Shown: positions 1-64,000 of the stretch, in pieces
Position numbering within the stretch: position 1 is the stretch's first letter
Layout: every line of letters begins with the position of its first letter
NCBI GenBank assembly: GCA_937941455.1
Contig: CALDHM010000002.1
Span: forward strand, 124,001 to 188,000
Direction of reading: 5' to 3'
Origin: an uncultured Pirellulaceae bacterium
GTDB taxonomy: Bacteria; Planctomycetota; Planctomycetia; Pirellulales; Pirellulaceae
Length of the DNA stretch: 64,000 nucleotides
Notes under the pieces: model-generated
What the model was told of the DNA's origin: nothing
Databases searched by the model: none
Seen by the model: only the letters and a program-made list of their open reading frames with translations
Position numbers and translations under genes: made by a program

Positions 1-279
1 CGCGGCATCGCCGTCCCGCACACGAAACACCCGAGTGTCACCGAACCTGTGGGAACGGTTGGGGTAAGCCATACCGGGGTGGAGTTTCAAAGCCTGGATG
101 GGGAAAAGGTTCATCTGTTTTTTCTTTTGATTTCACCTCCGGATCGTCCGGGGGACCACTTGCGGGCCTTGGAAAACATTTCCAAACAGCTCCAGGATGA
201 GATGTTCTGTCGCTTTTTGAAGCAATCGAAAACGGCAGAGGACATCCAGCAGGTCCTCGAAGAAGCAGACAACGCCTAG
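1..279 (+). CDS. PTS EIIA-like protein (PtsN type), 3' part
   Basis: The reading frame is open from the first base and ends at TAG 277-279, so only the last 92 residues are present. It begins with [12 protein letters not shown], which matches the active-site GIAxPH motif of the fructose/nitrogen EIIA family, in which the histidine takes phosphate from HPr. The remainder (a hydrophobic [10 protein letters not shown] strand, then [15 protein letters not shown]) fits the conserved EIIA core. An HPr gene follows 41 nt after the stop, supporting a phosphorelay. No EI or sugar permease gene is visible, so a regulatory PTS(Ntr)-like role is more likely than sugar transport, but that is inference. 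The start lies outside the window. Confidence 0.85.
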
Positions 280-320
280 CTTCTTTGTTTTGCACGCAAA
301 TCGAATTCAACGTGAAATCA

Positions 321-608
321 ATGTCTGAGAACAAGCATTCGGCAACCGTCGTGATCTGTAATCCTATGGGTTTGCACATGCGACCGGCATATCTGTTTGC
401 TGAAGCCGCGTCCAAATTCCGCAGCCATATCGAGCTGGTCAAAGACGACCTGCGCATCGATGGCAAAAGTGTCCTGTCGATCATGACACTCGGAGCCACG
501 CAAGGTACCCAAATGGCGCTCGAAGCCACGGGCCCAGACGCCCATGACGCGGTGAACACCCTGGCGGCGCTCATTGCCTCCGGGTTCCCCAGGGAGACTG
601 AAGATTGA
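321..608 (+). CDS. ptsH: HPr phosphocarrier protein
   Basis: A 95-residue protein, the usual size for HPr. The active-site motif GLHMRPA lies near residues 16-22; its histidine is the phosphate acceptor from EI. KSVLSIM near residues 47-53 matches the regulatory Ser-46 region, so control by an HPr kinase is possible. I chose the ATG at 321 because the family similarity starts just after it (ATVVICNPMGLH); an upstream TTG at 285 and GTG at 312 are in frame but would only add an unconserved tail. It sits directly behind the EIIA gene, and the two probably form one phosphorelay operon. Confidence 0.9.
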   Translation: MSENKHSATVVICNPMGLHMRPAYLFAEAASKFRSHIELVKDDLRIDGKSVLSIMTLGATQGTQMALEATGPDAHDAVNTLAALIASGFPRETED

Positions 609-985
609 ACCAGGCTCAAGTGCGCTCGTCGCACGTTTCATGATTCGGCCGTAAGGGCCGGAGCTTCACGAAGAATTTGATTTGCAATCCAGATGGAAGT
701 CGGGTTTGCAATGAAAATTCGTTTTTCTTCAATTCAGAACCAGCTCCCCTGCCCTGCTGCAATTTTTGCGCTGGCAGCTTGGCCTCGTGGGGCCTCAGTT
801 TTATTGAATTTCTTGAGCAATCTATCCCTGACTTCTTCGTTGCTTTGGATCGCCCTCGCGCATCCAGCAATCACTCGCTCCATCCTCGCTGCGCCGGCGG
901 GTTTCAGGAGCATCGATATTACCATCGGTCAGGAAAACACCCCGGAATCCGTCGCGCTTCCGCCAATAACACGGGAAACCCACGC
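609..985. other. long leader region upstream of the RNase E/G gene
   Basis: 377 nt without a convincing gene. The rng frame stays open upstream to 677, but that part has no family similarity. There is one weak 5-bp GC hairpin near 646-660 (CGGCC/GGCCG) without a U-tract. In E. coli a long 5' UTR mediates RNase E autoregulation; whether this stretch does the same is speculation. Confidence 0.4.
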
Positions 986-2572
986 ATGAAAAAAGAAATG
1001 TTGATCAATGCTTCGCAAGCGGAGGAAATCCGTATTGCGATTCTCGAAGACGGCCGCCTCGAGGAACTCTACACCGAACGTGCGAGCCAGGACAATTACG
1101 TCGGCAACATTTATAAGGGAAAGATCGTCAATCTCGAGCCGGGCATCCAAGCCGCCTTCGTTGATTTCGGAGTCGGCCGCAATGGCTTTTTGCACATCAG
1201 CGACGTCGAGCCGAGCTATTACCGCCAGGGCGGCTACGATCCCGACGAAATCGCGGCCCAAGAAAAACGCGAGCGCCAGAATCAGCCGCGTCGCCGCAAC
1301 GACAACGTCGACTACGGCGGTTTTCGCCCCAAGAACAAGCCACCGATCCAGGAGTTGTTTCAACGGGGAGATGAGGTCTTGGTGCAAGTCATCAAGGAAG
1401 GAATCGGCAACAAGGGCCCGACCCTGTCCACCTACATTTCCATTCCCGGACGCTATCTGGTGTTGATGCCGGCATTAGGCCGCGTCGGCGTTTCCCGCAA
1501 AATCGAAGACGAGGCTGAACGCCGCCGCCTCAAGGAATACTTGCTGGAGCTAAAGCCGCCCAAGGGACTCGGCTTCATCGTCCGCACGGCGGGGGCGGGC
1601 CGCAGCCGCCGCGAGCTCTCGCGCGACCTGGCCTATCTGCTGCGTCTATGGAAGGCCATCGTGCGGCGGATCAGAAAGGCTGAAGCACCCGTCGACATTT
1701 TCGAAGAAAGTGACATCATCACGCGCACCATCCGCGACATCGTCACCTCCGACATCGACAGCATCGTGATCGATGGTGAGGAACACTATCAGCGGGCCAA
1801 GGAGTTTCTCAAACTTGTGATGCCCCGCCAGGTTGGCTGCCTGCAGCATTACACCGGCAAGGATCCGTTGTTCCACAAATACAAACTGGAGGACGAGATC
1901 GTCAAAATCAATCAGCGCGTCGTGCCGCTGGAGGGGGGGGGATCGATTGTGATTGATCAGACCGAGGCGCTGGTGGCCATCGACGTCAATAGCGGGACCT
2001 TTCGTTACGATGGCAATGCCGAGGAATCGGCCTTCCGCTTGAATCTCAACGCGGCTCGCGAGATCGCCCGCCAACTCCGTCTGCGCGACCTCGGCGGCGT
2101 GATCGTGAATGACTTCATCGATATGCGCCGCGAGAAACATCGCCGCGCTGTCGAACATGCCTTGCGGGACGCCACGAAGCGAGATCGAGCCCGCACGAAA
2201 ATCCTCCGCACTAGCCCGTTCGGGCTCATCGAAATGACGCGGCAGCGGATCCGCCCCAGCTTGAAGAAAAGCGTGTACTACGATTGCCCCTGCTGCGCAG
2301 GCCGCGGCGTCGTCAAATCCGAAGAAAGCATGGCCCTGGAGGTCATCCGCCTGCTGATGTTGGTCTCACAACATCCGAAAACGAAAACCATCGTCGTGCG
2401 GGTCTATGAAAAGGTCGCCTCCTATCTCAATAATCAAAAACGGAAGGCGATCATCGATTTGGAAGTTAGTGGCGAGGTCCGGATCGAGATCCGCGGCAGC
2501 GAAAACGTCTATCCCGAGCATTTGGTGATCGAGAGCTACGACGACGTAGGTAACCCCGTCCGTGTCACTTGA
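986..2572 (+). CDS. rng: ribonuclease E/G family endoribonuclease
   Basis: A 528-residue RNase E/G catalytic core that processes rRNA precursors and decays mRNA. The N-terminal half has an S1-type RNA-binding fold (VGNIYKGKIVNLEPGIQAAFVDFG, near residues 40-65) interrupted by a charged insert (QEKRERQNQPRRRN). The DNase I-like catalytic region carries ALVAIDVNSG (about 330-340) and GGVIVNDFIDM (about 370-380), the places of the two metal-binding aspartates. CPCCAGRG near 433-440 is the Zn-link cysteine pair. There is no long RNase E-type C-terminal scaffold, so the length fits RNase G. The ATG at 986 matches the family start (MLINASQAEEIRIAILEDG). A 9-nt G tract at 1933-1941 encodes the Gly-Gly-Gly before the catalytic strand. 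Confidence 0.93.
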   Translation: MKKEMLINASQAEEIRIAILEDGRLEELYTERASQDNYVGNIYKGKIVNLEPGIQAAFVDFGVGRNGFLHISDVEPSYYRQGGYDPDEIAAQEKRERQNQPRRRNDNVDYGGFRPKNKPPIQELFQRGDEVLVQVIKEGIGNKGPTLSTYISIPGRYLVLMPALGRVGVSRKIEDEAERRRLKEYLLELKPPKGLGFIVRTAGAGRSRRELSRDLAYLLRLWKAIVRRIRKAEAPVDIFEESDIITRTIRDIVTSDIDSIVIDGEEHYQRAKEFLKLVMPRQVGCLQHYTGKDPLFHKYKLEDEIVKINQRVVPLEGGGSIVIDQTEALVAIDVNSGTFRYDGNAEESAFRLNLNAAREIARQLRLRDLGGVIVNDFIDMRREKHRRAVEHALRDATKRDRARTKILRTSPFGLIEMTRQRIRPSLKKSVYYDCPCCAGRGVVKSEESMALEVIRLLMLVSQHPKTKTIVVRVYEKVASYLNNQKRKAIIDLEVSGEVRIEIRGSENVYPEHLVIESYDDVGNPVRVT

Positions 2573-2594
2573 CGGACGTCAAGTTGACGTTCGC

Positions 2595-2623
2595 CGAACG
2601 GTTGTTCCGCGAACGACCGTTCG
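2595..2623 (+). other. strong hairpin between rng and aspS
   Basis: Two 13-nt arms (2595-2607 and 2611-2623) pair over their whole length with one G-U pair and a 3-nt loop (CGC). No U-tract follows, so it is not a canonical terminator. It sits 22 nt after the rng stop and 39 nt before the aspS start. A processing site or RNA-stability element is possible. Confidence 0.6.
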
Positions 2624-2662
2624 CCGAGCAACTGCATTCAACTCAACAGGAGGAATCGAATC

Positions 2663-4441
2663 GTGTTAAGGACCCACACTTGTGGCGAGCTTTCGGCCAA
2701 ACATGTCGCGCAACAAGCGACCTTGTGCGGCTGGATCGAGCGTGTGCGCGACCTGGGCCAGAGCAGCTTTATCGTCATTCGCGATCGGTATGGCAAGACT
2801 CAAGCCGTTCTGCCCCCGCAGGCCTCCGCCAGTTTGCGCGAGACGGTGAAGCAGCTGAAATTGGAGTACGTGGTGCGGGCGACGGGAACGGTGGCCTTGC
2901 GGCCCGCTGGACAAGAGAACCCGAACATGCCCACCGGCGAAATCGAGTTGCATCTCGAGTCGCTGGAAATTCTCAACGACTGCCAGACACTGCCGTTTCT
3001 CCCCTCCTCGCCCGACGCGCCCAGCGAGGAACGTCGATTGCAATATCGCTATCTCGACCTCCGTCGTGAACCGATGCAGCGGGCCATCATGCTGCGCAGT
3101 CAGATCACCAAAAAAATCCGCGATTACTTCGAGCGCAATGGATTCATTGATATCGAAACACCGATCCTCGGCCGTAGCACGCCCGAAGGCGCGCGGGACT
3201 ATCTGGTTCCCAGCCGTGTACACCCCGGACAGTTCTATGCGTTGCCCCAGAGCCCGCAGATCTACAAGCAACTCATGATGATCGCCGGATACGATCGCTA
3301 CGTGCAAATCGCTCGCTGCTTCCGGGATGAGGATTTGCGGGCCGATCGCCAACCCGAGTTTACTCAGTTGGACATGGAAATGTCGTTCGTCGATGAAAAC
3401 GACATCATGGGCATGATCGACGGCCTGATGCAGCATCTGGCCCGTGAGATTTTAGGTTTGGAACTGACGCTCCCGTTGCCTCGCATGAGCTACGACGAGG
3501 CCCTGCGGCGATTCGGGCACGACGCGCCCGACTTGCGGTTCGGCATGGAGATTATCGACCTGACGGACTGGGCCAAAACCACCGATTTTCGAGTTTTCCG
3601 CGGGGCGGCCGATGCCGGGCAATTCGTCCGGGCCTTGAATGTCAAAGGGGCAGCTGAGGAGTTTTCCCGCAAACGCATCGACGAGCTGACGACCTTTGTC
3701 CAGGAAGATTTCAACGCCAAAGGCCTGGCGTGGATGAAAGTCGATGCCGAAGGCTGGAGCGGTCCGATCGCCAAAAATTTCTCCGAGGCTCAGCTGCAAG
3801 CGCTCAAGCAACGAGTCGCTGGGGAGCGGGGAGATGTGATTCTGTTCGTCGCCGATTCATACGAGACCTCGTGCCGGACGCTGCACGGGCTACGCCGGCG
3901 TTTGGGGGCGGAACTGAAGTTGTACGATCCCCGCGAAATGAATTTTTCCTGGGTGGTTCGCTTCCCGATGTTTGCTCGCGACGAGGAGGAAAATCGCTGG
4001 TCTGCCATGCACCATCCGTTTACCGCACCGCTGGATGAAGATTTGTCGAAGCTCGAAAGCGACCCGGCGAGCGTCCGAGCCAAAGCCTACGATTTGGTGC
4101 TCAATGGCTTCGAAGTCGGTGGAGGCACGATTCGAATTCATGACAATCAGACCCAACAACGGGTGTTTTCTTTGCTGGGGATGAGCCCCGAGGAGGCCGA
4201 ACACCGATTTGGATTTTTGCTCGGGGCTCTACGGTTCGGAGCACCCCCGCACGGCGGGATCGCGCTGGGTGTCGATCGCTTGGTCATGCTCTTCGCAGGA
4301 CTCGACAATATCCGCGACTGCATCACGTTCCCGAAAACCACCAAGGCTCAAGATTTGATGACCGACGCACCCAACGTGGTCGACGACAAACAGCTGCGTG
4401 AACTCGGCTTACAATTGAGAAGGTCGGCGGGTACGGAGTGA
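2663..4441 (+). CDS. aspS: aspartyl-tRNA synthetase
   Basis: A 592-residue bacterial-type class IIb synthetase that charges tRNA-Asp. An N-terminal OB-fold anticodon-binding domain (about 1-110, TLCGWIERVRDLGQSSFIVI) is followed by the catalytic domain with FRDEDLRADRQPEFTQLD (motif 2, about 222-240) and GGIALGVDRLVMLF (motif 3, about 531-545). The GAD insertion typical of bacterial AspRS lies between. The start is a GTG 8 nt behind CAGGAGGA. At the position where non-discriminating P. aeruginosa AspRS has RDHG this protein has RDLG, as E. coli does, which suggests a tRNA-Asp-specific enzyme (inference). It lies 90 nt behind rng on the same strand. Confidence 0.96.
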   Translation: MLRTHTCGELSAKHVAQQATLCGWIERVRDLGQSSFIVIRDRYGKTQAVLPPQASASLRETVKQLKLEYVVRATGTVALRPAGQENPNMPTGEIELHLESLEILNDCQTLPFLPSSPDAPSEERRLQYRYLDLRREPMQRAIMLRSQITKKIRDYFERNGFIDIETPILGRSTPEGARDYLVPSRVHPGQFYALPQSPQIYKQLMMIAGYDRYVQIARCFRDEDLRADRQPEFTQLDMEMSFVDENDIMGMIDGLMQHLAREILGLELTLPLPRMSYDEALRRFGHDAPDLRFGMEIIDLTDWAKTTDFRVFRGAADAGQFVRALNVKGAAEEFSRKRIDELTTFVQEDFNAKGLAWMKVDAEGWSGPIAKNFSEAQLQALKQRVAGERGDVILFVADSYETSCRTLHGLRRRLGAELKLYDPREMNFSWVVRFPMFARDEEENRWSAMHHPFTAPLDEDLSKLESDPASVRAKAYDLVLNGFEVGGGTIRIHDNQTQQRVFSLLGMSPEEAEHRFGFLLGALRFGAPPHGGIALGVDRLVMLFAGLDNIRDCITFPKTTKAQDLMTDAPNVVDDKQLRELGLQLRRSAGTE

Positions 4442-4444
4442 GGC

Positions 4445-4546
4445 TAGGCTGTGTGCCAACACCAGTCACTCGTCTGCCGCAGGTCGCCAGCTCGCGTATC
4501 TCGCGATCGCCCTACGCTGCTGCGTTCCGGCTAGTTGTTTTGGGAC
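4445..4546. repeat. dispersed repeat family A, copy 1
   Basis: Starts TAGGCTGTGTGCCAA and contains GCCGCAGGTCGCCAG and GCGTTCCGGCTAGTTGTTT. It shares these blocks in order with 31411-31506 and 51834-51930. This copy lacks the central GAACCGGACGCTA arm of the palindrome seen in the other two. Intergenic, behind aspS. No ORF. Confidence 0.7.
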
Positions 4547-4682
4547 GCTGGAAACCTCGCGCCAGTGATTTCGAATAGCGGCAAAGGTAAATCAAGTAGG
4601 CTCGACATTCGATGGGGTTCGTGTCTTCGTGATCGCCATGGTGGCCACCTCACGACTCGCCAATGATCAACAGGAGTAAACC

Positions 4683-6674
4683 ATGAAAATAGCTTATCGA
4701 CGTGCTCGGCTCGTCGCGATCGCCACGTTCGTTATACTCGGTGCATCAGCTCACCGATCCGTTGGTCAGCAATCCAGCGGATCGTACATCGCCCCCGGTG
4801 AGAACCTGGTGGTCGATGGCATTCCGCCGATTCCCACCGCTCTGGCCTCCGATGTCGCTCGCTATACGGAGTCTCGCGCGGCGACCTTCGTCGATTGGCA
4901 TCCCGTGGGGCGTGAGATGCTGATTTCCACTCGGTTTGGCAACACGCCGCAAATTCATCGCGTGAAGATGCCTGGTGGGGCGCGGCAACAATTGACCTTC
5001 TTCTCTGAACCGGTAGGTGCCGCGACCTGGGATCCGCAAGCGGCCAAATACTTCGTCTTCGCCCGCGATGTCGGTGGGAACGAATTCGGTCAGTTGTACC
5101 GGTTCGACATGCAAACAGGCGAGGTCACCTTGCTGACCGATGGAGGGCGTTCGCAAAACGGCGGGATCGTCTGGAACAACGCCAAAAACCAATTCGTCTA
5201 CTCGACAACGCGCCGCAACGGAGCCGATCGCGATTTGTGGTTGATGGATCCGCTACAGCCCCAATCGAGTCGCCCGATCGTTGAACTCCGAGGGGGAGGC
5301 TGGGGTGTCGCGGACTGGTCGCCAGACGATCGTACGCTGGTCGCCATCGAGTACTTGTCCGTCACTAAATCGAATTTGTGGTTGATCGACGTGGCTGCGG
5401 GGACGAAAACAGCGCTGACCGACTTGACGGCGGACGTAGCTTACGGTGGAGCGGCTTTTGCGAAGGATGGCCGCGGGTTGTACTACACCTCCGATGAAGG
5501 GAGCGAATTCAAACGGCTCTACTATCTTGATTTGGCAAACGAACAAAAGCGGTGCCTGACAGCCGACCTCGATTGGGACGTAGAGAGTTTTGACCTATCC
5601 CCCGACGGCAAACGAATCGTTTTGAAAACGAATGAATTCGGGCTTTCGCGACTGTTTGTGTTGGACATCGCGACCGGTAACCGGCAACCCGTGGCCGGCT
5701 TGCCTACCGGCGTGATCGGCAGCGTGAAATGGCATCCTGGCGGCCGCGAGTTCGCCTGCACGATCAATTCGGCACGTTCCTCGGCAGACGTTTATTCCTA
5801 CGACGTCGAGACCCAAACGGTCGCTCGTTGGACAGAGAGCGAACTGGGTGGCTTGATCGCCGACGAGTTGTCTGAGCCGGAGTTGATTCGCTGGCAGAGT
5901 TTCGACGGTTTGGAGCTTTCCGGATTTTTGTATCCAGCTCATCCCCGTTTCGAGGGGAAACGTCCGGTTATCATCAACATTCACGGTGGTCCCGAAGGTC
6001 AGTCCCGCCCGGGCTTCCAGGCTCGCAACAACTATTTCCTCAACGAGTTGGGGATCACGATGATTTATCCTAACGTCCGCGGCTCGACCGGATTCGGGAA
6101 AACCTTCGTGTCGCTGGACAACGGCAAGCTGCGGGAGAATTCGGTGCGCGATATCGGAGCTCTGCTGGATTGGATTGCCAAGCAGCCGAATTTAGACGCG
6201 CAGCGGGTGATGGTGACCGGCGGAAGCTACGGAGGCTACATGACGCTGGCCTGCGCGACTCATTTTGATGACCGGCTGCGCTGTGCCGTCGATATCGTCG
6301 GGATTTCGCACTTTGGTACGTTTTTGAAGAACACCGAGAGCTATCGCCGCGACCTGCGGCGGGTCGAGTATGGTGACGAACGGGACCCCGACATGGCGGC
6401 CTTTTTCGCACAAATTTCGCCGCTAAACAATGCTCACAAGATCACGAAGCCGTTGTTCGTGATCCAAGGGGGGAACGATCCGCGAGTTCCCCTCTCGGAA
6501 GCGGAGCAGATGGTGGAAAAAGTCAAAACCAACCGCGGCCCCGTTTGGTACTTGATGGCTAAAGATGAAGGGCACGGGTTTCGCAAGAAGTCCAACGCCG
6601 ATTTCCAGTTCTACGCGACCATTATGTTCGTGCGGCAATTCTTGATCGGCGATCAATCAGCCGGCTTGGAATAG
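4683..6674 (+). CDS. secreted S9 family (prolyl oligopeptidase-like) serine peptidase
   Basis: 663 residues starting with a signal peptide (MKIAYRRARLVAIATFVILGASA) and preceded by CAGGAGTAAACC, a clear ribosome-binding site. Residues about 50-390 are a beta-propeller with TolB/WD40-like blades (repeated SPDDRTLV, SPDGKRIV). The C-terminal alpha/beta-hydrolase domain (about 400-655) carries the triad: Ser515 in GGSYGGYM, Asp599 in GGNDPRV and His631 in DEGHGF. The family cleaves short peptides after proline or related residues; substrate here is unknown. Expected in the periplasm. A family of such secreted peptidases is common in planctomycetes; a second, DPP-IV-like member lies at 28625-30727. 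Confidence 0.9.
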   Translation: MKIAYRRARLVAIATFVILGASAHRSVGQQSSGSYIAPGENLVVDGIPPIPTALASDVARYTESRAATFVDWHPVGREMLISTRFGNTPQIHRVKMPGGARQQLTFFSEPVGAATWDPQAAKYFVFARDVGGNEFGQLYRFDMQTGEVTLLTDGGRSQNGGIVWNNAKNQFVYSTTRRNGADRDLWLMDPLQPQSSRPIVELRGGGWGVADWSPDDRTLVAIEYLSVTKSNLWLIDVAAGTKTALTDLTADVAYGGAAFAKDGRGLYYTSDEGSEFKRLYYLDLANEQKRCLTADLDWDVESFDLSPDGKRIVLKTNEFGLSRLFVLDIATGNRQPVAGLPTGVIGSVKWHPGGREFACTINSARSSADVYSYDVETQTVARWTESELGGLIADELSEPELIRWQSFDGLELSGFLYPAHPRFEGKRPVIINIHGGPEGQSRPGFQARNNYFLNELGITMIYPNVRGSTGFGKTFVSLDNGKLRENSVRDIGALLDWIAKQPNLDAQRVMVTGGSYGGYMTLACATHFDDRLRCAVDIVGISHFGTFLKNTESYRRDLRRVEYGDERDPDMAAFFAQISPLNNAHKITKPLFVIQGGNDPRVPLSEAEQMVEKVKTNRGPVWYLMAKDEGHGFRKKSNADFQFYATIMFVRQFLIGDQSAGLE

Positions 6675-7096
6675 TCGCCGATGGAAATCGTGCCTGGCAC
6701 GCATTCGGCGAACCGTCATGTTTGTCTCGGATTCGTGAATCGCGGCATTCTCCATCGAGAGTGCGGCACGAGGCGAACCCGATAAGAACCTATGCCCAAA
6801 CCGACGGTCTCCATAACCCGAAGCGTGAGCGACGGCTTGTTTTGGTTAAGGCTCTACTTGGCAGAATGTCATGATCCGAAATTAAATCCTAAGACGGCAG
6901 GTTTCATCGATTGAGAACGATCGATAAAGTCATCGAGTCTCAATTGTTGGGAACGTAGGCTCTGTGCTGGGGCGAATTCGCTCAGCGAGCACCGTGGACA
7001 AGGGCCCAGCGGCAGATTTTGTCGAATCGATCGTGTACGCTTGGACGGCGCGATCAAGAAATTTTTCCATTCCAAATTTCATGGAGAGTTGCAAAC
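6675..7096. other. intergenic region with short palindrome and repeat B
   Basis: 422 nt. It holds the palindrome GTGCCTGGCAC (6690-6700) and a copy of repeat family B (6801-6836). I see no coding sequence or convincing promoter. Confidence 0.5.
6801..6836 (+). repeat. dispersed repeat family B, copy 1
   Basis: Contains ATAACCCGAAGCGTGAGCGA preceded by ACCGACGGTCTC. The same block order (accgnc..cg..TAACCCGAAGYGTRAGCG) recurs at 51656-51695 and in variant form at 30744, 44787 and, inverted, at 21.7-21.9 kb. Confidence 0.65.
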
Positions 7097-8542
7097 GTGA
7101 ATCGCTCAACCAGTATCTTGCCGTCGCTTCTCGTGGGGGCCATGTTGCTGGGGGCGACGCCAGCGACAGGGCAATCTCTCGATTGGCCGCAGTTTCGTGG
7201 GCCTTTCGCAAATCCGGTCGGAGACGGGTTGAATCTTCCGTTAACCTGGTCGATGACCGAGGACGTGGAGTGGTCGCGGGACATTCCCGGTCGCGGTTGG
7301 TCGTCGCCGATTGTGGCCAACGGCAAGGTCTTGATCACGACGGTCATCTCCGATCGGGAGCTGAAACCGGCACAACCGGGTACCGACTACAGCAATCAGT
7401 ATGTCGCGGAACTGACGGCTCAGGGATACAGTGGCGAAGAGCTTGTCAAAAAACTGCGCGAGCGGGACTTTGAAATGCCCGGCGATCAAAATTTGTCTTA
7501 TCAGTTGATCTGCTTGGATGTCGCCACGGGGGAAATGGAATGGCAGCAAGAGTATTATCGCGGCAAGCCACCCGGTGGACGACATCGCAAAAACAGTTTT
7601 TGTTCCGAAACACCGGTCACCGACGGGCAACGGATCTACATTCACGCCGCGAATTTGGCGTTGTTTGCTTATGATTTTACGGGCAAGCTCTTGTGGAAAA
7701 GGGACTTGGCCAATTATCCGATCTATTTCGACTTCGGTACTGGCAGCTCGCCGATTTTGGCAGGAGACCGTCTAATTGTCTTGAACGACAACGAAGAGTC
7801 GTCCTACTTGGCCGCGTTTCGAACGGACAATGGCGAGCTGATTTGGCAAGTCAAACGCGGTGAGTTCGCTCCCGAGGAACGCCCGCTGCAGGCGTCCAGT
7901 TGGACCACTCCGTATCTTTGGAAAAATAGCTTGCGGAGCGAAATCATCACGATCGGGCCGACACGGTTGACGGCTTACGATTTGGATGGGCAGGAATTGT
8001 GGTATCTCAAGGGGATTCGCATGGGGCCCGCGGCGAGCCCGTTTGGGATCGGCGACCAGTTGATCGTCAACGGCGGTACTCCGCAACCACTGTATGTTAT
8101 CCGCCCGGGAGCAAGTGGCGATATCAGCTTGCGCAACGATGAATCGTCGAACGAATTCATCACCTGGTCACGCCCGCGGGCCACCTCGTACATTCCAACC
8201 CCCTTGGTCTATCAAGGCGGCGTCTACATCCTCAGCGACAACGGGATTTTGACCCGTTTGGATCTCGCCAGCGGCGAGGAGTCGTACAAGGAACGCATCA
8301 AACGTTCTGGTGCGGATTTTACCTGTTCCCCATGGGCAGCCGATGGCAGGATCTTCGCTGCCAGCGAGCAAGGGGATATCTACGTCATCCGCGCTGGCGA
8401 AAAATTCGAAATCATCGAGACGGTTCCCACCGGCGAAATGGCGATGGCCTCACCGGCGTTGACTCCGAATCGATTGATTTTCCGCACCGAGAAGCGAATT
8501 TTTTCGGTGAAACGGCGCGAGTCGGATCCTAAGCCACGCTAG
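7097..8542 (+). CDS. secreted PQQ-like beta-propeller repeat protein
   Basis: 481 residues. The GTG at 7097 follows GGAGAG with 8 nt spacing and gives a typical signal peptide (MNRSTSILPSLLVGAMLLGATPATG); in-frame codons back to 7019 add unconserved residues. The mature part opens with WPQFRGPFANP, the signature opening of the planctomycete PQQ-binding-like (outer membrane protein assembly BamB-like) propellers, followed by repeated blades such as LICLDVATGEMEWQQEY, LLWKRDL and GELIWQVK. Such proteins form seven or eight bladed propellers; most lack PQQ and a dehydrogenase function has not been shown. Function unknown, probably periplasmic. Confidence 0.85.
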   Translation: MNRSTSILPSLLVGAMLLGATPATGQSLDWPQFRGPFANPVGDGLNLPLTWSMTEDVEWSRDIPGRGWSSPIVANGKVLITTVISDRELKPAQPGTDYSNQYVAELTAQGYSGEELVKKLRERDFEMPGDQNLSYQLICLDVATGEMEWQQEYYRGKPPGGRHRKNSFCSETPVTDGQRIYIHAANLALFAYDFTGKLLWKRDLANYPIYFDFGTGSSPILAGDRLIVLNDNEESSYLAAFRTDNGELIWQVKRGEFAPEERPLQASSWTTPYLWKNSLRSEIITIGPTRLTAYDLDGQELWYLKGIRMGPAASPFGIGDQLIVNGGTPQPLYVIRPGASGDISLRNDESSNEFITWSRPRATSYIPTPLVYQGGVYILSDNGILTRLDLASGEESYKERIKRSGADFTCSPWAADGRIFAASEQGDIYVIRAGEKFEIIETVPTGEMAMASPALTPNRLIFRTEKRIFSVKRRESDPKPR

Positions 8543-8641
8543 CAATCGACGAAGCGAGCCGTTTTCCGCCTGTGACGGAACGGCGGAATTGACTACAAGA
8601 CTCCCCGTGTTGATCGGACCGTTACCGCTTGTCGTCAATCT

Positions 8642-10861
8642 ATGGCCACGCAGAGTTCCTCCCGCCCTTTGCGCCTGAAATGCCGGACAGATTTAGAGGC
8701 GGCTTGGCATACCTATCAAGGCCGTGAGTCGGTTGTGATCAAGGATCCGCTGACGCTGCGCTACTTTCGCTTCGAGCCGGAAGAATATTTCATCATGCAA
8801 GAGCTGGATGGCCAGCGCAGTGCGGCGGAGATTCGCGACGAATTCGAACGTCGTTTTGCCCCGCAGCGGCTCAGCCTCGGCGAATTGCACCAATTCTGCG
8901 GCCAATTGCACCGCAATGGTTTGCTGATTTCGGAGGCAGCCGATCAAGGCCGAGTTTTGCTTGATCGCAAGGAGAAAAATACCCGCAAACGGCGACAACA
9001 AGCTTGGTTGGGGTTTCTCGCGGCAAGGTTTCCCGGAGTCGATCCCGATCGCTTTTTGGCATGGCTCGATCGCCGCGTGGGGTGGATTTTTTCGCCGCTG
9101 GTGTTCGCGCTCAGCCTGTTGTTGATGATGTCCTCGCTGGGGGTGTTACTGACCCACTTCGATGTCTTCAGCAGCAGACTGCCGACGTTCCAAGATTTTT
9201 TCGCGGGGCGGAACTGGCTGTTGCTCGCCATGGTCCTGGGGGTCACGAAAGTCCTTCACGAATTAGGGCATGGACTTGCTTGCAAGCGTTTCGGGGCGCA
9301 GTGCCATGAACTCGGCTTTATGCTGCTGGTGTTCACTCCATGTCTCTATTGCAACGTCACCGATGCCTGGATGCTGCCAAGCAAATGGCGGCGCATCGCG
9401 ATATCCGCGGCCGGGATGTATTTCGAGATTATTTTGGCGAGCCTGGCGACTTGGGTTTGGTGGTACAGTCATCCGGGGATCGTCAATCAATTGGCGCTGA
9501 ATGTCATGTTCGTTTGTTCGGTCACGACCCTGTTGTTCAACGCCAATCCCTTGATGCGGTTCGACGGCTATTACATCTTGAGTGACCTAATCGAAATCCC
9601 TAACTTGCGGCAAAAGTCGAGCGCCTTGCTGCAGCAAACGGCCAGCAGTTGGTTGCTGGGAATCGAAGGCCGTAGCGACCCGTTTCTGCCGACGCGGCAA
9701 CGTTGGTTCTTCGTGTCCTACAGCATCGCGGCCGTCGTGTACCGCTGGCTGCTCACCGTGTCGATCTTTTGGTCTCTGTACAAGGTGCTCGAGCCGTACG
9801 GCTTCAAGATCATCGGTCAAATTCTGGCGGTTTCGATTCTCTTGATAGCTGTGGTGATGCCGGCTCTACAAGTCAAGTCTTTTTTTTCTGTACCCGGAAG
9901 GTGGAGTGCCGTGAAACGAGTTCGATTGGCCATCGCCACGAGTTTTGCCGTGGCGGTCCTCTTGGGAATTTTAGGGATTCCGATCCCCCACTACGTCAAT
10001 TGCCCCTGCTATTTCCAAGCCCAAGGCACGACGTCGGTCTATGTCGAAACACCTGGCCACTTGTCCGAAATCTACGTAGCCTCTGGCGATCTGGTCGCAG
10101 CGGGAGATCCGCTTGTCAAGCTGACGAATCCAGATAAAACCGTCGAGTTGGTGCGCGTCGAAGGGGAGGCTGCGGTGGCACGCGTCAATTTTGTGAACGT
10201 CAGTTTGGCGTCGACTCGCGACGATCGATTCGCTCAGGAATTGCTCCCAGCTGCGGCGCAAAAACGCGCGGCAGAATCGCGGCTGAAGTTGATGGAGCAG
10301 GACACGGAGCGCTTGCTGATCCGTGCTCCCATCGCAGGAACGTTCATTGCTGCCCCGCCACGTAAAAAAAATCCAGATGACGAGGGTAATTTGCGAACAT
10401 GGATCAACACGGCTGTTGCCACAGAAAATCGGGGCGCGTTTCTCGAAACCCAAACCCTGGTTGGTCAAATCATCCCCGACGAGAGTCGCGTTGAGGCGAT
10501 CTTGGCCATCGACCAGGCGGATATCGAATTCATTCAGCCCAATCAGACCGTTCGGATCTGGTCGCGGCAGCTTCCTGGACAGTGTTTCGTGGCTCAAACG
10601 GCTCAAATCGCTCCCGCCAAAATGCGGGCCGCCCCCCGGCAACTGGCGGCTCGCGCCGGCGGCGATTTGCAGACAACGACCAACCGCGACGGCGAGGAAG
10701 AGCCGCTGAATGCCACCTACCAAGTCAATGTTCCGCTGGAAGGAACCGGGGCCACGGTCCTGACCGGCGCTACGGGAGTCGCCAAAGTCAAGGTCGGTTC
10801 AACCACGCTAGGAACGCGCCTTTGGCGATTGTTGTGCCTAACGTTCCGCTTCGAATTATGA
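8642..10861 (+). CDS. M50-type zinc metalloprotease fused to HlyD-like domain
   Basis: 739 residues with three parts. Residues about 30-100 resemble a PqqD-like winged helix (LRYFRFEPEEYFIMQELDG, LGELHQFCGQLHRNGLLI). The central membrane region (about 145-430) holds the M50 zinc motif HELGH at 206-210 and NANPLMRFDGYY near 297-308, the usual site of the third ligand. From about 450 to the end is a membrane-fusion (HlyD) domain with a lipoyl-like hairpin (VYVETPGHLSEIYVASGDLV). The architecture is the one known for planctomycete YydH/M50-HlyD proteins, thought to take part in peptide maturation or export; no precursor peptide or ABC transporter is next to it. The ATG at 8642 has no clear ribosome-binding site. 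Confidence 0.85.
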   Translation: MATQSSSRPLRLKCRTDLEAAWHTYQGRESVVIKDPLTLRYFRFEPEEYFIMQELDGQRSAAEIRDEFERRFAPQRLSLGELHQFCGQLHRNGLLISEAADQGRVLLDRKEKNTRKRRQQAWLGFLAARFPGVDPDRFLAWLDRRVGWIFSPLVFALSLLLMMSSLGVLLTHFDVFSSRLPTFQDFFAGRNWLLLAMVLGVTKVLHELGHGLACKRFGAQCHELGFMLLVFTPCLYCNVTDAWMLPSKWRRIAISAAGMYFEIILASLATWVWWYSHPGIVNQLALNVMFVCSVTTLLFNANPLMRFDGYYILSDLIEIPNLRQKSSALLQQTASSWLLGIEGRSDPFLPTRQRWFFVSYSIAAVVYRWLLTVSIFWSLYKVLEPYGFKIIGQILAVSILLIAVVMPALQVKSFFSVPGRWSAVKRVRLAIATSFAVAVLLGILGIPIPHYVNCPCYFQAQGTTSVYVETPGHLSEIYVASGDLVAAGDPLVKLTNPDKTVELVRVEGEAAVARVNFVNVSLASTRDDRFAQELLPAAAQKRAAESRLKLMEQDTERLLIRAPIAGTFIAAPPRKKNPDDEGNLRTWINTAVATENRGAFLETQTLVGQIIPDESRVEAILAIDQADIEFIQPNQTVRIWSRQLPGQCFVAQTAQIAPAKMRAAPRQLAARAGGDLQTTTNRDGEEEPLNATYQVNVPLEGTGATVLTGATGVAKVKVGSTTLGTRLWRLLCLTFRFEL

Positions 10862-11022
10862 TGGCGTCCGCTCGTGCATTATCACCGTAAAGTTAAAGGA
10901 TGGCAAATATTCGTTATTGTCCTTGGCGGGTCCAATTCTCGCGTCAGCGAGGCGAGCCATTGTTTCAACAACCCTGATGTCGGAGTTTGGCAGATCATTC
11001 CTTGTGCGGAGCCGAATCGGTC

Positions 11023-12345
11023 CTAAACCGAGTCCTGCCCACGCGTCGTGAGGGCCGACGGGCTAGAGTCTGACAAGATTTCAACATGGCGCGGGGAGGT
11101 GACGCGATATCTGACTCCGCGCCAAACGATCTCACGATAAAAGATCGCACGAAAAATGCCGCCTAAGTAAATGGCGTGGGTCAAAGGCATGAGGATCATG
11201 TTTCGCGTGAATCGGACGAGCGGTGTGACGCCACGATCGGCCCAGCAGGTCGAGCCGCTATCGTGCCGCCGAATTTCCACCGACCGCGCGGCGGACGAAA
11301 GTTCTTTGGATCGATGCTTCGCCAAAACCTTGGCTACGGCCCAGCGCACGATTTCGTAGGCGAAAGCGTACAACCCCAGGCTGATCAGCATAGTCCCAAC
11401 CAGAACACCGATCCACGGCCAAGAGCCATCGTAAACATTACGAGCCAAAGAGATTCCCCAAAGGCACCAGCACATTAGCAGGACGCAGGCGTGGGCCACC
11501 GTGTTCCCAAAAGCTCCTTCATACCAGCGGGACCAAGTCAACATACGACCGATATATTGCAGGCTGGCCGACAGTGTGCAGTCCTCGCGGTTGACATTCA
11601 GTGAGCGAGGCTCGAAGGCGATCCGCGAGCCGATCTGGTGCATCGCGCGGGCGATGGGCCCATCATCGACGACTGATGTTCGCCACAATTCCGCCAGCCC
11701 TGCGGCGTCGAAATCCCGGCGGCGAATGGCCAGTGTCCCCGCCCAAGGGTGAGCTTGCATTGCCGTGGGAACCAGCGAGCCAGCGTTCCACAAACTGCGG
11801 ACCCAGGCGCCAGTTTTGTAAGCAAGCTGCGGCTCAAACCATTGCCCCCCGGTGACGACGCCGACTTGCGGATCGACTAGCGGCGCGGTGATGCGGCGGA
11901 GCCAATCGGCGTCGGGGACGACGTCGGCATCGATCAGCGCGATGACTTCGGCCTCAGGAGGCACGTTGCAGAGCGTTTGCAGCAGGGCCGAACATTTTCG
12001 ACTGCAGGTCGATAGTGGCTGCTGCAGCAATTCGATCGTTAACGGATGTTTGGTCGCGGGATCGGCATTCCATTCATCGCGCCATCGCTGAACCTCTTCG
12101 CCGGTACCATCAACGACGATATGGACCGAGGCTTGGGGATAATCGAGGCAGCGGAGGGCCTTCATTGTCTCACCCAGAAACGGATCGCGGCCGCGAATAC
12201 TGAGTAGGACGGCAGCCGGCGTTGTTGTATCGCCACGCGGCAGCCGTTGGTCGTGCCGGAACAGCCACACCGCGAACACGACCGCTCCGGCAAGATGGAC
12301 CAACGCCATCGATGCGATCAGCGCAGAAGCGATCCAAATCAGCAT
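11023..12345 (-). CDS. membrane glycosyltransferase, GT2 family
   Basis: 440 residues from the ATG at 12345 (a TTG at 12387 would add 14 residues). An N-terminal membrane helix (MLIWIASALIASMALVHLAGAV) precedes a GT-A catalytic domain: AAVLLSIRGRDPFL strand, IALIDADVVPDADWL (the DxD metal site, about 134-148), REDCTLSASLQYIG and the SRWYEG acceptor-side motif. Two or three further helices follow near 300-350 and 400. The topology resembles ceramide-glucosyltransferase-like and polysaccharide-synthase GT2 enzymes. It is the last gene of a minus-strand glycan cluster. The acceptor and sugar cannot be told. Confidence 0.8.
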   Translation of the reverse strand: MLIWIASALIASMALVHLAGAVVFAVWLFRHDQRLPRGDTTTPAAVLLSIRGRDPFLGETMKALRCLDYPQASVHIVVDGTGEEVQRWRDEWNADPATKHPLTIELLQQPLSTCSRKCSALLQTLCNVPPEAEVIALIDADVVPDADWLRRITAPLVDPQVGVVTGGQWFEPQLAYKTGAWVRSLWNAGSLVPTAMQAHPWAGTLAIRRRDFDAAGLAELWRTSVVDDGPIARAMHQIGSRIAFEPRSLNVNREDCTLSASLQYIGRMLTWSRWYEGAFGNTVAHACVLLMCWCLWGISLARNVYDGSWPWIGVLVGTMLISLGLYAFAYEIVRWAVAKVLAKHRSKELSSAARSVEIRRHDSGSTCWADRGVTPLVRFTRNMILMPLTHAIYLGGIFRAIFYREIVWRGVRYRVTSPRHVEILSDSSPSALTTRGQDSV

Positions 12346-12501
12346 GTTAACGAGCAATCCCTGAGACCAAAGTTGGCAACGACTCAACGCGAAATTCTAA
12401 GGCGAGTTGGGAGCTTCGAAAACGGCAAGAGTGTGGCCGCCAGAATTTTTGCAAAAAGCTTCGACGAGGGGCGGCAGACGGCGACGCGTGAGGCCTACGC
12501 T

Positions 12502-13443
12502 CTAGCGTTCGAAAGGCATTTGCAGAATCATCTTCGAAAACGATCCCAGATGCCGCCAGAAGTCCACGTTCCAAGCGGCGCGGCGAATTGGCAAAATTCC
12601 TCGCGAGGTCATGCGGTACGTGCCACACGAGCCGCGCACCAAGTGGCGGCCGCCGGCCAGCCGCTGGTTTTCGCGAGCTTCGGGGCAAGTCACATAACAG
12701 CCGAGCCGAGAGGTTTTGAGATGTTTATAGCCATGGCACTGGTGGAGCGCCATGATCATGTCCGTGGCGTTGATGACGGGAATGCCTTGACTGCGAGCAT
12801 GATAGATCATCCAGTTGTCCCAATTGCCGCGGCCGACAGCGAAATCGGGGATGGTGAGGAAAATGCCCCGGCGAAAAATAAAATACTCCTTGCAGACAAT
12901 CGACGATCGCCGCGCCCGGCGTTCGATTTGCTGCAAAAGCCACTTGCGGTCTTGATCGGTCGTCAGATTGAGCGGTCGATCGACCTTCAAGTCATGTCGA
13001 CGTCCAAACGCGACGAACCGCTCGAATTCCGGTTGCTGGTTGATTTGTTCGACGGCCCGCATTACGTCGTGTTGGAAGATGATATCGCTGTTCGAATACA
13101 TCAACACATCGGTGCGAGCGAGTTCGTGTGCCTTCGCGAAAGCATCGCTGAGCAAGGGCGTTCCAAACTTGTTGCGTCGAATGGGGCCGCCGTAAATCGC
13201 GCCCACTTTTTTAGCCGCCTGATCAATCCCGAAATCGTCGCCGAACAAAATGACCTCGGCCGCCGGCGCCAGTCTCATCCAGCTCTGAATGGCGTTCATC
13301 TGGATTTGAGATACGAGGGGATCGGTAAACGGTTTGGGCAAGGTAAAGAGCGTCAACTGCGGTTGTTGCTCAACCGTTTTCGATCCCCGTTTTTCCGAGC
13401 GAGTGCGTGAGCGCGAGGCTTTTTGAGAGCGATGGACGTTCAT
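12502..13443 (-). CDS. putative glycosyltransferase with SNSD motif
   Basis: 313 residues from the ATG at 13443, which overlaps the stop of the upstream GT8 gene as ATGA (4 nt), so translational coupling is expected. The N-terminus is basic; the core has LTLFTLPKPF, EVILFGDDFGI and LARTDVLMYSNSDIIF, the last resembling the D-x-D strand of GT-A folds. This matches uncharacterised planctomycete and plant proteins annotated as glycosyltransferase-like. A longer in-frame start at 13569 would overlap the GT8 gene by 130 nt and is unlikely. Assignment to an exact family is uncertain. Confidence 0.65.
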   Translation of the reverse strand: MNVHRSQKASRSRTRSEKRGSKTVEQQPQLTLFTLPKPFTDPLVSQIQMNAIQSWMRLAPAAEVILFGDDFGIDQAAKKVGAIYGGPIRRNKFGTPLLSDAFAKAHELARTDVLMYSNSDIIFQHDVMRAVEQINQQPEFERFVAFGRRHDLKVDRPLNLTTDQDRKWLLQQIERRARRSSIVCKEYFIFRRGIFLTIPDFAVGRGNWDNWMIYHARSQGIPVINATDMIMALHQCHGYKHLKTSRLGCYVTCPEARENQRLAGGRHLVRGSCGTYRMTSRGILPIRRAAWNVDFWRHLGSFSKMILQMPFER

Positions 13444-14498
13444 CGGCGATTCCCCGCGAGTAAGATTTTCCGCTGCAGGATCGTCCAGCGTTTGACGAAC
13501 GAAGCTCCCACCCGCGACAGCCAAGACTGCCAGCGGAATGGTGGCCGCGACGGACGCCAGCCGCGCCAAGCTGTCTTGTCGAGATATTCAAAGAAAACGT
13601 CGCGACGCGGATGGTTGCAGTGGTAATCCCAGGGCTTGAACTCCGTCGTGAAATGCAAGATGGCCGGCCGCCTGAGCATTTCCCGATAATCGTCGGCTGC
13701 GAACGGGCTTTGCTCCGCTGCAGGAAATTCAAACGCGTGGGCACCGACATTCCACGTCAGCGGCAATTGCCCCCAACGTCCACTGCAAACCGCATTCAAG
13801 GCATACTGGTCCCAGCACCAAACGTGCTCAGAGTGGGCGCGGAGCGTGCCGAGCAAGCGCTCACCAAGTTTCTCCTGACGCCAGCGGTTCAGATTCAGCA
13901 CCATCACGCCACTATTGAAGTACATTGCCTCCGGATCGATGTCTAATTCATGATAGTTGGGGATCGGCTGCCAACTAGCTAAATAAGGCAAACTCCGGCG
14001 GAATTGTCCGCCAGCCAGCCGGCGAGCGTCGACGAAGGGGCATGCAACGTCGGGGACCGCGTAGCAATAATAGTCGTCGACGGCGTAGTCCCACAACTCC
14101 GTCAAACTCGACAAAACCACCAAATCCGAGTCCAAATAGATGCATTTGTCGAACGATTCGGGGAGCCAGCGGTCCGCCAATAGCCGCAAAAAAGCGGTAT
14201 GTGAAATGTGGTGGGAGATTTTCAGATCGCTCAGATCGACCGCGTCGGCGGGGACGAACTGCAAGTCAACCGGATAGCTCGTGAGAGAGTCGCGAAGCCG
14301 CACGCGGGCGTCGGCCGATAGACCGCCGTCGACAACGAAGACCTTCAACCGACTCCCCACCGCGAGGTTTTCCGCTGCCGACACCAGCGTCACGGCCAAT
14401 GGCATTGCGTACCGCTGGTCTGCGGCACAGAGCACGACGGGCTCCGTGGCTGATGCGGCGGTGCGTGAATTTTCGTGTCGTGAGCGAACGAGCGTCAT
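13440..14498 (-). CDS. glycosyltransferase family 8 (LgtC/RfaJ-like)
   Basis: 352 residues. PVVLCAADQRYAMPLAVTLVSAAEN at about 20-44 is the nucleotide-sugar strand of GT8 enzymes, and KCIYLDSDLVVLSSLTELW (about 118-136) contains the DxD metal motif. MYFNSGVMVLNLNRWR (about 193-208) is the conserved GT8 acceptor-side block. GT8 members are retaining galactosyl or glucosyltransferases acting on lipopolysaccharide cores, which fits a diderm planctomycete. Its stop overlaps the start of the next gene by 4 nt. Confidence 0.87.
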   Translation of the reverse strand: MTLVRSRHENSRTAASATEPVVLCAADQRYAMPLAVTLVSAAENLAVGSRLKVFVVDGGLSADARVRLRDSLTSYPVDLQFVPADAVDLSDLKISHHISHTAFLRLLADRWLPESFDKCIYLDSDLVVLSSLTELWDYAVDDYYCYAVPDVACPFVDARRLAGGQFRRSLPYLASWQPIPNYHELDIDPEAMYFNSGVMVLNLNRWRQEKLGERLLGTLRAHSEHVWCWDQYALNAVCSGRWGQLPLTWNVGAHAFEFPAAEQSPFAADDYREMLRRPAILHFTTEFKPWDYHCNHPRRDVFFEYLDKTAWRGWRPSRPPFRWQSWLSRVGASFVKRWTILQRKILLAGNRR

Positions 14499-14516
14499 GA
14501 TCGGGAAAAAACGCCC

Positions 14517-15917
14517 TTAAGGTAAAACGTCTTGCAAGTTGCCAGGGGTTTCCTTCGCGGATGCCACAGGCGGATACTCCTTGGCCGTTTGCCGGCGGGA
14601 ACGGAACATCGAGAGGAGTGATTCGCGGATCCGCACAATCGGTCCTGCGATCGGATGCCTGCGGATCTCTTCAAAGATTTTGTGGGCTGCTGCCAGTTCG
14701 CTTTTGGCCTGCGCCAACTGGTGCTGCAGATGCGCTATCTCGCGGCGGGCCTGGATCAACTCGCCCGCGAGTTGTTCGGTGGAGTCGATACCCCATTCGG
14801 GAAACTGCGGATACAACAGCTCCAGCGGGCAATTCCCGGCGGGGGCCACCGCCGCCGGTAGCAGCATTGGCGGAAAGCCGAGCGGCAAGCCGCGTGAGAT
14901 TTGATCGCGACTGAACCGCAACATGCCGTCGATCAATTCGACCATGCGTTGGACGGCATTGGTCTCGCAGTAGAGCGCGTCGCGCAGCCACCAGTTCTGT
15001 AACTCGAGCTTCGCGGCCGGTGGCGAACTCAACTCCGCGATCACGGCTGCGAATTGTTCACGATGGTGGATCGTCCAGGGGCTGGGCACGAGCAGCGGGC
15101 TGTAGTGGAAGTTCAGCACAGCCACCGGTTTTCGCCGCAACATCCCTTCCAGCATCAACGTCGAGGGGGTTGTGATCACTGCGTCAATTCCCCGTAACTG
15201 TTCCGCCAACTCACCCCCCGTCGTGTCCGTGCACTGGTTCTCGATTTGCAGTCGGGACCCCAAATCGCCCTGAATTCGCCAAACCACCTCGACAGTCCGG
15301 CCATCGGGCAGCCGCCGCAGTTGTTCCAGGAAATCCCGCAAATGGATCAGCGATTGGTAAGCGGTTTGGACTTGTTGTTCCGTGAATCCCGGCGTCTTTG
15401 CCGAGGCGATCATCAGGCGAAAGCTGCAATCGCTCCCCTGGCGGGCGAGGGGGGGGGAAGAAAGAGAAGCCAGAAAGCCGCGGCATTCGTCCTCCAGTCG
15501 GGGGATGCCGACGAGTTCGGTCTTGCCTTGATTGCCCCACAAATCGAGCAGCCGCTGTTGGCTCGCGCCGATACAGGCTACTTTGTGGGAAAGGACCGAA
15601 CGCATGGTCCAGGGGCAAGCCGGTTCGTCGGGGCGATTCTCGAAGGCGTTGCGCCACTCGAGAATTCCATCGATCATGTACAGTGTGGCCACCTGGCGCT
15701 TTTTCAACTCAACGCAGGCGTGACGGAATCGGTCGAAATGCTCGCTATAAAATATCGCGAGGTCTCCCGGTCGAGCCCGCTCGACAACGGACTCGGGACC
15801 GATCATCTGTACCCTTAAGTCATCGGCAAAGGGCGCGACGTGATGGGAAATTTCGGCATCTGTCCCAATGGCAAAAACCGACGGTGATGTCATGCGCATT
15901 CGTCCTCGGCGAATCAT
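14517..15917 (-). CDS. putative GT-B type glycosyl/polysaccharide transferase with C-terminal coiled coil
   Basis: 466 residues. The middle region has an alternating beta/alpha pattern with AVITTPSTLMLEGMLRRKPVAVL near residues 250-275, which resembles the donor-binding half of GT-B enzymes (capsule or glycerophosphate transferases). Residues about 395-440 (LAGELIQARREIAHLQHQLA) form a short coiled coil. A 9-nt C tract on the coding strand (15450-15458) encodes Ser-Pro-Pro. The ATG at 15917 follows AAAGGT; alternative starts at codons 7 and 9 exist. It lies 18 nt behind the DUF1559 gene and 18 nt ahead of the GT8 gene, so operon membership is likely. Family assignment is tentative. Confidence 0.6.
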   Translation of the reverse strand: MIRRGRMRMTSPSVFAIGTDAEISHHVAPFADDLRVQMIGPESVVERARPGDLAIFYSEHFDRFRHACVELKKRQVATLYMIDGILEWRNAFENRPDEPACPWTMRSVLSHKVACIGASQQRLLDLWGNQGKTELVGIPRLEDECRGFLASLSSPPLARQGSDCSFRLMIASAKTPGFTEQQVQTAYQSLIHLRDFLEQLRRLPDGRTVEVVWRIQGDLGSRLQIENQCTDTTGGELAEQLRGIDAVITTPSTLMLEGMLRRKPVAVLNFHYSPLLVPSPWTIHHREQFAAVIAELSSPPAAKLELQNWWLRDALYCETNAVQRMVELIDGMLRFSRDQISRGLPLGFPPMLLPAAVAPAGNCPLELLYPQFPEWGIDSTEQLAGELIQARREIAHLQHQLAQAKSELAAAHKIFEEIRRHPIAGPIVRIRESLLSMFRSRRQTAKEYPPVASAKETPGNLQDVLP

Positions 15918-15935
15918 CGACCTTTAAGGCCTGGC

Positions 15936-16868
15936 CTAGAAATCAAAAGTGACGGGTTGGCCATCTTGGCGGGAACACAGTCGCCGGAGAACTTCCTCGT
16001 CCAACGAATTGGGAATCGTTTTCGTACTGCCATCGCCGAAAACAAAATTGCAAACTCCGGGGTGAAAGCTGCCCCATTGCGGATGATCCCCGAAGTCGGG
16101 TGGATTGACATTTTTCAGGTGCTGAATGGGAAGTCCGACGCCGCCCAAACGCATGAAGGTCCCGGGATCGTCGCCGTTGTAGATGCAATTGTCAGCCGCC
16201 CCTCCCGGCTCGCCCATGAATAAGTTGCTGATCGCTTTTTCGCCGATGAAGATCGTATTGGATACGCCGTCCAAGATGTCGACCTGCCGATAACGGCCCC
16301 GTTCGGAACCGACGAGCCGGTTCATACTGACCGGGTTTTGAAAGTCGAATCCTGAATTGAAGACTCCATCAACAGGCACCGCAAATCCGGCCCAATCATG
16401 GGTGCCGTTCAAATGCTGCGTGGAGCCGGCATTCCCTGCGTAGTCGCCGACGGAGCCGACGTGTTCGCCATTTCGTTCCGCTTGGCTTAAAAATTCCGGT
16501 GAACGGCGGGACGAGCAAAACATCACTGGCATACCGAAGCGGACGATCTCCGAGTTCTGATCGGCATAGCGGGCCTTGAGATCAAAGCGTTCGTAGGCCG
16601 TTTTTGCTTCGAGGTAGGGCATCACCAGGACCGGCCAGGTCAAAAACTCATCCGCGGCGCGCGAGGGGGGGTAGTAACGCCGCACATTCTCGTACTGCTG
16701 CACGGCCAGCCCAAGTTGTTTCAGGTTGTTCAGGCACGACGTGCGACGAGCCGACTCGCGAACCATCTGGACGGCTGGTAAGGTCAAACCGACCAGCATC
16801 CCGATGATCGCGATGACCACCAGCAACTCGATCAAGGTGAACGCTGAACGAGTAGAGCTATTACGCAT
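15936..16868 (-). CDS. DUF1559 prepilin-like protein
   Basis: 310 residues. It begins with the type IV prepilin N-terminus ([21 protein letters not shown]), whose FTLIELLVV includes the glutamate at +5 after the processing site, then the DUF1559 body with [18 protein letters not shown]. The C-terminal [12 protein letters not shown] is the H-x9-DG signature of this family. Such proteins are expanded to dozens of copies in planctomycetes, with proposed pseudopilin or surface roles. I chose the ATG at 16868, directly before the prepilin sequence; the frame stays open to 17069 but would overlap the upstream gene. Confidence 0.92.
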
Positions 16869-17010
16869 GTTGACTTCGAGCAATTGACGAGAAATTAGCC
16901 GCAAAAATTTCGCAATCCGAGGCCGCGTTCGCAGCCTCCTCAGCGGAGCCAAGACCATTTGCCAAAAGCATTCCCTACCGAACCGGAAAGGTCTCGCTAT
17001 TCGTTCATTT

Positions 17011-18342
17011 TTACTGGGAAGGCGAGATTTGAAAGCCTCTTTTTGCGGAATTCTGCAAATGTTCCGCAAGTTCCGAATATACGACGGATTCTGATAGTGT
17101 TTGTTTTGCCGCCAGCAGAGATTTTTGCCCCAATTCAGCGCGTTTTGACGGGTTTTGGCACAAATCCACCAGTTGATCCGCCATCTCGCGGAGGTGAGGA
17201 ACCACGAGGCAACTGGACAATTGGGCTTCGGACAACCCCTCGGCCCCCACCTCGGTGGTGATCAAGGGCTTTCCATAAGCCAGGGCTTCTACGTTCTTGA
17301 TCTTCAGGCCAGTGCCGAATTGAACCGGGTTGACCACGATATCGACCTGGCGATAGAAGTCGTCGAGCGTCGGGACTTCGCCTAAAAATAGGACCTTCTC
17401 GAACGCCTCCGCTCTCGATCCCGAGGGCGACCGCAAGGCGAACCAGTCGCAGATTTTTCCGGCAATCACCAGTTCCGCGTCGATGTGGTCGAGCGAAATG
17501 ACTTCCGGCCACACTTCGATCAAAAATCGATTGATGGCATGCCAATTCGAGTAATTGGCTGATCCGATGTAACCTACCCGCAACAGGCCGTCGTGTTCAT
17601 CAGCGTCGACTGCTGATGCGTGATCAAGATGGCCGAGGCGAGTGGCAGGTGCATGACCGACGCACAACACCGTAGGCCGCCGGGTCAACGACTTGATGAC
17701 CTCCGCCTCATGCGGCTGAATCGCGAGGATCGTATGAAAACGTTCCCACACCGCAGCCTCTTCCACCTGATCGATGTCCAGCCAATGGAGATATCCGGCT
17801 GCTCCGAACTGCAACCCACGCTCATGCAGGATGTCGTGAGTATCCAACACGCAGTGGACCTGTTCTGGATTTGGTAGAGCATCCAGCAAATATGCCATCG
17901 TGACATATTCAGACAAGAAAACTTGCGGCCGATAGTGTTGGCAGAGATTGCGAAACTGATCCATCGCCCACGGCCAACGATAGTCCGCGAGCGTCAGTGG
18001 CGTGAGCGGTTGTCCCTGATCTTGGGCTTCGGACTCCGACTCGTGTTTGCCACGATTCAGCCAGCGTTGAATTTGATGCCGAGCCGCATCGACATACCAT
18101 TTGACCCGTGCAAGAAATTCCTCAGGCGGTTTGGCGTGCTCGAAAAAGGTCACATCCCAATTGCCGTCGGTGATTCGCAGATGGTCCTCCGGTCCCACTT
18201 GCCCAACGAAAAATGTCTTGAAGTGAAACGGCGGACGGCTGAAAAATCGGGCCAACGAATGGATTCTTTGTTCGGCTCCAGTCGCTGCGTTCCAGAAGGG
18301 AACGTCGGTGGCCATCAAGATGCGAAGAGGATTCGTGGTCAT
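17011..18342 (-). CDS. glycosyltransferase family 4
   Basis: 443 residues with a GT-B fold. The N-terminal domain starts [22 protein letters not shown], the acceptor-side loop of GT4 enzymes. The C-terminal donor domain contains [24 protein letters not shown] and [22 protein letters not shown] (about 340-362), the E-x7-E region that binds nucleotide sugar. It would transfer a sugar onto a cell-surface glycan, in the cytoplasm or at the inner membrane. It is the first glycosyltransferase of the minus-strand cluster, 68 nt upstream of the DUF1559 start if measured to its longer ORF and 142 nt to the start chosen here. Confidence 0.85.
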
Positions 18343-18594
18343 AATCGGATTTTATCAAATCTTTGCTTAACGGCGGTGCGGCCAGGAGGCGAAATCATCC
18401 GACCGAACAGCAAACGAGGTTGAAACGTCGCTTTTTCCTCACTACCGACAAGCAATCTTCTTGCAGATTTCTAAGCGTGCACACATTGTTGTCTGCCGAA
18501 TCACACGTGGAAAAGGCGAACTACTTCTGAGCTGACTTCGGGACAGCGTTCTCTTTCAACCCATACCGGCGGTAATTCTCGTTGACGGCAAGAA

Positions 18595-19569
18595 TCAAGC
18601 AACGAGGTCGAGTGGCGGCAGATTGTCAATCTCCAGCGATACGAGCTGATCGAGAACGCTGTCGGTGGTCGGCCGCTGCAAGGGGTTTTTGGCAAGCATC
18701 CGTAGGATCAATCGGCACAATCGGTCGGGGATGCGAGCGTTGGATAGGGGATGTTCATCGGGAGCCTGGCGCTTCTGTTGCATGATCACTTGACTTAGGC
18801 AGTCGTCCCAACAATTCGAGAATCCTGCCGAGCGCCGTTCCGACGCTGCTCCGATGGTGCCTGCGATATCAATCGGCCAGCTTTTCGTGAACAGCCAGTA
18901 CAAGATCGTCCCCAAACCGTAGACGTCGGCACCCGGTTGAGCCTGATAATCGCCGGCAAAGGTCTCCGGTGCCCGCGACATCACGTCGGACAACATCTCG
19001 CAAGGTAACCAACAAGGCTCCCCCAGCCGATGCGTATTGCTCCAGCCCAGGACAGAAACCTCGCCGCGGTGATCCACTAAAATTTTGTGCGGCGACAAGC
19101 CCAGATGAACATGCCCACGATGATGCGCCGCATTGATAATCTCCACCAATTGGCGGGCAATCCACAAGCGTTGAGATAACGTGCTGTCGATCGTCGAATT
19201 GTAATTTAGGTTCGAAAGCAGGCTTCCTGCCACCAAAGGCTCGACGACAAAAAAAGGAAACCGATCCAGTTCTGCATCAAGAACTGGGGGAACGCCGCGA
19301 TGTTGCAGCGAATCGTGCAACAGGACTCGCCGCATAAGCCGATCAGTGGCCTGTTGATGACGGTGATCGGACAAACCGCGATTGATGACTTTCAGCAAGA
19401 ACTTGTGGCGTGGTTCGGTCATGGCCCCCAGCGGTTGAACCACGTGAGCCGTGAACCAACGCCCCGTGCGATACATCGACAGGGACCGCCAGTATCCAAA
19501 TTTCACCATCGGGGGCAAAACGACTGGCCCTACCCCAGACGAACTCGCTGATAAAAACTCAGTTGACAT
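18595..19569 (-). CDS. Ser/Thr kinase-like protein, predicted pseudokinase
   Basis: 324 residues from the ATG at 19569, which follows AAGGT. The kinase fold is recognisable: a candidate ATP-site lysine (KFLLKVINR), a hinge-like VVEPLVAGSLL, RAPETFAGDY (APE motif) and ADVYGLGTILYWLFT. Key catalytic residues are replaced: the HRDLKxxN loop reads HLGLSPHKI, so the catalytic Asp is Gly, and DFG reads LGW. No matching alphaC glutamate is evident. Such proteins can act as scaffolds or sensors rather than enzymes. It precedes the glycosyltransferase cluster on the same strand with a 252-nt gap, so a role in regulating or organising glycan synthesis is possible but unproven. Confidence 0.75.
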   Translation of the reverse strand: MSTEFLSASSSGVGPVVLPPMVKFGYWRSLSMYRTGRWFTAHVVQPLGAMTEPRHKFLLKVINRGLSDHRHQQATDRLMRRVLLHDSLQHRGVPPVLDAELDRFPFFVVEPLVAGSLLSNLNYNSTIDSTLSQRLWIARQLVEIINAAHHRGHVHLGLSPHKILVDHRGEVSVLGWSNTHRLGEPCWLPCEMLSDVMSRAPETFAGDYQAQPGADVYGLGTILYWLFTKSWPIDIAGTIGAASERRSAGFSNCWDDCLSQVIMQQKRQAPDEHPLSNARIPDRLCRLILRMLAKNPLQRPTTDSVLDQLVSLEIDNLPPLDLVA

Positions 19570-20174
19570 GAAACCTTGATGTCGTCGATCGTTGATCGCG
19601 GAACTGCAAACGGCGGCCACGAAAGGGTTCCGCCTCATTTGCGTTCGCCGCAACGCCACGGCACGGCGTCGCCACTATCGCGCAGGTGGGTGCAACTTAA
19701 CCTTCCCAACGCCTCCGGACTTCGCCGGCCAATCGAGATAGGATTGCTGATGTGACAATGGACTTCAGTCCGCACGAGCTTTTGAGCTGAAACGAAAAAC
19801 TGTCCGAGCCGACGCGCCATCCGCAGCCCATCGACCGCCCCAATTTGCCGCCCGATCGGCGGCCGGTGGTTCCGACGGGGGACGATTCACGGTAACCCTC
19901 GCCGCCGCTCGTCACACGTGGTCTTTCATCGAAATCGGGCCGTATCGATGGCTAGTCACCACGCGAAATTGCGGGAAGTGCAATTTGATATCACCAATCC
20001 GTTGCCGCGAGTTTTTCTAAAGTGCTGGGAGGTCCGCTAGCAGATTCCGTCTTTGGCAGTTGCAGCGATTTTGCTACTGTCCGACGCCAGTGACGCAGAA
20101 CCAGGAACGGGCCTCGCCCGATTCACTCGCCGGTTTTTGCCCAGGCACGACTATCCGCAAGGAGGCGGAAACCG
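19570..20174. other. divergent intergenic region
   Basis: 605 nt between the minus-strand kinase-like gene and the plus-strand EEP gene, so it must hold promoters for both. Several short ORFs exist but none shows coding features or a ribosome-binding site. No promoter could be picked with confidence. Confidence 0.4.
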
Positions 20175-21536
20175 ATGATCAAGAACCCTCTCTCCCTTCT
20201 TCCCTTTCCCGTCGTCTTAATGCTGCTGGCCCTGTACGGGTGCCACCCCAAAGATCTCAAGAACGTTCGTCTCGACCACTGGCAAAAAGCCGTCGAGGCG
20301 GTCAAGCAACACTTGCCGATCGACTCAAACGCCGCGTCGACAAGACCAGTTGATGCGGGAAAAACATCGTGGCCAGCAGGCCCTGCTCCTGGCACCACTT
20401 CCACTCCCACGCCACCGCTGGTCATCAACTATCCATCGACAGCGCGCAGCGGAATCCTGACAAGCGTACCCACCCATCCCGCAGCGAACATCCAGTGGCA
20501 GCCTGCCCCCCCCTTATCGGTGCGGGAACACTTGAGAAATTTTCCGATACCGAGCGACGGCTCCCGAGGTTTTGGATTTCCGGGCGTCGACGCTCGTCCG
20601 ATCGCCGGCACTTGGTTCAGTCCAGATCAACAAGGACGATGGGTGGCCCTCGATCCGCAGGCGGCGTATGGTCACCCCTCTGCCCGCCTGCCGTTCGACA
20701 GCCGCTCGCTGGTGATTGGTACCTTCAATATTCAGACCTTCGGCCGTGCCAAGCTCGGCAACTCGAGCGTGCAGGAGATCATCGTTGAAATGATTCGTCG
20801 GTTCGATTTGATCGCCATTCAAGAACTGCGTTCTACCGAGCAGTCGATCATCCCCATGCTCGTGGAATCCCTTAACGCCAAGGGCATGGAATTCGGCTTT
20901 TGGGTCGGTGAACGGCAGGGAGAAACGATCAGCAAGGAGCAATACGTCTACATCTATGACACTAAAAAGCTACGCCTGATTTCCGAACCGTTCATCACTC
21001 GAACCAGGACTCCCATGCACCGGCCACCACTGGCAGCTTGGTTTCAAGTCATCACGCTGCCTCCCAATCAGGCATCCACATTTTGCCTGCTGAACGTCCA
21101 TACGGACCCCGATCAGGTAAAGCCGAGCAATCGCTCGCAGAATGAGTTGTTGGCTATCCGCGAGGCAGTCGGTTATGCACGGGCCAGTTTGCCGCTGGAG
21201 GACGATTTCATCGTACTCGGTGACTTCAATGCTCCCACCGAATTCATGGCGTCGGAATATCCCTGGTTCGAGCGCGGCAACTACGTCGTCCGCGAAAATT
21301 GGGTCACTAACGTTCGCGAGAATCGGAACTACGACAATATCGTCTTCGATCAACAAGCGACAACCGAATGGGATGGACGCGGCGGGGTCTTCAATTTCCG
21401 CCGCGAGTTCAATTTGAGTCTTGAGGACGCCTTGTCCGTGTCGGATCATTTCCCTGTCTGGGCTACCTTTTCGATTTTCGAAAACGCCTACGGTGGCGAG
21501 GTCGCCGCGTTGCCTGCCTCCGGTTCCCCGCGCTGA
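20175..21536 (+). CDS. endonuclease/exonuclease/phosphatase family lipoprotein
   Basis: 453 residues. AAGGAGG lies 9 nt before the ATG. The N-terminus is a lipoprotein signal (LMLLALYGC), followed by a proline- and threonine-rich linker to about residue 170. The C-terminal EEP domain (DNase I fold) shows VIGTFNIQTFG (Asn), LIAIQELRS (the metal-binding Glu), LLNVHTDPD, FIVLGDFNAPTEF (Asp-x-Asn) and SVSDHFPVWATF (catalytic Asp-His), so the active site is complete. Family members cleave nucleic acids or phosphodiesters; a membrane-anchored extracytoplasmic nuclease is the simplest reading. No neighbour suggests a partner. Confidence 0.87.
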   Translation: MIKNPLSLLPFPVVLMLLALYGCHPKDLKNVRLDHWQKAVEAVKQHLPIDSNAASTRPVDAGKTSWPAGPAPGTTSTPTPPLVINYPSTARSGILTSVPTHPAANIQWQPAPPLSVREHLRNFPIPSDGSRGFGFPGVDARPIAGTWFSPDQQGRWVALDPQAAYGHPSARLPFDSRSLVIGTFNIQTFGRAKLGNSSVQEIIVEMIRRFDLIAIQELRSTEQSIIPMLVESLNAKGMEFGFWVGERQGETISKEQYVYIYDTKKLRLISEPFITRTRTPMHRPPLAAWFQVITLPPNQASTFCLLNVHTDPDQVKPSNRSQNELLAIREAVGYARASLPLEDDFIVLGDFNAPTEFMASEYPWFERGNYVVRENWVTNVRENRNYDNIVFDQQATTEWDGRGGVFNFRREFNLSLEDALSVSDHFPVWATFSIFENAYGGEVAALPASGSPR

Positions 21537-21890
21537 TTGGCGGTCACTACGGAATTGCCCTGCGAAATCGAGAGATCAATGCCAAAACTTTCCCTGTTCT
21601 TCTGCAGTGGGCGACCCGAGCCTAAAAAATGGCGCAACCTCTGAATAGAGATTAGAGTTAGCGGGGGGCGGAAGTTGAGGTATTAGAGGCTAGCCCCCAA
21701 TAAGCCCCTCGCCCACGCTTCGGGCTGCGGCGTGACGAACCAATTGGCGATCGCCGGCAAACCTAGATGAACCCTCGCCCACGCTTCGTGCTGCGGCGCG
21801 AGCACCCACCGTGTGATCGTGTCGGCAAACTCAAGACGGGTCCTCGCTCACTCGTCGGGCTAACGTCGCTATCAGTTTTGGGACGGGCTT
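21537..21890. other. convergent intergenic region holding a repeat array
   Basis: 354 nt between converging genes. The first 160 nt show nothing recognisable; the rest is the repeat B array described separately. Confidence 0.5.
21704..21876 (-). repeat. tandem array of repeat family B (about 2.5 units, ~67 nt)
   Basis: Three inverted cores start near 21706, 21771 and 21840 (plus-strand forms CCCTCGCCCACGCTTCGGGC, CCCTCGCCCACGCTTCGTGC and TCCTCGCTCACTCGTCGGGC). The first two units also share downstream blocks (GCTGCGGCG, GATCG..CGGCAAAC), so the period is about 67 nt. On the minus strand the core reads as the CCCGAAGCGTGGGCGAGGG element found elsewhere in the window. Confidence 0.7.
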
Positions 21891-23171
21891 TCAGCCGAAC
21901 AGTTCCTCGATCGGTTTGGCACCGTTGGCGATTTTGATTGGCCGTCCGCTGGTACTTGTGAAGGTCGTGCTCAGTGAAATTCCCAGCGCTTTGCAAATGG
22001 TGGCCATCAAATTTTCTGACGAGTAGGACGGTCCCTCAACCGCCGTCCCATCATCGTTCGTTTTGCCGACGGCAATCCCCGGCTTCAATCCGGCACCACC
22101 GACCACCACGCTCCAGCAGCGGGCCCAGTGGTCCCTGCCGGTGTCGCCATTGATCCGCGGCGTACGGCCGAATTCTCCCATCCAGATCACGGCGGTGTCC
22201 TGCAGCATCCCACGCTGCGCGAGGTCTTCGACCAGCGCGCTCATTCCCTGATCGAGCGCCGGCAGGCGATCATTCTGCAGTGTCGGGAAAATGTTCTGAT
22301 GATTGTCCCAGCCCCCGAGATTGACCTCGACGAAGGGGACTCCGATCTCTACCAATCGCCGGGCCATCAGGCAGCCGCGGCCGAAATTGTTGTTGCCGTA
22401 TCGCTCCCGCACGTTCTGCGGTTCCTGGTCGACGCGGAACGCCTCCATTTGTTTGCTGGTCATCAGATTGAGGGTCTTTTGAATGACCGCCGCATGCTCG
22501 GCGGCAGACGGCCCGCGGTTTTGTTTAATGAACCGCGTTTCCAGCGTCTTGAGGGCCTGGACCCGCTCATACAATCGTTGTGCTTCCACCCCCATGTTGA
22601 GATTCTGCACGTTGCCGTTGCTGTCGACGACGAACGGCGCCCAAGCCATGCCCAGGAATCCCGGTCCCTCGCTGCCGCCGCCGATCGAGATGAACGGCGG
22701 AATCTCAAGATCGGTGCGGGAGGCGTGCAATTGATGTGAGATCACCGAGCCGTAGCTGGGGTACTCGATATTGGGCTGCGGAACGAAGCCGGTATGCATG
22801 TAGTACGTGCCACGCGTGTGATCGGCCTCGCGCGTGCTCATGTTGCGAACAATGGACAGCTTGTCCATCTGGCGGGCGATCTGCGGCAAGTGCTCGCAAA
22901 TCTGTACGTCGCCCGCCGTGGCGATGGGGCGAAACGGGCCTCCCGTCGCGGTGCCCGGCTTGAGATCGAACAAGTCGATGGTGGACGGTCCCCCCCCCAT
23001 CCAGAGCAAAATCGCTGCCTTGCCGCGGCGACGCAATTCGTTAGCGTGGGCTTGCAACGTGCCGCCAAGCGCCAGGGCACTCCCCAGCAATGCAGAGGCA
23101 CCGGCCACGTGGGACAGGAAATGGCGACGATTCATTCCAGTTGGGGTTGGCCAAGGAGCGATGGGCTTCAT
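21891..23171 (-). CDS. DUF1501 family secreted protein
   Basis: 426 residues. The N-terminus carries a Tat signal (NRRHFLSHVAGASALLGSALAL). The mature protein begins AAILLWMGGGPSTIDLFDLKPG, the hallmark of DUF1501, which belongs to the sulfatase/alkaline phosphatase-like fold, and ends with ENLMATICKALGI. A 9-nt poly-G on the coding strand (plus-strand C tract 22980-22988 region) encodes GlyGlyGly. It lies 69 nt downstream of the DUF1549/DUF1553 gene; this pair is a planctomycete signature and is expected in the periplasm. The biochemical function is unknown. Confidence 0.93.
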   Translation of the reverse strand: MKPIAPWPTPTGMNRRHFLSHVAGASALLGSALALGGTLQAHANELRRRGKAAILLWMGGGPSTIDLFDLKPGTATGGPFRPIATAGDVQICEHLPQIARQMDKLSIVRNMSTREADHTRGTYYMHTGFVPQPNIEYPSYGSVISHQLHASRTDLEIPPFISIGGGSEGPGFLGMAWAPFVVDSNGNVQNLNMGVEAQRLYERVQALKTLETRFIKQNRGPSAAEHAAVIQKTLNLMTSKQMEAFRVDQEPQNVRERYGNNNFGRGCLMARRLVEIGVPFVEVNLGGWDNHQNIFPTLQNDRLPALDQGMSALVEDLAQRGMLQDTAVIWMGEFGRTPRINGDTGRDHWARCWSVVVGGAGLKPGIAVGKTNDDGTAVEGPSYSSENLMATICKALGISLSTTFTSTSGRPIKIANGAKPIEELFG

Positions 23172-23240
23172 GTAAAATTCTCCGAAGTTGATCTTGCGGG
23201 TTGCCCGTCTGGAGTTACCCGAAGCACGGGCAAATCGTCG

Positions 23241-24914
23241 TTAGTGCACGAAAATAAACTCGTTCGAGTTGAGGATGACCCACCACAAGTCTTGCAGAGC
23301 TTCCAGGCGGTTGCCATTGCGGGCTTGCAGCAGAGTTTGGGCGATTCTGATTTCTTCCCTGGTGGGCGGGCGCGATAAACCGGCCAAGAATAAACTTTTC
23401 ACACCGTCCGATCCATTCATCGCCGCCGCGCTTACCAAGATGCCTGCATTGGCCTGTGTCGCGTTACGCGTCATTTCGCCGTTGAACATCATCAAGATCT
23501 GGGGGATGGTCCCATTGAACGTTGTCGATTCACGCCCCTCATCGTTGCCGAAGGTCGTGGTGAACTGCCGTAGCCAACGATTGCGGCGAGCCTCTTGCTC
23601 CTCGTAGCTCAATTCGCGATCTGCGCCCCCGGTCAGCACCAGCAATGATTCGTACAATTGCTCGGCGGTCATTTGCCGCAAATAGAAATGAGAAAACCGC
23701 GGCGGCTGTCCGAGTTGGGGATCGTCCAATTGATTGCTCGCATTGCACTCGCTGCTAAGCGAGTACGGCTGCGACAATGCGATGGCAGCCATCAAATGCC
23801 GCAGATCGTAACCCGATTGCACGAACGACTCGGCGAGCCCATCAAGTAGCTCGGGGTGACTTGGCAGGTTGTGGGGGCCCAGGTCGTCAATGGGATTCAC
23901 CAAGCCGTAACCAAAAAAGTGAGCCCAGATGCGGTTGACAATCGCTTTGCCAAAGTACGGCGAGCTGACGATCAAGTTGGCCAATTCCTTGCGGCGATTC
24001 ACGACATTGACGTAACCACTTTTGGGGATTTCCGTTCCATCGACGAAAACCGGATAGGCGACCTTGAGCAGGCCGTTCCGCAACTCATAAAAAGCATCCG
24101 CTTCGTCGATCCGGCCGCTTTCCCCCGAATAATCTTGATCGGCCAGAATCGGCGAATCAGCATCGGTGCGGCCGCGGAACGCGCGGACTTGCCGAAAGAA
24201 AGCGTTCAGTTCCCAATACTTCTGTTGTTTCCAGTCGTTGAACGGATGGTTGTGGCATTGGGTGCATTGGACTTGCAGGCCCAGAAACAGCTGGCTGGTC
24301 GCGGCCGTCGCCTGAGCCGCCGAATCTTGGTTCACCTTGTCGATCAAAAAATTTGTGGCACCGTTGAAGTTGGGTGAGCCGGGTTGCGTGGTCCCTTCGG
24401 CAGTGATCAACTCCGTCACGAAGCGATCGTGGGTTTTTCCGCGAGCGAAACTATCGCGCAGGTACTTGTGCATCCCCTCGCGACTGATCAGCGAGTTGTT
24501 GTCGGTCCCTCCAGTTCGCCCGATGAGCAGGTTCGACCAGATCGTCGTCCAATGGCGAGCAAATTCCTCGGTGTACTCGTCGGAAAAGATCAATCGCTCC
24601 ACCAGCGATTGTTTTTTGCTGTCGGATTTGTCATTCAAAAAACGATTGAGCTCGTCAATCGTCGGTATCCGACCGATCAGATCGAGGTGTACGCGCCGAC
24701 ACCACTCGCCGTCGGCGGCCGGCGAGCTGGGCTTCAAGCCATCGGCTTGCCACAATTCGGTGATCTCGGTGTCGATCAGACCGATCATTGATCGCCATTG
24801 CGAACTGCTTGCACTCTGGCCGGCCAACCAAGTTGGAGACAACAGCAGAAACAGTCCGCACAGGATCGCCCTCAAGCGCCAGCATTTCGTCGATGTGCAC
24901 ATGCTAGAGACCAT
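23241..24914 (-). CDS. DUF1549 and DUF1553 domain protein
   Basis: About 557 residues from the ATG at 24914 (a GTG at 24941 and an ATG at 24902 are alternatives; none has a clear ribosome-binding site). The signal peptide is RLRAILCGLFLLLSPTWLAG. The DUF1549 part shows WCRRVHLDLIGRIPTIDELNRF and QCTQCHNHPFNDWKQ; the CxxCH there resembles a haem c site but is conserved in this family generally. The DUF1553 part includes ANLIVSSPYFGKAIVNRIWAHFFG and ends LWWVILNSNEFIFVH. Partner of the DUF1501 protein in one transcription unit. Confidence 0.92.
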   Translation of the reverse strand: MVSSMCTSTKCWRLRAILCGLFLLLSPTWLAGQSASSSQWRSMIGLIDTEITELWQADGLKPSSPAADGEWCRRVHLDLIGRIPTIDELNRFLNDKSDSKKQSLVERLIFSDEYTEEFARHWTTIWSNLLIGRTGGTDNNSLISREGMHKYLRDSFARGKTHDRFVTELITAEGTTQPGSPNFNGATNFLIDKVNQDSAAQATAATSQLFLGLQVQCTQCHNHPFNDWKQQKYWELNAFFRQVRAFRGRTDADSPILADQDYSGESGRIDEADAFYELRNGLLKVAYPVFVDGTEIPKSGYVNVVNRRKELANLIVSSPYFGKAIVNRIWAHFFGYGLVNPIDDLGPHNLPSHPELLDGLAESFVQSGYDLRHLMAAIALSQPYSLSSECNASNQLDDPQLGQPPRFSHFYLRQMTAEQLYESLLVLTGGADRELSYEEQEARRNRWLRQFTTTFGNDEGRESTTFNGTIPQILMMFNGEMTRNATQANAGILVSAAAMNGSDGVKSLFLAGLSRPPTREEIRIAQTLLQARNGNRLEALQDLWWVILNSNEFIFVH

Positions 24915-25519
24915 CGGATTGGGCACGAGTAACCAATTCACTTGGAAACACGAGCAGCGGTCAGCCGATCGCGTTCCTTAGTTGATTCTATCCCACATTG
25001 TGTCCGACAAAACAGACTTTTTTCGAAAACCATGATCTGAAACGCGGTGGCGTCGGGTTTTCTCGCTAACCGCGGGGCAGCGTCCTGCGGACAGGAATGA
25101 ACACAAAGCCGAGCGAAAAATCGGGTTGAGAGCCGAAAAGAGGGTACGATTTCCCGCGGTGCCAATCCAAGCCTAAGCCGAGGTATTCGGAGTCAGTGGG
25201 TTCACAATTCGCGGCGGGCATCGAATTCCCTTGGGTACCCAGAACTAGCTGTGAACGAAACGACGATCTAGGGCAAGGTTAAACAACCGGTTAACGATTG
25301 CCAGGTCGCGCTATTTGCAATTCGCCGGATGAACGTTTTAAAACGACCGAGCGGGTGATTGTGGCGAATGAAAATCGAATTGGCACCAGATTCGGAAGGT
25401 TCTAGTTCTTGGCGGCGGACGTTCAACCGCTGCGAATTTTACCTTGAAACTTGATTTCCGGATGCCACCAAGTGTTTAATTTTGCAACAGGTGTTCGATT
25501 TTGATACACGCAAAATAAT

Positions 25520-25547
25520 ACAGGCCACCGAGATCTCGGTGGCCTGT
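25520..25547. repeat. 28-nt perfect palindrome
   Basis: Both 14-nt halves are exact reverse complements: ACAGGCCACCGAGA then TCTCGGTGGCCTGT. It could be a protein-binding site or, as RNA, a 12-bp stem with a 4-nt loop. TTCAGTAAAAG follows, not a U-tract, so it is not a standard terminator. Confidence 0.85.
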
Positions 25548-25825
25548 TCAGTAAAAGGGAATTACTATTTCAGCCTTGACCAGAATTGCTTCCGGCCAAG
25601 GCTCTACCTCGTCTCTGTTCCGCCCCCGTCTCGTCTATCTCACTCAACTTGTCGAGGGAGGTCCACTTCCTCGTTTATTAGTGGGCAATTTCTGTGCCAA
25701 ATGTAAAATTTTCGGGAACGTAGTCCACTTGCCAAATTTTCGACGAACATCTTCACAGTCAGTTCGCGGGGGCGTCCTCTGCTCCAAGTTCGCACAGCGA
25801 ACCGACTATCAGCCGAACTCGCAGG

Positions 25826-25864
25826 GGGAAATCAAACGCCGACAAAGCGTTCGATTCCCCCTTC
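25826..25864 (-). terminator. imperfect hairpin downstream of the mfnB unit
   Basis: GGGGGAAATCAAACGC pairs with GCGTTCGATTCCCCC across a 7-nt loop, with one bulge and one mismatch. It lies about 45 nt after the stop of the small membrane protein on the minus strand. There is no U-tract, so termination is only possible, not shown. The GTTCGATTCC inside resembles a tRNA T-loop by chance. Confidence 0.35.
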
Positions 25865-25905
25865 GGTTTTGCTCCTGAAGTCGCGGTTTTCAGGTGTTGC
25901 AACCG

Positions 25906-26127
25906 TTATTCACTCGGCCGTTTTCCAAACCGCCGCACGGCCCAAGCGAAAATTGCGGCGGCAGTCAGCGTTATCATCGGAGCCGCAGACGTAAGCGGAA
26001 CGAAAAGATTCGCGCCTTTCGCCTCCTCCGCCTGCTGCGCCGAGTAAAAAAATAGATGTCCCCACATGGCGAACCACGCACTAAATACGGCGACAATCAC
26101 CATCGCGAATCCGAGGGAGAACTTCAT
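25906..26127 (-). CDS. small two-helix membrane protein
   Basis: 73 residues from the ATG at 26127, which overlaps the mfnB stop as ATGA, indicating translational coupling. Two hydrophobic segments (about 5-28, LGFAMVIVAVFSAWFAMWGHLFF, written here in part, and 48-64, APMITLTAAAIFAWAV) flank a polar loop with QQAEEAKG. I do not recognise a family. A longer in-frame reading to 26370 lies wholly inside mfnB and is not credible. The coupling suggests its function is tied to MfnB or simply co-expressed. Confidence 0.65.
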   Translation of the reverse strand: MKFSLGFAMVIVAVFSAWFAMWGHLFFYSAQQAEEAKGANLFVPLTSAAPMITLTAAAIFAWAVRRFGKRPSE

Positions 26128-26948
26128 CGCGTCGTCCTTCGGTCTTTTAACGAATCCAAGGTGTTCTCCAAAGCAGACGGTTCGGTTTGTTGCCAAATGC
26201 TTTGCCGGAGTCGAATGACGGCACGCGGGTCGATCCGATCTGCGCGACCGCCGCAGGTCACGGCTCCGCGGACACCGATCCAATCCGGCCTGATTTGCAA
26301 AGCGGTCCTTAAATTTTCGTCGCGGATTGATCCCGCGAGAACCAGACGGATTCCAAGGCGGTGTGTCCATTCTCGAATCGCTTGTAGCCGATCGAGGTCA
26401 AGCAAATCGAAAATGCTCCCCGACGATTTGGAATAAGTATCGATCAACAGATATTTCGAGCCACTGTTCGCCGCCAACCTGGCGATTTCTTCGACGGACG
26501 GCGCGGCAGCCGCATGATAATCGGCATAGGCAGCGGGGACTGCGGTGGCCGTGGTAGGAATCTCGGCAAGGGCCTTGCGCCAGTAGGCTTCCCAGTCGGT
26601 TTCTCCGGCCAAGCCCGCGAAGCCCAATTTCACAAACGCAGCTATCGCCAGGTGGACTCGTAGCCGTTGAGGATCAAACTCTGCTAACTCGCCGAGTGCG
26701 ATGCTGAGCGGGCGCCGGCTCGCGAGCAGATCGCGAAAGGCGATCACCGTCGAGGCCGCGACCGGAGCTAAAGGTCCCTTGGCCGGGGCCTTCAAATCCA
26801 CGATATCCACGGCGTTGAGCAACTCCGCCAGCCACTCCGTCGGGTCTTGGAAGCTCACCAGCAAACCAGGTGGCGAGCGCTCGGATCGCGAGGTCTTGCC
26901 GGCGACGCCTGCCGCAAGTGATACGCACGGGGACTGGGACAAATCCAT
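26124..26948 (-). CDS. mfnB: (5-formylfuran-3-yl)methyl phosphate synthase-like protein (DUF556)
   Basis: 274 residues. MfnB condenses two glyceraldehyde-3-phosphate into the furan precursor of methanofuran. The TIM-barrel landmarks match: LLVSFQDPTEW, VDIVDLKAPAKGPLAP (Lys53), AAFVKLGFAG (Lys107), YLLIDTYSKSSG (Asp170, Lys174), LVLAGSIRDEN and PDWIGVRGAVTCG. These residues correspond to the catalytic Lys27, Lys85, Asp151 and Lys155 of the Methanocaldococcus enzyme. Planctomycetes are known to carry an archaeal-like H4MPT/methanofuran C1 pathway, which this fits. About 27 extra residues precede the barrel. It is divergent from rnd; no other C1 gene is in the window. Confidence 0.85.
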   Translation of the reverse strand: MDLSQSPCVSLAAGVAGKTSRSERSPPGLLVSFQDPTEWLAELLNAVDIVDLKAPAKGPLAPVAASTVIAFRDLLASRRPLSIALGELAEFDPQRLRVHLAIAAFVKLGFAGLAGETDWEAYWRKALAEIPTTATAVPAAYADYHAAAAPSVEEIARLAANSGSKYLLIDTYSKSSGSIFDLLDLDRLQAIREWTHRLGIRLVLAGSIRDENLRTALQIRPDWIGVRGAVTCGGRADRIDPRAVIRLRQSIWQQTEPSALENTLDSLKDRRTTR

Positions 26949-27189
26949 GAGGCTCGACTACAATTCGAAGCGGGAATTTTTGCAGGTCGCGGGGCCGCTT
27001 TCGCGGTGCCGATCGATTGCGCTGCGTTCCAAAGAGGTTCTCACAGTTTAACACGATTCCATGCCGAGAAAATCCTGCTCGACGGGGATGGGACCTGCAG
27101 GCCGTGGCAGGGTCAACTCGGATTGATCGACAGGAAATTGACTTTTCGGCAGTGCTCTTGCCCGGTTTTGCGTCAGCGCAGCCCTAGCG

Positions 27190-28413
27190 ATGTTACCTCG
27201 TACCCCCATTCAGGATGAAACCACGTTGAACTTCGAACATATCGTCGAGAACTACCAACTGGTGAGGTACTGTCGCCGTATCGAAGATTGCGAGTACCTG
27301 GCCTTCGACACGGAATTTGTGTCTGAGAATCGTTACCGTCCGCAACTTTGTTTGGTGCAGGTCGCGACTCCGCTGGGTCTGGCGATCATCGACACGTTGT
27401 CTGTCGGCGACATGACGCCTTTCTGGAATTTAGTTTGTCGTCAGATTCCGCAGTGCATCGTGCATGCGGCGCGCGAGGAGTTTTTGTTTTGTCGGCGGGA
27501 GGCCAAGGCCCGACCGCGAAATTTGATCGACCTGCAATTGTTGGCGGCCTTCGCCGGCTTCGAATATCCAGCGGCCTATAGTTCGCTGGTCAGTCAGATT
27601 TTAGGGGAGCGGCTGGCCAAGGGGGAAACGCGAACCGATTGGCGTCAACGGCCGTTGTCCAAAAAGCAAATTCATTACGCGCTCCAGGACGTTGCTCACT
27701 TGTATCCGATGTTCCAGGTCCTCCACAGCCAAGTGGCGAAACTCGGTCGCGAGGCCTGGTACCAAGAGGAAATTGACGAATGGCAGCGGCGTCTGGAACT
27801 GGCCGATTCCGAGGCTCAATGGCACAAATTGCCGGGTATCTCCAAACTGAATCCGCGCGAGTTGGCGATTGTCCGCGAGTTATTTTTTTGGCGCGAGGAA
27901 GAGGCCGAGCGACGCGAACGGACGCCGCGAAAAATCCTCCCTGATGATTTGATCGTCGAGTTAGCCAAGCGGGGCGAGCACCAGCCAGCGCGGTTGACCG
28001 CCATTCGCGGCTTGACACAACGCGTCAGCAGCCGCCATATCCCGGAGCTGGGCGATGTGGTGGCGAAGGCCTTGGCCCTGCCAGAGTCGGAACTGCCGAC
28101 CAAAGTCGAGCCGCAACCGAACCCGAATATCGGAATTCTCGGCCAATTCCTGACCACGAGCCTGACCTTGATTTGCCACGAGCGTCGCATCGCTCCCAGC
28201 TTGGTGGCCACGACCCAAGACCTCCGTCAACTGGCCGCCTGGAAGATGGGCTTGATCGACCGCAAGGACGAAAAGCCGTTCCTCATGCGCGGCTGGCGCC
28301 GCGAGTTTCTCGCCGACTTGCTGGAGGATCTGATCAAAGGGCGCCTAGCCCTGCGAGTCCACAACCCAAAATCGGCAGCACCGGTCCAACTGGTGCGGTG
28401 GCCCACCGAGTAA
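27190..28413 (+). CDS. rnd: ribonuclease D
   Basis: 407 residues. The 3'-5' exonuclease domain shows all DEDDy motifs: EYLAFDTEFVSENRY (Asp, Glu), IVHAAREEFLFC (in the ExoII place, where the usual HxxxxD reads HAAREE), LIDLQLLAAF and HYALQDVAHLYPMF (ExoIII, Tyr and Asp). Two HRDC-like regions follow (ELAIVRELFFWREEEAERR, about 225-290). RNase D trims tRNA 3' ends. The ExoII aspartate appears shifted to glutamate, which could affect activity. The ATG at 27190 has no obvious ribosome-binding site; family similarity begins about 15 residues later. Confidence 0.87.
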   Translation: MLPRTPIQDETTLNFEHIVENYQLVRYCRRIEDCEYLAFDTEFVSENRYRPQLCLVQVATPLGLAIIDTLSVGDMTPFWNLVCRQIPQCIVHAAREEFLFCRREAKARPRNLIDLQLLAAFAGFEYPAAYSSLVSQILGERLAKGETRTDWRQRPLSKKQIHYALQDVAHLYPMFQVLHSQVAKLGREAWYQEEIDEWQRRLELADSEAQWHKLPGISKLNPRELAIVRELFFWREEEAERRERTPRKILPDDLIVELAKRGEHQPARLTAIRGLTQRVSSRHIPELGDVVAKALALPESELPTKVEPQPNPNIGILGQFLTTSLTLICHERRIAPSLVATTQDLRQLAAWKMGLIDRKDEKPFLMRGWRREFLADLLEDLIKGRLALRVHNPKSAAPVQLVRWPTE

Positions 28414-28624
28414 CCTCGGCTCACTGCCGCCGGCAACCAAGCGACCATGACCGATGCCGCCATGCCATGCTCGGCTTGGTCCCATCTCCCGTCGCCCCAC
28501 ACGGACCATCGAGGTCCCACTCAACTGATGTCGCATAACGAATCGGCTCGCAATAGCTGGGCCTGCGGTTTAGAATCGTTCGCGAGGTATCGTCTCAACC
28601 ATTTATTTCCTTCAGGGATTCAAC

Positions 28625-30727
28625 ATGAAGCGTCTCGTGCTGGCCTTTTCCGTTCTGCTGTGGATCGTCGGTGCCTACCAGCTTGATCATTGCCTCGGCC
28701 AGGCCGACTTGCGGATCGACCAGTTGCCGGGCTACGAAGCCTACCAGGCTGCCCAGCGAAATCGCGCCCGCAATCTGCGATCGGCAACCATCCAGTGGAG
28801 CAGCGACGGTCAATTCGCCAATCTAAAATCGGGCGATTTGGAAATATCTCTGGATCTCAACACCTTTCAATTCGGCGAAAAACGCGTCGGCGAAATGTTG
28901 CAACTGTCGCTGCCACGACGGAGTTTGCCACAACGCGCGGCGGTGCCGCGAGCGGAACAACGACCCGTCGAACCGTCCCCCGATGGCCAGTGGAACGCCG
29001 TTTATCGCGACAACAACATCGTATTGGAACCCATTCCCGCCGACCGAACCGCGCCGATCGTCGTGACTCGCGATGGCACCGATCGGCTGAGATACGGAAC
29101 GGGATGTTGGGTGTACGGCGAGGAACTCGACCAGAAGGAGGCCATGTGGTGGTCGCCAGACTCCCGCAAGTTGGTGTTTTACGAAGTGGATGAACAAGGG
29201 CTGAAGGATTACCATCTGACGGTCGACAATTTTTCGCTGTACACCACTCTCCACACGACGCGGTACCCCAAGGCGGGGGAGCCGAATCCCCAAGTCAACT
29301 TGATGGTGTACGACTTAGACACTCAAAAGACTCGACGCTTGACGATCGACGGCGAGCCACGCCAATATCTGTTCAACATCCAATTCGCGCCGAGCGGACG
29401 TGAGTTGCTGGTCAGCCGTACCAATCGCCGCCAAGATACTTTGGATATTCTGGCGATTGACGTGGATACCAATCAGGTTCGCACCGTCGTCCGCGAGCAA
29501 CAACCGACGTGGCAAAACAATCGCCCGATCATGCAGTTTCTCGAGGATGGTGAGCGATTCGTTTGGGAAACCGAAGCAAACGGCTGGAAGAATTTTGAAC
29601 TGCGGCATCTCGACGGTCGATTGATCCAAAAGCTGACCCACTGGGACCGTTTCCCGTGTGAACGAATCGTCAAAATCGACGAGGCGGAGGGCTGGTTCTA
29701 CTACACGGCCTATAGCGACGCGTTTCCGTACAACGAACAATTGCACCGCGTGCGACTGGACGGCAGTTCGGAGCAGCGGATAACTACCTCTCCCCTTCAC
29801 CATACGAATTTCAATTTCGATCCGCTCGGCCGCTTCGTGTGGGCCACTCGGCAGCAGATTGACACGCCCCCCGAGCAAGTCCTTTACGCTATGGACGGAC
29901 GCGAACTCGCAAAACTCTCTTCGGAAGACAACGCCAAGGCGGACGTGAACGTGGAGATTTTTTCGTTCACGGCCGCCGATGGACAGACGCCGATCTACGG
30001 GGTCTTGCACATGCCGGAGGATTTCGATCCGAGCCGCAAATACCCGCTCCTGATTGATGTCTACGGCGGTCCGAACTCGCGCGGGTTGTCCAGTCAATTT
30101 GCACCGAACCATGCCCTGACCGCGTTCGGATTCCTCGTGGCCAAGGTCGGCAATCGCGGCACCTTGGGGCGCGGCAAGGCCTTCGAAAGTGCGACGTACC
30201 AACGTCTGGGGATTCTCGACCTCGATGATCAGGCCGACGCCGTAAAATTTCTGGCCGCACGTCCCTACGTCGATGGAACCCGCGTCGGTATCTTTGGGCA
30301 CTCCTACGGGGGGTATATGTCGGCCCTTGCGCTGTTGCGGTATCCCGAAGTGTTTCATGTTGCCGTGGCCGGTGCTCCGGTTACTGACTGGAAACATTAC
30401 GACACGATTTACACGGAGCGATACATGCGAACGCCGCAAGAGAATCCCGAGGGCTATCGCGGGGGATCATGCGTCGAATTGGCGAAAAACCTGCGAGGCA
30501 AATTGTTCCTGATCCACGGCTTGATCGATGACAATGTGCATCCTTCAAATACCTGGGAGCTTGTCAAGAAATTGCATGACGAAAATAAGCGGTTTGATCT
30601 GATGATTTACCCCGAATTCAAACACGGTATCAGCAGCACGTACCCGGCGCTGCGCGTCGAGTACCTCTACCGGCACCTGATCGCCTCGCCGCAGACGCCG
30701 AGCAGCCGCGATACGACTGAGCATTGA
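28625..30727 (+). CDS. secreted dipeptidyl-peptidase IV-like serine peptidase (S9)
   Basis: 700 residues behind CAGGGATTCAAC. Signal peptide MKRLVLAFSVLLWIVGAYQL. The propeller domain includes GCWVYGEELDQKEAMWWSPD (about 160-180), the double-Glu region that binds the substrate amino terminus in DPP-IV. The hydrolase domain has the triad Ser560 (GHSYGGYM), Asp635 (HGLIDDNVH) and His667 (FKHGISS), closely matching DPP-IV. It should remove dipeptides from peptide N-termini in the periplasm. The dipeptidase specificity is inferred from the Glu-Glu motif; it is distinct from the propeller-type S9 enzyme at 4683. Confidence 0.9.
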   Translation: MKRLVLAFSVLLWIVGAYQLDHCLGQADLRIDQLPGYEAYQAAQRNRARNLRSATIQWSSDGQFANLKSGDLEISLDLNTFQFGEKRVGEMLQLSLPRRSLPQRAAVPRAEQRPVEPSPDGQWNAVYRDNNIVLEPIPADRTAPIVVTRDGTDRLRYGTGCWVYGEELDQKEAMWWSPDSRKLVFYEVDEQGLKDYHLTVDNFSLYTTLHTTRYPKAGEPNPQVNLMVYDLDTQKTRRLTIDGEPRQYLFNIQFAPSGRELLVSRTNRRQDTLDILAIDVDTNQVRTVVREQQPTWQNNRPIMQFLEDGERFVWETEANGWKNFELRHLDGRLIQKLTHWDRFPCERIVKIDEAEGWFYYTAYSDAFPYNEQLHRVRLDGSSEQRITTSPLHHTNFNFDPLGRFVWATRQQIDTPPEQVLYAMDGRELAKLSSEDNAKADVNVEIFSFTAADGQTPIYGVLHMPEDFDPSRKYPLLIDVYGGPNSRGLSSQFAPNHALTAFGFLVAKVGNRGTLGRGKAFESATYQRLGILDLDDQADAVKFLAARPYVDGTRVGIFGHSYGGYMSALALLRYPEVFHVAVAGAPVTDWKHYDTIYTERYMRTPQENPEGYRGGSCVELAKNLRGKLFLIHGLIDDNVHPSNTWELVKKLHDENKRFDLMIYPEFKHGISSTYPALRVEYLYRHLIASPQTPSSRDTTEH

Positions 30728-30743
30728 GAGCCGATCCAAACGC

Positions 30744-30780
30744 CATCGGCAGCGGTAACCCGCAGCGTCAGCAAGGGCAA
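30744..30780 (+). repeat. dispersed repeat family B, variant copy
   Basis: Contains AGCGGTAACCCGCAGCGTCA followed by GCAAGGGC, matching the family core GGTAACCCGAAGCGTNAGCGAGGG with a few changes. Confidence 0.6.
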
Positions 30781-31177
30781 TCGATCGAATAGACTTTACT
30801 CGATCACGGCTCCGTTCTTCATCAGCCACGGACTAGCTTTTTAGCCATGGCATTGGCGCTCTCCAGCGGTGTTGAAAACCTCTAACTTCACCTGCCCACC
30901 GGGAGCGTCGCGGTGCCAGCCGCGGGCCGCGGGGAGCGGGGGGTGATGTGTCATCTTGAATCGGCGTTTCGCAACGGACAAACGTCATTACTTGTCACTG
31001 CCGCAGCTTCTACCAGTGCTTCCCGACTCAACCAGCGTTTCTCTCTCCGAACTTTGCGGGCCGACTCACCTGGAGAGAGAGTGGATAGAGGTGGTGATTC
31101 CGCTCTGGCTTCGATTGCCCGTTTGCTCCCGTTGTTTCAATGGCCCTGGCGGGGTGAATCATCCGGAGGAGTGGATG

Positions 31178-31211
31178 AAAAAAAAGACGCCCGGCGGCAA
31201 GACCGGGCGTC
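31178..31211 (-). terminator. rho-independent terminator, minus strand
   Basis: Read on the minus strand, GACGCCCGG and CCGGGCGTC form a perfect 9-bp stem with an 8-nt loop, followed by eight U. It lies about 380 nt beyond the stop of the DUF11 gene on the same strand, the only minus-strand gene nearby. Confidence 0.8.
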
Positions 31212-31410
31212 GAGCGAAGAAGTTGAAACCTCCGTGTGAGGATTCAAGCAGTCGATTTAGTACCGTTCGGGAGAAATAATCCGCGTACTATCCGGCAATC
31301 ACGGCGGATTTTCCTTTCGGATTCTGACAGCCGTCCGTTTCCGTACCGGTTTTGCGAACGCGTTGCGTTTCGAACAGGATTCCGTTGAGGACGAGTCTTT
31401 GTCCCCCAAC

Positions 31411-31506
31411 TAGGCTTTGTGCCAAAGCTCATCAGCCGCAGGTCGCCAGCCCGCAGTTCTCCTGAAAACCGGACGCTAGGGCGTTCCGGCTAATCGTTTG
31501 GGGACA
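31411..31506. repeat. dispersed repeat family A, copy 2
   Basis: TAGGCTTTGTGCCAA, GCCGCAGGTCGCCAGCCCGC, TTCTCCTGAAAACCGGACGC and GCGTTCCGGCTAATCGTTTG in order. CCGGACGCTAGGGCGTTCCGG inside is a near-palindrome. See copies at 4445 and 51834. Confidence 0.75.
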
Positions 31507-31593
31507 ACCCCTAGTAGCCGGAACATGTACATGTTTTGCGAAAACCGCGGGCTTGCACTTGCGGCTGACGGATTGGGGCACCGAGCCCAGTCT

Positions 31594-33687
31594 TTAGCGT
31601 TTGAAGTCGTTGCCGTTGTCGCGGCGGGCCGAGGGTACGCCGATCTCGTTGCCGTAGAACTTGGTGGTTCCTTCCTTGACCTCGTGAACTTCGCCGTCTT
31701 CCGTGGTCAGTTGAGCACGGAAGCGGTGGACCCCTGGGGTCAAGGCATGAGCCGTGACCACGACGGCGACCTCTTGTCCTGGCTCGATCACGGGGATCGG
31801 TGAGAACACGACCTGGCCGGTCGAGACTTGATGGTTCATGCCACTGGCCGTCACGGGCTCGACACCTTCAGCATATTGCATGACCAGGAACAGCTGATTA
31901 GCTGCCCGTGAGCCACGGTTTTTGATGCGGATGGTGTAGTCGATTTTTTGGCCGGTCGGCAAGGGACCTTGTGGATCGTCCACTGTCAAGATCAAATCGG
32001 CGACCGTCTCGACCATAGTGACGCAGCGGTCGACGGCTGCGATATCGCTGGAGCCGCGGGCGCCGAGGTCAAGTCGAATTTCCCCTTCGGTGTTCAGTTT
32101 GCAGTTGACGCGATAGGTACGTTTGACACCGACATCAAGGGTACCGATGTGCCACCGCATCGCGTTATCTACCATTTCGGCGCCGTCGATGCCATCGAGA
32201 TATTGCACACCGGGGGGCAGGGCCAAGGCGGCGGAAACATCGCGAGCAATCGCATCGCCGTTGTTGGTGATTGAAATTTCGTACTGGCCGATCGAACCGG
32301 CATATTTGAGGTCCGGGCCAGTGATACTCAAGGCCAAGCCGGGGCGACGCACGATGATCGATTGATTGGCTTTGGCCTGTAGCTCGCCAAGACCGATCGC
32401 GTGAGTCGTGAGATCCAGTTGGCCGGCAGCTCGGGCCAGCAGTTCGACCTGGAACGAGCGCTCTTGTCCTGGTGGAATTTCACCAAGGTTGGCCCGTTCG
32501 CCGCCAAGGGCTTCGGGGAGCATGACGGTGACATTTTCCGCGATACCGGTCCCCGGGTTGCGGACGGTTACTTGGTACATGGCGGTTTCGCCGTAGAGGA
32601 CCTCAGCCGGTCCGCCGATGGTCATTTCCAGTCGCGGTTCGGTGACGAGGACGCGGGCAGAGGCTTGCCGCGGTTGCATCGACCATTCGACCTGGACATC
32701 GAAATTTTCGGCTCGAGACGGGGTCGCATCGAGGATCATCGTTTGAGAAGTGCCACCCACCAACCGATCGATTTTCCATTGGATGCGGGCGGCGCGTTGT
32801 TCCGTTCCGATTTCACGGCGTCCGATCGAAGTATTGACGTTTTCGATTTTGACCCACTGGGGGACATTGACGTTGACGATCAAGTTGTCTGCATCGCGGT
32901 TGGAAGTGTTGCGGATGACGATCTGATACTGTGCTCGCTTGTGGATGCCCACGCTTTGCGGACCGAACGACTCGATCTCGATCGCGGGGCTTTCCATATT
33001 GAGCATGCGGGAATCTCGGTGAGAATTGCCGCGGCCGGTCCCAACCTCGAAGCTAATCAGCTGGGTTGGCTCGCGGGTGGCCGGTAGTTGTGTCTCGATT
33101 TTTTGTTCGGCGGACGGAGCCGACGGTTGGGCCTGCGTCGGCGGAGAGGTCACCGGCTCCTTGGTTTGCTCGGTGGTTGCTTGCGGCTGCGACTGCGGCC
33201 GATTCAAACCGGCCATGCGGCTCGATGTTTGCTCCCCATTGCCCTTGCGGAGTTCGAGGGCTTGGACCTGCGGAGGCTGTTGCAAGGATTTGGGCAACGC
33301 TTGATCTCGGGGGCTTTGCGGTGAAGCCGTTGGATCGGAGTTGTCAAGCATTTTTCGCTTGGCGATTTCCACAGCCTGTGGCGTCGGCAGCATCGGCTTG
33401 CTTCCCCCTAAGGCCGCCGGATTAGCAGGAGGCGCGTCGGCATCTTGGGTGTAGGCGACCTGGCGCACGGCGGAATCTTTTACCGTCGGGGTGGACTGTT
33501 CGTCGGTGAACCGAAACTCGATCCCTTTGCCCGGCAGCGGTCGGGAGGACGGCGGCACATGCACGTTCGGAGGAACAGGATTGGCGACTCGCGAGGGGGA
33601 CTTGGTTTGACCTGAAACGGCGCTTGTCAATACCAACCAGGCCATCAACCCGGCGGTCACGATCAGCTGTTTTGGGTAAGCTAGCAT
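31594..33687 (-). CDS. secreted DUF11-repeat protein
   Basis: 697 residues from the ATG at 33687, which is preceded by GAGGAATCAAA. Signal peptide KQLIVTAGLMAWLVLTSAVSG. Residues about 25-215 are a low-complexity Pro/Gln/Ser region. After that come four immunoglobulin-like DUF11/CARDB-type repeats, each with a block such as AQYQIVIRNTSNRDADNLIV, AMYQVTVRNPGTGIAENVTV, GQYEISITNNGDAIARDVSA and IDYTIRIKNRGSRAANQLFL. Such repeats occur in large surface or cell-wall-linked proteins. It probably has a structural or adhesive role in the envelope; nothing points to an enzyme. Confidence 0.85.
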   Translation of the reverse strand: MLAYPKQLIVTAGLMAWLVLTSAVSGQTKSPSRVANPVPPNVHVPPSSRPLPGKGIEFRFTDEQSTPTVKDSAVRQVAYTQDADAPPANPAALGGSKPMLPTPQAVEIAKRKMLDNSDPTASPQSPRDQALPKSLQQPPQVQALELRKGNGEQTSSRMAGLNRPQSQPQATTEQTKEPVTSPPTQAQPSAPSAEQKIETQLPATREPTQLISFEVGTGRGNSHRDSRMLNMESPAIEIESFGPQSVGIHKRAQYQIVIRNTSNRDADNLIVNVNVPQWVKIENVNTSIGRREIGTEQRAARIQWKIDRLVGGTSQTMILDATPSRAENFDVQVEWSMQPRQASARVLVTEPRLEMTIGGPAEVLYGETAMYQVTVRNPGTGIAENVTVMLPEALGGERANLGEIPPGQERSFQVELLARAAGQLDLTTHAIGLGELQAKANQSIIVRRPGLALSITGPDLKYAGSIGQYEISITNNGDAIARDVSAALALPPGVQYLDGIDGAEMVDNAMRWHIGTLDVGVKRTYRVNCKLNTEGEIRLDLGARGSSDIAAVDRCVTMVETVADLILTVDDPQGPLPTGQKIDYTIRIKNRGSRAANQLFLVMQYAEGVEPVTASGMNHQVSTGQVVFSPIPVIEPGQEVAVVVTAHALTPGVHRFRAQLTTEDGEVHEVKEGTTKFYGNEIGVPSARRDNGNDFKR

Positions 33688-34127
33688 TTTGATTCCTCGT
33701 TTGCTGAGACAACTTCTTCTCTGGTGGTATCGACTTTGACGATTAGGCAGGTTTAATCGAATTTCGAGCATCGCCGCGTTTCCTGCAAAATCGACAATTC
33801 TCGGATGCCCCGTGCGGGGGGACGTTTATCAAGAACGAGCGATTTCGTGAAGGGCAGCCTCCTGAAGTTTGAGCGATGCTGGTAATTCACTGGCAGCAGT
33901 TCCGCGGGCTGTACCACCAAGAGTTTTCTGGTTTAGGCCGGCCAACCTTCAGCTGGCGGAGCGGATTTCCTATCTGCTGCTGCCCCGTTTTTATGAGTGT
34001 TGCGACCAATTCCGAATTTTTCGGTGATTACTTCTAAGATTTGGCCCCTGCGCGCGAATTGACTGTCATACCGCCGCAACCATGTCAATCCTGGCGGTTC
34101 GAAGAACCACTTTTTGGGAGTCGAGTT
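33688..34127. other. divergent intergenic region
   Basis: 440 nt between the DUF11 gene and the coiled-coil gene. TTGACT at 34059-34064 is a possible -35 element for the plus-strand gene but no good -10 follows. No gene seen. Confidence 0.4.
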
Positions 34128-34928
34128 ATGTTGAAAAAAATCACCTTGATTGGGATCGGCGCGGTATTGGCCGGTTCCTTTTTGTTCGGCGGGCGTCTGA
34201 TCCCCTACGCGAACACAGCGTACAACAAGGCCCGCGAGGCAGCTCAGCAGAGCGTGCCGCTGGGATTCCAGATCGACGCTGCCCGCGAGCAGTTGAAAAA
34301 GATCAAGCCCGAGATCAACGACATGGTCTATCAGATCGCGAAGGAACGGGCGGAGATCAAGCGGCTGGAACGCGAGGTCGCTCGGCAAAATGAGCTGCTG
34401 GCCAAGCAACAGTCCGAAATCCTGAGCTTGCGGGCCCATCTCAACACGGGCGAGGAAGTCTATGTCGCGACCAACGGCAAGGCCTACTCCAATGCCAAGG
34501 TGGAAGAGGATTTGCGGCATCGCTTCAGCATCTTCCAGACCGCCAAGCAAACCGTCGAGAAATCGCAACAAGTCCTGGAGCTGCGGCAGAAGTCCCTCGA
34601 CAATGCCATGGTCAAACTGGAACAAGCCCAAGCGGCTCAACGAGAATTGGAAGTCCAAATCGAAAATCTGATGGCTCGCCAACGGATGGTCGACGTGGCC
34701 AAATCGGCCAGCACGCTGAACTTCAGCGACAGCCAGCTGGCTCGCACTCAGAAGATGATCGACGAGATCAGCAACCGCATCGACGCCGAAGAGGAAATGC
34801 TGGAACTGGCTCCAAAATACCTTGGCGAGATCCCGGTCAGCCCCTCGACGAAAGGCTCCGAAGATATCGTGCGAGAAATCGATGAGTACTTCGGCGCATC
34901 AGCCTCGGACTCGGTCGTAAAAAAGTAA
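34128..34928 (+). CDS. membrane-anchored coiled-coil protein
   Basis: 266 residues from the ATG at 34128 with GGGAG 8 nt upstream. One N-terminal membrane helix or uncleaved signal (ITLIGIGAVLAGSFLFGG) is followed by long heptad-rich helices: about 45-105 (REQLKKIKPEINDMVYQIAK and on) and 135-225. No catalytic motif. I recognise it only as a type of planctomycete coiled-coil protein of unknown function, probably periplasmic. It is divergent from the DUF11 gene and closed by a strong terminator. Confidence 0.75.
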   Translation: MLKKITLIGIGAVLAGSFLFGGRLIPYANTAYNKAREAAQQSVPLGFQIDAAREQLKKIKPEINDMVYQIAKERAEIKRLEREVARQNELLAKQQSEILSLRAHLNTGEEVYVATNGKAYSNAKVEEDLRHRFSIFQTAKQTVEKSQQVLELRQKSLDNAMVKLEQAQAAQRELEVQIENLMARQRMVDVAKSASTLNFSDSQLARTQKMIDEISNRIDAEEEMLELAPKYLGEIPVSPSTKGSEDIVREIDEYFGASASDSVVKK

Positions 34929-35009
34929 TGGCTGGTCGATCGTTTTAACAATCTCGACTTGGTTGCTTCGCGATTGCCGCCAATGCCCGAGCGGCGATTG
35001 ATTTGAACT

Positions 35010-35055
35010 CGGGGGCTCGAAACGTTTGTTTCGGGTCCCCGTTTTTGTTTTTTGG
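35010..35055 (+). terminator. rho-independent terminator before the his operon
   Basis: Two 14-nt arms (35010-35023 and 35028-35041) pair fully, with two G-U pairs and a 4-nt loop, followed by TTTTTGTTTTTT. It ends the coiled-coil gene and isolates the his operon from upstream transcription. Confidence 0.92.
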
Positions 35056-35064
35056 GTTTGCGGG

Positions 35065-35093
35065 TTGACAAAATGGCTGTCGCCACTCACACT
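35065..35093 (+). promoter_or_regulatory. promoter-like element of the his operon
   Basis: A perfect TTGACA (35065-35070) is followed after 17 nt by CACACT (35088-35093), which keeps the A at position 2 and T at position 6 of a -10 box. Transcription would start around 35100, at or just before the leader-peptide ATG (35101). Confidence 0.6.
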
Positions 35094-35100
35094 AAGTCGT

Positions 35101-35163
35101 ATGCAAACGATCCACGTTCATCGCCATCACCATCATTCGTTACCGAGCGTTGCTGCGGCGTGA
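35101..35163 (+). CDS. hisL: his operon leader peptide
   Basis: A 20-codon ORF, M-Q-T-I-H-V-H-R-H-H-H-H-S-L-P-S-V-A-A-A, with six His codons, four of them consecutive at 35125-35136. This is the hallmark of a histidine-sensing leader peptide. No Shine-Dalgarno sequence precedes the ATG; together with the promoter-like element this suggests a leaderless start. It lies just upstream of an alternative stem-loop system and hisG. A ribosome stalled on the His codons would leave 35149-35161 free to pair with 35191-35201. Confidence 0.88.
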   Translation: MQTIHVHRHHHHSLPSVAAA

Positions 35164-35201
35164 TATAGTTTGCCCATAAGAAACTGTCCGACGCCAGCAA
35201 C
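35149..35201 (+). promoter_or_regulatory. his attenuator, antiterminator pairing
   Basis: 35149-35155 (GTTGCTG) pairs with 35195-35201 (CAGCAAC) and 35158-35161 (GCGT) pairs with 35191-35194 (ACGC): 11 base pairs with a 2-nt bulge. The right arm is the left arm of the terminator stem, so the two structures exclude each other. A weaker upstream pairing (GCAAACG 35103-35109 with CGTTGC 35148-35153) could act as the 1:2 structure. Confidence 0.8.
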
Positions 35202-35216
35202 CGCTGGCGTTTTTTT
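35191..35216 (+). terminator. his attenuator terminator hairpin
   Basis: ACGCCAGC (35191-35198) and GCTGGCGT (35203-35210) form a perfect 8-bp stem with loop AACC, followed by seven T. It lies 28 nt behind the leader-peptide stop and 43 nt before hisG. Confidence 0.9.
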
Positions 35217-35259
35217 ATTGCCAGCCAGGCTGCTGCGTCATTGCCCACAGGAACTCGCA

Positions 35260-36177
35260 ATGACCAACATCTCAGCGAATACGTCGCCGCCAGCGGAAGC
35301 GCCCGCGCGGGATCGGCAGGTGGCTCCCCTGCGGTTAGGGCTGCCCAAGGGCCGGATGGCCAACGAAGTCAATCAGTTACTGGCGGACGCGGGGATTCGC
35401 CCCCAAATATCCTCTCGCGACTATCGTCCGGAATTGTCGCTGGGTGGCCTCGAGGTCAAGCTGCTGAAGCCGCAAGCGATCGTCACCATGCTGGCCGTTG
35501 GCTCGCGCGATATTGGCTTTGCGGGGGCCGATTGGGTGGCCGAGCTGGACGCTCCCCTGATCGAGTTGCTCGACACGGGGCTCGATCCTGTCCGCATCGT
35601 GGCCGCGGCGCCGGCCGCGTCCCTGCGCGACCCCGATTTTTGGAACCGTCCGTTGCTCGTGGCTTCCGAACTCGAGTCGTTGACCCTCCGTTGGATCCGT
35701 CAGCGCGGGCTACTGGCAAAATTCGTGCGGTCGTATGGTTCGACGGAAGTCTATCCCCCTGAGGATGCCGACTGTATCGTCGATGTTGTGGCCACGGGAG
35801 CAACGTTGAAGGCCAACGGTCTCGAGGTGACCGACGTGATCATGCAGTCCTCGACTCGCCTGTACGCCTCGCCGATCACGATGGAGCGACCGGACCAGCG
35901 AAGGCGAGTCGAGGAGTTCGTGCTTTTGCTCAAGTCGGTGCTCGAGGCACGCCTGCGAGTGATGGTCGAGGTCAATGTCACAGCGGATGTGCTGGAGCGG
36001 GTCGTGAAGGTGCTCCCCTGCATGCGCGAGCCGACGATCGCGACGCTCCACGGCGATCGCGGCTACGCCATCAAGGTGGCGGCTCCCAAGAAAGACCTGC
36101 CGACGCTCCTGACGCAGATCAAGGCGCTCGGCGGGACCGATATCGTGGTGAGCCCGATTTCTCAAATCGTCCCTTAA
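35260..36177 (+). CDS. hisG: ATP phosphoribosyltransferase, long form
   Basis: 305 residues from the ATG at 35260, preceded by CACAGGAAC. First enzyme of histidine synthesis: ATP plus PRPP to phosphoribosyl-ATP. Core motifs include LRLGLPKGRMANEVNQLL, DIGFAGADWVAEL and DCIVDVVATGATLKANGL, the PRPP-binding loop region. The C-terminal part (about 225-305, MVEVNVTADVLERVVKVLPC, ending DIVVSPISQIV) is the ACT-like regulatory domain of the long HisG form, so feedback inhibition by histidine is expected and no HisZ is needed. First structural gene after the attenuator. Confidence 0.95.
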   Translation: MTNISANTSPPAEAPARDRQVAPLRLGLPKGRMANEVNQLLADAGIRPQISSRDYRPELSLGGLEVKLLKPQAIVTMLAVGSRDIGFAGADWVAELDAPLIELLDTGLDPVRIVAAAPAASLRDPDFWNRPLLVASELESLTLRWIRQRGLLAKFVRSYGSTEVYPPEDADCIVDVVATGATLKANGLEVTDVIMQSSTRLYASPITMERPDQRRRVEEFVLLLKSVLEARLRVMVEVNVTADVLERVVKVLPCMREPTIATLHGDRGYAIKVAAPKKDLPTLLTQIKALGGTDIVVSPISQIVP

Positions 36178-36196
36178 CAAACGGGAATAGATTGCC

Positions 36197-37309
36197 ATGT
36201 CCGAGACCATGCGACGCCAACAATCGCCGATCGGCGGCCTGCCAGCCCCCAGCCGCCGCGTGGCGGAGGGAGCCGCCTATCGGCCGCCGAAAAGTGCCGT
36301 GCCGATCCGACTGCAACTCGACCGCAACGAGGGGAAGCCCCCCCCGGAATGGAACCATTGGGCAGCCGCCGCTGCCGACGAAGCGTTGTTGCGGCGGTAT
36401 CCGGTTTCAACCGAGTTGGCGGCGAGGCTGGCTCAGCGGCACGGCGTGTCGCCGCAGCAAGTGCTGGTGACTTCCGGCGGGGATGAATCTTTGCAGCGGA
36501 TTTGCCTGGCGCTCCTCGACGCCGGTGCGCAGTTGCTGCTCCCCAGTCCCACGTTCGAGATGATCGCCAAGTACGCCGCGCTGGCTGGTGCCGAGATTGT
36601 GGAGATCCCCTGGGGCCCGCAGGGCTACCCGCTCGAGGATATTCTCGACCGATTGACCCCGCAAACGCGGTTAATCGCCGTGGTTTCCCCTAACAACCCC
36701 ACGGGTGCCACCGTCGGTGCCGCCGAATTTCGGCGATTGGTCGAGGCGGTGCCGCACGTTTGGGTTTTGGTCGATGCGGCTTATGCTGAATTCGCCGATG
36801 AGGATTTGACGGGCATCGCCCTGCAGTATCCCAATACGATCGTGGTGCGAACGTTTTCGAAGGCTTGGGGCCTGGCCGGTTTGCGCGTCGGTTACTCACT
36901 GGCGCAGTCAACCACGATCGAATTTCTGCGCCGCGCTGGGGGGCCGTATCCGGTGGCCACAGTTGCGCATTCGATCGTTTGCAGCGCGCTGGCCCAGTAT
37001 CCAACGGCCGATCTGCCGTATGTTCGCCGCGCGATCGAAGAGCGAAGTGCCCTGACCGCGCTGTTGCGTCGGTTCGGACTGCGCGTTGAGGAATCGTCGG
37101 GGAACTTCGTCTACCTCCGCACGCCTGATGCAGAAAGGATTTACTGCGAGTTGCAGCAGCGAGGCATCGCCGTGCGCTGGTTTCCGGTTGATCGCGGTGG
37201 AGTCGCGGCACTGCGGATTTCGTGCCCCGGTGCTGCGGAAGAGTTCGTCGAATTGTGTTCCGCGCTGGAAGCGATTTTACTATCGCTGATCGCCGGCGGA
37301 TCGCGATGA
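36197..37309 (+). CDS. hisC: histidinol-phosphate aminotransferase
   Basis: 370 residues. A PLP-dependent class I/II aminotransferase converting imidazole-acetol phosphate to histidinol phosphate. RLQLDRNEGKPPPEWNHW is the substrate-side N-terminus; VSPNNPTGATV (about 159-169) and VRTFSKAWGLAGLRVGY (about 216-232) hold the Asn and the PLP-binding Lys. The first 30 residues are basic and unconserved. It starts 19 nt behind hisG. Confidence 0.94.
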   Translation: MSETMRRQQSPIGGLPAPSRRVAEGAAYRPPKSAVPIRLQLDRNEGKPPPEWNHWAAAAADEALLRRYPVSTELAARLAQRHGVSPQQVLVTSGGDESLQRICLALLDAGAQLLLPSPTFEMIAKYAALAGAEIVEIPWGPQGYPLEDILDRLTPQTRLIAVVSPNNPTGATVGAAEFRRLVEAVPHVWVLVDAAYAEFADEDLTGIALQYPNTIVVRTFSKAWGLAGLRVGYSLAQSTTIEFLRRAGGPYPVATVAHSIVCSALAQYPTADLPYVRRAIEERSALTALLRRFGLRVEESSGNFVYLRTPDAERIYCELQQRGIAVRWFPVDRGGVAALRISCPGAAEEFVELCSALEAILLSLIAGGSR

Positions 37310-37388
37310 GGTTGTCCCTGTTTGAGCGCCGCCTGGAGCGTGGAACTTAATTGACCCTAATGTTACGGAAGAAAATCGAGTTGCCATC

Positions 37389-37979
37389 ATGAATTGCTCA
37401 CGAATCGCCGAAGTCATAAGAAAGACATCCGAAACCGAGATCTGCCTGACTTTGGACTTGGACGGCAGCGGCTGGGCCCGCGTCGAAACCGGAATCGGTA
37501 TGTTCGATCATTTGTTGACCGCATTGGCCCGACATTCTCGCTTCGATTTGACGCTCACTTGTCGCGGCGATTTGCAGGTGGACGATCACCACACGGTCGA
37601 GGACTGCGCCCTGGCGATCGGTGCGGCGATCGATCAAGCGTTGGGGAATCGCCAAGGGGTAACTCGCTTCGCAACCGGTTTCGCGCCCCTGGACGAGGCT
37701 CTGGTCCGCAGTGTGATCGATCTTTCGGGTCGGGGGGGGGCCTGGGTAAACCTGCCAATCCCTGTCGAGCGGATCGGTCTGTTGAGCAGCGAAAACGTGC
37801 CCCACTTCTTTCGATCGCTGGCAACCGCAGCGCGGCTGACCCTGCATCAAGATTTAGTACGCGGTGAGAATGGTCATCACATTGCCGAAGCGGCCTTCAA
37901 ATCGTTCGCCTTGGCGATTCGCAATGCGACCCGGCCGACGAATTTCGGCGACATTCCCAGTACCAAGGGCACATTATGA
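37389..37979 (+). CDS. hisB: imidazoleglycerol-phosphate dehydratase
   Basis: 196 residues, the usual length of the monofunctional enzyme; there is no fused phosphatase domain as in E. coli HisB. Metal-binding HHxxE motifs are present twice: DDHHTVEDCALAIG (about 61-74) and GENGHHIAEAAFKSFA (about 162-177). A 9-nt G tract (37732-37740) encodes Arg-Gly-Gly in SGRGGAWVNL, where most HisB have SGRP. Its ATGA stop overlaps the hisH start, so translation is coupled. It follows hisC by 79 nt. Confidence 0.95.
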   Translation: MNCSRIAEVIRKTSETEICLTLDLDGSGWARVETGIGMFDHLLTALARHSRFDLTLTCRGDLQVDDHHTVEDCALAIGAAIDQALGNRQGVTRFATGFAPLDEALVRSVIDLSGRGGAWVNLPIPVERIGLLSSENVPHFFRSLATAARLTLHQDLVRGENGHHIAEAAFKSFALAIRNATRPTNFGDIPSTKGTL

Positions 37980-38590
37980 CGAACGGCAGCGACAACTTGG
38001 TAGCGGTGGTCGCCACGGGAGTGGCTAACGTCGCGTCGGTGATGGCCGCCCTGCGACGTCTCGGGAGAGAGCCGTATCCGGTGTCGTCGGCCAGCGAAGT
38101 CATGGCGGCACAGCGGTTGGTCCTGCCCGGAGTCGGCGCCTTTGCCGCGGCGATGCAACGTCTGATGGAGTTGGGGTTGGTCGAGCCCCTGCGCGAACGC
38201 ATCGCCGCCGAGCGGCCGACGTTAGCGATTTGCCTCGGCTTGCAACTTTTGGCCGGCGGTAGTGACGAAAACCCCGGCGTTCGCGGACTGGACATTGTCG
38301 ATGGACAAGTCGTCCCGTTGCCGGCCCGGCGACGGCCGCAGCTGGGCTGGAACCGCGTGGCCCCGGGAGCCGAATCGCGGTACATCAAGGAGGGTTACGC
38401 TTATTATGCTAACTCGTTTTGTCTGACCGCGGCTCCTGCCGGTTGGGTAGCGAGTTGGAGCCACTGCGACGATCGCTTCGTTGCGGCCATCGAGCGAGGG
38501 CCGGTGCTGGCCTGCCAATTCCACCCGGAGTTGTCGGGGGCGTGGGGCCGCGAGTGTTTGGCGAGATGGTGGGAGGCGACCGGATGTTGA
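37976..38590 (+). CDS. hisH: imidazole glycerol phosphate synthase subunit HisH
   Basis: 204 residues, the class I glutaminase that passes ammonia to HisF. AICLGLQLLAGGSDE (about 82-96) carries the catalytic cysteine and ACQFHPELSG (about 181-190) the His and Glu of the triad. GVANVASVMAALRRLG is the family N-terminus. It overlaps hisB by 4 nt and hisF by 7 nt. Confidence 0.95.
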   Translation: MTNGSDNLVAVVATGVANVASVMAALRRLGREPYPVSSASEVMAAQRLVLPGVGAFAAAMQRLMELGLVEPLRERIAAERPTLAICLGLQLLAGGSDENPGVRGLDIVDGQVVPLPARRRPQLGWNRVAPGAESRYIKEGYAYYANSFCLTAAPAGWVASWSHCDDRFVAAIERGPVLACQFHPELSGAWGRECLARWWEATGC

Positions 38591-39339
38591 CGACACGCAT
38601 CATTCCCTGCCTCGATTGCCGCGATGGCCGAGTGGTGAAGGGGATTCAATTCGGCAACTTGCGCGACGTGGGATCCCCTGCGGAGCAAGCCGCCTTGTAC
38701 GAAAGCCAAGGCGCCGACGAAATCGTGCTGCTGGACGTGATCGCGACAGTAGCGGGCCAAGCGGCCCAGGCGGAAACGATCCGCGCTGTGCGGCAGGCTC
38801 TTTCGATTCCGCTGACCGTGGGGGGCGGCGTGCGATCGATCGCCGATGCCCGGCGTTTGCTCGATTGCGGAGCCGACAAGGTGTCGGTGAATACAGCCGC
38901 CGTGCAGAACCCCGATTTGATCGATCAGTTGGCCGACCAGTTCGGTCGCCAGTGCATCGTCTTGGCGGTCGATGCAGCCGCCTGCACAGGGGGGGGCTGG
39001 CACGTCGTCACGCACTCCGGGCGGCAACCGACGACCTGGGAAGTAGCCGACTGGTGCCAAGTGGGGGAGCAACGCGGAGCGGGGGAGATTCTGCTGACCA
39101 GTTGGGATCGGGACGGCACGCGCAGCGGTTATTGCTTGGACTTGCTACGGCACGTGCGGAACGGTCTGGCGATTCCGCTGATCGCATCGGGGGGGGCCAA
39201 CGGTCCGGAGCATTTGTGGGAAGCGATCGAGGCCGGTGCCGACGCGGTACTTGCCGCCAGCATTTTTCATTCAGGAGATTTTCGGGTGGACGAAGTCAAA
39301 CGTTTTTTGAGTGCTCGCGGTGTCGAGGTGCGGCGATGA
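38584..39339 (+). CDS. hisF: imidazole glycerol phosphate synthase subunit HisF
   Basis: 251 residues. The cyclase TIM barrel makes imidazole glycerol phosphate and AICAR from PRFAR and ammonia. Asp11 in RIIPCLDCRDG and the Asp of IVLAVDAAACTGGGW (the Asp130 position) are the catalytic acids; LTVGGGVRSI and LIASGGANGPEHL bind the phosphates. Two 8-nt G tracts (38989-38996, 39189-39196) encode Gly pairs. The ATG at 38584 overlaps the hisH stop (ATGTTGA). Its last 14 codons are duplicated just downstream. Confidence 0.95.
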   Translation: MLTTRIIPCLDCRDGRVVKGIQFGNLRDVGSPAEQAALYESQGADEIVLLDVIATVAGQAAQAETIRAVRQALSIPLTVGGGVRSIADARRLLDCGADKVSVNTAAVQNPDLIDQLADQFGRQCIVLAVDAAACTGGGWHVVTHSGRQPTTWEVADWCQVGEQRGAGEILLTSWDRDGTRSGYCLDLLRHVRNGLAIPLIASGGANGPEHLWEAIEAGADAVLAASIFHSGDFRVDEVKRFLSARGVEVRR

Positions 39340-39416
39340 TAGTGCTTTTGAGCAATTTCACTGTGCATCAGGCAAAACGTTTTTTGAGTGCCCGCGGTTC
39401 CGAGGTGCGACGATGA
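39336..39416 (+). CDS. 26-codon mini-ORF from a duplicated hisF tail
   Basis: ATG at 39336 overlaps the hisF stop and TGA at 39414-39416 overlaps the hisA start (ATGA at both ends). The product begins MIVLL, like HisA (MIVPS), and ends AKRFLSARGSEVRR, like the HisF end VKRFLSARGVEVRR. It is most simply a remnant of a local duplication. It may serve to pass ribosomes from hisF to hisA; a function as a peptide is unlikely. Confidence 0.55.
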   Translation: MIVLLSNFTVHQAKRFLSARGSEVRR

Positions 39417-40687
39417 TTGTCCCGTCGATCGATATCATGAACGGCCGCACGGTGCAGCTCGTCGGTGGCCGCGACTTTGAATTGGACGCTGGGGATCCGC
39501 TGGCGTGGGCCGATCGCTTCGGGGTGGTCGGCGAAGTCGCGGTGGTCGACTTGGATGCTGCCCTCGGGCGGGGTTCCAACCGGGAGATCATCCAGCAGGT
39601 TTGCCAGCGTTGTCGCTGCCGCGTGGGGGGAGGGATTCGGTCGGTCGAGGCAGCCATCGCCTGGTTGGACGCCGGCGCCGAATCGGTCGTGTTGGGGACT
39701 GCGGCGCGACCTGAGATATTGCGGGACCTGCCTCGCGAGCGCGTCATCGCTGCGCTCGATTCGGTCAATGACGAAGTGGTTGTCGAGGGATGGCAACGAG
39801 GGACGGGAGTCAATGTGCTGGAGCGGATCGCCGAATTAAAGCCGTATGTGCACGGTTTTCTGGTGACCTTCGTGGAGCGCGAGGGACGTTTGGGAGGGAC
39901 ACGGCTCGACGCGGCCAGGGAAATCGCCAAGGCTGCAGCCGGAACGCGCGTCACGATCGCAGGTGGCGTTACGACGACTGCGGAAGTTGCCGAACTGGAC
40001 CGGATGGGTTGCGATGCCCAGGTTGGGATGGCGCTCTACAAGGGATTGCTGCCGCTGGCGGAGGCCTTCGCGGCCCCCTTGATCAGCGATCGTCCGGATG
40101 GACTGTGGCCGACCGTGGTGGTCGATGAACACGATGTCGCCTTGGGCCTAGTCTATTCCAATTTGGAAAGCCTGCGGCAATCGCTCGCGACTCGGCGTGG
40201 CGTCTACTACTCGCGCAGTCGGCAGGGACTTTGGACGAAGGGGGAAACGTCGGGAGCGACACAACAGTTGCTCGAGGTTTCGGCCGATTGCGATCGCGAT
40301 GCGTTGCGATTTCGTGTGCGGCAAGCCGGAGCGGGCTTCTGCCATTTGGACACGCGATCCTGTTGGGGGGGGGCGGGAATCGTGCCGAGTCTCGCCCGTC
40401 GGCTCCGCAGCTATCGAGACAACGCACCCAGTGGGTCCTACACGCAACGGCTGCTACGCGATCCCGAGTTGCTGCGTCAAAAGCTGTTGGAAGAAGCCCG
40501 CGAACTTGCGGCGGCCGCGACCGCCGAGGAAGTCGTTCACGAGGCGGCCGATGTCCTCTACTTCGTCCTGGCGAAACTCGCCGCCGAGGATCTGGCTTGG
40601 GAGTCGCTCGAAACCGTCTTGGACGCGCGGCGGAAGCGCGTGTCGCGGCGGCCGGGAGATGCCAAACCGAACTCAGCGAACATTTAG
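39413..40687 (+). CDS. trifunctional HisA-HisI-HisE fusion protein
   Basis: 424 residues. Residues 1-225 are the ProFAR isomerase HisA: Asp7 in VPSIDIMNG, RVGGGIRSVEA, Asp116 in IAALDSVND and Thr152 in VTFVEREG match the catalytic Asp8, Asp127 and Thr164 of Thermotoga HisA. Residues 226-322 are phosphoribosyl-AMP cyclohydrolase HisI: YYSRSRQGLWTKGETSG, the DCDRD acid cluster and CHLDTRSCW. Residues about 325-415 are phosphoribosyl-ATP pyrophosphohydrolase HisE: EEAREL and HEAADVLYFVL. One chain would carry steps 2, 3 and 4. HisI-HisE fusions are common; adding HisA in front is unusual to my knowledge. ATG 39413 matches the HisA start. Confidence 0.92.
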   Translation: MIVPSIDIMNGRTVQLVGGRDFELDAGDPLAWADRFGVVGEVAVVDLDAALGRGSNREIIQQVCQRCRCRVGGGIRSVEAAIAWLDAGAESVVLGTAARPEILRDLPRERVIAALDSVNDEVVVEGWQRGTGVNVLERIAELKPYVHGFLVTFVEREGRLGGTRLDAAREIAKAAAGTRVTIAGGVTTTAEVAELDRMGCDAQVGMALYKGLLPLAEAFAAPLISDRPDGLWPTVVVDEHDVALGLVYSNLESLRQSLATRRGVYYSRSRQGLWTKGETSGATQQLLEVSADCDRDALRFRVRQAGAGFCHLDTRSCWGGAGIVPSLARRLRSYRDNAPSGSYTQRLLRDPELLRQKLLEEARELAAAATAEEVVHEAADVLYFVLAKLAAEDLAWESLETVLDARRKRVSRRPGDAKPNSANI

Positions 40688-40788
40688 GCGAGCGGCAAAT
40701 AGGGAGTTACCTTCACCGGATGATAGATGCCAAGCAAGACTATCGTCTGGCGATAGTAGCAACGGTATGTTTTCAATTGTCGCTCGCC
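40687..40788. repeat. inverted-repeat structure between hisA-I-E and hisD
   Basis: GGCGAGCGGCAA (40687-40698) pairs with TTGTCGCTCGCC (40777-40788) with one mismatch. Inside, CTATCG/CGATAG (40740-40756) forms a second hairpin. The whole fills most of the 138-nt gap before hisD. No U-tract. It may set differential stability of the two mRNA halves. Confidence 0.6.
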
Positions 40789-40825
40789 TTGAACGTCACT
40801 ACAACATTTGCCAAGGATCCACGTC

Positions 40826-42079
40826 ATGCTGAAGCGCATCACCATCGATGAACTGGAATCGACATTGCGGCCGGCCGTCGATACGGAAACGCTGCTCGTC
40901 GCCCGGCGACTGTTGGAAGAGATCGCGCGGGATGGCACTTCAGGGCTGATCGCCGCCATCGAAAAGTTCGAAAATCGGCGTGGCGATCGGTTGACTTTGG
41001 GACCGGCAGAATTCGCTGAGGCTTATCAAGTCGTTCCCCGCGCGGAACGAGAGTTGCTGGAACGGGTCGCAGGAAGAATCGCGCGCTTTGCGGAGGCCCA
41101 AAAGTTGAGCCTCGGTTCGGTATCGCTCCCGATCGACGGAGGGGCGGCAGGACACGACTGGTTTCCGCTGCAGAGTGCAGGTTGCTACGTCCCCGGCGGC
41201 CGCTTTCCGCTGGTTTCGAGTTTATTAATGACGGCCGTGACGGCGCGAGTGGCTGGCGTCGAGCAGGTCTGGGTGGCTTCGCCCGTGGCCTCGCCGCTGA
41301 TGCTGGCCGCCGCGGCTGTGGCGAAGGCCGATGGATTTCTGTGGTGCGGCGGCGTGCAGGCGATCGCGGCGCTGGCGTACGGGATCGGAGGAGTTCCCCG
41401 TTGCGATGCGATTGTCGGCCCCGGAAATCGGTGGGTGACCGCCGCGAAGTTCTTGGTTTCCGATCGACTGCGGATCGACATGCTGGCCGGCCCCTCGGAA
41501 TTGCTCGTGTTGGCGGACGGGACGGCACGCCCGGAGGTGATTGCTGCCGACTTGCTCGCGCAGGCCGAGCATGATGTCGACGCGCGGCCGATGCTGATCA
41601 CCGATTCAGCGGATCTCGCCGCGGCTGTCGATGCCGAATTGCGACGGCAAACGGAACAACTAGCCACTCGCGAAAATTGTCAGGCAGCTCTGAACAATGG
41701 ATTCACCATGATCGTGCGCACCTGGGAGGAAGCGGTGGTGGCCTGCCAGCGCATCGCGCCGGAACATCTAGAGGTCCAGGTCGCGGAGCCCGCGGGCTTG
41801 GCGCCACGTTTGACCAAATGTGGGTGCTTGTTTATTGGGGGGAACTCCGCCGAGGCGCTTGGGGACTACGGCGCGGGGCCGAACCACGTTTTGCCCACCG
41901 GAGGGACCGCCCGCTTCGCCTCGGGCTTGGCGGTAGAAACGCTGATGCGTCGGCAGACTTGGCTGCGGATCGACGATGTCGAGTCCGCTCAAGGGACGGT
42001 CGCCGACGCGTTGGCGATGGCCGAACTGGAGGGCTTGCCGGGGCATGCGGCGAGCGCACGATTGCGCGTGAGATCCTAA
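40826..42079 (+). CDS. hisD: histidinol dehydrogenase
   Basis: 417 residues from the ATG at 40826, 8 nt behind AAGGA. It oxidises histidinol to histidine in two NAD-dependent steps. FPLVSSLLMTAVTARVAGV, GPGNRWVTAAKFLV (about 201-214) and MLAGPSELLVLAD are nucleotide and metal-site blocks; CQRIAPEHLEVQV (about 311-323) holds the catalytic Glu-His pair. Last his gene of the operon; a dedicated histidinol-phosphatase gene is absent from the window. Confidence 0.95.
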   Translation: MLKRITIDELESTLRPAVDTETLLVARRLLEEIARDGTSGLIAAIEKFENRRGDRLTLGPAEFAEAYQVVPRAERELLERVAGRIARFAEAQKLSLGSVSLPIDGGAAGHDWFPLQSAGCYVPGGRFPLVSSLLMTAVTARVAGVEQVWVASPVASPLMLAAAAVAKADGFLWCGGVQAIAALAYGIGGVPRCDAIVGPGNRWVTAAKFLVSDRLRIDMLAGPSELLVLADGTARPEVIAADLLAQAEHDVDARPMLITDSADLAAAVDAELRRQTEQLATRENCQAALNNGFTMIVRTWEEAVVACQRIAPEHLEVQVAEPAGLAPRLTKCGCLFIGGNSAEALGDYGAGPNHVLPTGGTARFASGLAVETLMRRQTWLRIDDVESAQGTVADALAMAELEGLPGHAASARLRVRS

Positions 42080-42185
42080 GCGGTTGCGACATTGCGTTGG
42101 ATGTCGCGGCGAGGCGACGGTTGAATAGTGGGTCGCTTGGCGGCACAATGAGAGCCTCGCCGGATTACTTGCAAGGAATCTACCG

Positions 42186-43145
42186 ATGGCCGACTCACTT
42201 GCCAAACGCCAAGCTCGCTACTACCAAGTCCTGGAACCGATTCGCGAGCGAGATCGATTCACATCGAAAGAGATCGTGTCGGCATGCCGCGAGCTTTCGG
42301 CAGTCTTTGTCGATCGCGTCTTGAAACAAATGACTGATGACGGTTGGCTTGTCAGCAGCTTCGACGGCAGCACTACGAATTACTCTTGGGCCCAATCGCG
42401 CTCGGAGTTCGCGTCCGAGATTTGGCTGAAGAAACGATTCGGTTCGACGGTGCTGGCGGCACCGGAACAAGAGCGGCCGCGCGAGCGGCTCCTGCGGTTG
42501 GGGGCCGAAGCGCTGAAGACGTCGGAACTACTGGCGATCTTGATCCGCGTCGGTCGTCCAGGTGAATCGGCGGTCGCGGCCGGTGAAAAACTAGCTGGCG
42601 CCTTCGCCGACGATTTGGCGAAACTGAAAAATCACAGTCAAGCGGAATTGCGGAAAATTTCTCCTGTCGTTTCGGTCGGAGTCTACTGTCAAATCATGGC
42701 GGCAATCGAGTTAGGCCGACGCGTTGCCGAAGCGATCGAACAGCGGCCTGACAGCAATTTGCGTCTCGATAATGTCCCGGCCGCTGTGGATTACTGCCGC
42801 AGGAAATTTCGCAGGCTTGCCCTTGATGCCGTTCGCGAGGAATTTCATATCGTGACCCTCAACACGAAACTGATTCCCATCGCAACTCATTTGATCACTG
42901 TGGGAACGCTGGATGCGAGTTTGGTTCATCCCCGCGAGATTTTTACGAAAGCGATTCGGGATTCGGCCGCGGCGATCATTTTGGTGCACAACCATCCATC
43001 GGGGGATCCCACTCCCAGTCGCGAAGATCTGGCCGTGACGCGACGGCTCCGCCAGGCCGCAGAGATTATCGGGATTCGCATCGTGGACCACATCGTCGTG
43101 GCCAGCTCGAATTGCGTCAGCATTACGGAATGGGAAGGGAATTGA
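42186..43145 (+). CDS. RadC-like JAB-domain protein with N-terminal winged-helix extension
   Basis: 319 residues behind CAAGGAATC. Residues about 98-319 are RadC: ERPRERLLRLGAEALKTSELLAILI (helix-hairpin-helix part), then the MPN/JAB domain with ILVHNHPSGDPTPSRED (about 263-280), the HxH-x-SGDP-x-PSxxD metal motif. The usual RadC starts at ERPRE; here about 95 extra residues precede it, resembling a winged helix (FTSKEIVSACRELSAVFVDRVLKQMTDDGWLV). The function of RadC is unsettled; DNA repair is not proven and it often accompanies mobile elements. It follows hisD by 106 nt. Confidence 0.85.
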   Translation: MADSLAKRQARYYQVLEPIRERDRFTSKEIVSACRELSAVFVDRVLKQMTDDGWLVSSFDGSTTNYSWAQSRSEFASEIWLKKRFGSTVLAAPEQERPRERLLRLGAEALKTSELLAILIRVGRPGESAVAAGEKLAGAFADDLAKLKNHSQAELRKISPVVSVGVYCQIMAAIELGRRVAEAIEQRPDSNLRLDNVPAAVDYCRRKFRRLALDAVREEFHIVTLNTKLIPIATHLITVGTLDASLVHPREIFTKAIRDSAAAIILVHNHPSGDPTPSREDLAVTRRLRQAAEIIGIRIVDHIVVASSNCVSITEWEGN

Positions 43146-43234
43146 CGGGCGGATTCGCTCGTACCGTACGGCTGGAGATAGGACGGGTCTGGATTAGCGC
43201 GATGCGTCAGCGAGGTCTCTTTTCTCAGGAGCTC

Positions 43235-44497
43235 TCACTTGCTGTCGCCACGTGCTGTTGCCAATCGGCGCCGGTAAATTTCGACTTGGGTCTGCTCGGC
43301 GACCAGTTCGGCAGCAAGTTCCAACAGACGCAAACGATTCTCGACGTGCTGGGCGAAGTCGAGGGGACGATCATCCTTGGCCGCTTCGGCGGCCAGCAAC
43401 GAATCGTGTAGACTTTCGATCTCCCGCAGCTTCAGTTCGGCCACGCGCTGATGTCGGGCCAGTCCGTGATACGCCTCGCGAATCTCCAAGGCGATCTCGC
43501 GGCGTTTGAGATCCGCCAACTCGGAAAGCTGTCGGCGTCGATGCTCGGCCGTGGCTTGCTTCAGGCATTCGATTTCTTGTTTAAGCGCACATTGCCAAAG
43601 TTTCGCCGAAGCTGGAATGTTCGGGGCCGCGCCGAGCAGTGGTTGGGTGGTTGCCGCGAGGTTCGTGAAGTTATCCGGTGAAACTTGATCGGCCCCTGCC
43701 GCTAGGGTTTCTATCGCTTGCAAGTCCCCGCGTGACGCTGGTTCGGCCAGTAGGGCTTCGAGAGGGGGGAGCTCGGCGATTGGATTATTGTCAAGTGTGC
43801 CCCAAATCGGACGGGCCTCGTCAGGCGTCACGTGCAATAAGAACTCCAGCCCGGCGATGGCCCGTTGTTGTTGATACACCAATTCTTCGATTTTTTGCTC
43901 GAGGCGCATGCATTGCCGATCGAGCTCCGCAGTGTCGCCGGAGATCGGCAGACCCGTAGCGCGAAATTTTTCGACAATCGCCTGCGACTCATTGAGGAGC
44001 GATTGCGATTCGGCCAGCAAGGGCTGCACGGCATAAATCTGCATCAGACTGAGCAAGGTCTCTTCCGCCTTGGCGGCGTGCGCCGCACGCTCGTATTCCT
44101 CCCGCTGAGCCAGGGCGACGACGAGCGGATGTTGTGTTCCCAATCGCGACGCGAGCCAATCGCGATGTTGTGCCAGCTGGTTGGCAAGCGGCGCGTTGGT
44201 CCTGCCAAGGCGTCGGCACTCGTCATAGGTCAACAAACGGAGTGACTCTGGCTGTGGGCTTGTCACCGGAGCACCAGCGATCGGCTCGTCGATTCCCCGC
44301 AGGATGATTACCGGTCGGTCGGTGTAAGCGATGATCGGCAGGGACGTCGCAGCAGCAGGCGGTTGCACAACATTCGGGGGACAACAAGTTCCCCGTCGTT
44401 TGTGAGCGCAGCCGGCGACCAGGATCGCGCACAAAACGGCTATCCAGAGTGTGCCTCCGGGGCCGGAGACGGTCTTGAAGTTGCGGGCCGGGCTCAT
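43235..44497 (-). CDS. TolC-like lipoprotein
   Basis: 420 residues from the ATG at 44497 (a GTG two codons earlier is possible). Lipobox LVAGC near residue 30. A cysteine-rich KRRGTCCPP and proline-rich stretch lead into long helices: TYDECRRLGRTNAPLANQLAQ (the start of an outer membrane efflux repeat), AKAEETLLSLMQIYAVQPLL, and a C-terminal half ending LAAELVAEQTQVEIYRRRLA. The pattern matches outer-membrane-factor (TolC/OEP) proteins, though less clearly than the gene at 52036. No RND or ABC pump is adjacent. Divergent from the oxidoreductase gene. Confidence 0.65.
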   Translation of the reverse strand: MSPARNFKTVSGPGGTLWIAVLCAILVAGCAHKRRGTCCPPNVVQPPAAATSLPIIAYTDRPVIILRGIDEPIAGAPVTSPQPESLRLLTYDECRRLGRTNAPLANQLAQHRDWLASRLGTQHPLVVALAQREEYERAAHAAKAEETLLSLMQIYAVQPLLAESQSLLNESQAIVEKFRATGLPISGDTAELDRQCMRLEQKIEELVYQQQRAIAGLEFLLHVTPDEARPIWGTLDNNPIAELPPLEALLAEPASRGDLQAIETLAAGADQVSPDNFTNLAATTQPLLGAAPNIPASAKLWQCALKQEIECLKQATAEHRRRQLSELADLKRREIALEIREAYHGLARHQRVAELKLREIESLHDSLLAAEAAKDDRPLDFAQHVENRLRLLELAAELVAEQTQVEIYRRRLATARGDSK

Positions 44498-44960
44498 GTC
44501 CACTCGCTGAGGCCGAACGATGGCAGACGACGGATTCTTCGGACTTTATCGTCGGTGCTGATTTTTCACTTTGATCGAAACAGGACGGTTTTTCGGCAGG
44601 TCCCTGGGGCTGAAGATTAGGAAAACTCTGCGGCCGCACTTTCGGAACAATCGTTAAACTTCAGGGCTCTGCTGTCAGCCGATCGGCGACCGTTGGTCGG
44701 TTGGTTGGCTCGTACCGAACGGCACAATTGGCGAGTTTGGCAGCTTGGCAACTCAAGCGAATGTCTGACCTGAGGTGAGTCCCGACACCGTTAGCAACGG
44801 TAACCCGACGGGTCCACGAGGGCCCTTTTTGTGAACGGCTTTTTGCCGGTGCGCCGAAATGGCTTTCCAGGAGAGGGCTGCTGCCTTTACCGAACCGGGC
44901 GATTCCGAAGTTGTGGTAAACTGAGGGTTTCAACTCCTCAATTCGATCACGGAGAACCCA
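44498..44960. other. divergent intergenic region
   Basis: 463 nt. It includes a repeat B variant (44787-44825) with the hairpin ACCGTT/AACGGT. No gene or firm promoter seen. Confidence 0.45.
44787..44825 (+). repeat. dispersed repeat family B, variant copy
   Basis: ACCGTTAGCAACGGTAACCCGAC then GGGTCCACGAGGGCC. It follows the family order GGTAACCCGAAGCGT.AGCGAGGG with substitutions; its first part is a perfect 6-bp hairpin (ACCGTT-AGC-AACGGT). Confidence 0.55.
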
Positions 44961-46409
44961 ATGATGTACTCGATCTCACGCCGACGATTTCTGGCAAGCT
45001 GCGGGGCGACCGCTGTGGCCGCAGCCTATCGCCCCAAGGCACAAATTATGGGTGCCAACGAACAACTGCGTGTCGGCGTGATCGGTTTCGGCGGTCGAGG
45101 GCAGGCGTTGATCAACGGTGTCCGCGCATCGAAGTCGGCGCGGCTGGTGGCCTTGTGCGATGTCGACACCAAGGTGTTGCATGGATTCGAACCGGGTCAG
45201 ACCGAATGGTTTCGGACACAAGATTTTCGCAACATCCTCGATCGCGACGATATCGATGCGATTCTTTCGGCGACACCCAATCATTGGCACGCCTTGCTCA
45301 CCGTGTTGAGTTGCCAAGCCGGTAAGCATGTCTATATAGAGAAACCCATTTCTCACAACATGTGGGAAAGTCGCCAGATCGTGGCCGCCTCGCGCCGGTA
45401 TGATCGCATTGTCCAAGCCGGGTTCCAAAATCGCTCAGATACGGCGCTGATCCCCTTTTTTGAAGCCCTCCATCGCGGCGACTTCGGCGCCGTGCAGCAC
45501 GTGCGGGGAACGTGCTATCGCGATCGCGATTCGATTGGCCGGATAGACCAGCCACTGCAAATTCCTCCCACGATCGATTACAACCTGTGGCTCGGCCCCG
45601 CCGCGGATCAACCGCTCTATCGACCAAAGCTCCACTACGATTGGCACTGGGATTTCAACACCGGAAATGGCGATGTGGGGAATCAAGGGCCGCATGAATG
45701 GGACCTGATGAATTGGGCCTTGGGCGATACGCCCGAGTTGCCGACGAAGATTACCGCGGTGGGCAATCGGTTCTCATGGAATGATGCGGGGAATACGCCG
45801 AACGTGCTCGCGTGCTGGGGTGAAATGAACGGGGTCCCCGTCGCGTTCGAGGTGGTGAACCTGAAAAAATCAGCGACGCCGCCACAGGGTGTCGGCGTCG
45901 GGGTGATCATCACTACCGACCAAGGAGTTTTCACCGGTGGACGTGGCGGGGGGAAATTCACGTTCCATGATGGCGAGGTTCGGGAGTTTCGGCAGTCGCC
46001 GACGCAAAAGGGGGATGCGACCGTCGACCATATTCAGAACTTTATTCACGCGATTGCCAACCACCAAAGGTCCCTACAGCGATCGGAGGCGGCCGTCGCT
46101 GCCAAGTCCTCGGCGATGGCTCACATGGCGAATATCTCGTATTGTTTGGGAAGCCCTCAAAGCGCGGCCTTCGCGGCAGCGGCAGGTGCTGACGCGGAAC
46201 ACATTCGGGAAATGCTGTCTCGATTGTTGCCAGTTCCCGAGCGGTATGCCGAGAGCCAGAAGCGGAACCTGTCCCCCGATACCTGGATCGTCGGATCAGA
46301 ATTGACCTTTGACAACAGGACTGGCCAATTCAGCGGCAACCGTGCTGACGAAGCGAATCAGAAAATGACCCGCGAATATCGCGAAGCCTTTCATTTTCCC
46401 GCAATTTAA
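44961..46409 (+). CDS. Tat-exported Gfo/Idh/MocA family oxidoreductase
   Basis: 482 residues with GGAGA before the ATG. The N-terminus has a twin-arginine signal (SRRRFLASCGATAVAAAY). The Rossmann fold starts LRVGVIGFGGRGQALINGV; HVYIEKPISHNMWESRQI (about 128-145) is the family EKP motif. The C-terminal substrate domain contains YDWHWDFNTGNGDVGNQGPHEWDLMNW. Planctomycetes encode many such exported dehydrogenase-like proteins, thought to act on sugars in the periplasm with prebound NAD(P); the substrate is unknown. Confidence 0.92.
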   Translation: MMYSISRRRFLASCGATAVAAAYRPKAQIMGANEQLRVGVIGFGGRGQALINGVRASKSARLVALCDVDTKVLHGFEPGQTEWFRTQDFRNILDRDDIDAILSATPNHWHALLTVLSCQAGKHVYIEKPISHNMWESRQIVAASRRYDRIVQAGFQNRSDTALIPFFEALHRGDFGAVQHVRGTCYRDRDSIGRIDQPLQIPPTIDYNLWLGPAADQPLYRPKLHYDWHWDFNTGNGDVGNQGPHEWDLMNWALGDTPELPTKITAVGNRFSWNDAGNTPNVLACWGEMNGVPVAFEVVNLKKSATPPQGVGVGVIITTDQGVFTGGRGGGKFTFHDGEVREFRQSPTQKGDATVDHIQNFIHAIANHQRSLQRSEAAVAAKSSAMAHMANISYCLGSPQSAAFAAAAGADAEHIREMLSRLLPVPERYAESQKRNLSPDTWIVGSELTFDNRTGQFSGNRADEANQKMTREYREAFHFPAI

Positions 46410-46500
46410 CAGGCGATCGGGGTGGGATCGGTGAATTGAGCGCTCCGCCAGCGGATTGTGTAGAATTATGAAATCAACAAGTCGAACTCGGAGCAATCCT

Positions 46501-47220
46501 ATGCTGCAGAAAACTTGGATCATCGCCATCGGATTGGCAATCGTCGTGGCCTTTGCTTGGCTCAGCATGGCCAACTCCGGATATTCGATTCAGGATCCGA
46601 TCGATAGCAAGGCGAACGCCCGGAAAAAATCAACAAAGACTCAAGCGGATACCACCCAACAAGAGGGAGAAGTCACCATGGAAACGGCGACCTTCGGCAA
46701 CGGTTGTTTCTGGTGCACCGAAGCCGTGTTTCTGCGATTGAAAGGAGTGGCTTCGGTTCGCTCCGGCTACAGCGGCGGGCAGGCTCCCAACCCGACCTAT
46801 GATCAGGTTTGCACGGGGACAACGGGGCATGCCGAAGTCATTCAAATTCAATTCAATCCGAACGAAATCAGCTACGACCAATTACTCGAAGTGTTTTTCT
46901 CGACTCATGATCCGACGACGCTGAATCGACAAGGGCCCGATATCGGTCCGCAGTACCGGTCGGTGATTTTCTATCACAACGAACAACAAAAGGAACGGGC
47001 TGAGTTGGCCAAAAGCGAATTGGACAAAAGCAAGGTCTTCAAGCAACCAATCGTGACTGAAATCACGGCGTTCACAGAGTTCTATCCCGCCGAGGATTAC
47101 CACCAGAACTTCTTTGCCCGCAATCCCGGCAACCAGTACTGCATGGTGCAAGCGGTCCCTAAAATTCGCAAGATCAAAAAGGTCTTTGCGGATCTCTTGA
47201 AGGAAGAGTACAAACGTTGA
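46501..47220 (+). CDS. msrA: membrane-anchored peptide methionine sulfoxide reductase MsrA
   Basis: 239 residues from the ATG at 46501 with CGGAG upstream (an ATG at 46456 would add 15 residues). A membrane anchor (IIAIGLAIVVAFAWLSMA) precedes the MsrA domain from about residue 60: TFGNGCFWCTEAVF holds the catalytic Cys; SGYSGGQAPNPTYDQVCTG, GHAEVIQIQFNP and DIGPQYRSVIFY are family blocks. It repairs S-methionine sulfoxide, here outside the cytoplasm. There is no fused MsrB. Its stop overlaps the next gene's TTG start. Confidence 0.93.
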   Translation: MLQKTWIIAIGLAIVVAFAWLSMANSGYSIQDPIDSKANARKKSTKTQADTTQQEGEVTMETATFGNGCFWCTEAVFLRLKGVASVRSGYSGGQAPNPTYDQVCTGTTGHAEVIQIQFNPNEISYDQLLEVFFSTHDPTTLNRQGPDIGPQYRSVIFYHNEQQKERAELAKSELDKSKVFKQPIVTEITAFTEFYPAEDYHQNFFARNPGNQYCMVQAVPKIRKIKKVFADLLKEEYKR

Positions 47221-47840
47221 TCGAAAAGAGTTGCAACGCACCGATGACCGAAAACGACCGTTTCCACTTCGTTACGATCCTGAGCGTCGCCGTCTTGAGT
47301 TTCGGAGGTTGTGGCCGCACCGTCGTGACCGCTCCCGCGAAATCGTCCGGGCCGCCACGGTTGACCGAATTGACACCGGCACAACAGATGCAAAAGGAGC
47401 GAGCCGATGCAGCTCGCGGAGAGTTGTTCAGCAAGTTGATGGAGAAACTCCAGGTCAGCTTGGTTGAAGCCGGTCCGGCGGGAGCGATTGACGTATGTCA
47501 ACAGGCGGCGCCGCAAATGGCCCAAGAAGTCTCACGAGACGGCTTGCGAATTGGGCGTACCTCCTTCCAACTTCGGAACCCGAAAAATCAGCCCCCCGAA
47601 TGGGCTTCGGAGTTCGTCCGGCTGAAGACGCGTGAACCGGTCTTCGTGGGCCTACCCGGCGAGAAATTCGGAGCGCTGTTCCCGATCAAGCTCCTCGATC
47701 AATGCACGATGTGCCACGGGCAACCCGCCCAGATCGGGGATGAAGTACACGCTGCCATCCGCAAACGCTACCCCGAAGACGTGGCCACAGGGTTTGCACC
47801 GGGAGATTTACGCGGCTATTTTTGGGTGGAAGTCGACTGA
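47217..47840 (+). CDS. DUF3365 (Tll0287-like) haem-binding protein
   Basis: 207 residues if started at the TTG at 47217, which has AAGGAAG about 10 nt upstream inside msrA and overlaps the msrA stop as TTGA; an ATG at 47244 lacks a ribosome-binding site. The N-terminus is an export signal with a possible lipobox (VAVLSFGGC). The body shows AIDVCQQAAPQMAQEVSRDG, LRIGRTSFQLRNPKN and DQCTMCHGQPAQIG, the CxxCH haem c site of the DUF3365 family. Coupling to an exported MsrA suggests a redox-stress or sensing role (inference). Confidence 0.82.
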   Translation: MIEKSCNAPMTENDRFHFVTILSVAVLSFGGCGRTVVTAPAKSSGPPRLTELTPAQQMQKERADAARGELFSKLMEKLQVSLVEAGPAGAIDVCQQAAPQMAQEVSRDGLRIGRTSFQLRNPKNQPPEWASEFVRLKTREPVFVGLPGEKFGALFPIKLLDQCTMCHGQPAQIGDEVHAAIRKRYPEDVATGFAPGDLRGYFWVEVD

Positions 47841-47867
47841 CGGCTTTCTGGTCCCCGAACGGGGCAG

Positions 47868-49136
47868 TCACCGTTTGGCTTGGAGCTTTTTGAGCAAGTC
47901 GCCGCGAAACAATTCGAGCGGGAAATCGTAGTAGGTCTTCAGCTTGTTGATCCGGTTGGCGATTGCCATAGCCTCGCCCGTAACCCGAGCCGGCGCGGCC
48001 ATCAATTTTTGGATTCTCAGGGAATTTCTTTCCATCTGCCGAGCAAGATTTTGGCTTTCGCCATTGAGCGATTGCAACTCGGCCTGGTGCTGTTGGTTCA
48101 ACTGGAACAGATCGCGGTTGAGTTGAGCCACTTGCGCTGTGAGGCTCCACATCTGATTCTGCAGACCCGCGATGGTGGTATCGATCTGCAGAGTCTCCAT
48201 CGCCAGTTGGTTGCGAAACACTTGATCCCAATACGTCGGCGGGCGATCGGGATTGCTGAAGCGTCGATCCCAAAGATCGATCTGAATAACTAGGCTCTGC
48301 CACTGGGTCTGCAGCGGAAAGATTTGGTTCTGCACGATCCGGACTTGCGATTCCAGGGGTTGGATCTGATCGCGCAAGGCTGCGGATCGCTGCTGATAGG
48401 CGTTCGTGGAGGCCTGAATTCGGGCAGGGATCTGATCGCGAGCCTGTTTGAGATTTTGGTTGTTGGCCTGGATTGCTGCGATTTCAGCAGCAGCTTTTTT
48501 TTGAGCTTCGGCCAGAAAATCGTGGCGGGCCTGGTCCTGATTGGCTTGAAGCTGATTGAATTGGTCGATGATCTCCTGCCGCGCGTCGGCAAGGAGTTTG
48601 TTCTCCTCTGGCGTCAGCCCTTGTTGCAATGCGGCTTCGGTCTGGAGCAACGTTTCGCGATTGACTTGGCGATTGCCGGGCCCCTCAATGAATCCTAGCA
48701 ATCGCCCCGAGTGTCTGAGATAGAACTGCCGCTGGGGGTCGGCGGGATCGAGACCGTCCATCGCGCGGCGCAGTCGCTGCAGGTCGACCAAGGCTTCGTT
48801 GTTCAGTTCGAGCAAGGTCTCAAGCCAACACAGCACCGCGAGTGCTTCCAGACTGTTGGGGGCCAGTTGGGCAACCTCGCGGGCGGCTGACAAGGCCTCG
48901 CGATACCGAAAATGATTCATCCGCTGCAAGATGAAGGCCATCCGCATCTCGACGGACGGAACAGTAGCTTGTTCGTAGGCTGCGGCGGCGAGCTCGTTAT
49001 TGTCCCCTTCACGGTGCCAATATTCGGAGAGGACTTGCTCGGCCAACTGGCGATCCTGTGGCTCGCCGGTTGCCACTGCCAGAGGGGACCAAACGATCAA
49101 AGCCACAGCCCAAATTCGACAACAACTTACGAGCAT
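47868..49136 (-). CDS. secreted TPR and coiled-coil protein
   Basis: 422 residues from the ATG at 49136, preceded by GGGAGGT. Signal peptide CCRIWAVALIVWSPLAVA. Residues about 30-150 look like TPR helices (LAEQVLSEYWHREGDNNELA, ALSAAREVAQLAPNSLEALA), and 170-400 is a Gln- and Asn-rich coiled coil (RQEIIDQFNQLQANQDQARH, VAQLNRDLFQLNQQHQAEL). I recognise no family with a known function. Convergent with the DUF3365 gene, with only 27 nt between stops. Confidence 0.75.
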   Translation of the reverse strand: MLVSCCRIWAVALIVWSPLAVATGEPQDRQLAEQVLSEYWHREGDNNELAAAAYEQATVPSVEMRMAFILQRMNHFRYREALSAAREVAQLAPNSLEALAVLCWLETLLELNNEALVDLQRLRRAMDGLDPADPQRQFYLRHSGRLLGFIEGPGNRQVNRETLLQTEAALQQGLTPEENKLLADARQEIIDQFNQLQANQDQARHDFLAEAQKKAAAEIAAIQANNQNLKQARDQIPARIQASTNAYQQRSAALRDQIQPLESQVRIVQNQIFPLQTQWQSLVIQIDLWDRRFSNPDRPPTYWDQVFRNQLAMETLQIDTTIAGLQNQMWSLTAQVAQLNRDLFQLNQQHQAELQSLNGESQNLARQMERNSLRIQKLMAAPARVTGEAMAIANRINKLKTYYDFPLELFRGDLLKKLQAKR

Positions 49137-49654
49137 ACTTACCTCCCGACAATGCCGCCAAACGGTGCCCCCGCGCCGACCAGCCAACACTTCGTCTTTC
49201 GCTGCTATCAGTCATCGCTATCTTAGGAGAGAAGCCTGTACAAAACAAGTTTTCCCGCAGTTTTTCGCGGAGGCGGCAGGATCGCCAATGGTTGACCCGT
49301 GCCGAGTGTAGCGCGATTGAGCAAACCGTTTTCCGGCCCCGGGACCGCAAGCAAGAATTTCCCATTGACGGAAATAGGCCATTCGCTGACATTATCCCCA
49401 AGTCAGCCGCCGCAGCTCATGTTTTGAATCGGACTGGGGGCGATGGATCGGCCGCAACGGCAAAGATTCGAGCTTGAAACAACCATGTCACAGTGAAGCG
49501 GAGCTGACGTTAGTTCGAACAGATCGTACATCGCAGCCGGAACTGCGACACGCTGGCAGCCAGGACGTCGAGCCCCGCCGCAAGCTCGATACCGATTCGA
49601 ACTGTGTTTCCCGCGGGCGAGAGGTTGACTTGGGATTTGACAAGGAGGTCGTCC
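49137..49654. other. divergent intergenic region
   Basis: 518 nt between divergent envelope genes. The overlapping ORFs on both strands show no conserved features. I see no repeat or clear promoter. Confidence 0.4.
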
Positions 49655-51418
49655 ATGACCCGTAATGTAAAGGTGCCGCTGTTCTATTTCATTCTCGTGT
49701 TTTCGATCTTCAGCGGGACAGGCGAGGCGATTCAGGAGGTATTTCCCCCAACGGGAAGTCAACCAGGGCAAGCGGTTGGGAGCGGCGTTCCCCAGTTGCC
49801 GCCCTCCAGAAGCTTTCAGGTCAACGACTTGCGGAGCTCTCGCCAACGTTTCCATGAGCCACCAGAACAGACGGCAACCGATGGGGCCTCAACTTCGCTC
49901 GGTCAATGGCAAAGTCAGCCAGCCCAAAGGCCATCGGAGTTCTCATCGTCTCGCAAATTTCAAGGACCGCAATTCCAAACGCCTGCTCAACCCGACAGGA
50001 CCGAACTCGAATCGGTGATTTCCGATCGGCAACTGTTGCCCAGCTCCCGGGGGCTCGAACCCCTGGACACCGATACGAACCGGCCCTCAGCGGCCTCCGT
50101 AAGGTTTTCCGGCGTGGCCGAAAGTGATACGGCGACAGCGGTCGTCGATCCGCAAGTAGTAGCCGCTCATTTCGAAATGCCTGACCCGATGAATTCGATG
50201 AATCCCGGCACTCTGGGTGCCGTGTCAGGTGGAGAGCCGAATGCCTTACTCGAGCGCTATCGACTCACTCAATTCCGTGAGCCGTTGCCAGGGGTTCCGC
50301 TGACGATCGAAGCGGCATTGGCCCAGACGCCGCCGCAAATCCGCACGGAAATGGTTCGACAATACTGGAACACTTTTGCCGCTTGGTGCCGCCACATGCA
50401 GGCCATCGAGCAGCGGACCGCCACTACCCGCCTTAGTTCCATGGGGGGGGGCGATGGGGCTCTCGTACAAGGAGCCATGGCGTTAGTCGAAACTGCCGTG
50501 CAGCGAACTGAGGACGAGTTGATGGAACAGCAGCGAGTCTTGCAATCATTCTTACCCAATTCTCGCGCTGACACCCTGCTGGCTTTGCCAGCCGACTTGC
50601 CGATCGTCACTGTCTACGATACTCAGTATGACACCTACGCAGCGATGAATCGCCTCCCCTACGAGCATCGGACCATCAACCAGCGGCTGCCTAAATTGCT
50701 CGCGCGGATCGAATTGGCCGCCAAGGCTTGTCAGCTCAACGATCAAGCCGTTCAACAAACCTCCGGCGGCAATACGGCAGCCGCATTGCTGGCCATTCAA
50801 CAGGCGGCCGCCGCGCAGCGACAATTCATCGACAGTGTGGTGGCATACAATCAGATCATTGGCGACTATTCGTTGAAAGTCGCGCCCTGGAATACGCCGA
50901 CCAATCGCTTGGCTGGCATGTTGGTGATCCCGGCAGCACCGATCAATACGCCCGCAGCCGCAGTAGCCGGTCGCCCGATCGCGCCCCTGCGCGAGGCGAC
51001 CCTGCCGAACGATCCCCGAGCGAACGATCTCCGCCAACCCCGCGCAGGGACTGGTGGTTTCAACGCGAGCTTCCAGCAGCCCGTAACGGCGCCGATCAAT
51101 GCAGCAACGCCCCCCGCGAATTCGCCTCCCCTTGTTCGCAACTTCGAAAATCCTGCGGCTGCCCCGACAGGATCGACAGGCATGCAGCCTGCGTTGCCAG
51201 AACAGCAAAACCCGACCGACGCGTTTCGACGGTCAGGATCGGCCCCATCGGCAAACGACGGCGCATTTCAACCGCCGACCCAGATCAACCCTCAGCCCAA
51301 TTCGCCTCAACCCAGCTCGACGCCACCTCAAGGTTTGCCTTCATCGCGATTTCCAGACGGAAACTTCAGTAGCCCCAATCCGGCGAACAACCCCAGCAGC
51401 GGGGGTGCGGAACAATAG
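49655..51418 (+). CDS. secreted protein of unknown function with disordered ends
   Basis: 587 residues from the ATG at 49655, which has a perfect AAGGAGGT 6 nt upstream. Signal peptide VKVPLFYFILVFSIFSGTGE. A Gln/Ser/Pro-rich stretch runs to about 190. A helical core (about 205-440) includes LLERYRLTQFREPLPGVPLT, RQYWNTFAAWCRHMQAIEQR and KLLARIELAAKACQLNDQAV, which resembles the helical hairpin arrangement of TolC-type proteins but lacks their repeats. The last 120 residues are Pro/Asn/Gln-rich. A 9-nt G tract (50443-50451) encodes Gly-Gly-Gly. Function unknown. Confidence 0.7.
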   Translation: MTRNVKVPLFYFILVFSIFSGTGEAIQEVFPPTGSQPGQAVGSGVPQLPPSRSFQVNDLRSSRQRFHEPPEQTATDGASTSLGQWQSQPAQRPSEFSSSRKFQGPQFQTPAQPDRTELESVISDRQLLPSSRGLEPLDTDTNRPSAASVRFSGVAESDTATAVVDPQVVAAHFEMPDPMNSMNPGTLGAVSGGEPNALLERYRLTQFREPLPGVPLTIEAALAQTPPQIRTEMVRQYWNTFAAWCRHMQAIEQRTATTRLSSMGGGDGALVQGAMALVETAVQRTEDELMEQQRVLQSFLPNSRADTLLALPADLPIVTVYDTQYDTYAAMNRLPYEHRTINQRLPKLLARIELAAKACQLNDQAVQQTSGGNTAAALLAIQQAAAAQRQFIDSVVAYNQIIGDYSLKVAPWNTPTNRLAGMLVIPAAPINTPAAAVAGRPIAPLREATLPNDPRANDLRQPRAGTGGFNASFQQPVTAPINAATPPANSPPLVRNFENPAAAPTGSTGMQPALPEQQNPTDAFRRSGSAPSANDGAFQPPTQINPQPNSPQPSSTPPQGLPSSRFPDGNFSSPNPANNPSSGGAEQ

Positions 51419-51655
51419 CGGTTAGCTGGGGCCTCATGAAAGGTCCCCCGCAAAGGCTTTGGCCGCCGGTCTTTGTGAAAATCGAACGCTTAGTAAGTCA
51501 GGGGCGATAAAGGTTGGCGACAAAGCCAGCGGAGTGCGAAAACCGAAAAGGTCACGCGGCCATGCAGACGCTAGCACCCTGGCGGTATCTCGATCGCCGA
51601 TCGCAGCGTTTTTCACAGCCTCCGCGCAGTCATCGATATTTAGTTAGCGTCTAAC

Positions 51656-51695
51656 CCAAAACCGTCAGCGACCGTAACCCGAAGTGTAAGCGCAG
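51656..51695 (+). repeat. dispersed repeat family B, copy
   Basis: CCAAAACCGTCAGCGACCG then TAACCCGAAGTGTAAGCG. It is the closest partner of the copy at 6801, sharing CCAAACCG..G.C..C...TAACCCGAAG. Confidence 0.65.
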
Positions 51696-51833
51696 ACTAA
51701 TTTCGGGATCGGTTCTTAAGGTTTACCTAATCGGTACAACTGGAACGGCCCTCCGAATTATCGATACGATCGACACGATCGTTTCAACACGAATCACTCT
51801 CGGCCCCGATGAATGACACAAGCGGCCGTTTGC

Positions 51834-51930
51834 CAGGCTCTGTGCCAAGACCTGTCAACCGCAGGGCTCTAGTCCGCGGTTCTCCTGAGAACCGGACGCT
51901 AACATGTTCCAGCGGATAGTTTAGGGACAA
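51834..51930. repeat. dispersed repeat family A, copy 3
   Basis: AGGCTCTGTGCCAA, CCGCAGGGCTC, CCGCGGTTCTCCTGAGAACC, GGACGCTAACATGTTCC and TTTAGGGACAAA in the same order as at 31411. TTCTCCTGAGAA inside forms a short hairpin. Confidence 0.75.
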
Positions 51931-52035
51931 ACCCTAGGCCGTTCGCTGGGCTCAGCGTACGCGAATTCATGGAATTAGGCCTGACTCGGAATTGCCAAGT
52001 TGATTTTGGCCAGTAGAGTGATCTTGATTTTGAAA

Positions 52036-53391
52036 ATGGCGATTCGAGCACTATTTTATCGACGATGGCGGCCTTCGCTGGTCGTATGTTGTGCATGCTT
52101 CGTCGTCGCATGGAGCGTCTTCAAGACGGGGACTTGCCAAGCGTGTCAGGTACAGTCGCCCCTCTCGGCAGCGGGAATAGCTCCCCCGGCCCCAGACAGC
52201 TCGAATCAAGTCACTTCCTCAGCCGTCGAGCAGATCTTGGCCGTAGCCCTTGCCCAGCACCCCGAAATGACGCGGGGCCAAGCCGGGATCGATCAAGCTG
52301 ACGGGCTCCGATTCCAAGCGACGCGACGCCCCAATCCAGGCTTCGGTTATGTCGCCAGCGAAGTTGGGAATGAGGGGCGGGCCGGCCAACAAGGATTGTA
52401 CTTGTCGCAAGAATGGGTGACGGCTGGTAAGCTCGATCTCGCTGGTCGGGCCGGTCTGCACCGCACCCAAGCGGCGGTCGAACGGCTGGAGTTGGCTAAG
52501 CTGCGACTGAGCAGCAAGGTGCAATCGCAGTATTGGACTCTCGTGGCGGCGCGCCAGCGAGTAGAGTTGCTGAATCAATTGCAAAAGGTTTTGTCGGAAA
52601 CCGTTCAAAACAACCGCGATCTATTCCAAGCCGGCGAGCGCGGCAAAGGGGACTTGTTACAGGCCCAACTGGAACTCAGCCAACTCGCCGTTCTCTTGCG
52701 ACAAGCCGAGGTCCAACTGCGAGCGAAGACCGACGCACTGGCCACCACGTTAGGCATGCCGGCCGATTGGGTCGAGCAGTTGCCGACCGATCCCTGGCCC
52801 ACCCATGACTTGCTGCCCAGTTGGATCGAGCGAGCGGACACCTCCGACTATTGGTCGACAAGTCCAGAAATCGCCGAAGCAGCCGCCTTGATTCAAGCCG
52901 CCCGTTGCGATTTGCAATTGGCCCAAGCGCAGATCGTCTCTAACATCGACAGCTGGGCGTCCGTGCAACACGATGCGGCGACCAACGACGTCATCGTCGG
53001 CGTTCAGGTCGGCGCATTCGTCCCGATTCGCGACCGTAAGACCGGACTCATCAAGGCGGCCCGCGCGGAATTGGCCGATAGCGAGGCGGCCCTGTCGAGC
53101 CGCTGCCGGGATGTCCACAATCGGTGGATACAAGCGGTCGGGGACTGCCGGGCCGCCTATGAAATGTGCCGGTCGATCAACGAGGAACTGCTGAAGCTCG
53201 TCAAGGAGCGTTTCGAATTAGCGCGGCAGGCTCATCAACAAGGCGAAATCGATTACCTTGAATTATTGACCGCGCAGCGCTCCTATTTGACGGTGCGGCA
53301 AGCGGCTATCGATGCCTACGAACAAGCGACCCTGGCCTTAGTCCGGCTCGAAACGTTAGCCGTTGAAGATTCAAGCTCGGCAAGTCGTTGA
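52036..53391 (+). CDS. TolC family outer membrane efflux protein (CzcC-like)
   Basis: 451 residues from the ATG at 52036 (an ATG at 52000 adds 12). Export signal RPSLVVCCACFVVAWSV. Two OEP repeats: EQILAVALAQHPEMTRGQAG to LATTLGMP (about 65-245) and SPEIAEAAALIQAARCDLQL to the end, with GAFVPIRDRKTGLIKAARAE at the second barrel strand and QGEIDYLELLTAQRSYL near the C-terminus, both typical of CzcC-like channels. It would form the outer-membrane duct of an RND or ABC export system; no inner pump is next to it. Confidence 0.88.
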   Translation: MAIRALFYRRWRPSLVVCCACFVVAWSVFKTGTCQACQVQSPLSAAGIAPPAPDSSNQVTSSAVEQILAVALAQHPEMTRGQAGIDQADGLRFQATRRPNPGFGYVASEVGNEGRAGQQGLYLSQEWVTAGKLDLAGRAGLHRTQAAVERLELAKLRLSSKVQSQYWTLVAARQRVELLNQLQKVLSETVQNNRDLFQAGERGKGDLLQAQLELSQLAVLLRQAEVQLRAKTDALATTLGMPADWVEQLPTDPWPTHDLLPSWIERADTSDYWSTSPEIAEAAALIQAARCDLQLAQAQIVSNIDSWASVQHDAATNDVIVGVQVGAFVPIRDRKTGLIKAARAELADSEAALSSRCRDVHNRWIQAVGDCRAAYEMCRSINEELLKLVKERFELARQAHQQGEIDYLELLTAQRSYLTVRQAAIDAYEQATLALVRLETLAVEDSSSASR

Positions 53392-54292
53392 TTGCCAAGG
53401 CCGCACTTTTGCGACTTGCCCCCTGCCCTTCCCGCGGCGGAGGTTGTGTGGTTATTTCAAGCGTTGGACAAAAACAGCGAACGCGCCAGCCAGCGAACAA
53501 ATCAGCCATCTGACCGGGGCGATGGGCAAGGAAAGGCAAAAATGTGCCACCCATTTTTGCGATTTTTTGCGGAAAAAGGCCAAAATGGGCCAAAATGTGC
53601 CACCCATTTTTTGCGGAAAGGTGCGTGTCAGGACTTGGCTTTCCAGGACTTGGCTATCCCCGCAGGGGGGAAAAAAACGCAGGGGAAAAAAGTGCCATCC
53701 ATGTGTTCGGGAAAAAGTGCCATCCACGTGTTGGGAAAAGGCGAGTGCCAGGGCTTGGCGAGTTCGGTGGGGCCAGAAGGTTTTGCGTCACGGGCTCTCG
53801 ATGCCCGATCGTCTTGGCTGACGACGGTACCAAAAGTCCTGCTCCCGTGCCGCTTTTGCTGCCAGTCATTCTGACGAGGGGGACGCTCTGGCCGCGAGGA
53901 TCAGAGTCTAGGGACGAGCTTATTCCCAGGACCGACGCGCCCCGTCGGGGAGAGCTTTTCCACCTGATTTGACTCGTACGAATCCCGAAATCTATATTTG
54001 CGGATGCGATTCGCCATGCAGGCTGCATCAGGAGTAGCTATTCTGGCGTTGGCACTCTCCCCGTCGCAAATTCGCCGAATGGGACGCCGCGCGATGACCA
54101 CGTTCACCCCACGGAAATCGCGATGGTTCGTGGATAAACGAGGAAACGCCACAACCGTGACCGGTTACCATTGGCGAAAAAGTAGTTCGTCGGACAACGA
54201 CAGACAAGCCGTCTGAAGGTATCTTGTTGAGAGAGGATCATCATCGGCCTTCGAAAGCATTTTGTCGGATTCGCGGCGTAGAGGTTTAAAAC
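53392..54292. other. repeat-rich intergenic region
   Basis: 901 nt before recO. Plus-strand frames are open over long stretches because of low stop density, but the translations are repetitive and lack ribosome-binding sites. The first part is dominated by the GTGCCAYCCA repeats; the second part shows nothing firm (a 72-codon ORF at 53998 starting with a hydrophobic stretch is doubtful). Confidence 0.45.
53536..53765. repeat. cluster of GTGCCAYCCA-type short repeats
   Basis: Four GTGCCA(C/T)CCA units at 53544, 53597, 53692 and 53717, each preceded by A-rich GGAAAAA or CAAAAAT and followed by TTTTTGCGG or GTGTT-CGGG. The first two units repeat over about 30 nt. A 15-bp tandem pair (AGGACTTGGCTTTCC, 53630-53659) lies between with one mismatch. 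A fifth, diverged GAGTGCCAGGGCTTGGCG follows. Confidence 0.75.
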
Positions 54293-55081
54293 GTGTCGAC
54301 CGAGAAGTCTTGGGGAATCGTGCTGCGGGTTGTCGACTTTAGCGAAACGAGTAAGGTTGTGACGCTGTTCACCCGAGACCACGGCAAGATCACGGGGCTT
54401 GCCAAGGGGGCCTATCGTCGCAACGGCCCGTTCGAATCGGCGCTCGATTTGTTGTCGATCGTCCAGGTCACCTACATCCACAAATCTGGCAACGCTCTGG
54501 ATTTGCTGACCGAGGCCAAACTTGAGCGACGATTCCGCTCGGCCAGTAGGAGCCTGACCCGTTTGAATTGTGCGTTTTACCTGATCGAGATCTTGGGGCG
54601 ATTTACCGAAGACGCTGACCCCAATCCCGCGCTGTTCGATTTGGCCGTGAACACGCTGCAGACGCTCGACGGTGACCGGGATGACCCGCAGCTTACCTTG
54701 GCTCAGTTTGAGATGCAGATGCTGGCAATGTTGGGGCATGCACCGATGCTGTCACAATGCGTAAGCTGCGGGAAAGAGGCTGGCCAAGCCCAAAGAAAAT
54801 TTTTTGGGACTTTGTCGGGAGGGCTGCTGTGTTCAACTTGTCGCGTTGGCAAAAAAAGTGTAATTACTCTCAGTCCGGCCGCTTGGTCGCTGCTGGACGA
54901 ACTCGCGGCGGAAGAAGCCTTACGGGGTGAACGGCTGGCGGAATCGACCGGCGCGTATCGCTCGGGCCATGAACCGACCGTAGGTTTTCCTGAGGTGTGG
55001 AGCGTGCTCAACCTGTTCATTAGTCATCTGCTGGGTCAACCTCCGCGGCTGCAAGCGAATTTGTCCAGATCCGAAAATTAA
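54293..55081 (+). CDS. recO: DNA repair protein RecO
   Basis: 262 residues from the GTG at 54293. RecO loads RecA together with RecR in the RecF pathway. The N-terminal OB fold begins EKSWGIVLRVVDFSETSKVV and DHGKITGLAKGAYR; the helical domain follows, and a zinc-finger pattern CVSCGKEAGQ ... GGLLCSTCRVG (about 157-190) is intact. It starts an envelope and housekeeping block on the plus strand. Confidence 0.93.
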   Translation: MSTEKSWGIVLRVVDFSETSKVVTLFTRDHGKITGLAKGAYRRNGPFESALDLLSIVQVTYIHKSGNALDLLTEAKLERRFRSASRSLTRLNCAFYLIEILGRFTEDADPNPALFDLAVNTLQTLDGDRDDPQLTLAQFEMQMLAMLGHAPMLSQCVSCGKEAGQAQRKFFGTLSGGLLCSTCRVGKKSVITLSPAAWSLLDELAAEEALRGERLAESTGAYRSGHEPTVGFPEVWSVLNLFISHLLGQPPRLQANLSRSEN

Positions 55082-55111
55082 GTTTGCGTTCTCTTTCCGA
55101 CATGGAAGTCG

Positions 55112-56416
55112 ATGGTGTCTAGACGATTGGGCTCTACAAACATTTCGAGCGCATGGCGGCTGGTGGCGAGTCTGAGCTTGCTGCTATTCGTCGCCAGTTC
55201 ATTTTGCGGCTGCCAATCAGTGCGAAAGCCGCAGCTCGACGGAGGCAAACTGTTTAGCAAGAGCACGAAAAAGAAATCTGACCTTTCGACCGACGACGTG
55301 CTCGACCCGCTCGGGGCCCGAAATGTCAATCGCCTGGTGATTCACGACCTGGCCCCGTCGCAGGTCGGCACGACGATGCGGGCAAAATTCGCCAAGGGGA
55401 ACAACGAGGCTGCCGCGCGGGGCTACTACGAGGACGGGATGGAGTTCTACAAGAAGGGGCTGCAGCTCCGGGAGCAAAATCCTGACGGCTCGGAGCACAT
55501 AAAAGCTTTCGAACAAGCTGCCAAGCAATTCCGTCTGGCCGGCGCCAATTGGCAGGATTCCGCGCTCGAGCAGGACGCGCTCTTTTATGAGGGCGAATCG
55601 TTGTTCTTTGCCAATCGCTATCTGCAAGCGAATCGGACTTACGAAAAATTGATTGGCGAATACTCCTCGACGCGGTACATGGATTTGGCTCAAGCGCGTC
55701 GTTTTGCGATGGCGCAATATTGGTTGGCCTTGGCCCGCGACAATAAAAAAGCGGTCGTGCGCATTCCGCACCCTCACCCCAGCCGTCCGACGATGGGGCT
55801 GGCCTCCGAGGCGCGGCGGGTTCTGAACCGCATCCGGCTCGACGACCCGACCGGAAAGCTGGCGGACGACGCCACGATGGCCTTGGGCAACGCCTTCTTC
55901 GAGGCTGCGATGTACCAAGACGCGGCGGACGCCTACGAAGACTTGCGGCGTAATTATCCGGCTTCGGAGCACATGTTCCGCGCCCACATCCTCGAGCTCA
56001 AGGCGCTGATGAATTCCTATCATGGCGAGAGTTATCACGACGAGCCGCTGGTGCGCGCCGACAAGTTGCTGCGGCAAATCGTACGGCAATTCCCCAACGA
56101 AATCGCAAGCGAACGGCCGTACCTCGAAAAAGAAGCGGCCGCCATTCGCAATTTGCTCGCCAATCGCGATTACACGCTGGCTCAATACTATGAGCGTCGC
56201 GGCGAGAACCGAGCCGCGGCCATCATGTACGAACAAGTCGCGCGCGACTACAGCAATTCTGCGTTGGCCCAAGAGGTCGATGTCCGGCTCGCGTCGTTGG
56301 AAGGGAAAGATCCTCATCCGCCGCAGTATGCCCAGTGGCTGGTCGACATCTTTCCGAAATCCGAAGCCAGCCGCCCGCTGATCGCTGCCGGCAGCCGCGA
56401 ATCGATGGCCCGATAA
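55112..56416 (+). CDS. BamD-like outer membrane assembly lipoprotein (TPR)
   Basis: 434 residues with GGAAG before the ATG. Lipoprotein signal LLLFVASSFCGC. TPR repeats run from about 105 to 400: HIKAFEQAAKQFRLAGANW, ALFYEGESLFFANRYLQANR, ATMALGNAFFEAAMYQDAAD, YTLAQYYERRGENRAAAIMY. The pattern matches BamD/YfiO, which helps insert beta-barrel proteins, but the protein is longer than E. coli BamD (about 245 residues). Followed 8 nt later by an LptE-like lipoprotein gene. Confidence 0.82.
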   Translation: MVSRRLGSTNISSAWRLVASLSLLLFVASSFCGCQSVRKPQLDGGKLFSKSTKKKSDLSTDDVLDPLGARNVNRLVIHDLAPSQVGTTMRAKFAKGNNEAAARGYYEDGMEFYKKGLQLREQNPDGSEHIKAFEQAAKQFRLAGANWQDSALEQDALFYEGESLFFANRYLQANRTYEKLIGEYSSTRYMDLAQARRFAMAQYWLALARDNKKAVVRIPHPHPSRPTMGLASEARRVLNRIRLDDPTGKLADDATMALGNAFFEAAMYQDAADAYEDLRRNYPASEHMFRAHILELKALMNSYHGESYHDEPLVRADKLLRQIVRQFPNEIASERPYLEKEAAAIRNLLANRDYTLAQYYERRGENRAAAIMYEQVARDYSNSALAQEVDVRLASLEGKDPHPPQYAQWLVDIFPKSEASRPLIAAGSRESMAR

Positions 56417-56423
56417 TCGTTCC

Positions 56424-56963
56424 ATGCCGAGACTCCGTACCATGCCCAGATGCTTCAGCCCCGCCCTGCGACTAGCCTGCTGGATGGTATTGCTCGCCAT
56501 CAGCATGGTCGGCTGTCGCGGCTATCATCTGGGGAATCAATATCTGTTTCGCAACGACATTCGCACCGTGCATGTGCAATTCGTGGAGTCCGATTCGTAT
56601 CGTTGGTTTCAAGGGCAACTGTTGACCGAAGCGTTGGTCAAGGAAATTCAACGCGTGACGCCGTATGTCTTGGCGGAGCCAGCCGTTGCCGACAGCTTTC
56701 TCCAGGTGCGTCTGGTGCAAGAACAAAAACGGGTTATCGGCCGAACCGGTTTCATCGATCCGCGGGCGATCGAATACGATTGGCGTGTCGAGGCTGTGTG
56801 GGTCGACCGGGCCGGAGTGCCGCTGATGAATCGGCAAGCGATTCGCGTCAGTGACGAGGCGACCTTCATTCCGGAAGCGGGCCAGTCGCTGGGGACTGCG
56901 CAGCTGGCTTTGGTCGAACAATTAGCTCGGCAGATTGTCGGCCAGATGGAAGCCGCCTGGTAG
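56424..56963 (+). CDS. LptE-like LPS-assembly lipoprotein
   Basis: 179 residues (ATG 56424; an ATG at 56442 is an alternative). Lipobox ISMVGC, then RGYHLGNQYLFRNDIRTVHV, which fits the GYxxG opening of LptE-family proteins that plug the LptD channel. The rest alternates strands (YVLAEPAVADSFLQVRLVQE) and ends in a helix (LALVEQLARQIVGQMEAAW). LptE sequences diverge strongly, so this rests on the pattern, size and the BamD-like neighbour. Confidence 0.75.
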   Translation: MPRLRTMPRCFSPALRLACWMVLLAISMVGCRGYHLGNQYLFRNDIRTVHVQFVESDSYRWFQGQLLTEALVKEIQRVTPYVLAEPAVADSFLQVRLVQEQKRVIGRTGFIDPRAIEYDWRVEAVWVDRAGVPLMNRQAIRVSDEATFIPEAGQSLGTAQLALVEQLARQIVGQMEAAW

Positions 56964-57122
56964 TTCCCACTGCCGGGCTATTGCCTCCGCTCCACCGAGA
57001 TTTCCAAAGACTTGCCACTTCCCTGCCTCGCGTCTGTCGCTGAAGCCCCGCCGATTGACCCCCAGGCACGCTGGGTCGTAAACTACGGCTTTAACCGCAC
57101 GTTCATTCGACAGGAATTGGTA

Positions 57123-58436
57123 GTGGCTGGAACTTGTATCATCGGCCTGCAATGGGGCGACGAAGCGAAGGGGAAATTGGTTGACTTGTTGACCAAGGAT
57201 ATGGATGTCGTCGTCCGTTATCAGGGGGGGGCCAATGCAGGGCACACGGTCGTCGTCGGTGACGCGGTCTATAAATTGCACCATTTGCCGAGCGGCATCA
57301 TCAACGGTCGCGTGCTGAATATCGTTGCGGCTGGTGTCGTCGTCCATCCGGAGACGATCCTCCGCGAGATTCGCTCGTTGGCCGAGCGGGGAATCGACGT
57401 CCGTGGCCGGTTGCTGCTGAGCGATCGGGCGCACGTTGTGATGCCGTGGCATTTGATTGAGGATCAACTGTGGAACCTTGCGGTTTCTGGTGAAAACAAC
57501 ATTGGAACAACGCTGCGCGGGATCGGGCCTTGTTACCGCGACAAAGTCGGCCGCAGCTATGCCGTGCGGGTCGGTGATCTGCTGCGCTCTGACTTCCCCA
57601 ATCGGATCCGGGAGATCGTCGCTGCGCGGTTGCCGGTACTGCGGGCGATGGCGGGATCGCAACCGGTCGATCTCGATGCCGATACCATCATTGAGGAATT
57701 CGCGGCGTTTCAGAAAGAACTGCGGCCCTTCGTGGTGGACACAACGCGGGTTCTGCTGGACCTCGTTGAACAAGACAAACGGATTTTGTTCGAAGGGGCC
57801 CAAGGCTCGCTGCTGGATATCGATCACGGCACGTTTCCGTTTGTCACTAGCAGCAATAGTTCCGGCGTGGGGATCTCGGCCGGGTCGGGTGTCGCGGCCA
57901 AGTGGCTGACCAAAATGATCGGCGTCTGCAAATGCTACAGCACGCGTGTTGGGGGGGGACCGTTCCCGACGGAGCTGCTCGATGAGATCGGCGAGCAGAT
58001 ACGGACCAAGGGTCGCGAGTATGGTACCACCACCGGGCGGCCTCGTCGCTGCGGCTGGTTCGACGCGGTGGCCGTACGGTACACGCGACGACTCGGGGGC
58101 ATCGATCGCTTGGCCCTGATGATGCTCGACGTCCTTAGCGGACTACCGGAGGTCAAGATTTGCGTCGCCTATGAACTTGATGGCGAGCGGATCGATTATT
58201 TTCCGGGGAGCGCCGAGGCGTTGCGGCGAGTAAAACCGATCTACGAGACGATGCCTGGCTGGCAGGAGGAACTGACGGACGCGCGCGACTTGGACGACCT
58301 GCCGGTGGCGGCACTCAACTACATCCGCAGGATCGAAACGTTGGTCGGTTGCCGCGCTGAATTTGTCTCGGTCGGTCCAGACCGCGCTCAGACGATCATT
58401 TGCGATGACGTCGCGGCCGTGGCCAACGTAACATAG
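57123..58436 (+). CDS. purA: adenylosuccinate synthetase
   Basis: 437 residues from the GTG at 57123, which has CAGGAA 6 nt upstream; the frame is open to 57012 but that part is unconserved. It joins IMP and aspartate with GTP to adenylosuccinate. [16 protein letters not shown] is the P-loop-like GTP site, [13 protein letters not shown] the IMP site, and [23 protein letters not shown] and GGGPFPTEL are further signatures. Two 8-nt G tracts (57224-57231, 57951-57958) encode conserved Gly pairs. Confidence 0.96.
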
Positions 58437-58454
58437 ACCTGGGGGGATTTGATT

Positions 58455-59222
58455 GTGAATACACCCCGCGCTGAGCAAGCGAAACACGGCGAGTCCGGTT
58501 GGTCCGCCAAGATCCCGAGGCACATCGCCATCATTATGGATGGGAACGGTCGCTGGGCCGAGGCGCAAGGCTTGATGCGATTCGAGGGGCATCGCCGCGG
58601 CGTGGAAACGGTGCGGACGATTACGGAGGAATGCAATCGCTTGGGGATCGAGCAGTTGACGCTGTATTGTTTGTCCAGCGAGAATTGGAAACGGCCGCAA
58701 GAGGAATTGGATTTCCTGATGACACTCCTTAGCGAGTACTTGTTGTCGGAGCGGGCGACTCTGGTCAAATATGGCTTGCGATTTTCAGTCATCGGAGATC
58801 GAGGCCGCTTGCCGCCGGACATCCAGCAGCTGATTCGCGAGAATGAACGACTCTGCCGAGACCATCAAGGAACACGATTGTGTCTGGCGATCAATTACGG
58901 GGCCCGCGGTGAAATCGTGGACGCCGCGAAACGAATCGCCCAAGAGGTCGCATCAGGGGATTTGTTGATCGATGACATTGACGAACGAGTCTTTGCGGAT
59001 CGCCTGTACACGGCAGGCATGCCCGATCCCGATCTGCTGATTCGCACTTCGGGCGAAATGCGGATCAGCAATTATCTGCTGTGGCAAATCAGCTACAGCG
59101 AGTTGTTCGTGGTTGAGAAGAAATGGCCGGAATTCACGGAGGCTGATTTGCACCTGGCCATCGCCGAGTACGGGAAACGGGAGCGGCGGTTCGGTGGATT
59201 GTCCGAGAAAAGGGGGGTCTAG
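58455..59222 (+). CDS. uppS: isoprenyl transferase (undecaprenyl diphosphate synthase)
   Basis: 255 residues from the GTG at 58455; a TTG at 58449 lies too close to the GGGGGGA ribosome-binding site. It builds the C55 lipid carrier for glycan synthesis by cis-condensation. PRHIAIIMDGNGRWAEAQG (about 23-41) holds the catalytic Asp; RFEGHRRGVETV, LTLYCLSSENWKRPQEE and PDPDLLIRTSGEMRISNYLLWQ (written in part) are complete. Three nucleotides separate it from cdsA. Confidence 0.95.
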   Translation: MNTPRAEQAKHGESGWSAKIPRHIAIIMDGNGRWAEAQGLMRFEGHRRGVETVRTITEECNRLGIEQLTLYCLSSENWKRPQEELDFLMTLLSEYLLSERATLVKYGLRFSVIGDRGRLPPDIQQLIRENERLCRDHQGTRLCLAINYGARGEIVDAAKRIAQEVASGDLLIDDIDERVFADRLYTAGMPDPDLLIRTSGEMRISNYLLWQISYSELFVVEKKWPEFTEADLHLAIAEYGKRERRFGGLSEKRGV

Positions 59223-59224
59223 CG

Positions 59225-60124
59225 TTGCTCAGCCGCCGTCTGCTATCAGCTGCGGTCATCATCGTTTTGATGCTCGCGGTCATTTGGGGCGATTATTATG
59301 TGTCGCGCGAATGGACTCGATTCGGTCCGGGTCTGCTCATCAGTCTGGTGACGACGCTTGGGGCCATGCTATCGACCAGCGAGTTGGTGTACATGTGGCG
59401 ATCTGCTGGGCGGGCGGTAAGTATGAGGGTGACGATGTTCGGGACGGTCTTGCTGGCTGTAGGAGCATCGCTACCGGTGTGGCATCCCACGCTGGGAGAA
59501 CAAGCCGGTTGGTTTGGCGGCACGTTCCTCGGATTTTTTTTGGCGATTTGCGCGGCGGCTCTCTATGAAGTTCTTTACATGCCGGCCACGGAGCGGATGG
59601 CGGACCGCTTGATTCATCATATTTTCGCGTTCGGATACATTTCGCTCCTGCTTGGCTCGGTGTCGTTCCATCGGCAACTCTTCGGCGATAACGGTTTTGG
59701 ATTGTGTGCCGTGATCGCCGTGATCACGACGGTGAAATGTTCCGATGCGGCCGCGTACTTCACAGGGCGATTGTTGGGACGGCATAAACTTGCCCCCCGC
59801 GTCAGTGCCGGCAAAACGATCGAGGGAGCTCTCGGGGCGTTCATCGGTGGAATCTTGGGAGCGAGCTTGATCTTCCGCGTCATTGTCCCGCTGGTTTCGG
59901 GGATCGATCGCGTGCAGAGTTGGACGTGGATCGTCTGCTACGGTGCGGTGTTGACGATAGCCGGCATGCTGGGGGACTTGATGGAGTCGATCATCAAGCG
60001 TGACGCAGCGTGCAAGGACTCGGGCGGTTGGCTCCCGGGCCTGGGTGGAATTCTCGACGTGGTCGACTCGTTGATCTTCGCCGGTCCAGCCAGCTGCTTG
60101 AATTGGATTTTTTTCAAGGGGTGA
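59225..60124 (+). CDS. cdsA: phosphatidate cytidylyltransferase
   Basis: 299 residues from a TTG at 59225 behind AGGGGGG. It forms CDP-diacylglycerol for phospholipid synthesis in the inner membrane. There are about eight membrane segments. The signature lies at the C-terminus: VKCSDAAAYFTGRLLGRHKL, SAGKTIEGALGAFIGG and KRDAACKDSGGWLPGLGGILDVVDSLIFAGP (in part), with the metal-binding aspartates intact. uppS-cdsA is the widespread gene order. Confidence 0.95.
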   Translation: MLSRRLLSAAVIIVLMLAVIWGDYYVSREWTRFGPGLLISLVTTLGAMLSTSELVYMWRSAGRAVSMRVTMFGTVLLAVGASLPVWHPTLGEQAGWFGGTFLGFFLAICAAALYEVLYMPATERMADRLIHHIFAFGYISLLLGSVSFHRQLFGDNGFGLCAVIAVITTVKCSDAAAYFTGRLLGRHKLAPRVSAGKTIEGALGAFIGGILGASLIFRVIVPLVSGIDRVQSWTWIVCYGAVLTIAGMLGDLMESIIKRDAACKDSGGWLPGLGGILDVVDSLIFAGPASCLNWIFFKG

Positions 60125-60487
60125 GTGCCGTGTTGGGGGCAAGTCGAGGCGGAGCTAGCCAGGATCCGATGCCTTTGGCGGCGATCCTGGGGCCGCAGCG
60201 ACGGAAGGCCACGTTGGTAAATCTCGTTCCTCGATCCAACTGCCGTAAAACTGTCAACTTATCAAAACAGGGCTGTTTCGCGGAAAATCGTGGAAAATTC
60301 GCGAACAACGCCGCGGGCGGTATAATCTTCACAAATGTTGGCTGCGGGACATCCTGAACAAACGTTCCCGACGTCCAGCGGGCGAGCAAGCCGAAGCGTG
60401 ATCGCCGTCCACAATTTGGGGTTTGCCGAGTATACTTTTTGGGAGAATGTCCGCAGGAGCAGCGGGGCGTATCGTCCGCCCACAGGA
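60125..60487. other. intergenic region with promoter upstream of the phoH-like gene
   Basis: 363 nt. It carries a perfect TATAAT at 60321-60326 and a TATACT at 60431-60436. The phoH frame is open from 60335, but the family region starts after 60488. Confidence 0.5.
60321..60326 (+). promoter_or_regulatory. candidate -10 box for the phoH-pgpH-ybeY unit
   Basis: TATAAT stands in a 60% GC context 160 nt before the phoH-like start. The -35 place (TTCGCG, 60298-60303) is weak. TATACT at 60431-60436 is an alternative -10. Confidence 0.4.
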
Positions 60488-61507
60488 ATGACCGAAACAA
60501 CGATTTCTACGATAGAGCCTTCGATTGTACTTCCCTTATTCGGGGCCAAAGACCAACACCTTAAACGATTGCGCGACCGCTTCGATGTCGCGATTACTCT
60601 GCGTAACGGGCTTGTCCGCATCTCTGGAGAAAACGATCAGAACGTTGCCTTGGCCGCCGCGGCCATCGAGCGATTATCGGAGATCGTGCGCCGCCGGGGG
60701 AACCTGACCCCTGATCTGTTCGAAGAGACGATGGCCGAGATCACTGGCGATCCGCTGCCATTTCGCCGGAGCGAAGGGATTGATATTGTTCAATCTGGAC
60801 GCGAAATCAAGCCGAAGACGGCTGGCCAAGCGGCTTACATTGAGGCGATCCGCCAGCATGACCTGGTGTTCGCGGTGGGGCCGGCGGGGACCGGAAAAAC
60901 GTACTTGGCTGTCGCCATGGCCGTCGAAGCGCTGAAACGGCAACAGGTCCGCAAGATTGTGCTGGTTCGGCCTGCTGTCGAGGCGGGAGAAAGCCTCGGG
61001 TTTTTGCCGGGCGACATGCAAGCCAAAATCAACCCCTACCTGCGGCCGTTGCTCGATGCGATTCATGAGATGATCGGTTTCGATCAAGTGCAGCGTCTCA
61101 TGATGCAAGACGTGATCGAGGTGGCTCCGTTGGCCTACATGCGCGGGCGAACGTTGAACCAAGCCTTCATCATTCTCGACGAAGCCCAGAACACGACAGT
61201 CGCCCAAATGAAAATGTTTTTGACCCGCATGGGTTTCGAGTCGAAGATCGTTGTTTCTGGCGATCCGACCCAAACGGATTTGCCTCGGCAGACGCCGAGC
61301 GGATTAAATGATGCGTTGAAACGGTTGCAAAAGATTCCGGGAGTCAAAACGGTGCGGCTTAGCCAACAAGACATCGTACGGAATCGTCTGGTCCAGCAGA
61401 TCGTGGAGGCTTACGAATACCGCCCGCGGCCAGGGCTCGAGTCGCACGGCGAGATGTGTCTGGATCCGCACGATGATGGATCGCCGACGGGCGACGAGGA
61501 AGCGTAA
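60488..61507 (+). CDS. ybeZ: PhoH-like ATPase (YbeZ)
   Basis: 339 residues from the ATG at 60488 (E. coli YbeZ has about 346). A KH-like N-terminal segment (DVAITLRNGLVRISGENDQN) is followed by the PhoH ATPase: GPAGTGKTYLAVAMAVEAL (Walker A, about 133-151), LVRPAVEAGESLGFLPGDM, FIILDEAQNTTVAQMKMFLT (Walker B) and VVSGDPTQTDLP. YbeZ works with YbeY in rRNA maturation, and ybeY follows two genes on. AGGA abuts the ATG, too close for a good ribosome-binding site, so the start is a little uncertain. Confidence 0.92.
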   Translation: MTETTISTIEPSIVLPLFGAKDQHLKRLRDRFDVAITLRNGLVRISGENDQNVALAAAAIERLSEIVRRRGNLTPDLFEETMAEITGDPLPFRRSEGIDIVQSGREIKPKTAGQAAYIEAIRQHDLVFAVGPAGTGKTYLAVAMAVEALKRQQVRKIVLVRPAVEAGESLGFLPGDMQAKINPYLRPLLDAIHEMIGFDQVQRLMMQDVIEVAPLAYMRGRTLNQAFIILDEAQNTTVAQMKMFLTRMGFESKIVVSGDPTQTDLPRQTPSGLNDALKRLQKIPGVKTVRLSQQDIVRNRLVQQIVEAYEYRPRPGLESHGEMCLDPHDDGSPTGDEEA

Positions 61508-61510
61508 GCC

Positions 61511-63826
61511 ATGGGTCAATCGTCGGGGTTTTCCGCGCGGGGACGCTGGGCGGCTGCGGCTCCCCCATCTCTGTGGCAGCGAGTTTGGAAACGTTTGCAG
61601 CGCGGTGATTTCTGGTTGTATGCCGCGATTTGTCTAGCTGCGTCGCTGTTCATGATGTTGGTGTCGACGGCGTGGACACCGTCGTTTCCCTACCGAGCCC
61701 GGCAAATACTCCCCCGTGAGCTGACGGCGCGGGTCAAATTCCAATACGAGGATCCCGACGCGACGCAGAAGGCGCGCGAGCGAGCTGCCTCGCGGATCCT
61801 CTGCTATTACGAAAACGACCCCCAAGCCTTGCGCGACATTCGCCAGGTCGTGGTGAATGACATTTTCCTTCTCAGCGAGCGGCGGCAACAAGACGATGTA
61901 CTCGATATATGGAAATCGTTCTACGCAGCTTCGAATTCCCCTCGTGGGGACGACTCAGCACCGCAAGCCAGCCGCGAGACGCTCGAACGATTTTTGAAAG
62001 CGGTCGATCAGGACGAAAAACTCGAGCAGATCTCGAGTGCATTGGAGCGCGCCTTTCTCAAACAAGATCGCCTGGGACTGTTGGAATCGCTGGGGCACGA
62101 GTTGGGGGACGGCAGCGTCCACGAGATCAAGGTTTACGTCAAGGGGAATCCTGAGGATGCCGTGACCACTGAGATTTCGGCGGTGCGGATCGCCGAAGTC
62201 GCGGGAGTCTTGCGGGAAAATCTCCGCAAGGAACTGCGGGGCCACGAGCCATTCAAAGACGACGCCGATTTCCTGGCGGATCGCATTTTCGAACGACTGC
62301 GACCGAAGCTGACGCCCACTTTGGTCCTCGATCCGATCGCGACGGAGCGGGAGCGGCGCATGGTGATCAATTCGGTCGAGCCGCGGATGAAGACGTACGA
62401 CGTCGGCAGCTCGCTGATCAACTTATCGAGCGAATCCAAAGGGGTCGTTGGCGGCGGTCGTCCGTTGTCGCTTTTGGATTTGAATCTGCTGCGGGCGGAA
62501 CACGCGGCCTATGTCCAAACGCTCCGCTGGAGCTCGGCTGTCATGCGGGCCGGGATGTTCGTTTTTCTATCGCTGACCTGCATATTGCTGATCATCTGCT
62601 ACTTGTGGCAACGCCGCCGGGCCTTGATCGAAAATCCGCGGCGATTCGCCGTTTTGATCGGGGCGATGTGCATGACCTTCGGCGCGATGATTCTGCTGGC
62701 GCGGTATGAGTTAGAGTTGCGGTTGGAGGTGATCCCCCTGGTGCTGCTGGCGATGACTCTATCGATTGCGTTCCAGGTGGGGCTGGCCATCACGACGACG
62801 GCCATGATTTGCTTGTTGTTCACGCTCGTTTCCGGTTATGGTCTGCCGGACTTCATCACACTTGTCGCCGCTGCCTATTCGTCGGCGTTATTCTGCCAAT
62901 CGATTCGCAGTCGCACCAAATCGGTGTACATTGGACTTTTTACCGCGGGGGTCGTGTTCCTTGTCACCTTGGCTGTGCACAACGTCGTCAACGGGAACTT
63001 CCGCGAGGCAGCATTCGTGGAGGCTTGTTGGTATGCCCTGGGGGCGGGCTTTGCCGGTTTGGTGATGACGGCGATTTTGCCAATCCTCGAGCGCTTTTTC
63101 GATATTCAAACGGACATCAGCCTGCTCGAACTGAGCGACCCGACTCGCCCGCTCTTGCGGCAACTCGTCCAGCGGGCACCCGGCACGTACAACCACAGCA
63201 TCAATGTCGCATCGATCGCCGAAAACGCGGCCGATGCCATCGGTGCCAACGGCTTGCTCTGTCGCGTCGGCGCCTATTATCACGATATTGGCAAAATGCG
63301 GATGCCCGAGTATTTCGTCGAGAATCAAGCCGGCGGCGAAAACAAACACGATGAATTGGAGCCGACCATGAGTCGCCTGGTGATCGTCTCGCACGTCAAG
63401 GATGGTGTCGAACTCGGTCGCAAATATCACCTGCCGCGGCGCATCATCGATTTGATCGAACAGCATCACGGCACGACGCTGGTGGAGTATTTCTATCATC
63501 GCGCAAATCAGGGATTGGATGAAGAAGACCAATTCGACGAGGGCGAGTTCCGCTATCCTGGCCCGAAACCTCAAAGTAAGGAGGCGGCGGTCCTAATGCT
63601 CGCCGACGCCGTCGAGGGGGCTTGCCGCACGCTGCGCGAACCAGGGCCTGCGCGGATCGAGCATCTTGTGCGCGAGATCACGAAGAAAAAATTCGACGAT
63701 GGCCAATTCGACGAATGCGATTTGACCATCCAGCAACTGCGCACCATCCAAGACAGCCTGATCAAATCGATCAACGCCATGTATCATGGCCGCGTGAAAT
63801 ATCCCGAGCCCCAGTCGACCCGCTGA
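61511..63826 (+). CDS. pgpH: PgpH-type 7TM HD-domain phosphodiesterase
   Basis: 771 residues. One N-terminal helix (FWLYAAICLAASLFMMLVST), an extracytoplasmic 7TMR-HDED domain (about 55-325), then seven membrane helices (about 340-540) and an HD domain (about 555-740): GTYNHSINVASIAENAADAIG, VGAYYHDIGKMRMPEYFVEN (HD pair), VSHVKDGVELGRKYHLP and IEQHHGTTL. Firmicute PgpH hydrolyses the second messenger c-di-AMP, so that is the likely activity. It starts 3 nt after the phoH-like gene and overlaps ybeY by 1 nt (TGATG). Confidence 0.92.
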   Translation: MGQSSGFSARGRWAAAAPPSLWQRVWKRLQRGDFWLYAAICLAASLFMMLVSTAWTPSFPYRARQILPRELTARVKFQYEDPDATQKARERAASRILCYYENDPQALRDIRQVVVNDIFLLSERRQQDDVLDIWKSFYAASNSPRGDDSAPQASRETLERFLKAVDQDEKLEQISSALERAFLKQDRLGLLESLGHELGDGSVHEIKVYVKGNPEDAVTTEISAVRIAEVAGVLRENLRKELRGHEPFKDDADFLADRIFERLRPKLTPTLVLDPIATERERRMVINSVEPRMKTYDVGSSLINLSSESKGVVGGGRPLSLLDLNLLRAEHAAYVQTLRWSSAVMRAGMFVFLSLTCILLIICYLWQRRRALIENPRRFAVLIGAMCMTFGAMILLARYELELRLEVIPLVLLAMTLSIAFQVGLAITTTAMICLLFTLVSGYGLPDFITLVAAAYSSALFCQSIRSRTKSVYIGLFTAGVVFLVTLAVHNVVNGNFREAAFVEACWYALGAGFAGLVMTAILPILERFFDIQTDISLLELSDPTRPLLRQLVQRAPGTYNHSINVASIAENAADAIGANGLLCRVGAYYHDIGKMRMPEYFVENQAGGENKHDELEPTMSRLVIVSHVKDGVELGRKYHLPRRIIDLIEQHHGTTLVEYFYHRANQGLDEEDQFDEGEFRYPGPKPQSKEAAVLMLADAVEGACRTLREPGPARIEHLVREITKKKFDDGQFDECDLTIQQLRTIQDSLIKSINAMYHGRVKYPEPQSTR

Positions 63827-64000
63827 TGCGCATACTCGAGATCAACAATCAAGTCGGATACGCCGATGTGGACGGGATTCCCTTCGAGCAAACGCTCGCA
63901 AAAATGTGCGACCATTTCCACCGTGAGGCCTGCGCCATCAGTATGGCCTTAATCGACGATGCGACGATGCACGAGCTGAATCGGCGGTTTTTGAAGCATG
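63826..64000 (+). CDS. ybeY: endoribonuclease YbeY, 5' part
   Basis: The first 58 codons before the window ends. MRILEINNQVGYADVDGIPF ... ISMALIDDATMHELNRRFLKH matches the YbeY N-terminal fold (the M-x-x-LN-x-x-F block); the zinc-site histidines lie beyond the edge. ATG 63826 overlaps the pgpH stop, so translation is coupled. YbeY cooperates with YbeZ, two genes upstream, in 16S rRNA 3' end maturation. Confidence 0.88.
   Translation, partial: MRILEINNQVGYADVDGIPFEQTLAKMCDHFHREACAISMALIDDATMHELNRRFLKH

Follow-up and report, generated by a model that had tools for sequence, protein, structure and literature searches.

A predicted ribosome-mediated histidine attenuator with a putatively leaderless leader ORF in a Pirellulaceae bacterium and other phyla

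We analysed a 64,000-nt stretch of DNA from an uncultured Pirellulaceae bacterium (hereafter, the window), in which the his operon is preceded by a short His-rich ORF, a terminator hairpin and an alternative pairing that would preclude the hairpin. Sequence comparison makes it highly likely that this region attenuates transcription of the his operon in a ribosome-mediated manner, with a leader ORF that is itself leaderless, and its mechanism is very probably that of the enterobacterial his attenuator. A first-pass annotation had proposed a complete histidine attenuator at this locus. That reading is now supported by the recurrence of the His-rich ORF, the terminator, the antiterminator and their geometry across many loci, and by compensatory changes in both structures.

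The leader and its alternative structures

The features of the locus are as follows.
35010–35051, + strand: terminator-like site behind the upstream gene (14-pair stem at 35010–35041, T-rich tail)
35065–35070, + strand: −35 hexamer TTGACA, 6 of 6; could open a new transcription unit
35088–35093, + strand: −10-like hexamer CACACT, a weak one with 3 of 6 matches, separated from the −35 by a 17-nt spacer and with 7 nt between its end and the ATG
35101–35163, + strand: leader ORF of 20 codons with six His, predicted to be leaderless
35125–35136, + strand: run of four His codons, with two more at 35113–35115 and 35119–35121
35149–35161, + strand: left arm of the antiterminator, extending into the leader stop codon
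35165–35187, + strand: hairpin of 7 pairs inside the antiterminator, by folding
35190–35216, + strand: putative attenuator (9-pair stem, AACC loop, seven T), of which 35191–35201 doubles as the antiterminator's right arm
35260–36177, + strand: hisG, the first gene under the proposed control, with AGGA upstream at 35249–35252
36197–37309, + strand: hisC; best model TIGR01141, under its curated cut-off
37389–37979, + strand: hisB
37976–38590, + strand: hisH
38584–39339, + strand: hisF
39413–40687, + strand: hisA-hisI-hisE fusion (424-aa ORF; PF00977, PF01502, PF01503)
40826–42079, + strand: hisD

The leader ORF can be read directly: it opens with the ATG at 35101, encodes the peptide MQTIHVHRHHHHSLPSVAAA and closes with the TGA at 35161–35163, exactly as the 20-codon ORF with six His codons had been described. 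The terminator, proposed as an 8-bp stem and seven T at 35191–35216, was also found. Its stem pairs 35191–35198 with 35203–35210 (8 pairs, or 9 when G35190–U35211 is counted) around the AACC loop, and the seven T at 35210–35216 close it. The alternative pairing that had been claimed, of GTTGCTGCGGCGT (35149–35161) with ACGCCAGCAAC (35191–35201), is present and is the minimum-energy fold of 35146–35216.

Folding of partial transcripts yielded all three expected states. A free 3′ half (35176–35216), the part that a ribosome on the stop codon would leave exposed, folds into the terminator (−16.2 kcal/mol, z −5.0 relative to shuffles). RNA from 35146 onwards would be exposed by a ribosome stalled on the His run, and 35146–35204 folds into the antiterminator (−22.1 kcal/mol, z −3.2). 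The antiterminator fold of 35146–35216, a segment in which the terminator is able to compete, has an energy of −24.2 kcal/mol (z −2.0) and an ensemble frequency of 0.13. With 35095–35216 entirely free, the terminator forms together with a 5′ hairpin that holds the left arm (−36 kcal/mol, z −2.5).

The leader does precede a his operon, as the first-pass annotation had it: hisG at 35260 opens a compact operon with the gene order hisG-hisC-hisB-hisH-hisF-hisAIE-hisD, and the terminator-like site at 35010–35051 sets the upstream gene apart from the his leader. The locus has two hallmarks of a hisL-type system, namely a His-rich leader ORF upstream of a biosynthetic operon and, by sequence and folding, a predicted intrinsic terminator between the leader and the first gene. 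Within the operon, a 63-nt direct repeat (39298–39437; 81% identical, spacing 77) corresponds to the hisF 3′ end duplicated before hisA. The hisA and hisIE matches of the relative G002 (L212) adjoin in the same frame.

We propose the following mechanism, in which ribosome footprint reasoning gives the bases that a stalled ribosome would cover. Polymerase having begun at or near the ATG, a ribosome would load at the extreme 5′ end of the message. When charged tRNA-His is scarce, this ribosome would stall at 35125–35136 and leave 35149–35161 unpaired; pairing of that arm with 35191–35201 would block the terminator, and the his genes would be transcribed. When histidine is plentiful, a ribosome at 35161–35163 would cover the left arm, and transcription would terminate at about 35210–35216. 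Without translation, the 5′ hairpin would mask the left arm and the terminator would form. The switch in the window probably halts transcription when histidine is plentiful.

Conservation, covariation and alternative readings

HisG matches occur in 114 of the 119 genomes of the window's family, and their kinds differ widely in similarity to the HisG of the window. The window-like kinds are A (G000, G002 and G003) and B (G001, G004, G031, G033, G070 and G102); kind D, the family's usual HisG, is ~26–32% identical to that of the window. The set of loci with window-like HisG comprises 116 (L002–L006, L008–L090 and L154–L181). One search contributed the best 80 of 162 loci, and the phylum sample contributed loci for 30 of 32 matches; the separate, later set from the class of genome G121 has loci for 30 of 35 matches. 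L007 and L153 were removed as copies of L003 and L015, kind C (L091–L112) was moved to the control, and three identical pairs (L043/L155, L071/L156 and L082/L159) stay within the 116.

A His-rich short ORF lies upstream of the window-like HisG in 76 of the 116 loci, a set drawn in part from the best 80 of 162, and the other 40 do not pass the ORF rule. Applied to the upstreams of the family's other HisG kinds, the same rule was passed at one of 62 loci (L098, with a TTG start and without a terminator), and a first version of the rule gave no His-rich leader at 22 kind-C or 40 kind-D loci. At least five His per eight codons were found in 57 of the 116 real upstreams versus none in ten shuffle rounds; the corresponding values were 71 versus a mean of 0.3 for four His per eight codons, and 76 versus a mean of 5.8 for the weakest threshold. 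On the opposite strand, the weakest, four-His and five-His thresholds were passed by 11, 1 and 0 of the 116 upstreams. Median leader length is 20 codons, with a median of 6 His. Leaving out L017, an unconvincing 39-codon GTG ORF, gives the set of 75 leaders used below, and leaving out L017, L159 and L175 gives the set of 73, with 66 ATG and 7 GTG start codons.

Conservation in close relatives had been set beforehand as a test of the attenuator reading, and 8 of the 9 loci with window-like HisG kinds in the window's family carry the His-rich leader (L088 is without one). In the A-kind leaders of the window's genus, little is kept apart from the His codons and the C-terminal residues that the antiterminator arm specifies. 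In the Spirochaetota leaders L062, L069, L070, L073 and L086, the peptide end is almost fixed (AVAMIVIP, once AVTMIVIP), and an additional inverted repeat lies 3′ of the stop codon; this fixed end and the repeat probably reflect an RNA constraint, with an effect of the peptide as the alternative.

A strong terminator with a T-run stands behind 60 of 73 leaders, versus 11–16 in five shuffle rounds; under the first rule, 13 of 76 leaders were without one. The terminator core ACGCCGGC...GCCGGCGT is found widely among the leaders.

Three tests concur on the antiterminator: shuffled left regions, swapped arms and covariation. Compared with shuffles, the left region pairs with the 5′ arm of the terminator at p ≤ 0.05 in 46 of 75 leaders and at p ≤ 0.01 in 25 (mean z −2.24 over the 75), and 29 miss p ≤ 0.05; these counts retain L066, L082, L083, L159, L167, L170, L171 and L176, for which a wrong hairpin was picked. 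L002–L004 and L087 reach p ≤ 0.05. Of the family's five B-kind leaders, four (L005, L006, L089 and L090) have weak antiterminators (p 0.10–0.55). An antiterminator that would exclude the terminator, with the position of the ribosome decisive, is predicted for the window and the A kind, and is weak in these four B-kind leaders. In 59 of 75 leaders, the left arm of the antiterminator extends into the stop codon of the leader ORF. A frequent form of the left arm is GGCCGGG[TGA]TGGTG opposite ACCATCGACGCCGGCC, and in the window and its A-kind relatives the antiterminator is in a shifted register. The left arm and the terminator loop co-vary, with GTTGCT/AGCAAC in L002 and GGTGCT/AGCACC in L003. 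When arms were swapped between leaders, own arms paired at a mean of −20.9 kcal/mol versus −18.0 kcal/mol for swapped arms (z −9.0, n = 73); the own arm ranked first of 73, alone or tied, in only 3 leaders and was among the top tenth in 26.

Covariation across relatives, which had been suggested as a check, is present in both mutually exclusive structures in A1, a set of 26 leaders with a common layout. Of 74 candidates, 14 failed the core pattern, and the 26 were picked by eye from the remaining 60; A1 favours structure because its leaders were picked for a common layout, and the shuffle and swap tests use nearly all leaders. In the A1 antiterminator, 80.8% of cells are paired and the covariation score is 0.200, neither of which was matched in 500 shuffles. 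Double changes occur at 7 of 14 pairs, a number reached by 5 of 500 shuffles, and sliding the pairing out of register leaves at most 51.4% paired. The A1 terminator is 96.5% paired, with double changes at 5 of 10 pairs (1 of 500 shuffles).

A covariance model, R1, searched over 392 genomes, had matches in 43 genomes at E ≤ 0.01. Sixteen of the 30 loci inspected are His leaders before hisG, six of which (L182–L186 and L192) sat in R1's own building alignment; the other 14 are without a His ORF or his gene, suggesting that weak R1 matches are mostly chance hairpins. At the gathering score, the 4227 Rfam families, any his leader family included, gave no relevant match in the window and 16 loci (a tRNA, in L005 only), and no T-box or described riboswitch family matched there. 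At E ≤ 10, nothing relevant was found in 34950–35300 (best match sroD, E 0.071).

We considered whether the leader could act on translation instead of transcription, with stalling altering how accessible the start of hisG is. Such control would suit the GC-rich relatives that have the hairpin with a poor T-run (30 of 75 leaders have fewer than six T in 12 bases, some of them through wrong hairpins). However, the hairpin in the window has seven T, its T-run stops 43 nt short of the hisG ATG and clear of the AGGA, and the strict-rule terminator is present in 60 of 73 leaders, so that translational control appears very unlikely. Even less probable is that the short ORF specifies a His-rich peptide with a function of its own, for example in metal binding, and is followed by a plain terminator. 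Trans-acting leader peptides do exist, as with the Sinorhizobium meliloti trpL peptide (PMC7298713), and the Spirochaetota peptides are alike along most of their length, but the A-kind leaders of the window's genus keep mainly the His codons and the arm-encoded C-terminal residues, and RNA pairing accounts for this kept end.

Finally, a His run and a terminator might stand before hisG by chance. Shuffles do give a mean of 5.8 ORFs per 116 upstreams at the weakest threshold and 11–16 terminators per 73 leaders; with recurrence over phyla and controls far under the real counts, we give coincidence almost no weight.

Promoter spacing and the predicted start of the message

The leaderless start that forms part of the attenuator reading is predicted from promoter spacing. 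In 50 of 73 leaders, the start codon lies 6–10 nt beyond the end of a sigma70-like promoter, as compared with a mean of 0.14 (maximum 2) over 200 shuffle rounds and none of the 525 other ATGs that these stretches contain; both controls cover the 73-leader set. The promoter rule was looser at first (51 of 73 at 6–10 nt) and was then tightened for the controls. Of the 29 leaders contributed by the family and phylum searches, 21 have the spacing, and an SD-like motif lies ahead of 2 of the 73. Because the promoter ends 6–10 nt from the start codon, the leader message is predicted to be leaderless, and we infer that polymerase starts at the leader start codon or a few bases before it; with so close a start, the ribosome would load on the very 5′ end. 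In the window, the transcription start is predicted at 35100–35101. A stricter general promoter scan found no promoter in 34700–35500, the proposed one having a weak −10.

Fresh genomes from the class of G121 have the leader ORF at 14 of 16 new loci. The promoter spacing is present in six of these 14 leaders, including the near-copies L239 and L242; of the other eight, four have a promoter 5, 11, 19 and 19 nt away and four have none by the rule. The prediction of a leaderless start therefore stands, with less uniformity than 50 of 73 had implied. The terminator core is missing by pattern in 4 of the 14, and the swapped-arm test was not significant here (z −1.4, with a value this low in 453 of 5000 permutations; n = 15, including 5 old loci).

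Distribution, known systems and coupling

Window-like HisG (E ≤ 1e-55) is found in 32 of the 392 genomes of the phylum sample. Record labels and the HisG tree place the leaders chiefly in Planctomycetota, Myxococcota, Spirochaetota and some Pseudomonadota, with one locus each in Acidobacteriota (L036) and Armatimonadota (L081) by record label; most carriers are MAGs, whose labels are possibly wrong, and the search portion is the best 80 of 162 loci. On the HisG tree (131 rows, quick method), leader presence requires 19 changes versus 43 after label shuffling, indicating that the leader is clustered on the tree, with gains and losses. The HisG of the window groups apart from the usual kind of its family, and the operon does not look as if it had come down vertically there. 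The smallest starred set that contains the A kind also takes in L011 and L014, labelled Planctomycetota, and the next branch out (92, unstarred) takes in L008, labelled Phycisphaerae. The upstreams of L014 and L008 are identical to those of genomes from the class of G121 (L236 and L234, respectively), which is taken to be Phycisphaerae. The B kind of the window's genus falls in a separate starred set with other family members. These observations fit a joint transfer of the operon and its switch, which would be the simplest reading.

Within one genus, L002–L006 (G000–G004) have his operons with two HisG kinds, each preceded by a His leader, which suggests whole-operon replacement. Ahead of leuA and trpE in the window's genus, none of the 11 loci scanned has a short ORF that is rich in Leu or Trp and is preceded by a promoter under the rule used here (this excludes L221 and L228, where the 450 bases taken fall within the gene), so that the generality of attenuation in this genus is not supported. 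The leuA matches L223 and L226 (relatives G002 and G001) have in-frame stops, and the G001 match is in two pieces.

As predicted for the leaders described here, hisL of Escherichia coli and Salmonella combines a His-rich leader ORF, a terminator before hisG and a stall-dependent alternative pairing (PMC9413887, PMC3896937). The E. coli leader and terminator sequences differ from those of the window when compared by eye, and the same promoter scan gives none in the 100 nt upstream of the start codon of E. coli hisL. E. coli hisL has a 5′ UTR. For Bacillota His leaders (Bacillus cereus group, Eubacteriales and Erysipelotrichales), a leader, terminator and antiterminator have likewise been predicted comparatively (PMC9413887); they belong to another phylum, they are likened here by their description, and the available portion of that paper does not mention a leaderless start. 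The S. meliloti trpL leader RNA is leaderless, its 5′ end being the ATG of the leader ORF (PMC7298713), but that system concerns tryptophan in one lineage, whereas here it is histidine in several phyla.

As of 2010, according to PMC2965389, leader-peptide systems were established in Proteobacteria and Actinobacteria only, to which that paper adds bacilli; candidate his attenuators in Firmicutes were added by PMC9413887. PMC4833913 counts Planctomycetes leader genes generally and names gamma-proteobacteria and some Firmicutes as having his leaders; the present leader might be among the leader-gene pairs in its tables. Such a leader was excluded for the Corynebacterium glutamicum hisD operon (PMC3896937). 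A term search of the text of PMC8632094 found no mention of histidine, hisG or planctomycetes. In the openly licensed literature, the titles and abstract starts among the matches listed include no his attenuator for planctomycetes, Spirochaetota or Myxococcota, and to that extent the suggestion that the system is new for the phylum stands uncontradicted. The first-pass annotation had placed enterobacterial hisL logic in planctomycetes; the mechanism is supported, and the system is not limited to planctomycetes. What is known here is an attenuator mechanism of the enterobacterial his type, and no described RNA family tested matched; what is new is the predicted leaderless start, the antiterminator overlapping the stop codon across phyla, and the presence in planctomycetes.

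Leader-peptide attenuation needs a ribosome directly behind RNA polymerase. Since the message would start at or near the start codon, these leaders are a good test of whether ribosomes track polymerase closely in these bacteria. The primary paper on translation confined to non-nucleoid regions in Gemmata obscuriglobus is reportedly Gottshall 2014. Translation in that species has been described as limited to non-nucleoid regions (PMC5287468), an ordinary Gram-negative cell plan has been argued for planctomycetes (PMC5394234), and PMC8567305 treats spatial separation of processes in a planctomycete as a possibility only.

Relative to the cited sources, in the parts available, predicted His leader attenuation now extends beyond Proteobacteria, Actinobacteria (for leader peptides generally) and Firmicutes, and the promoter-spacing signature can be used to find further leaders. 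We think it fairly likely that these leaders form a his attenuator family spread over several phyla, with a message lacking a 5′ UTR, polymerase and ribosome coupled from the first bases, and a switch that moves horizontally with its operon, and that at least these planctomycetes, of Pirellulaceae and Phycisphaerae type, couple transcription and translation. If true, such coupling would contrast with the spatial separation proposed for Gemmata; the implication concerns other planctomycetes, not Gemmata itself. The leaderless attenuator predicted in those planctomycetes would make coupling directly testable by a single reporter.
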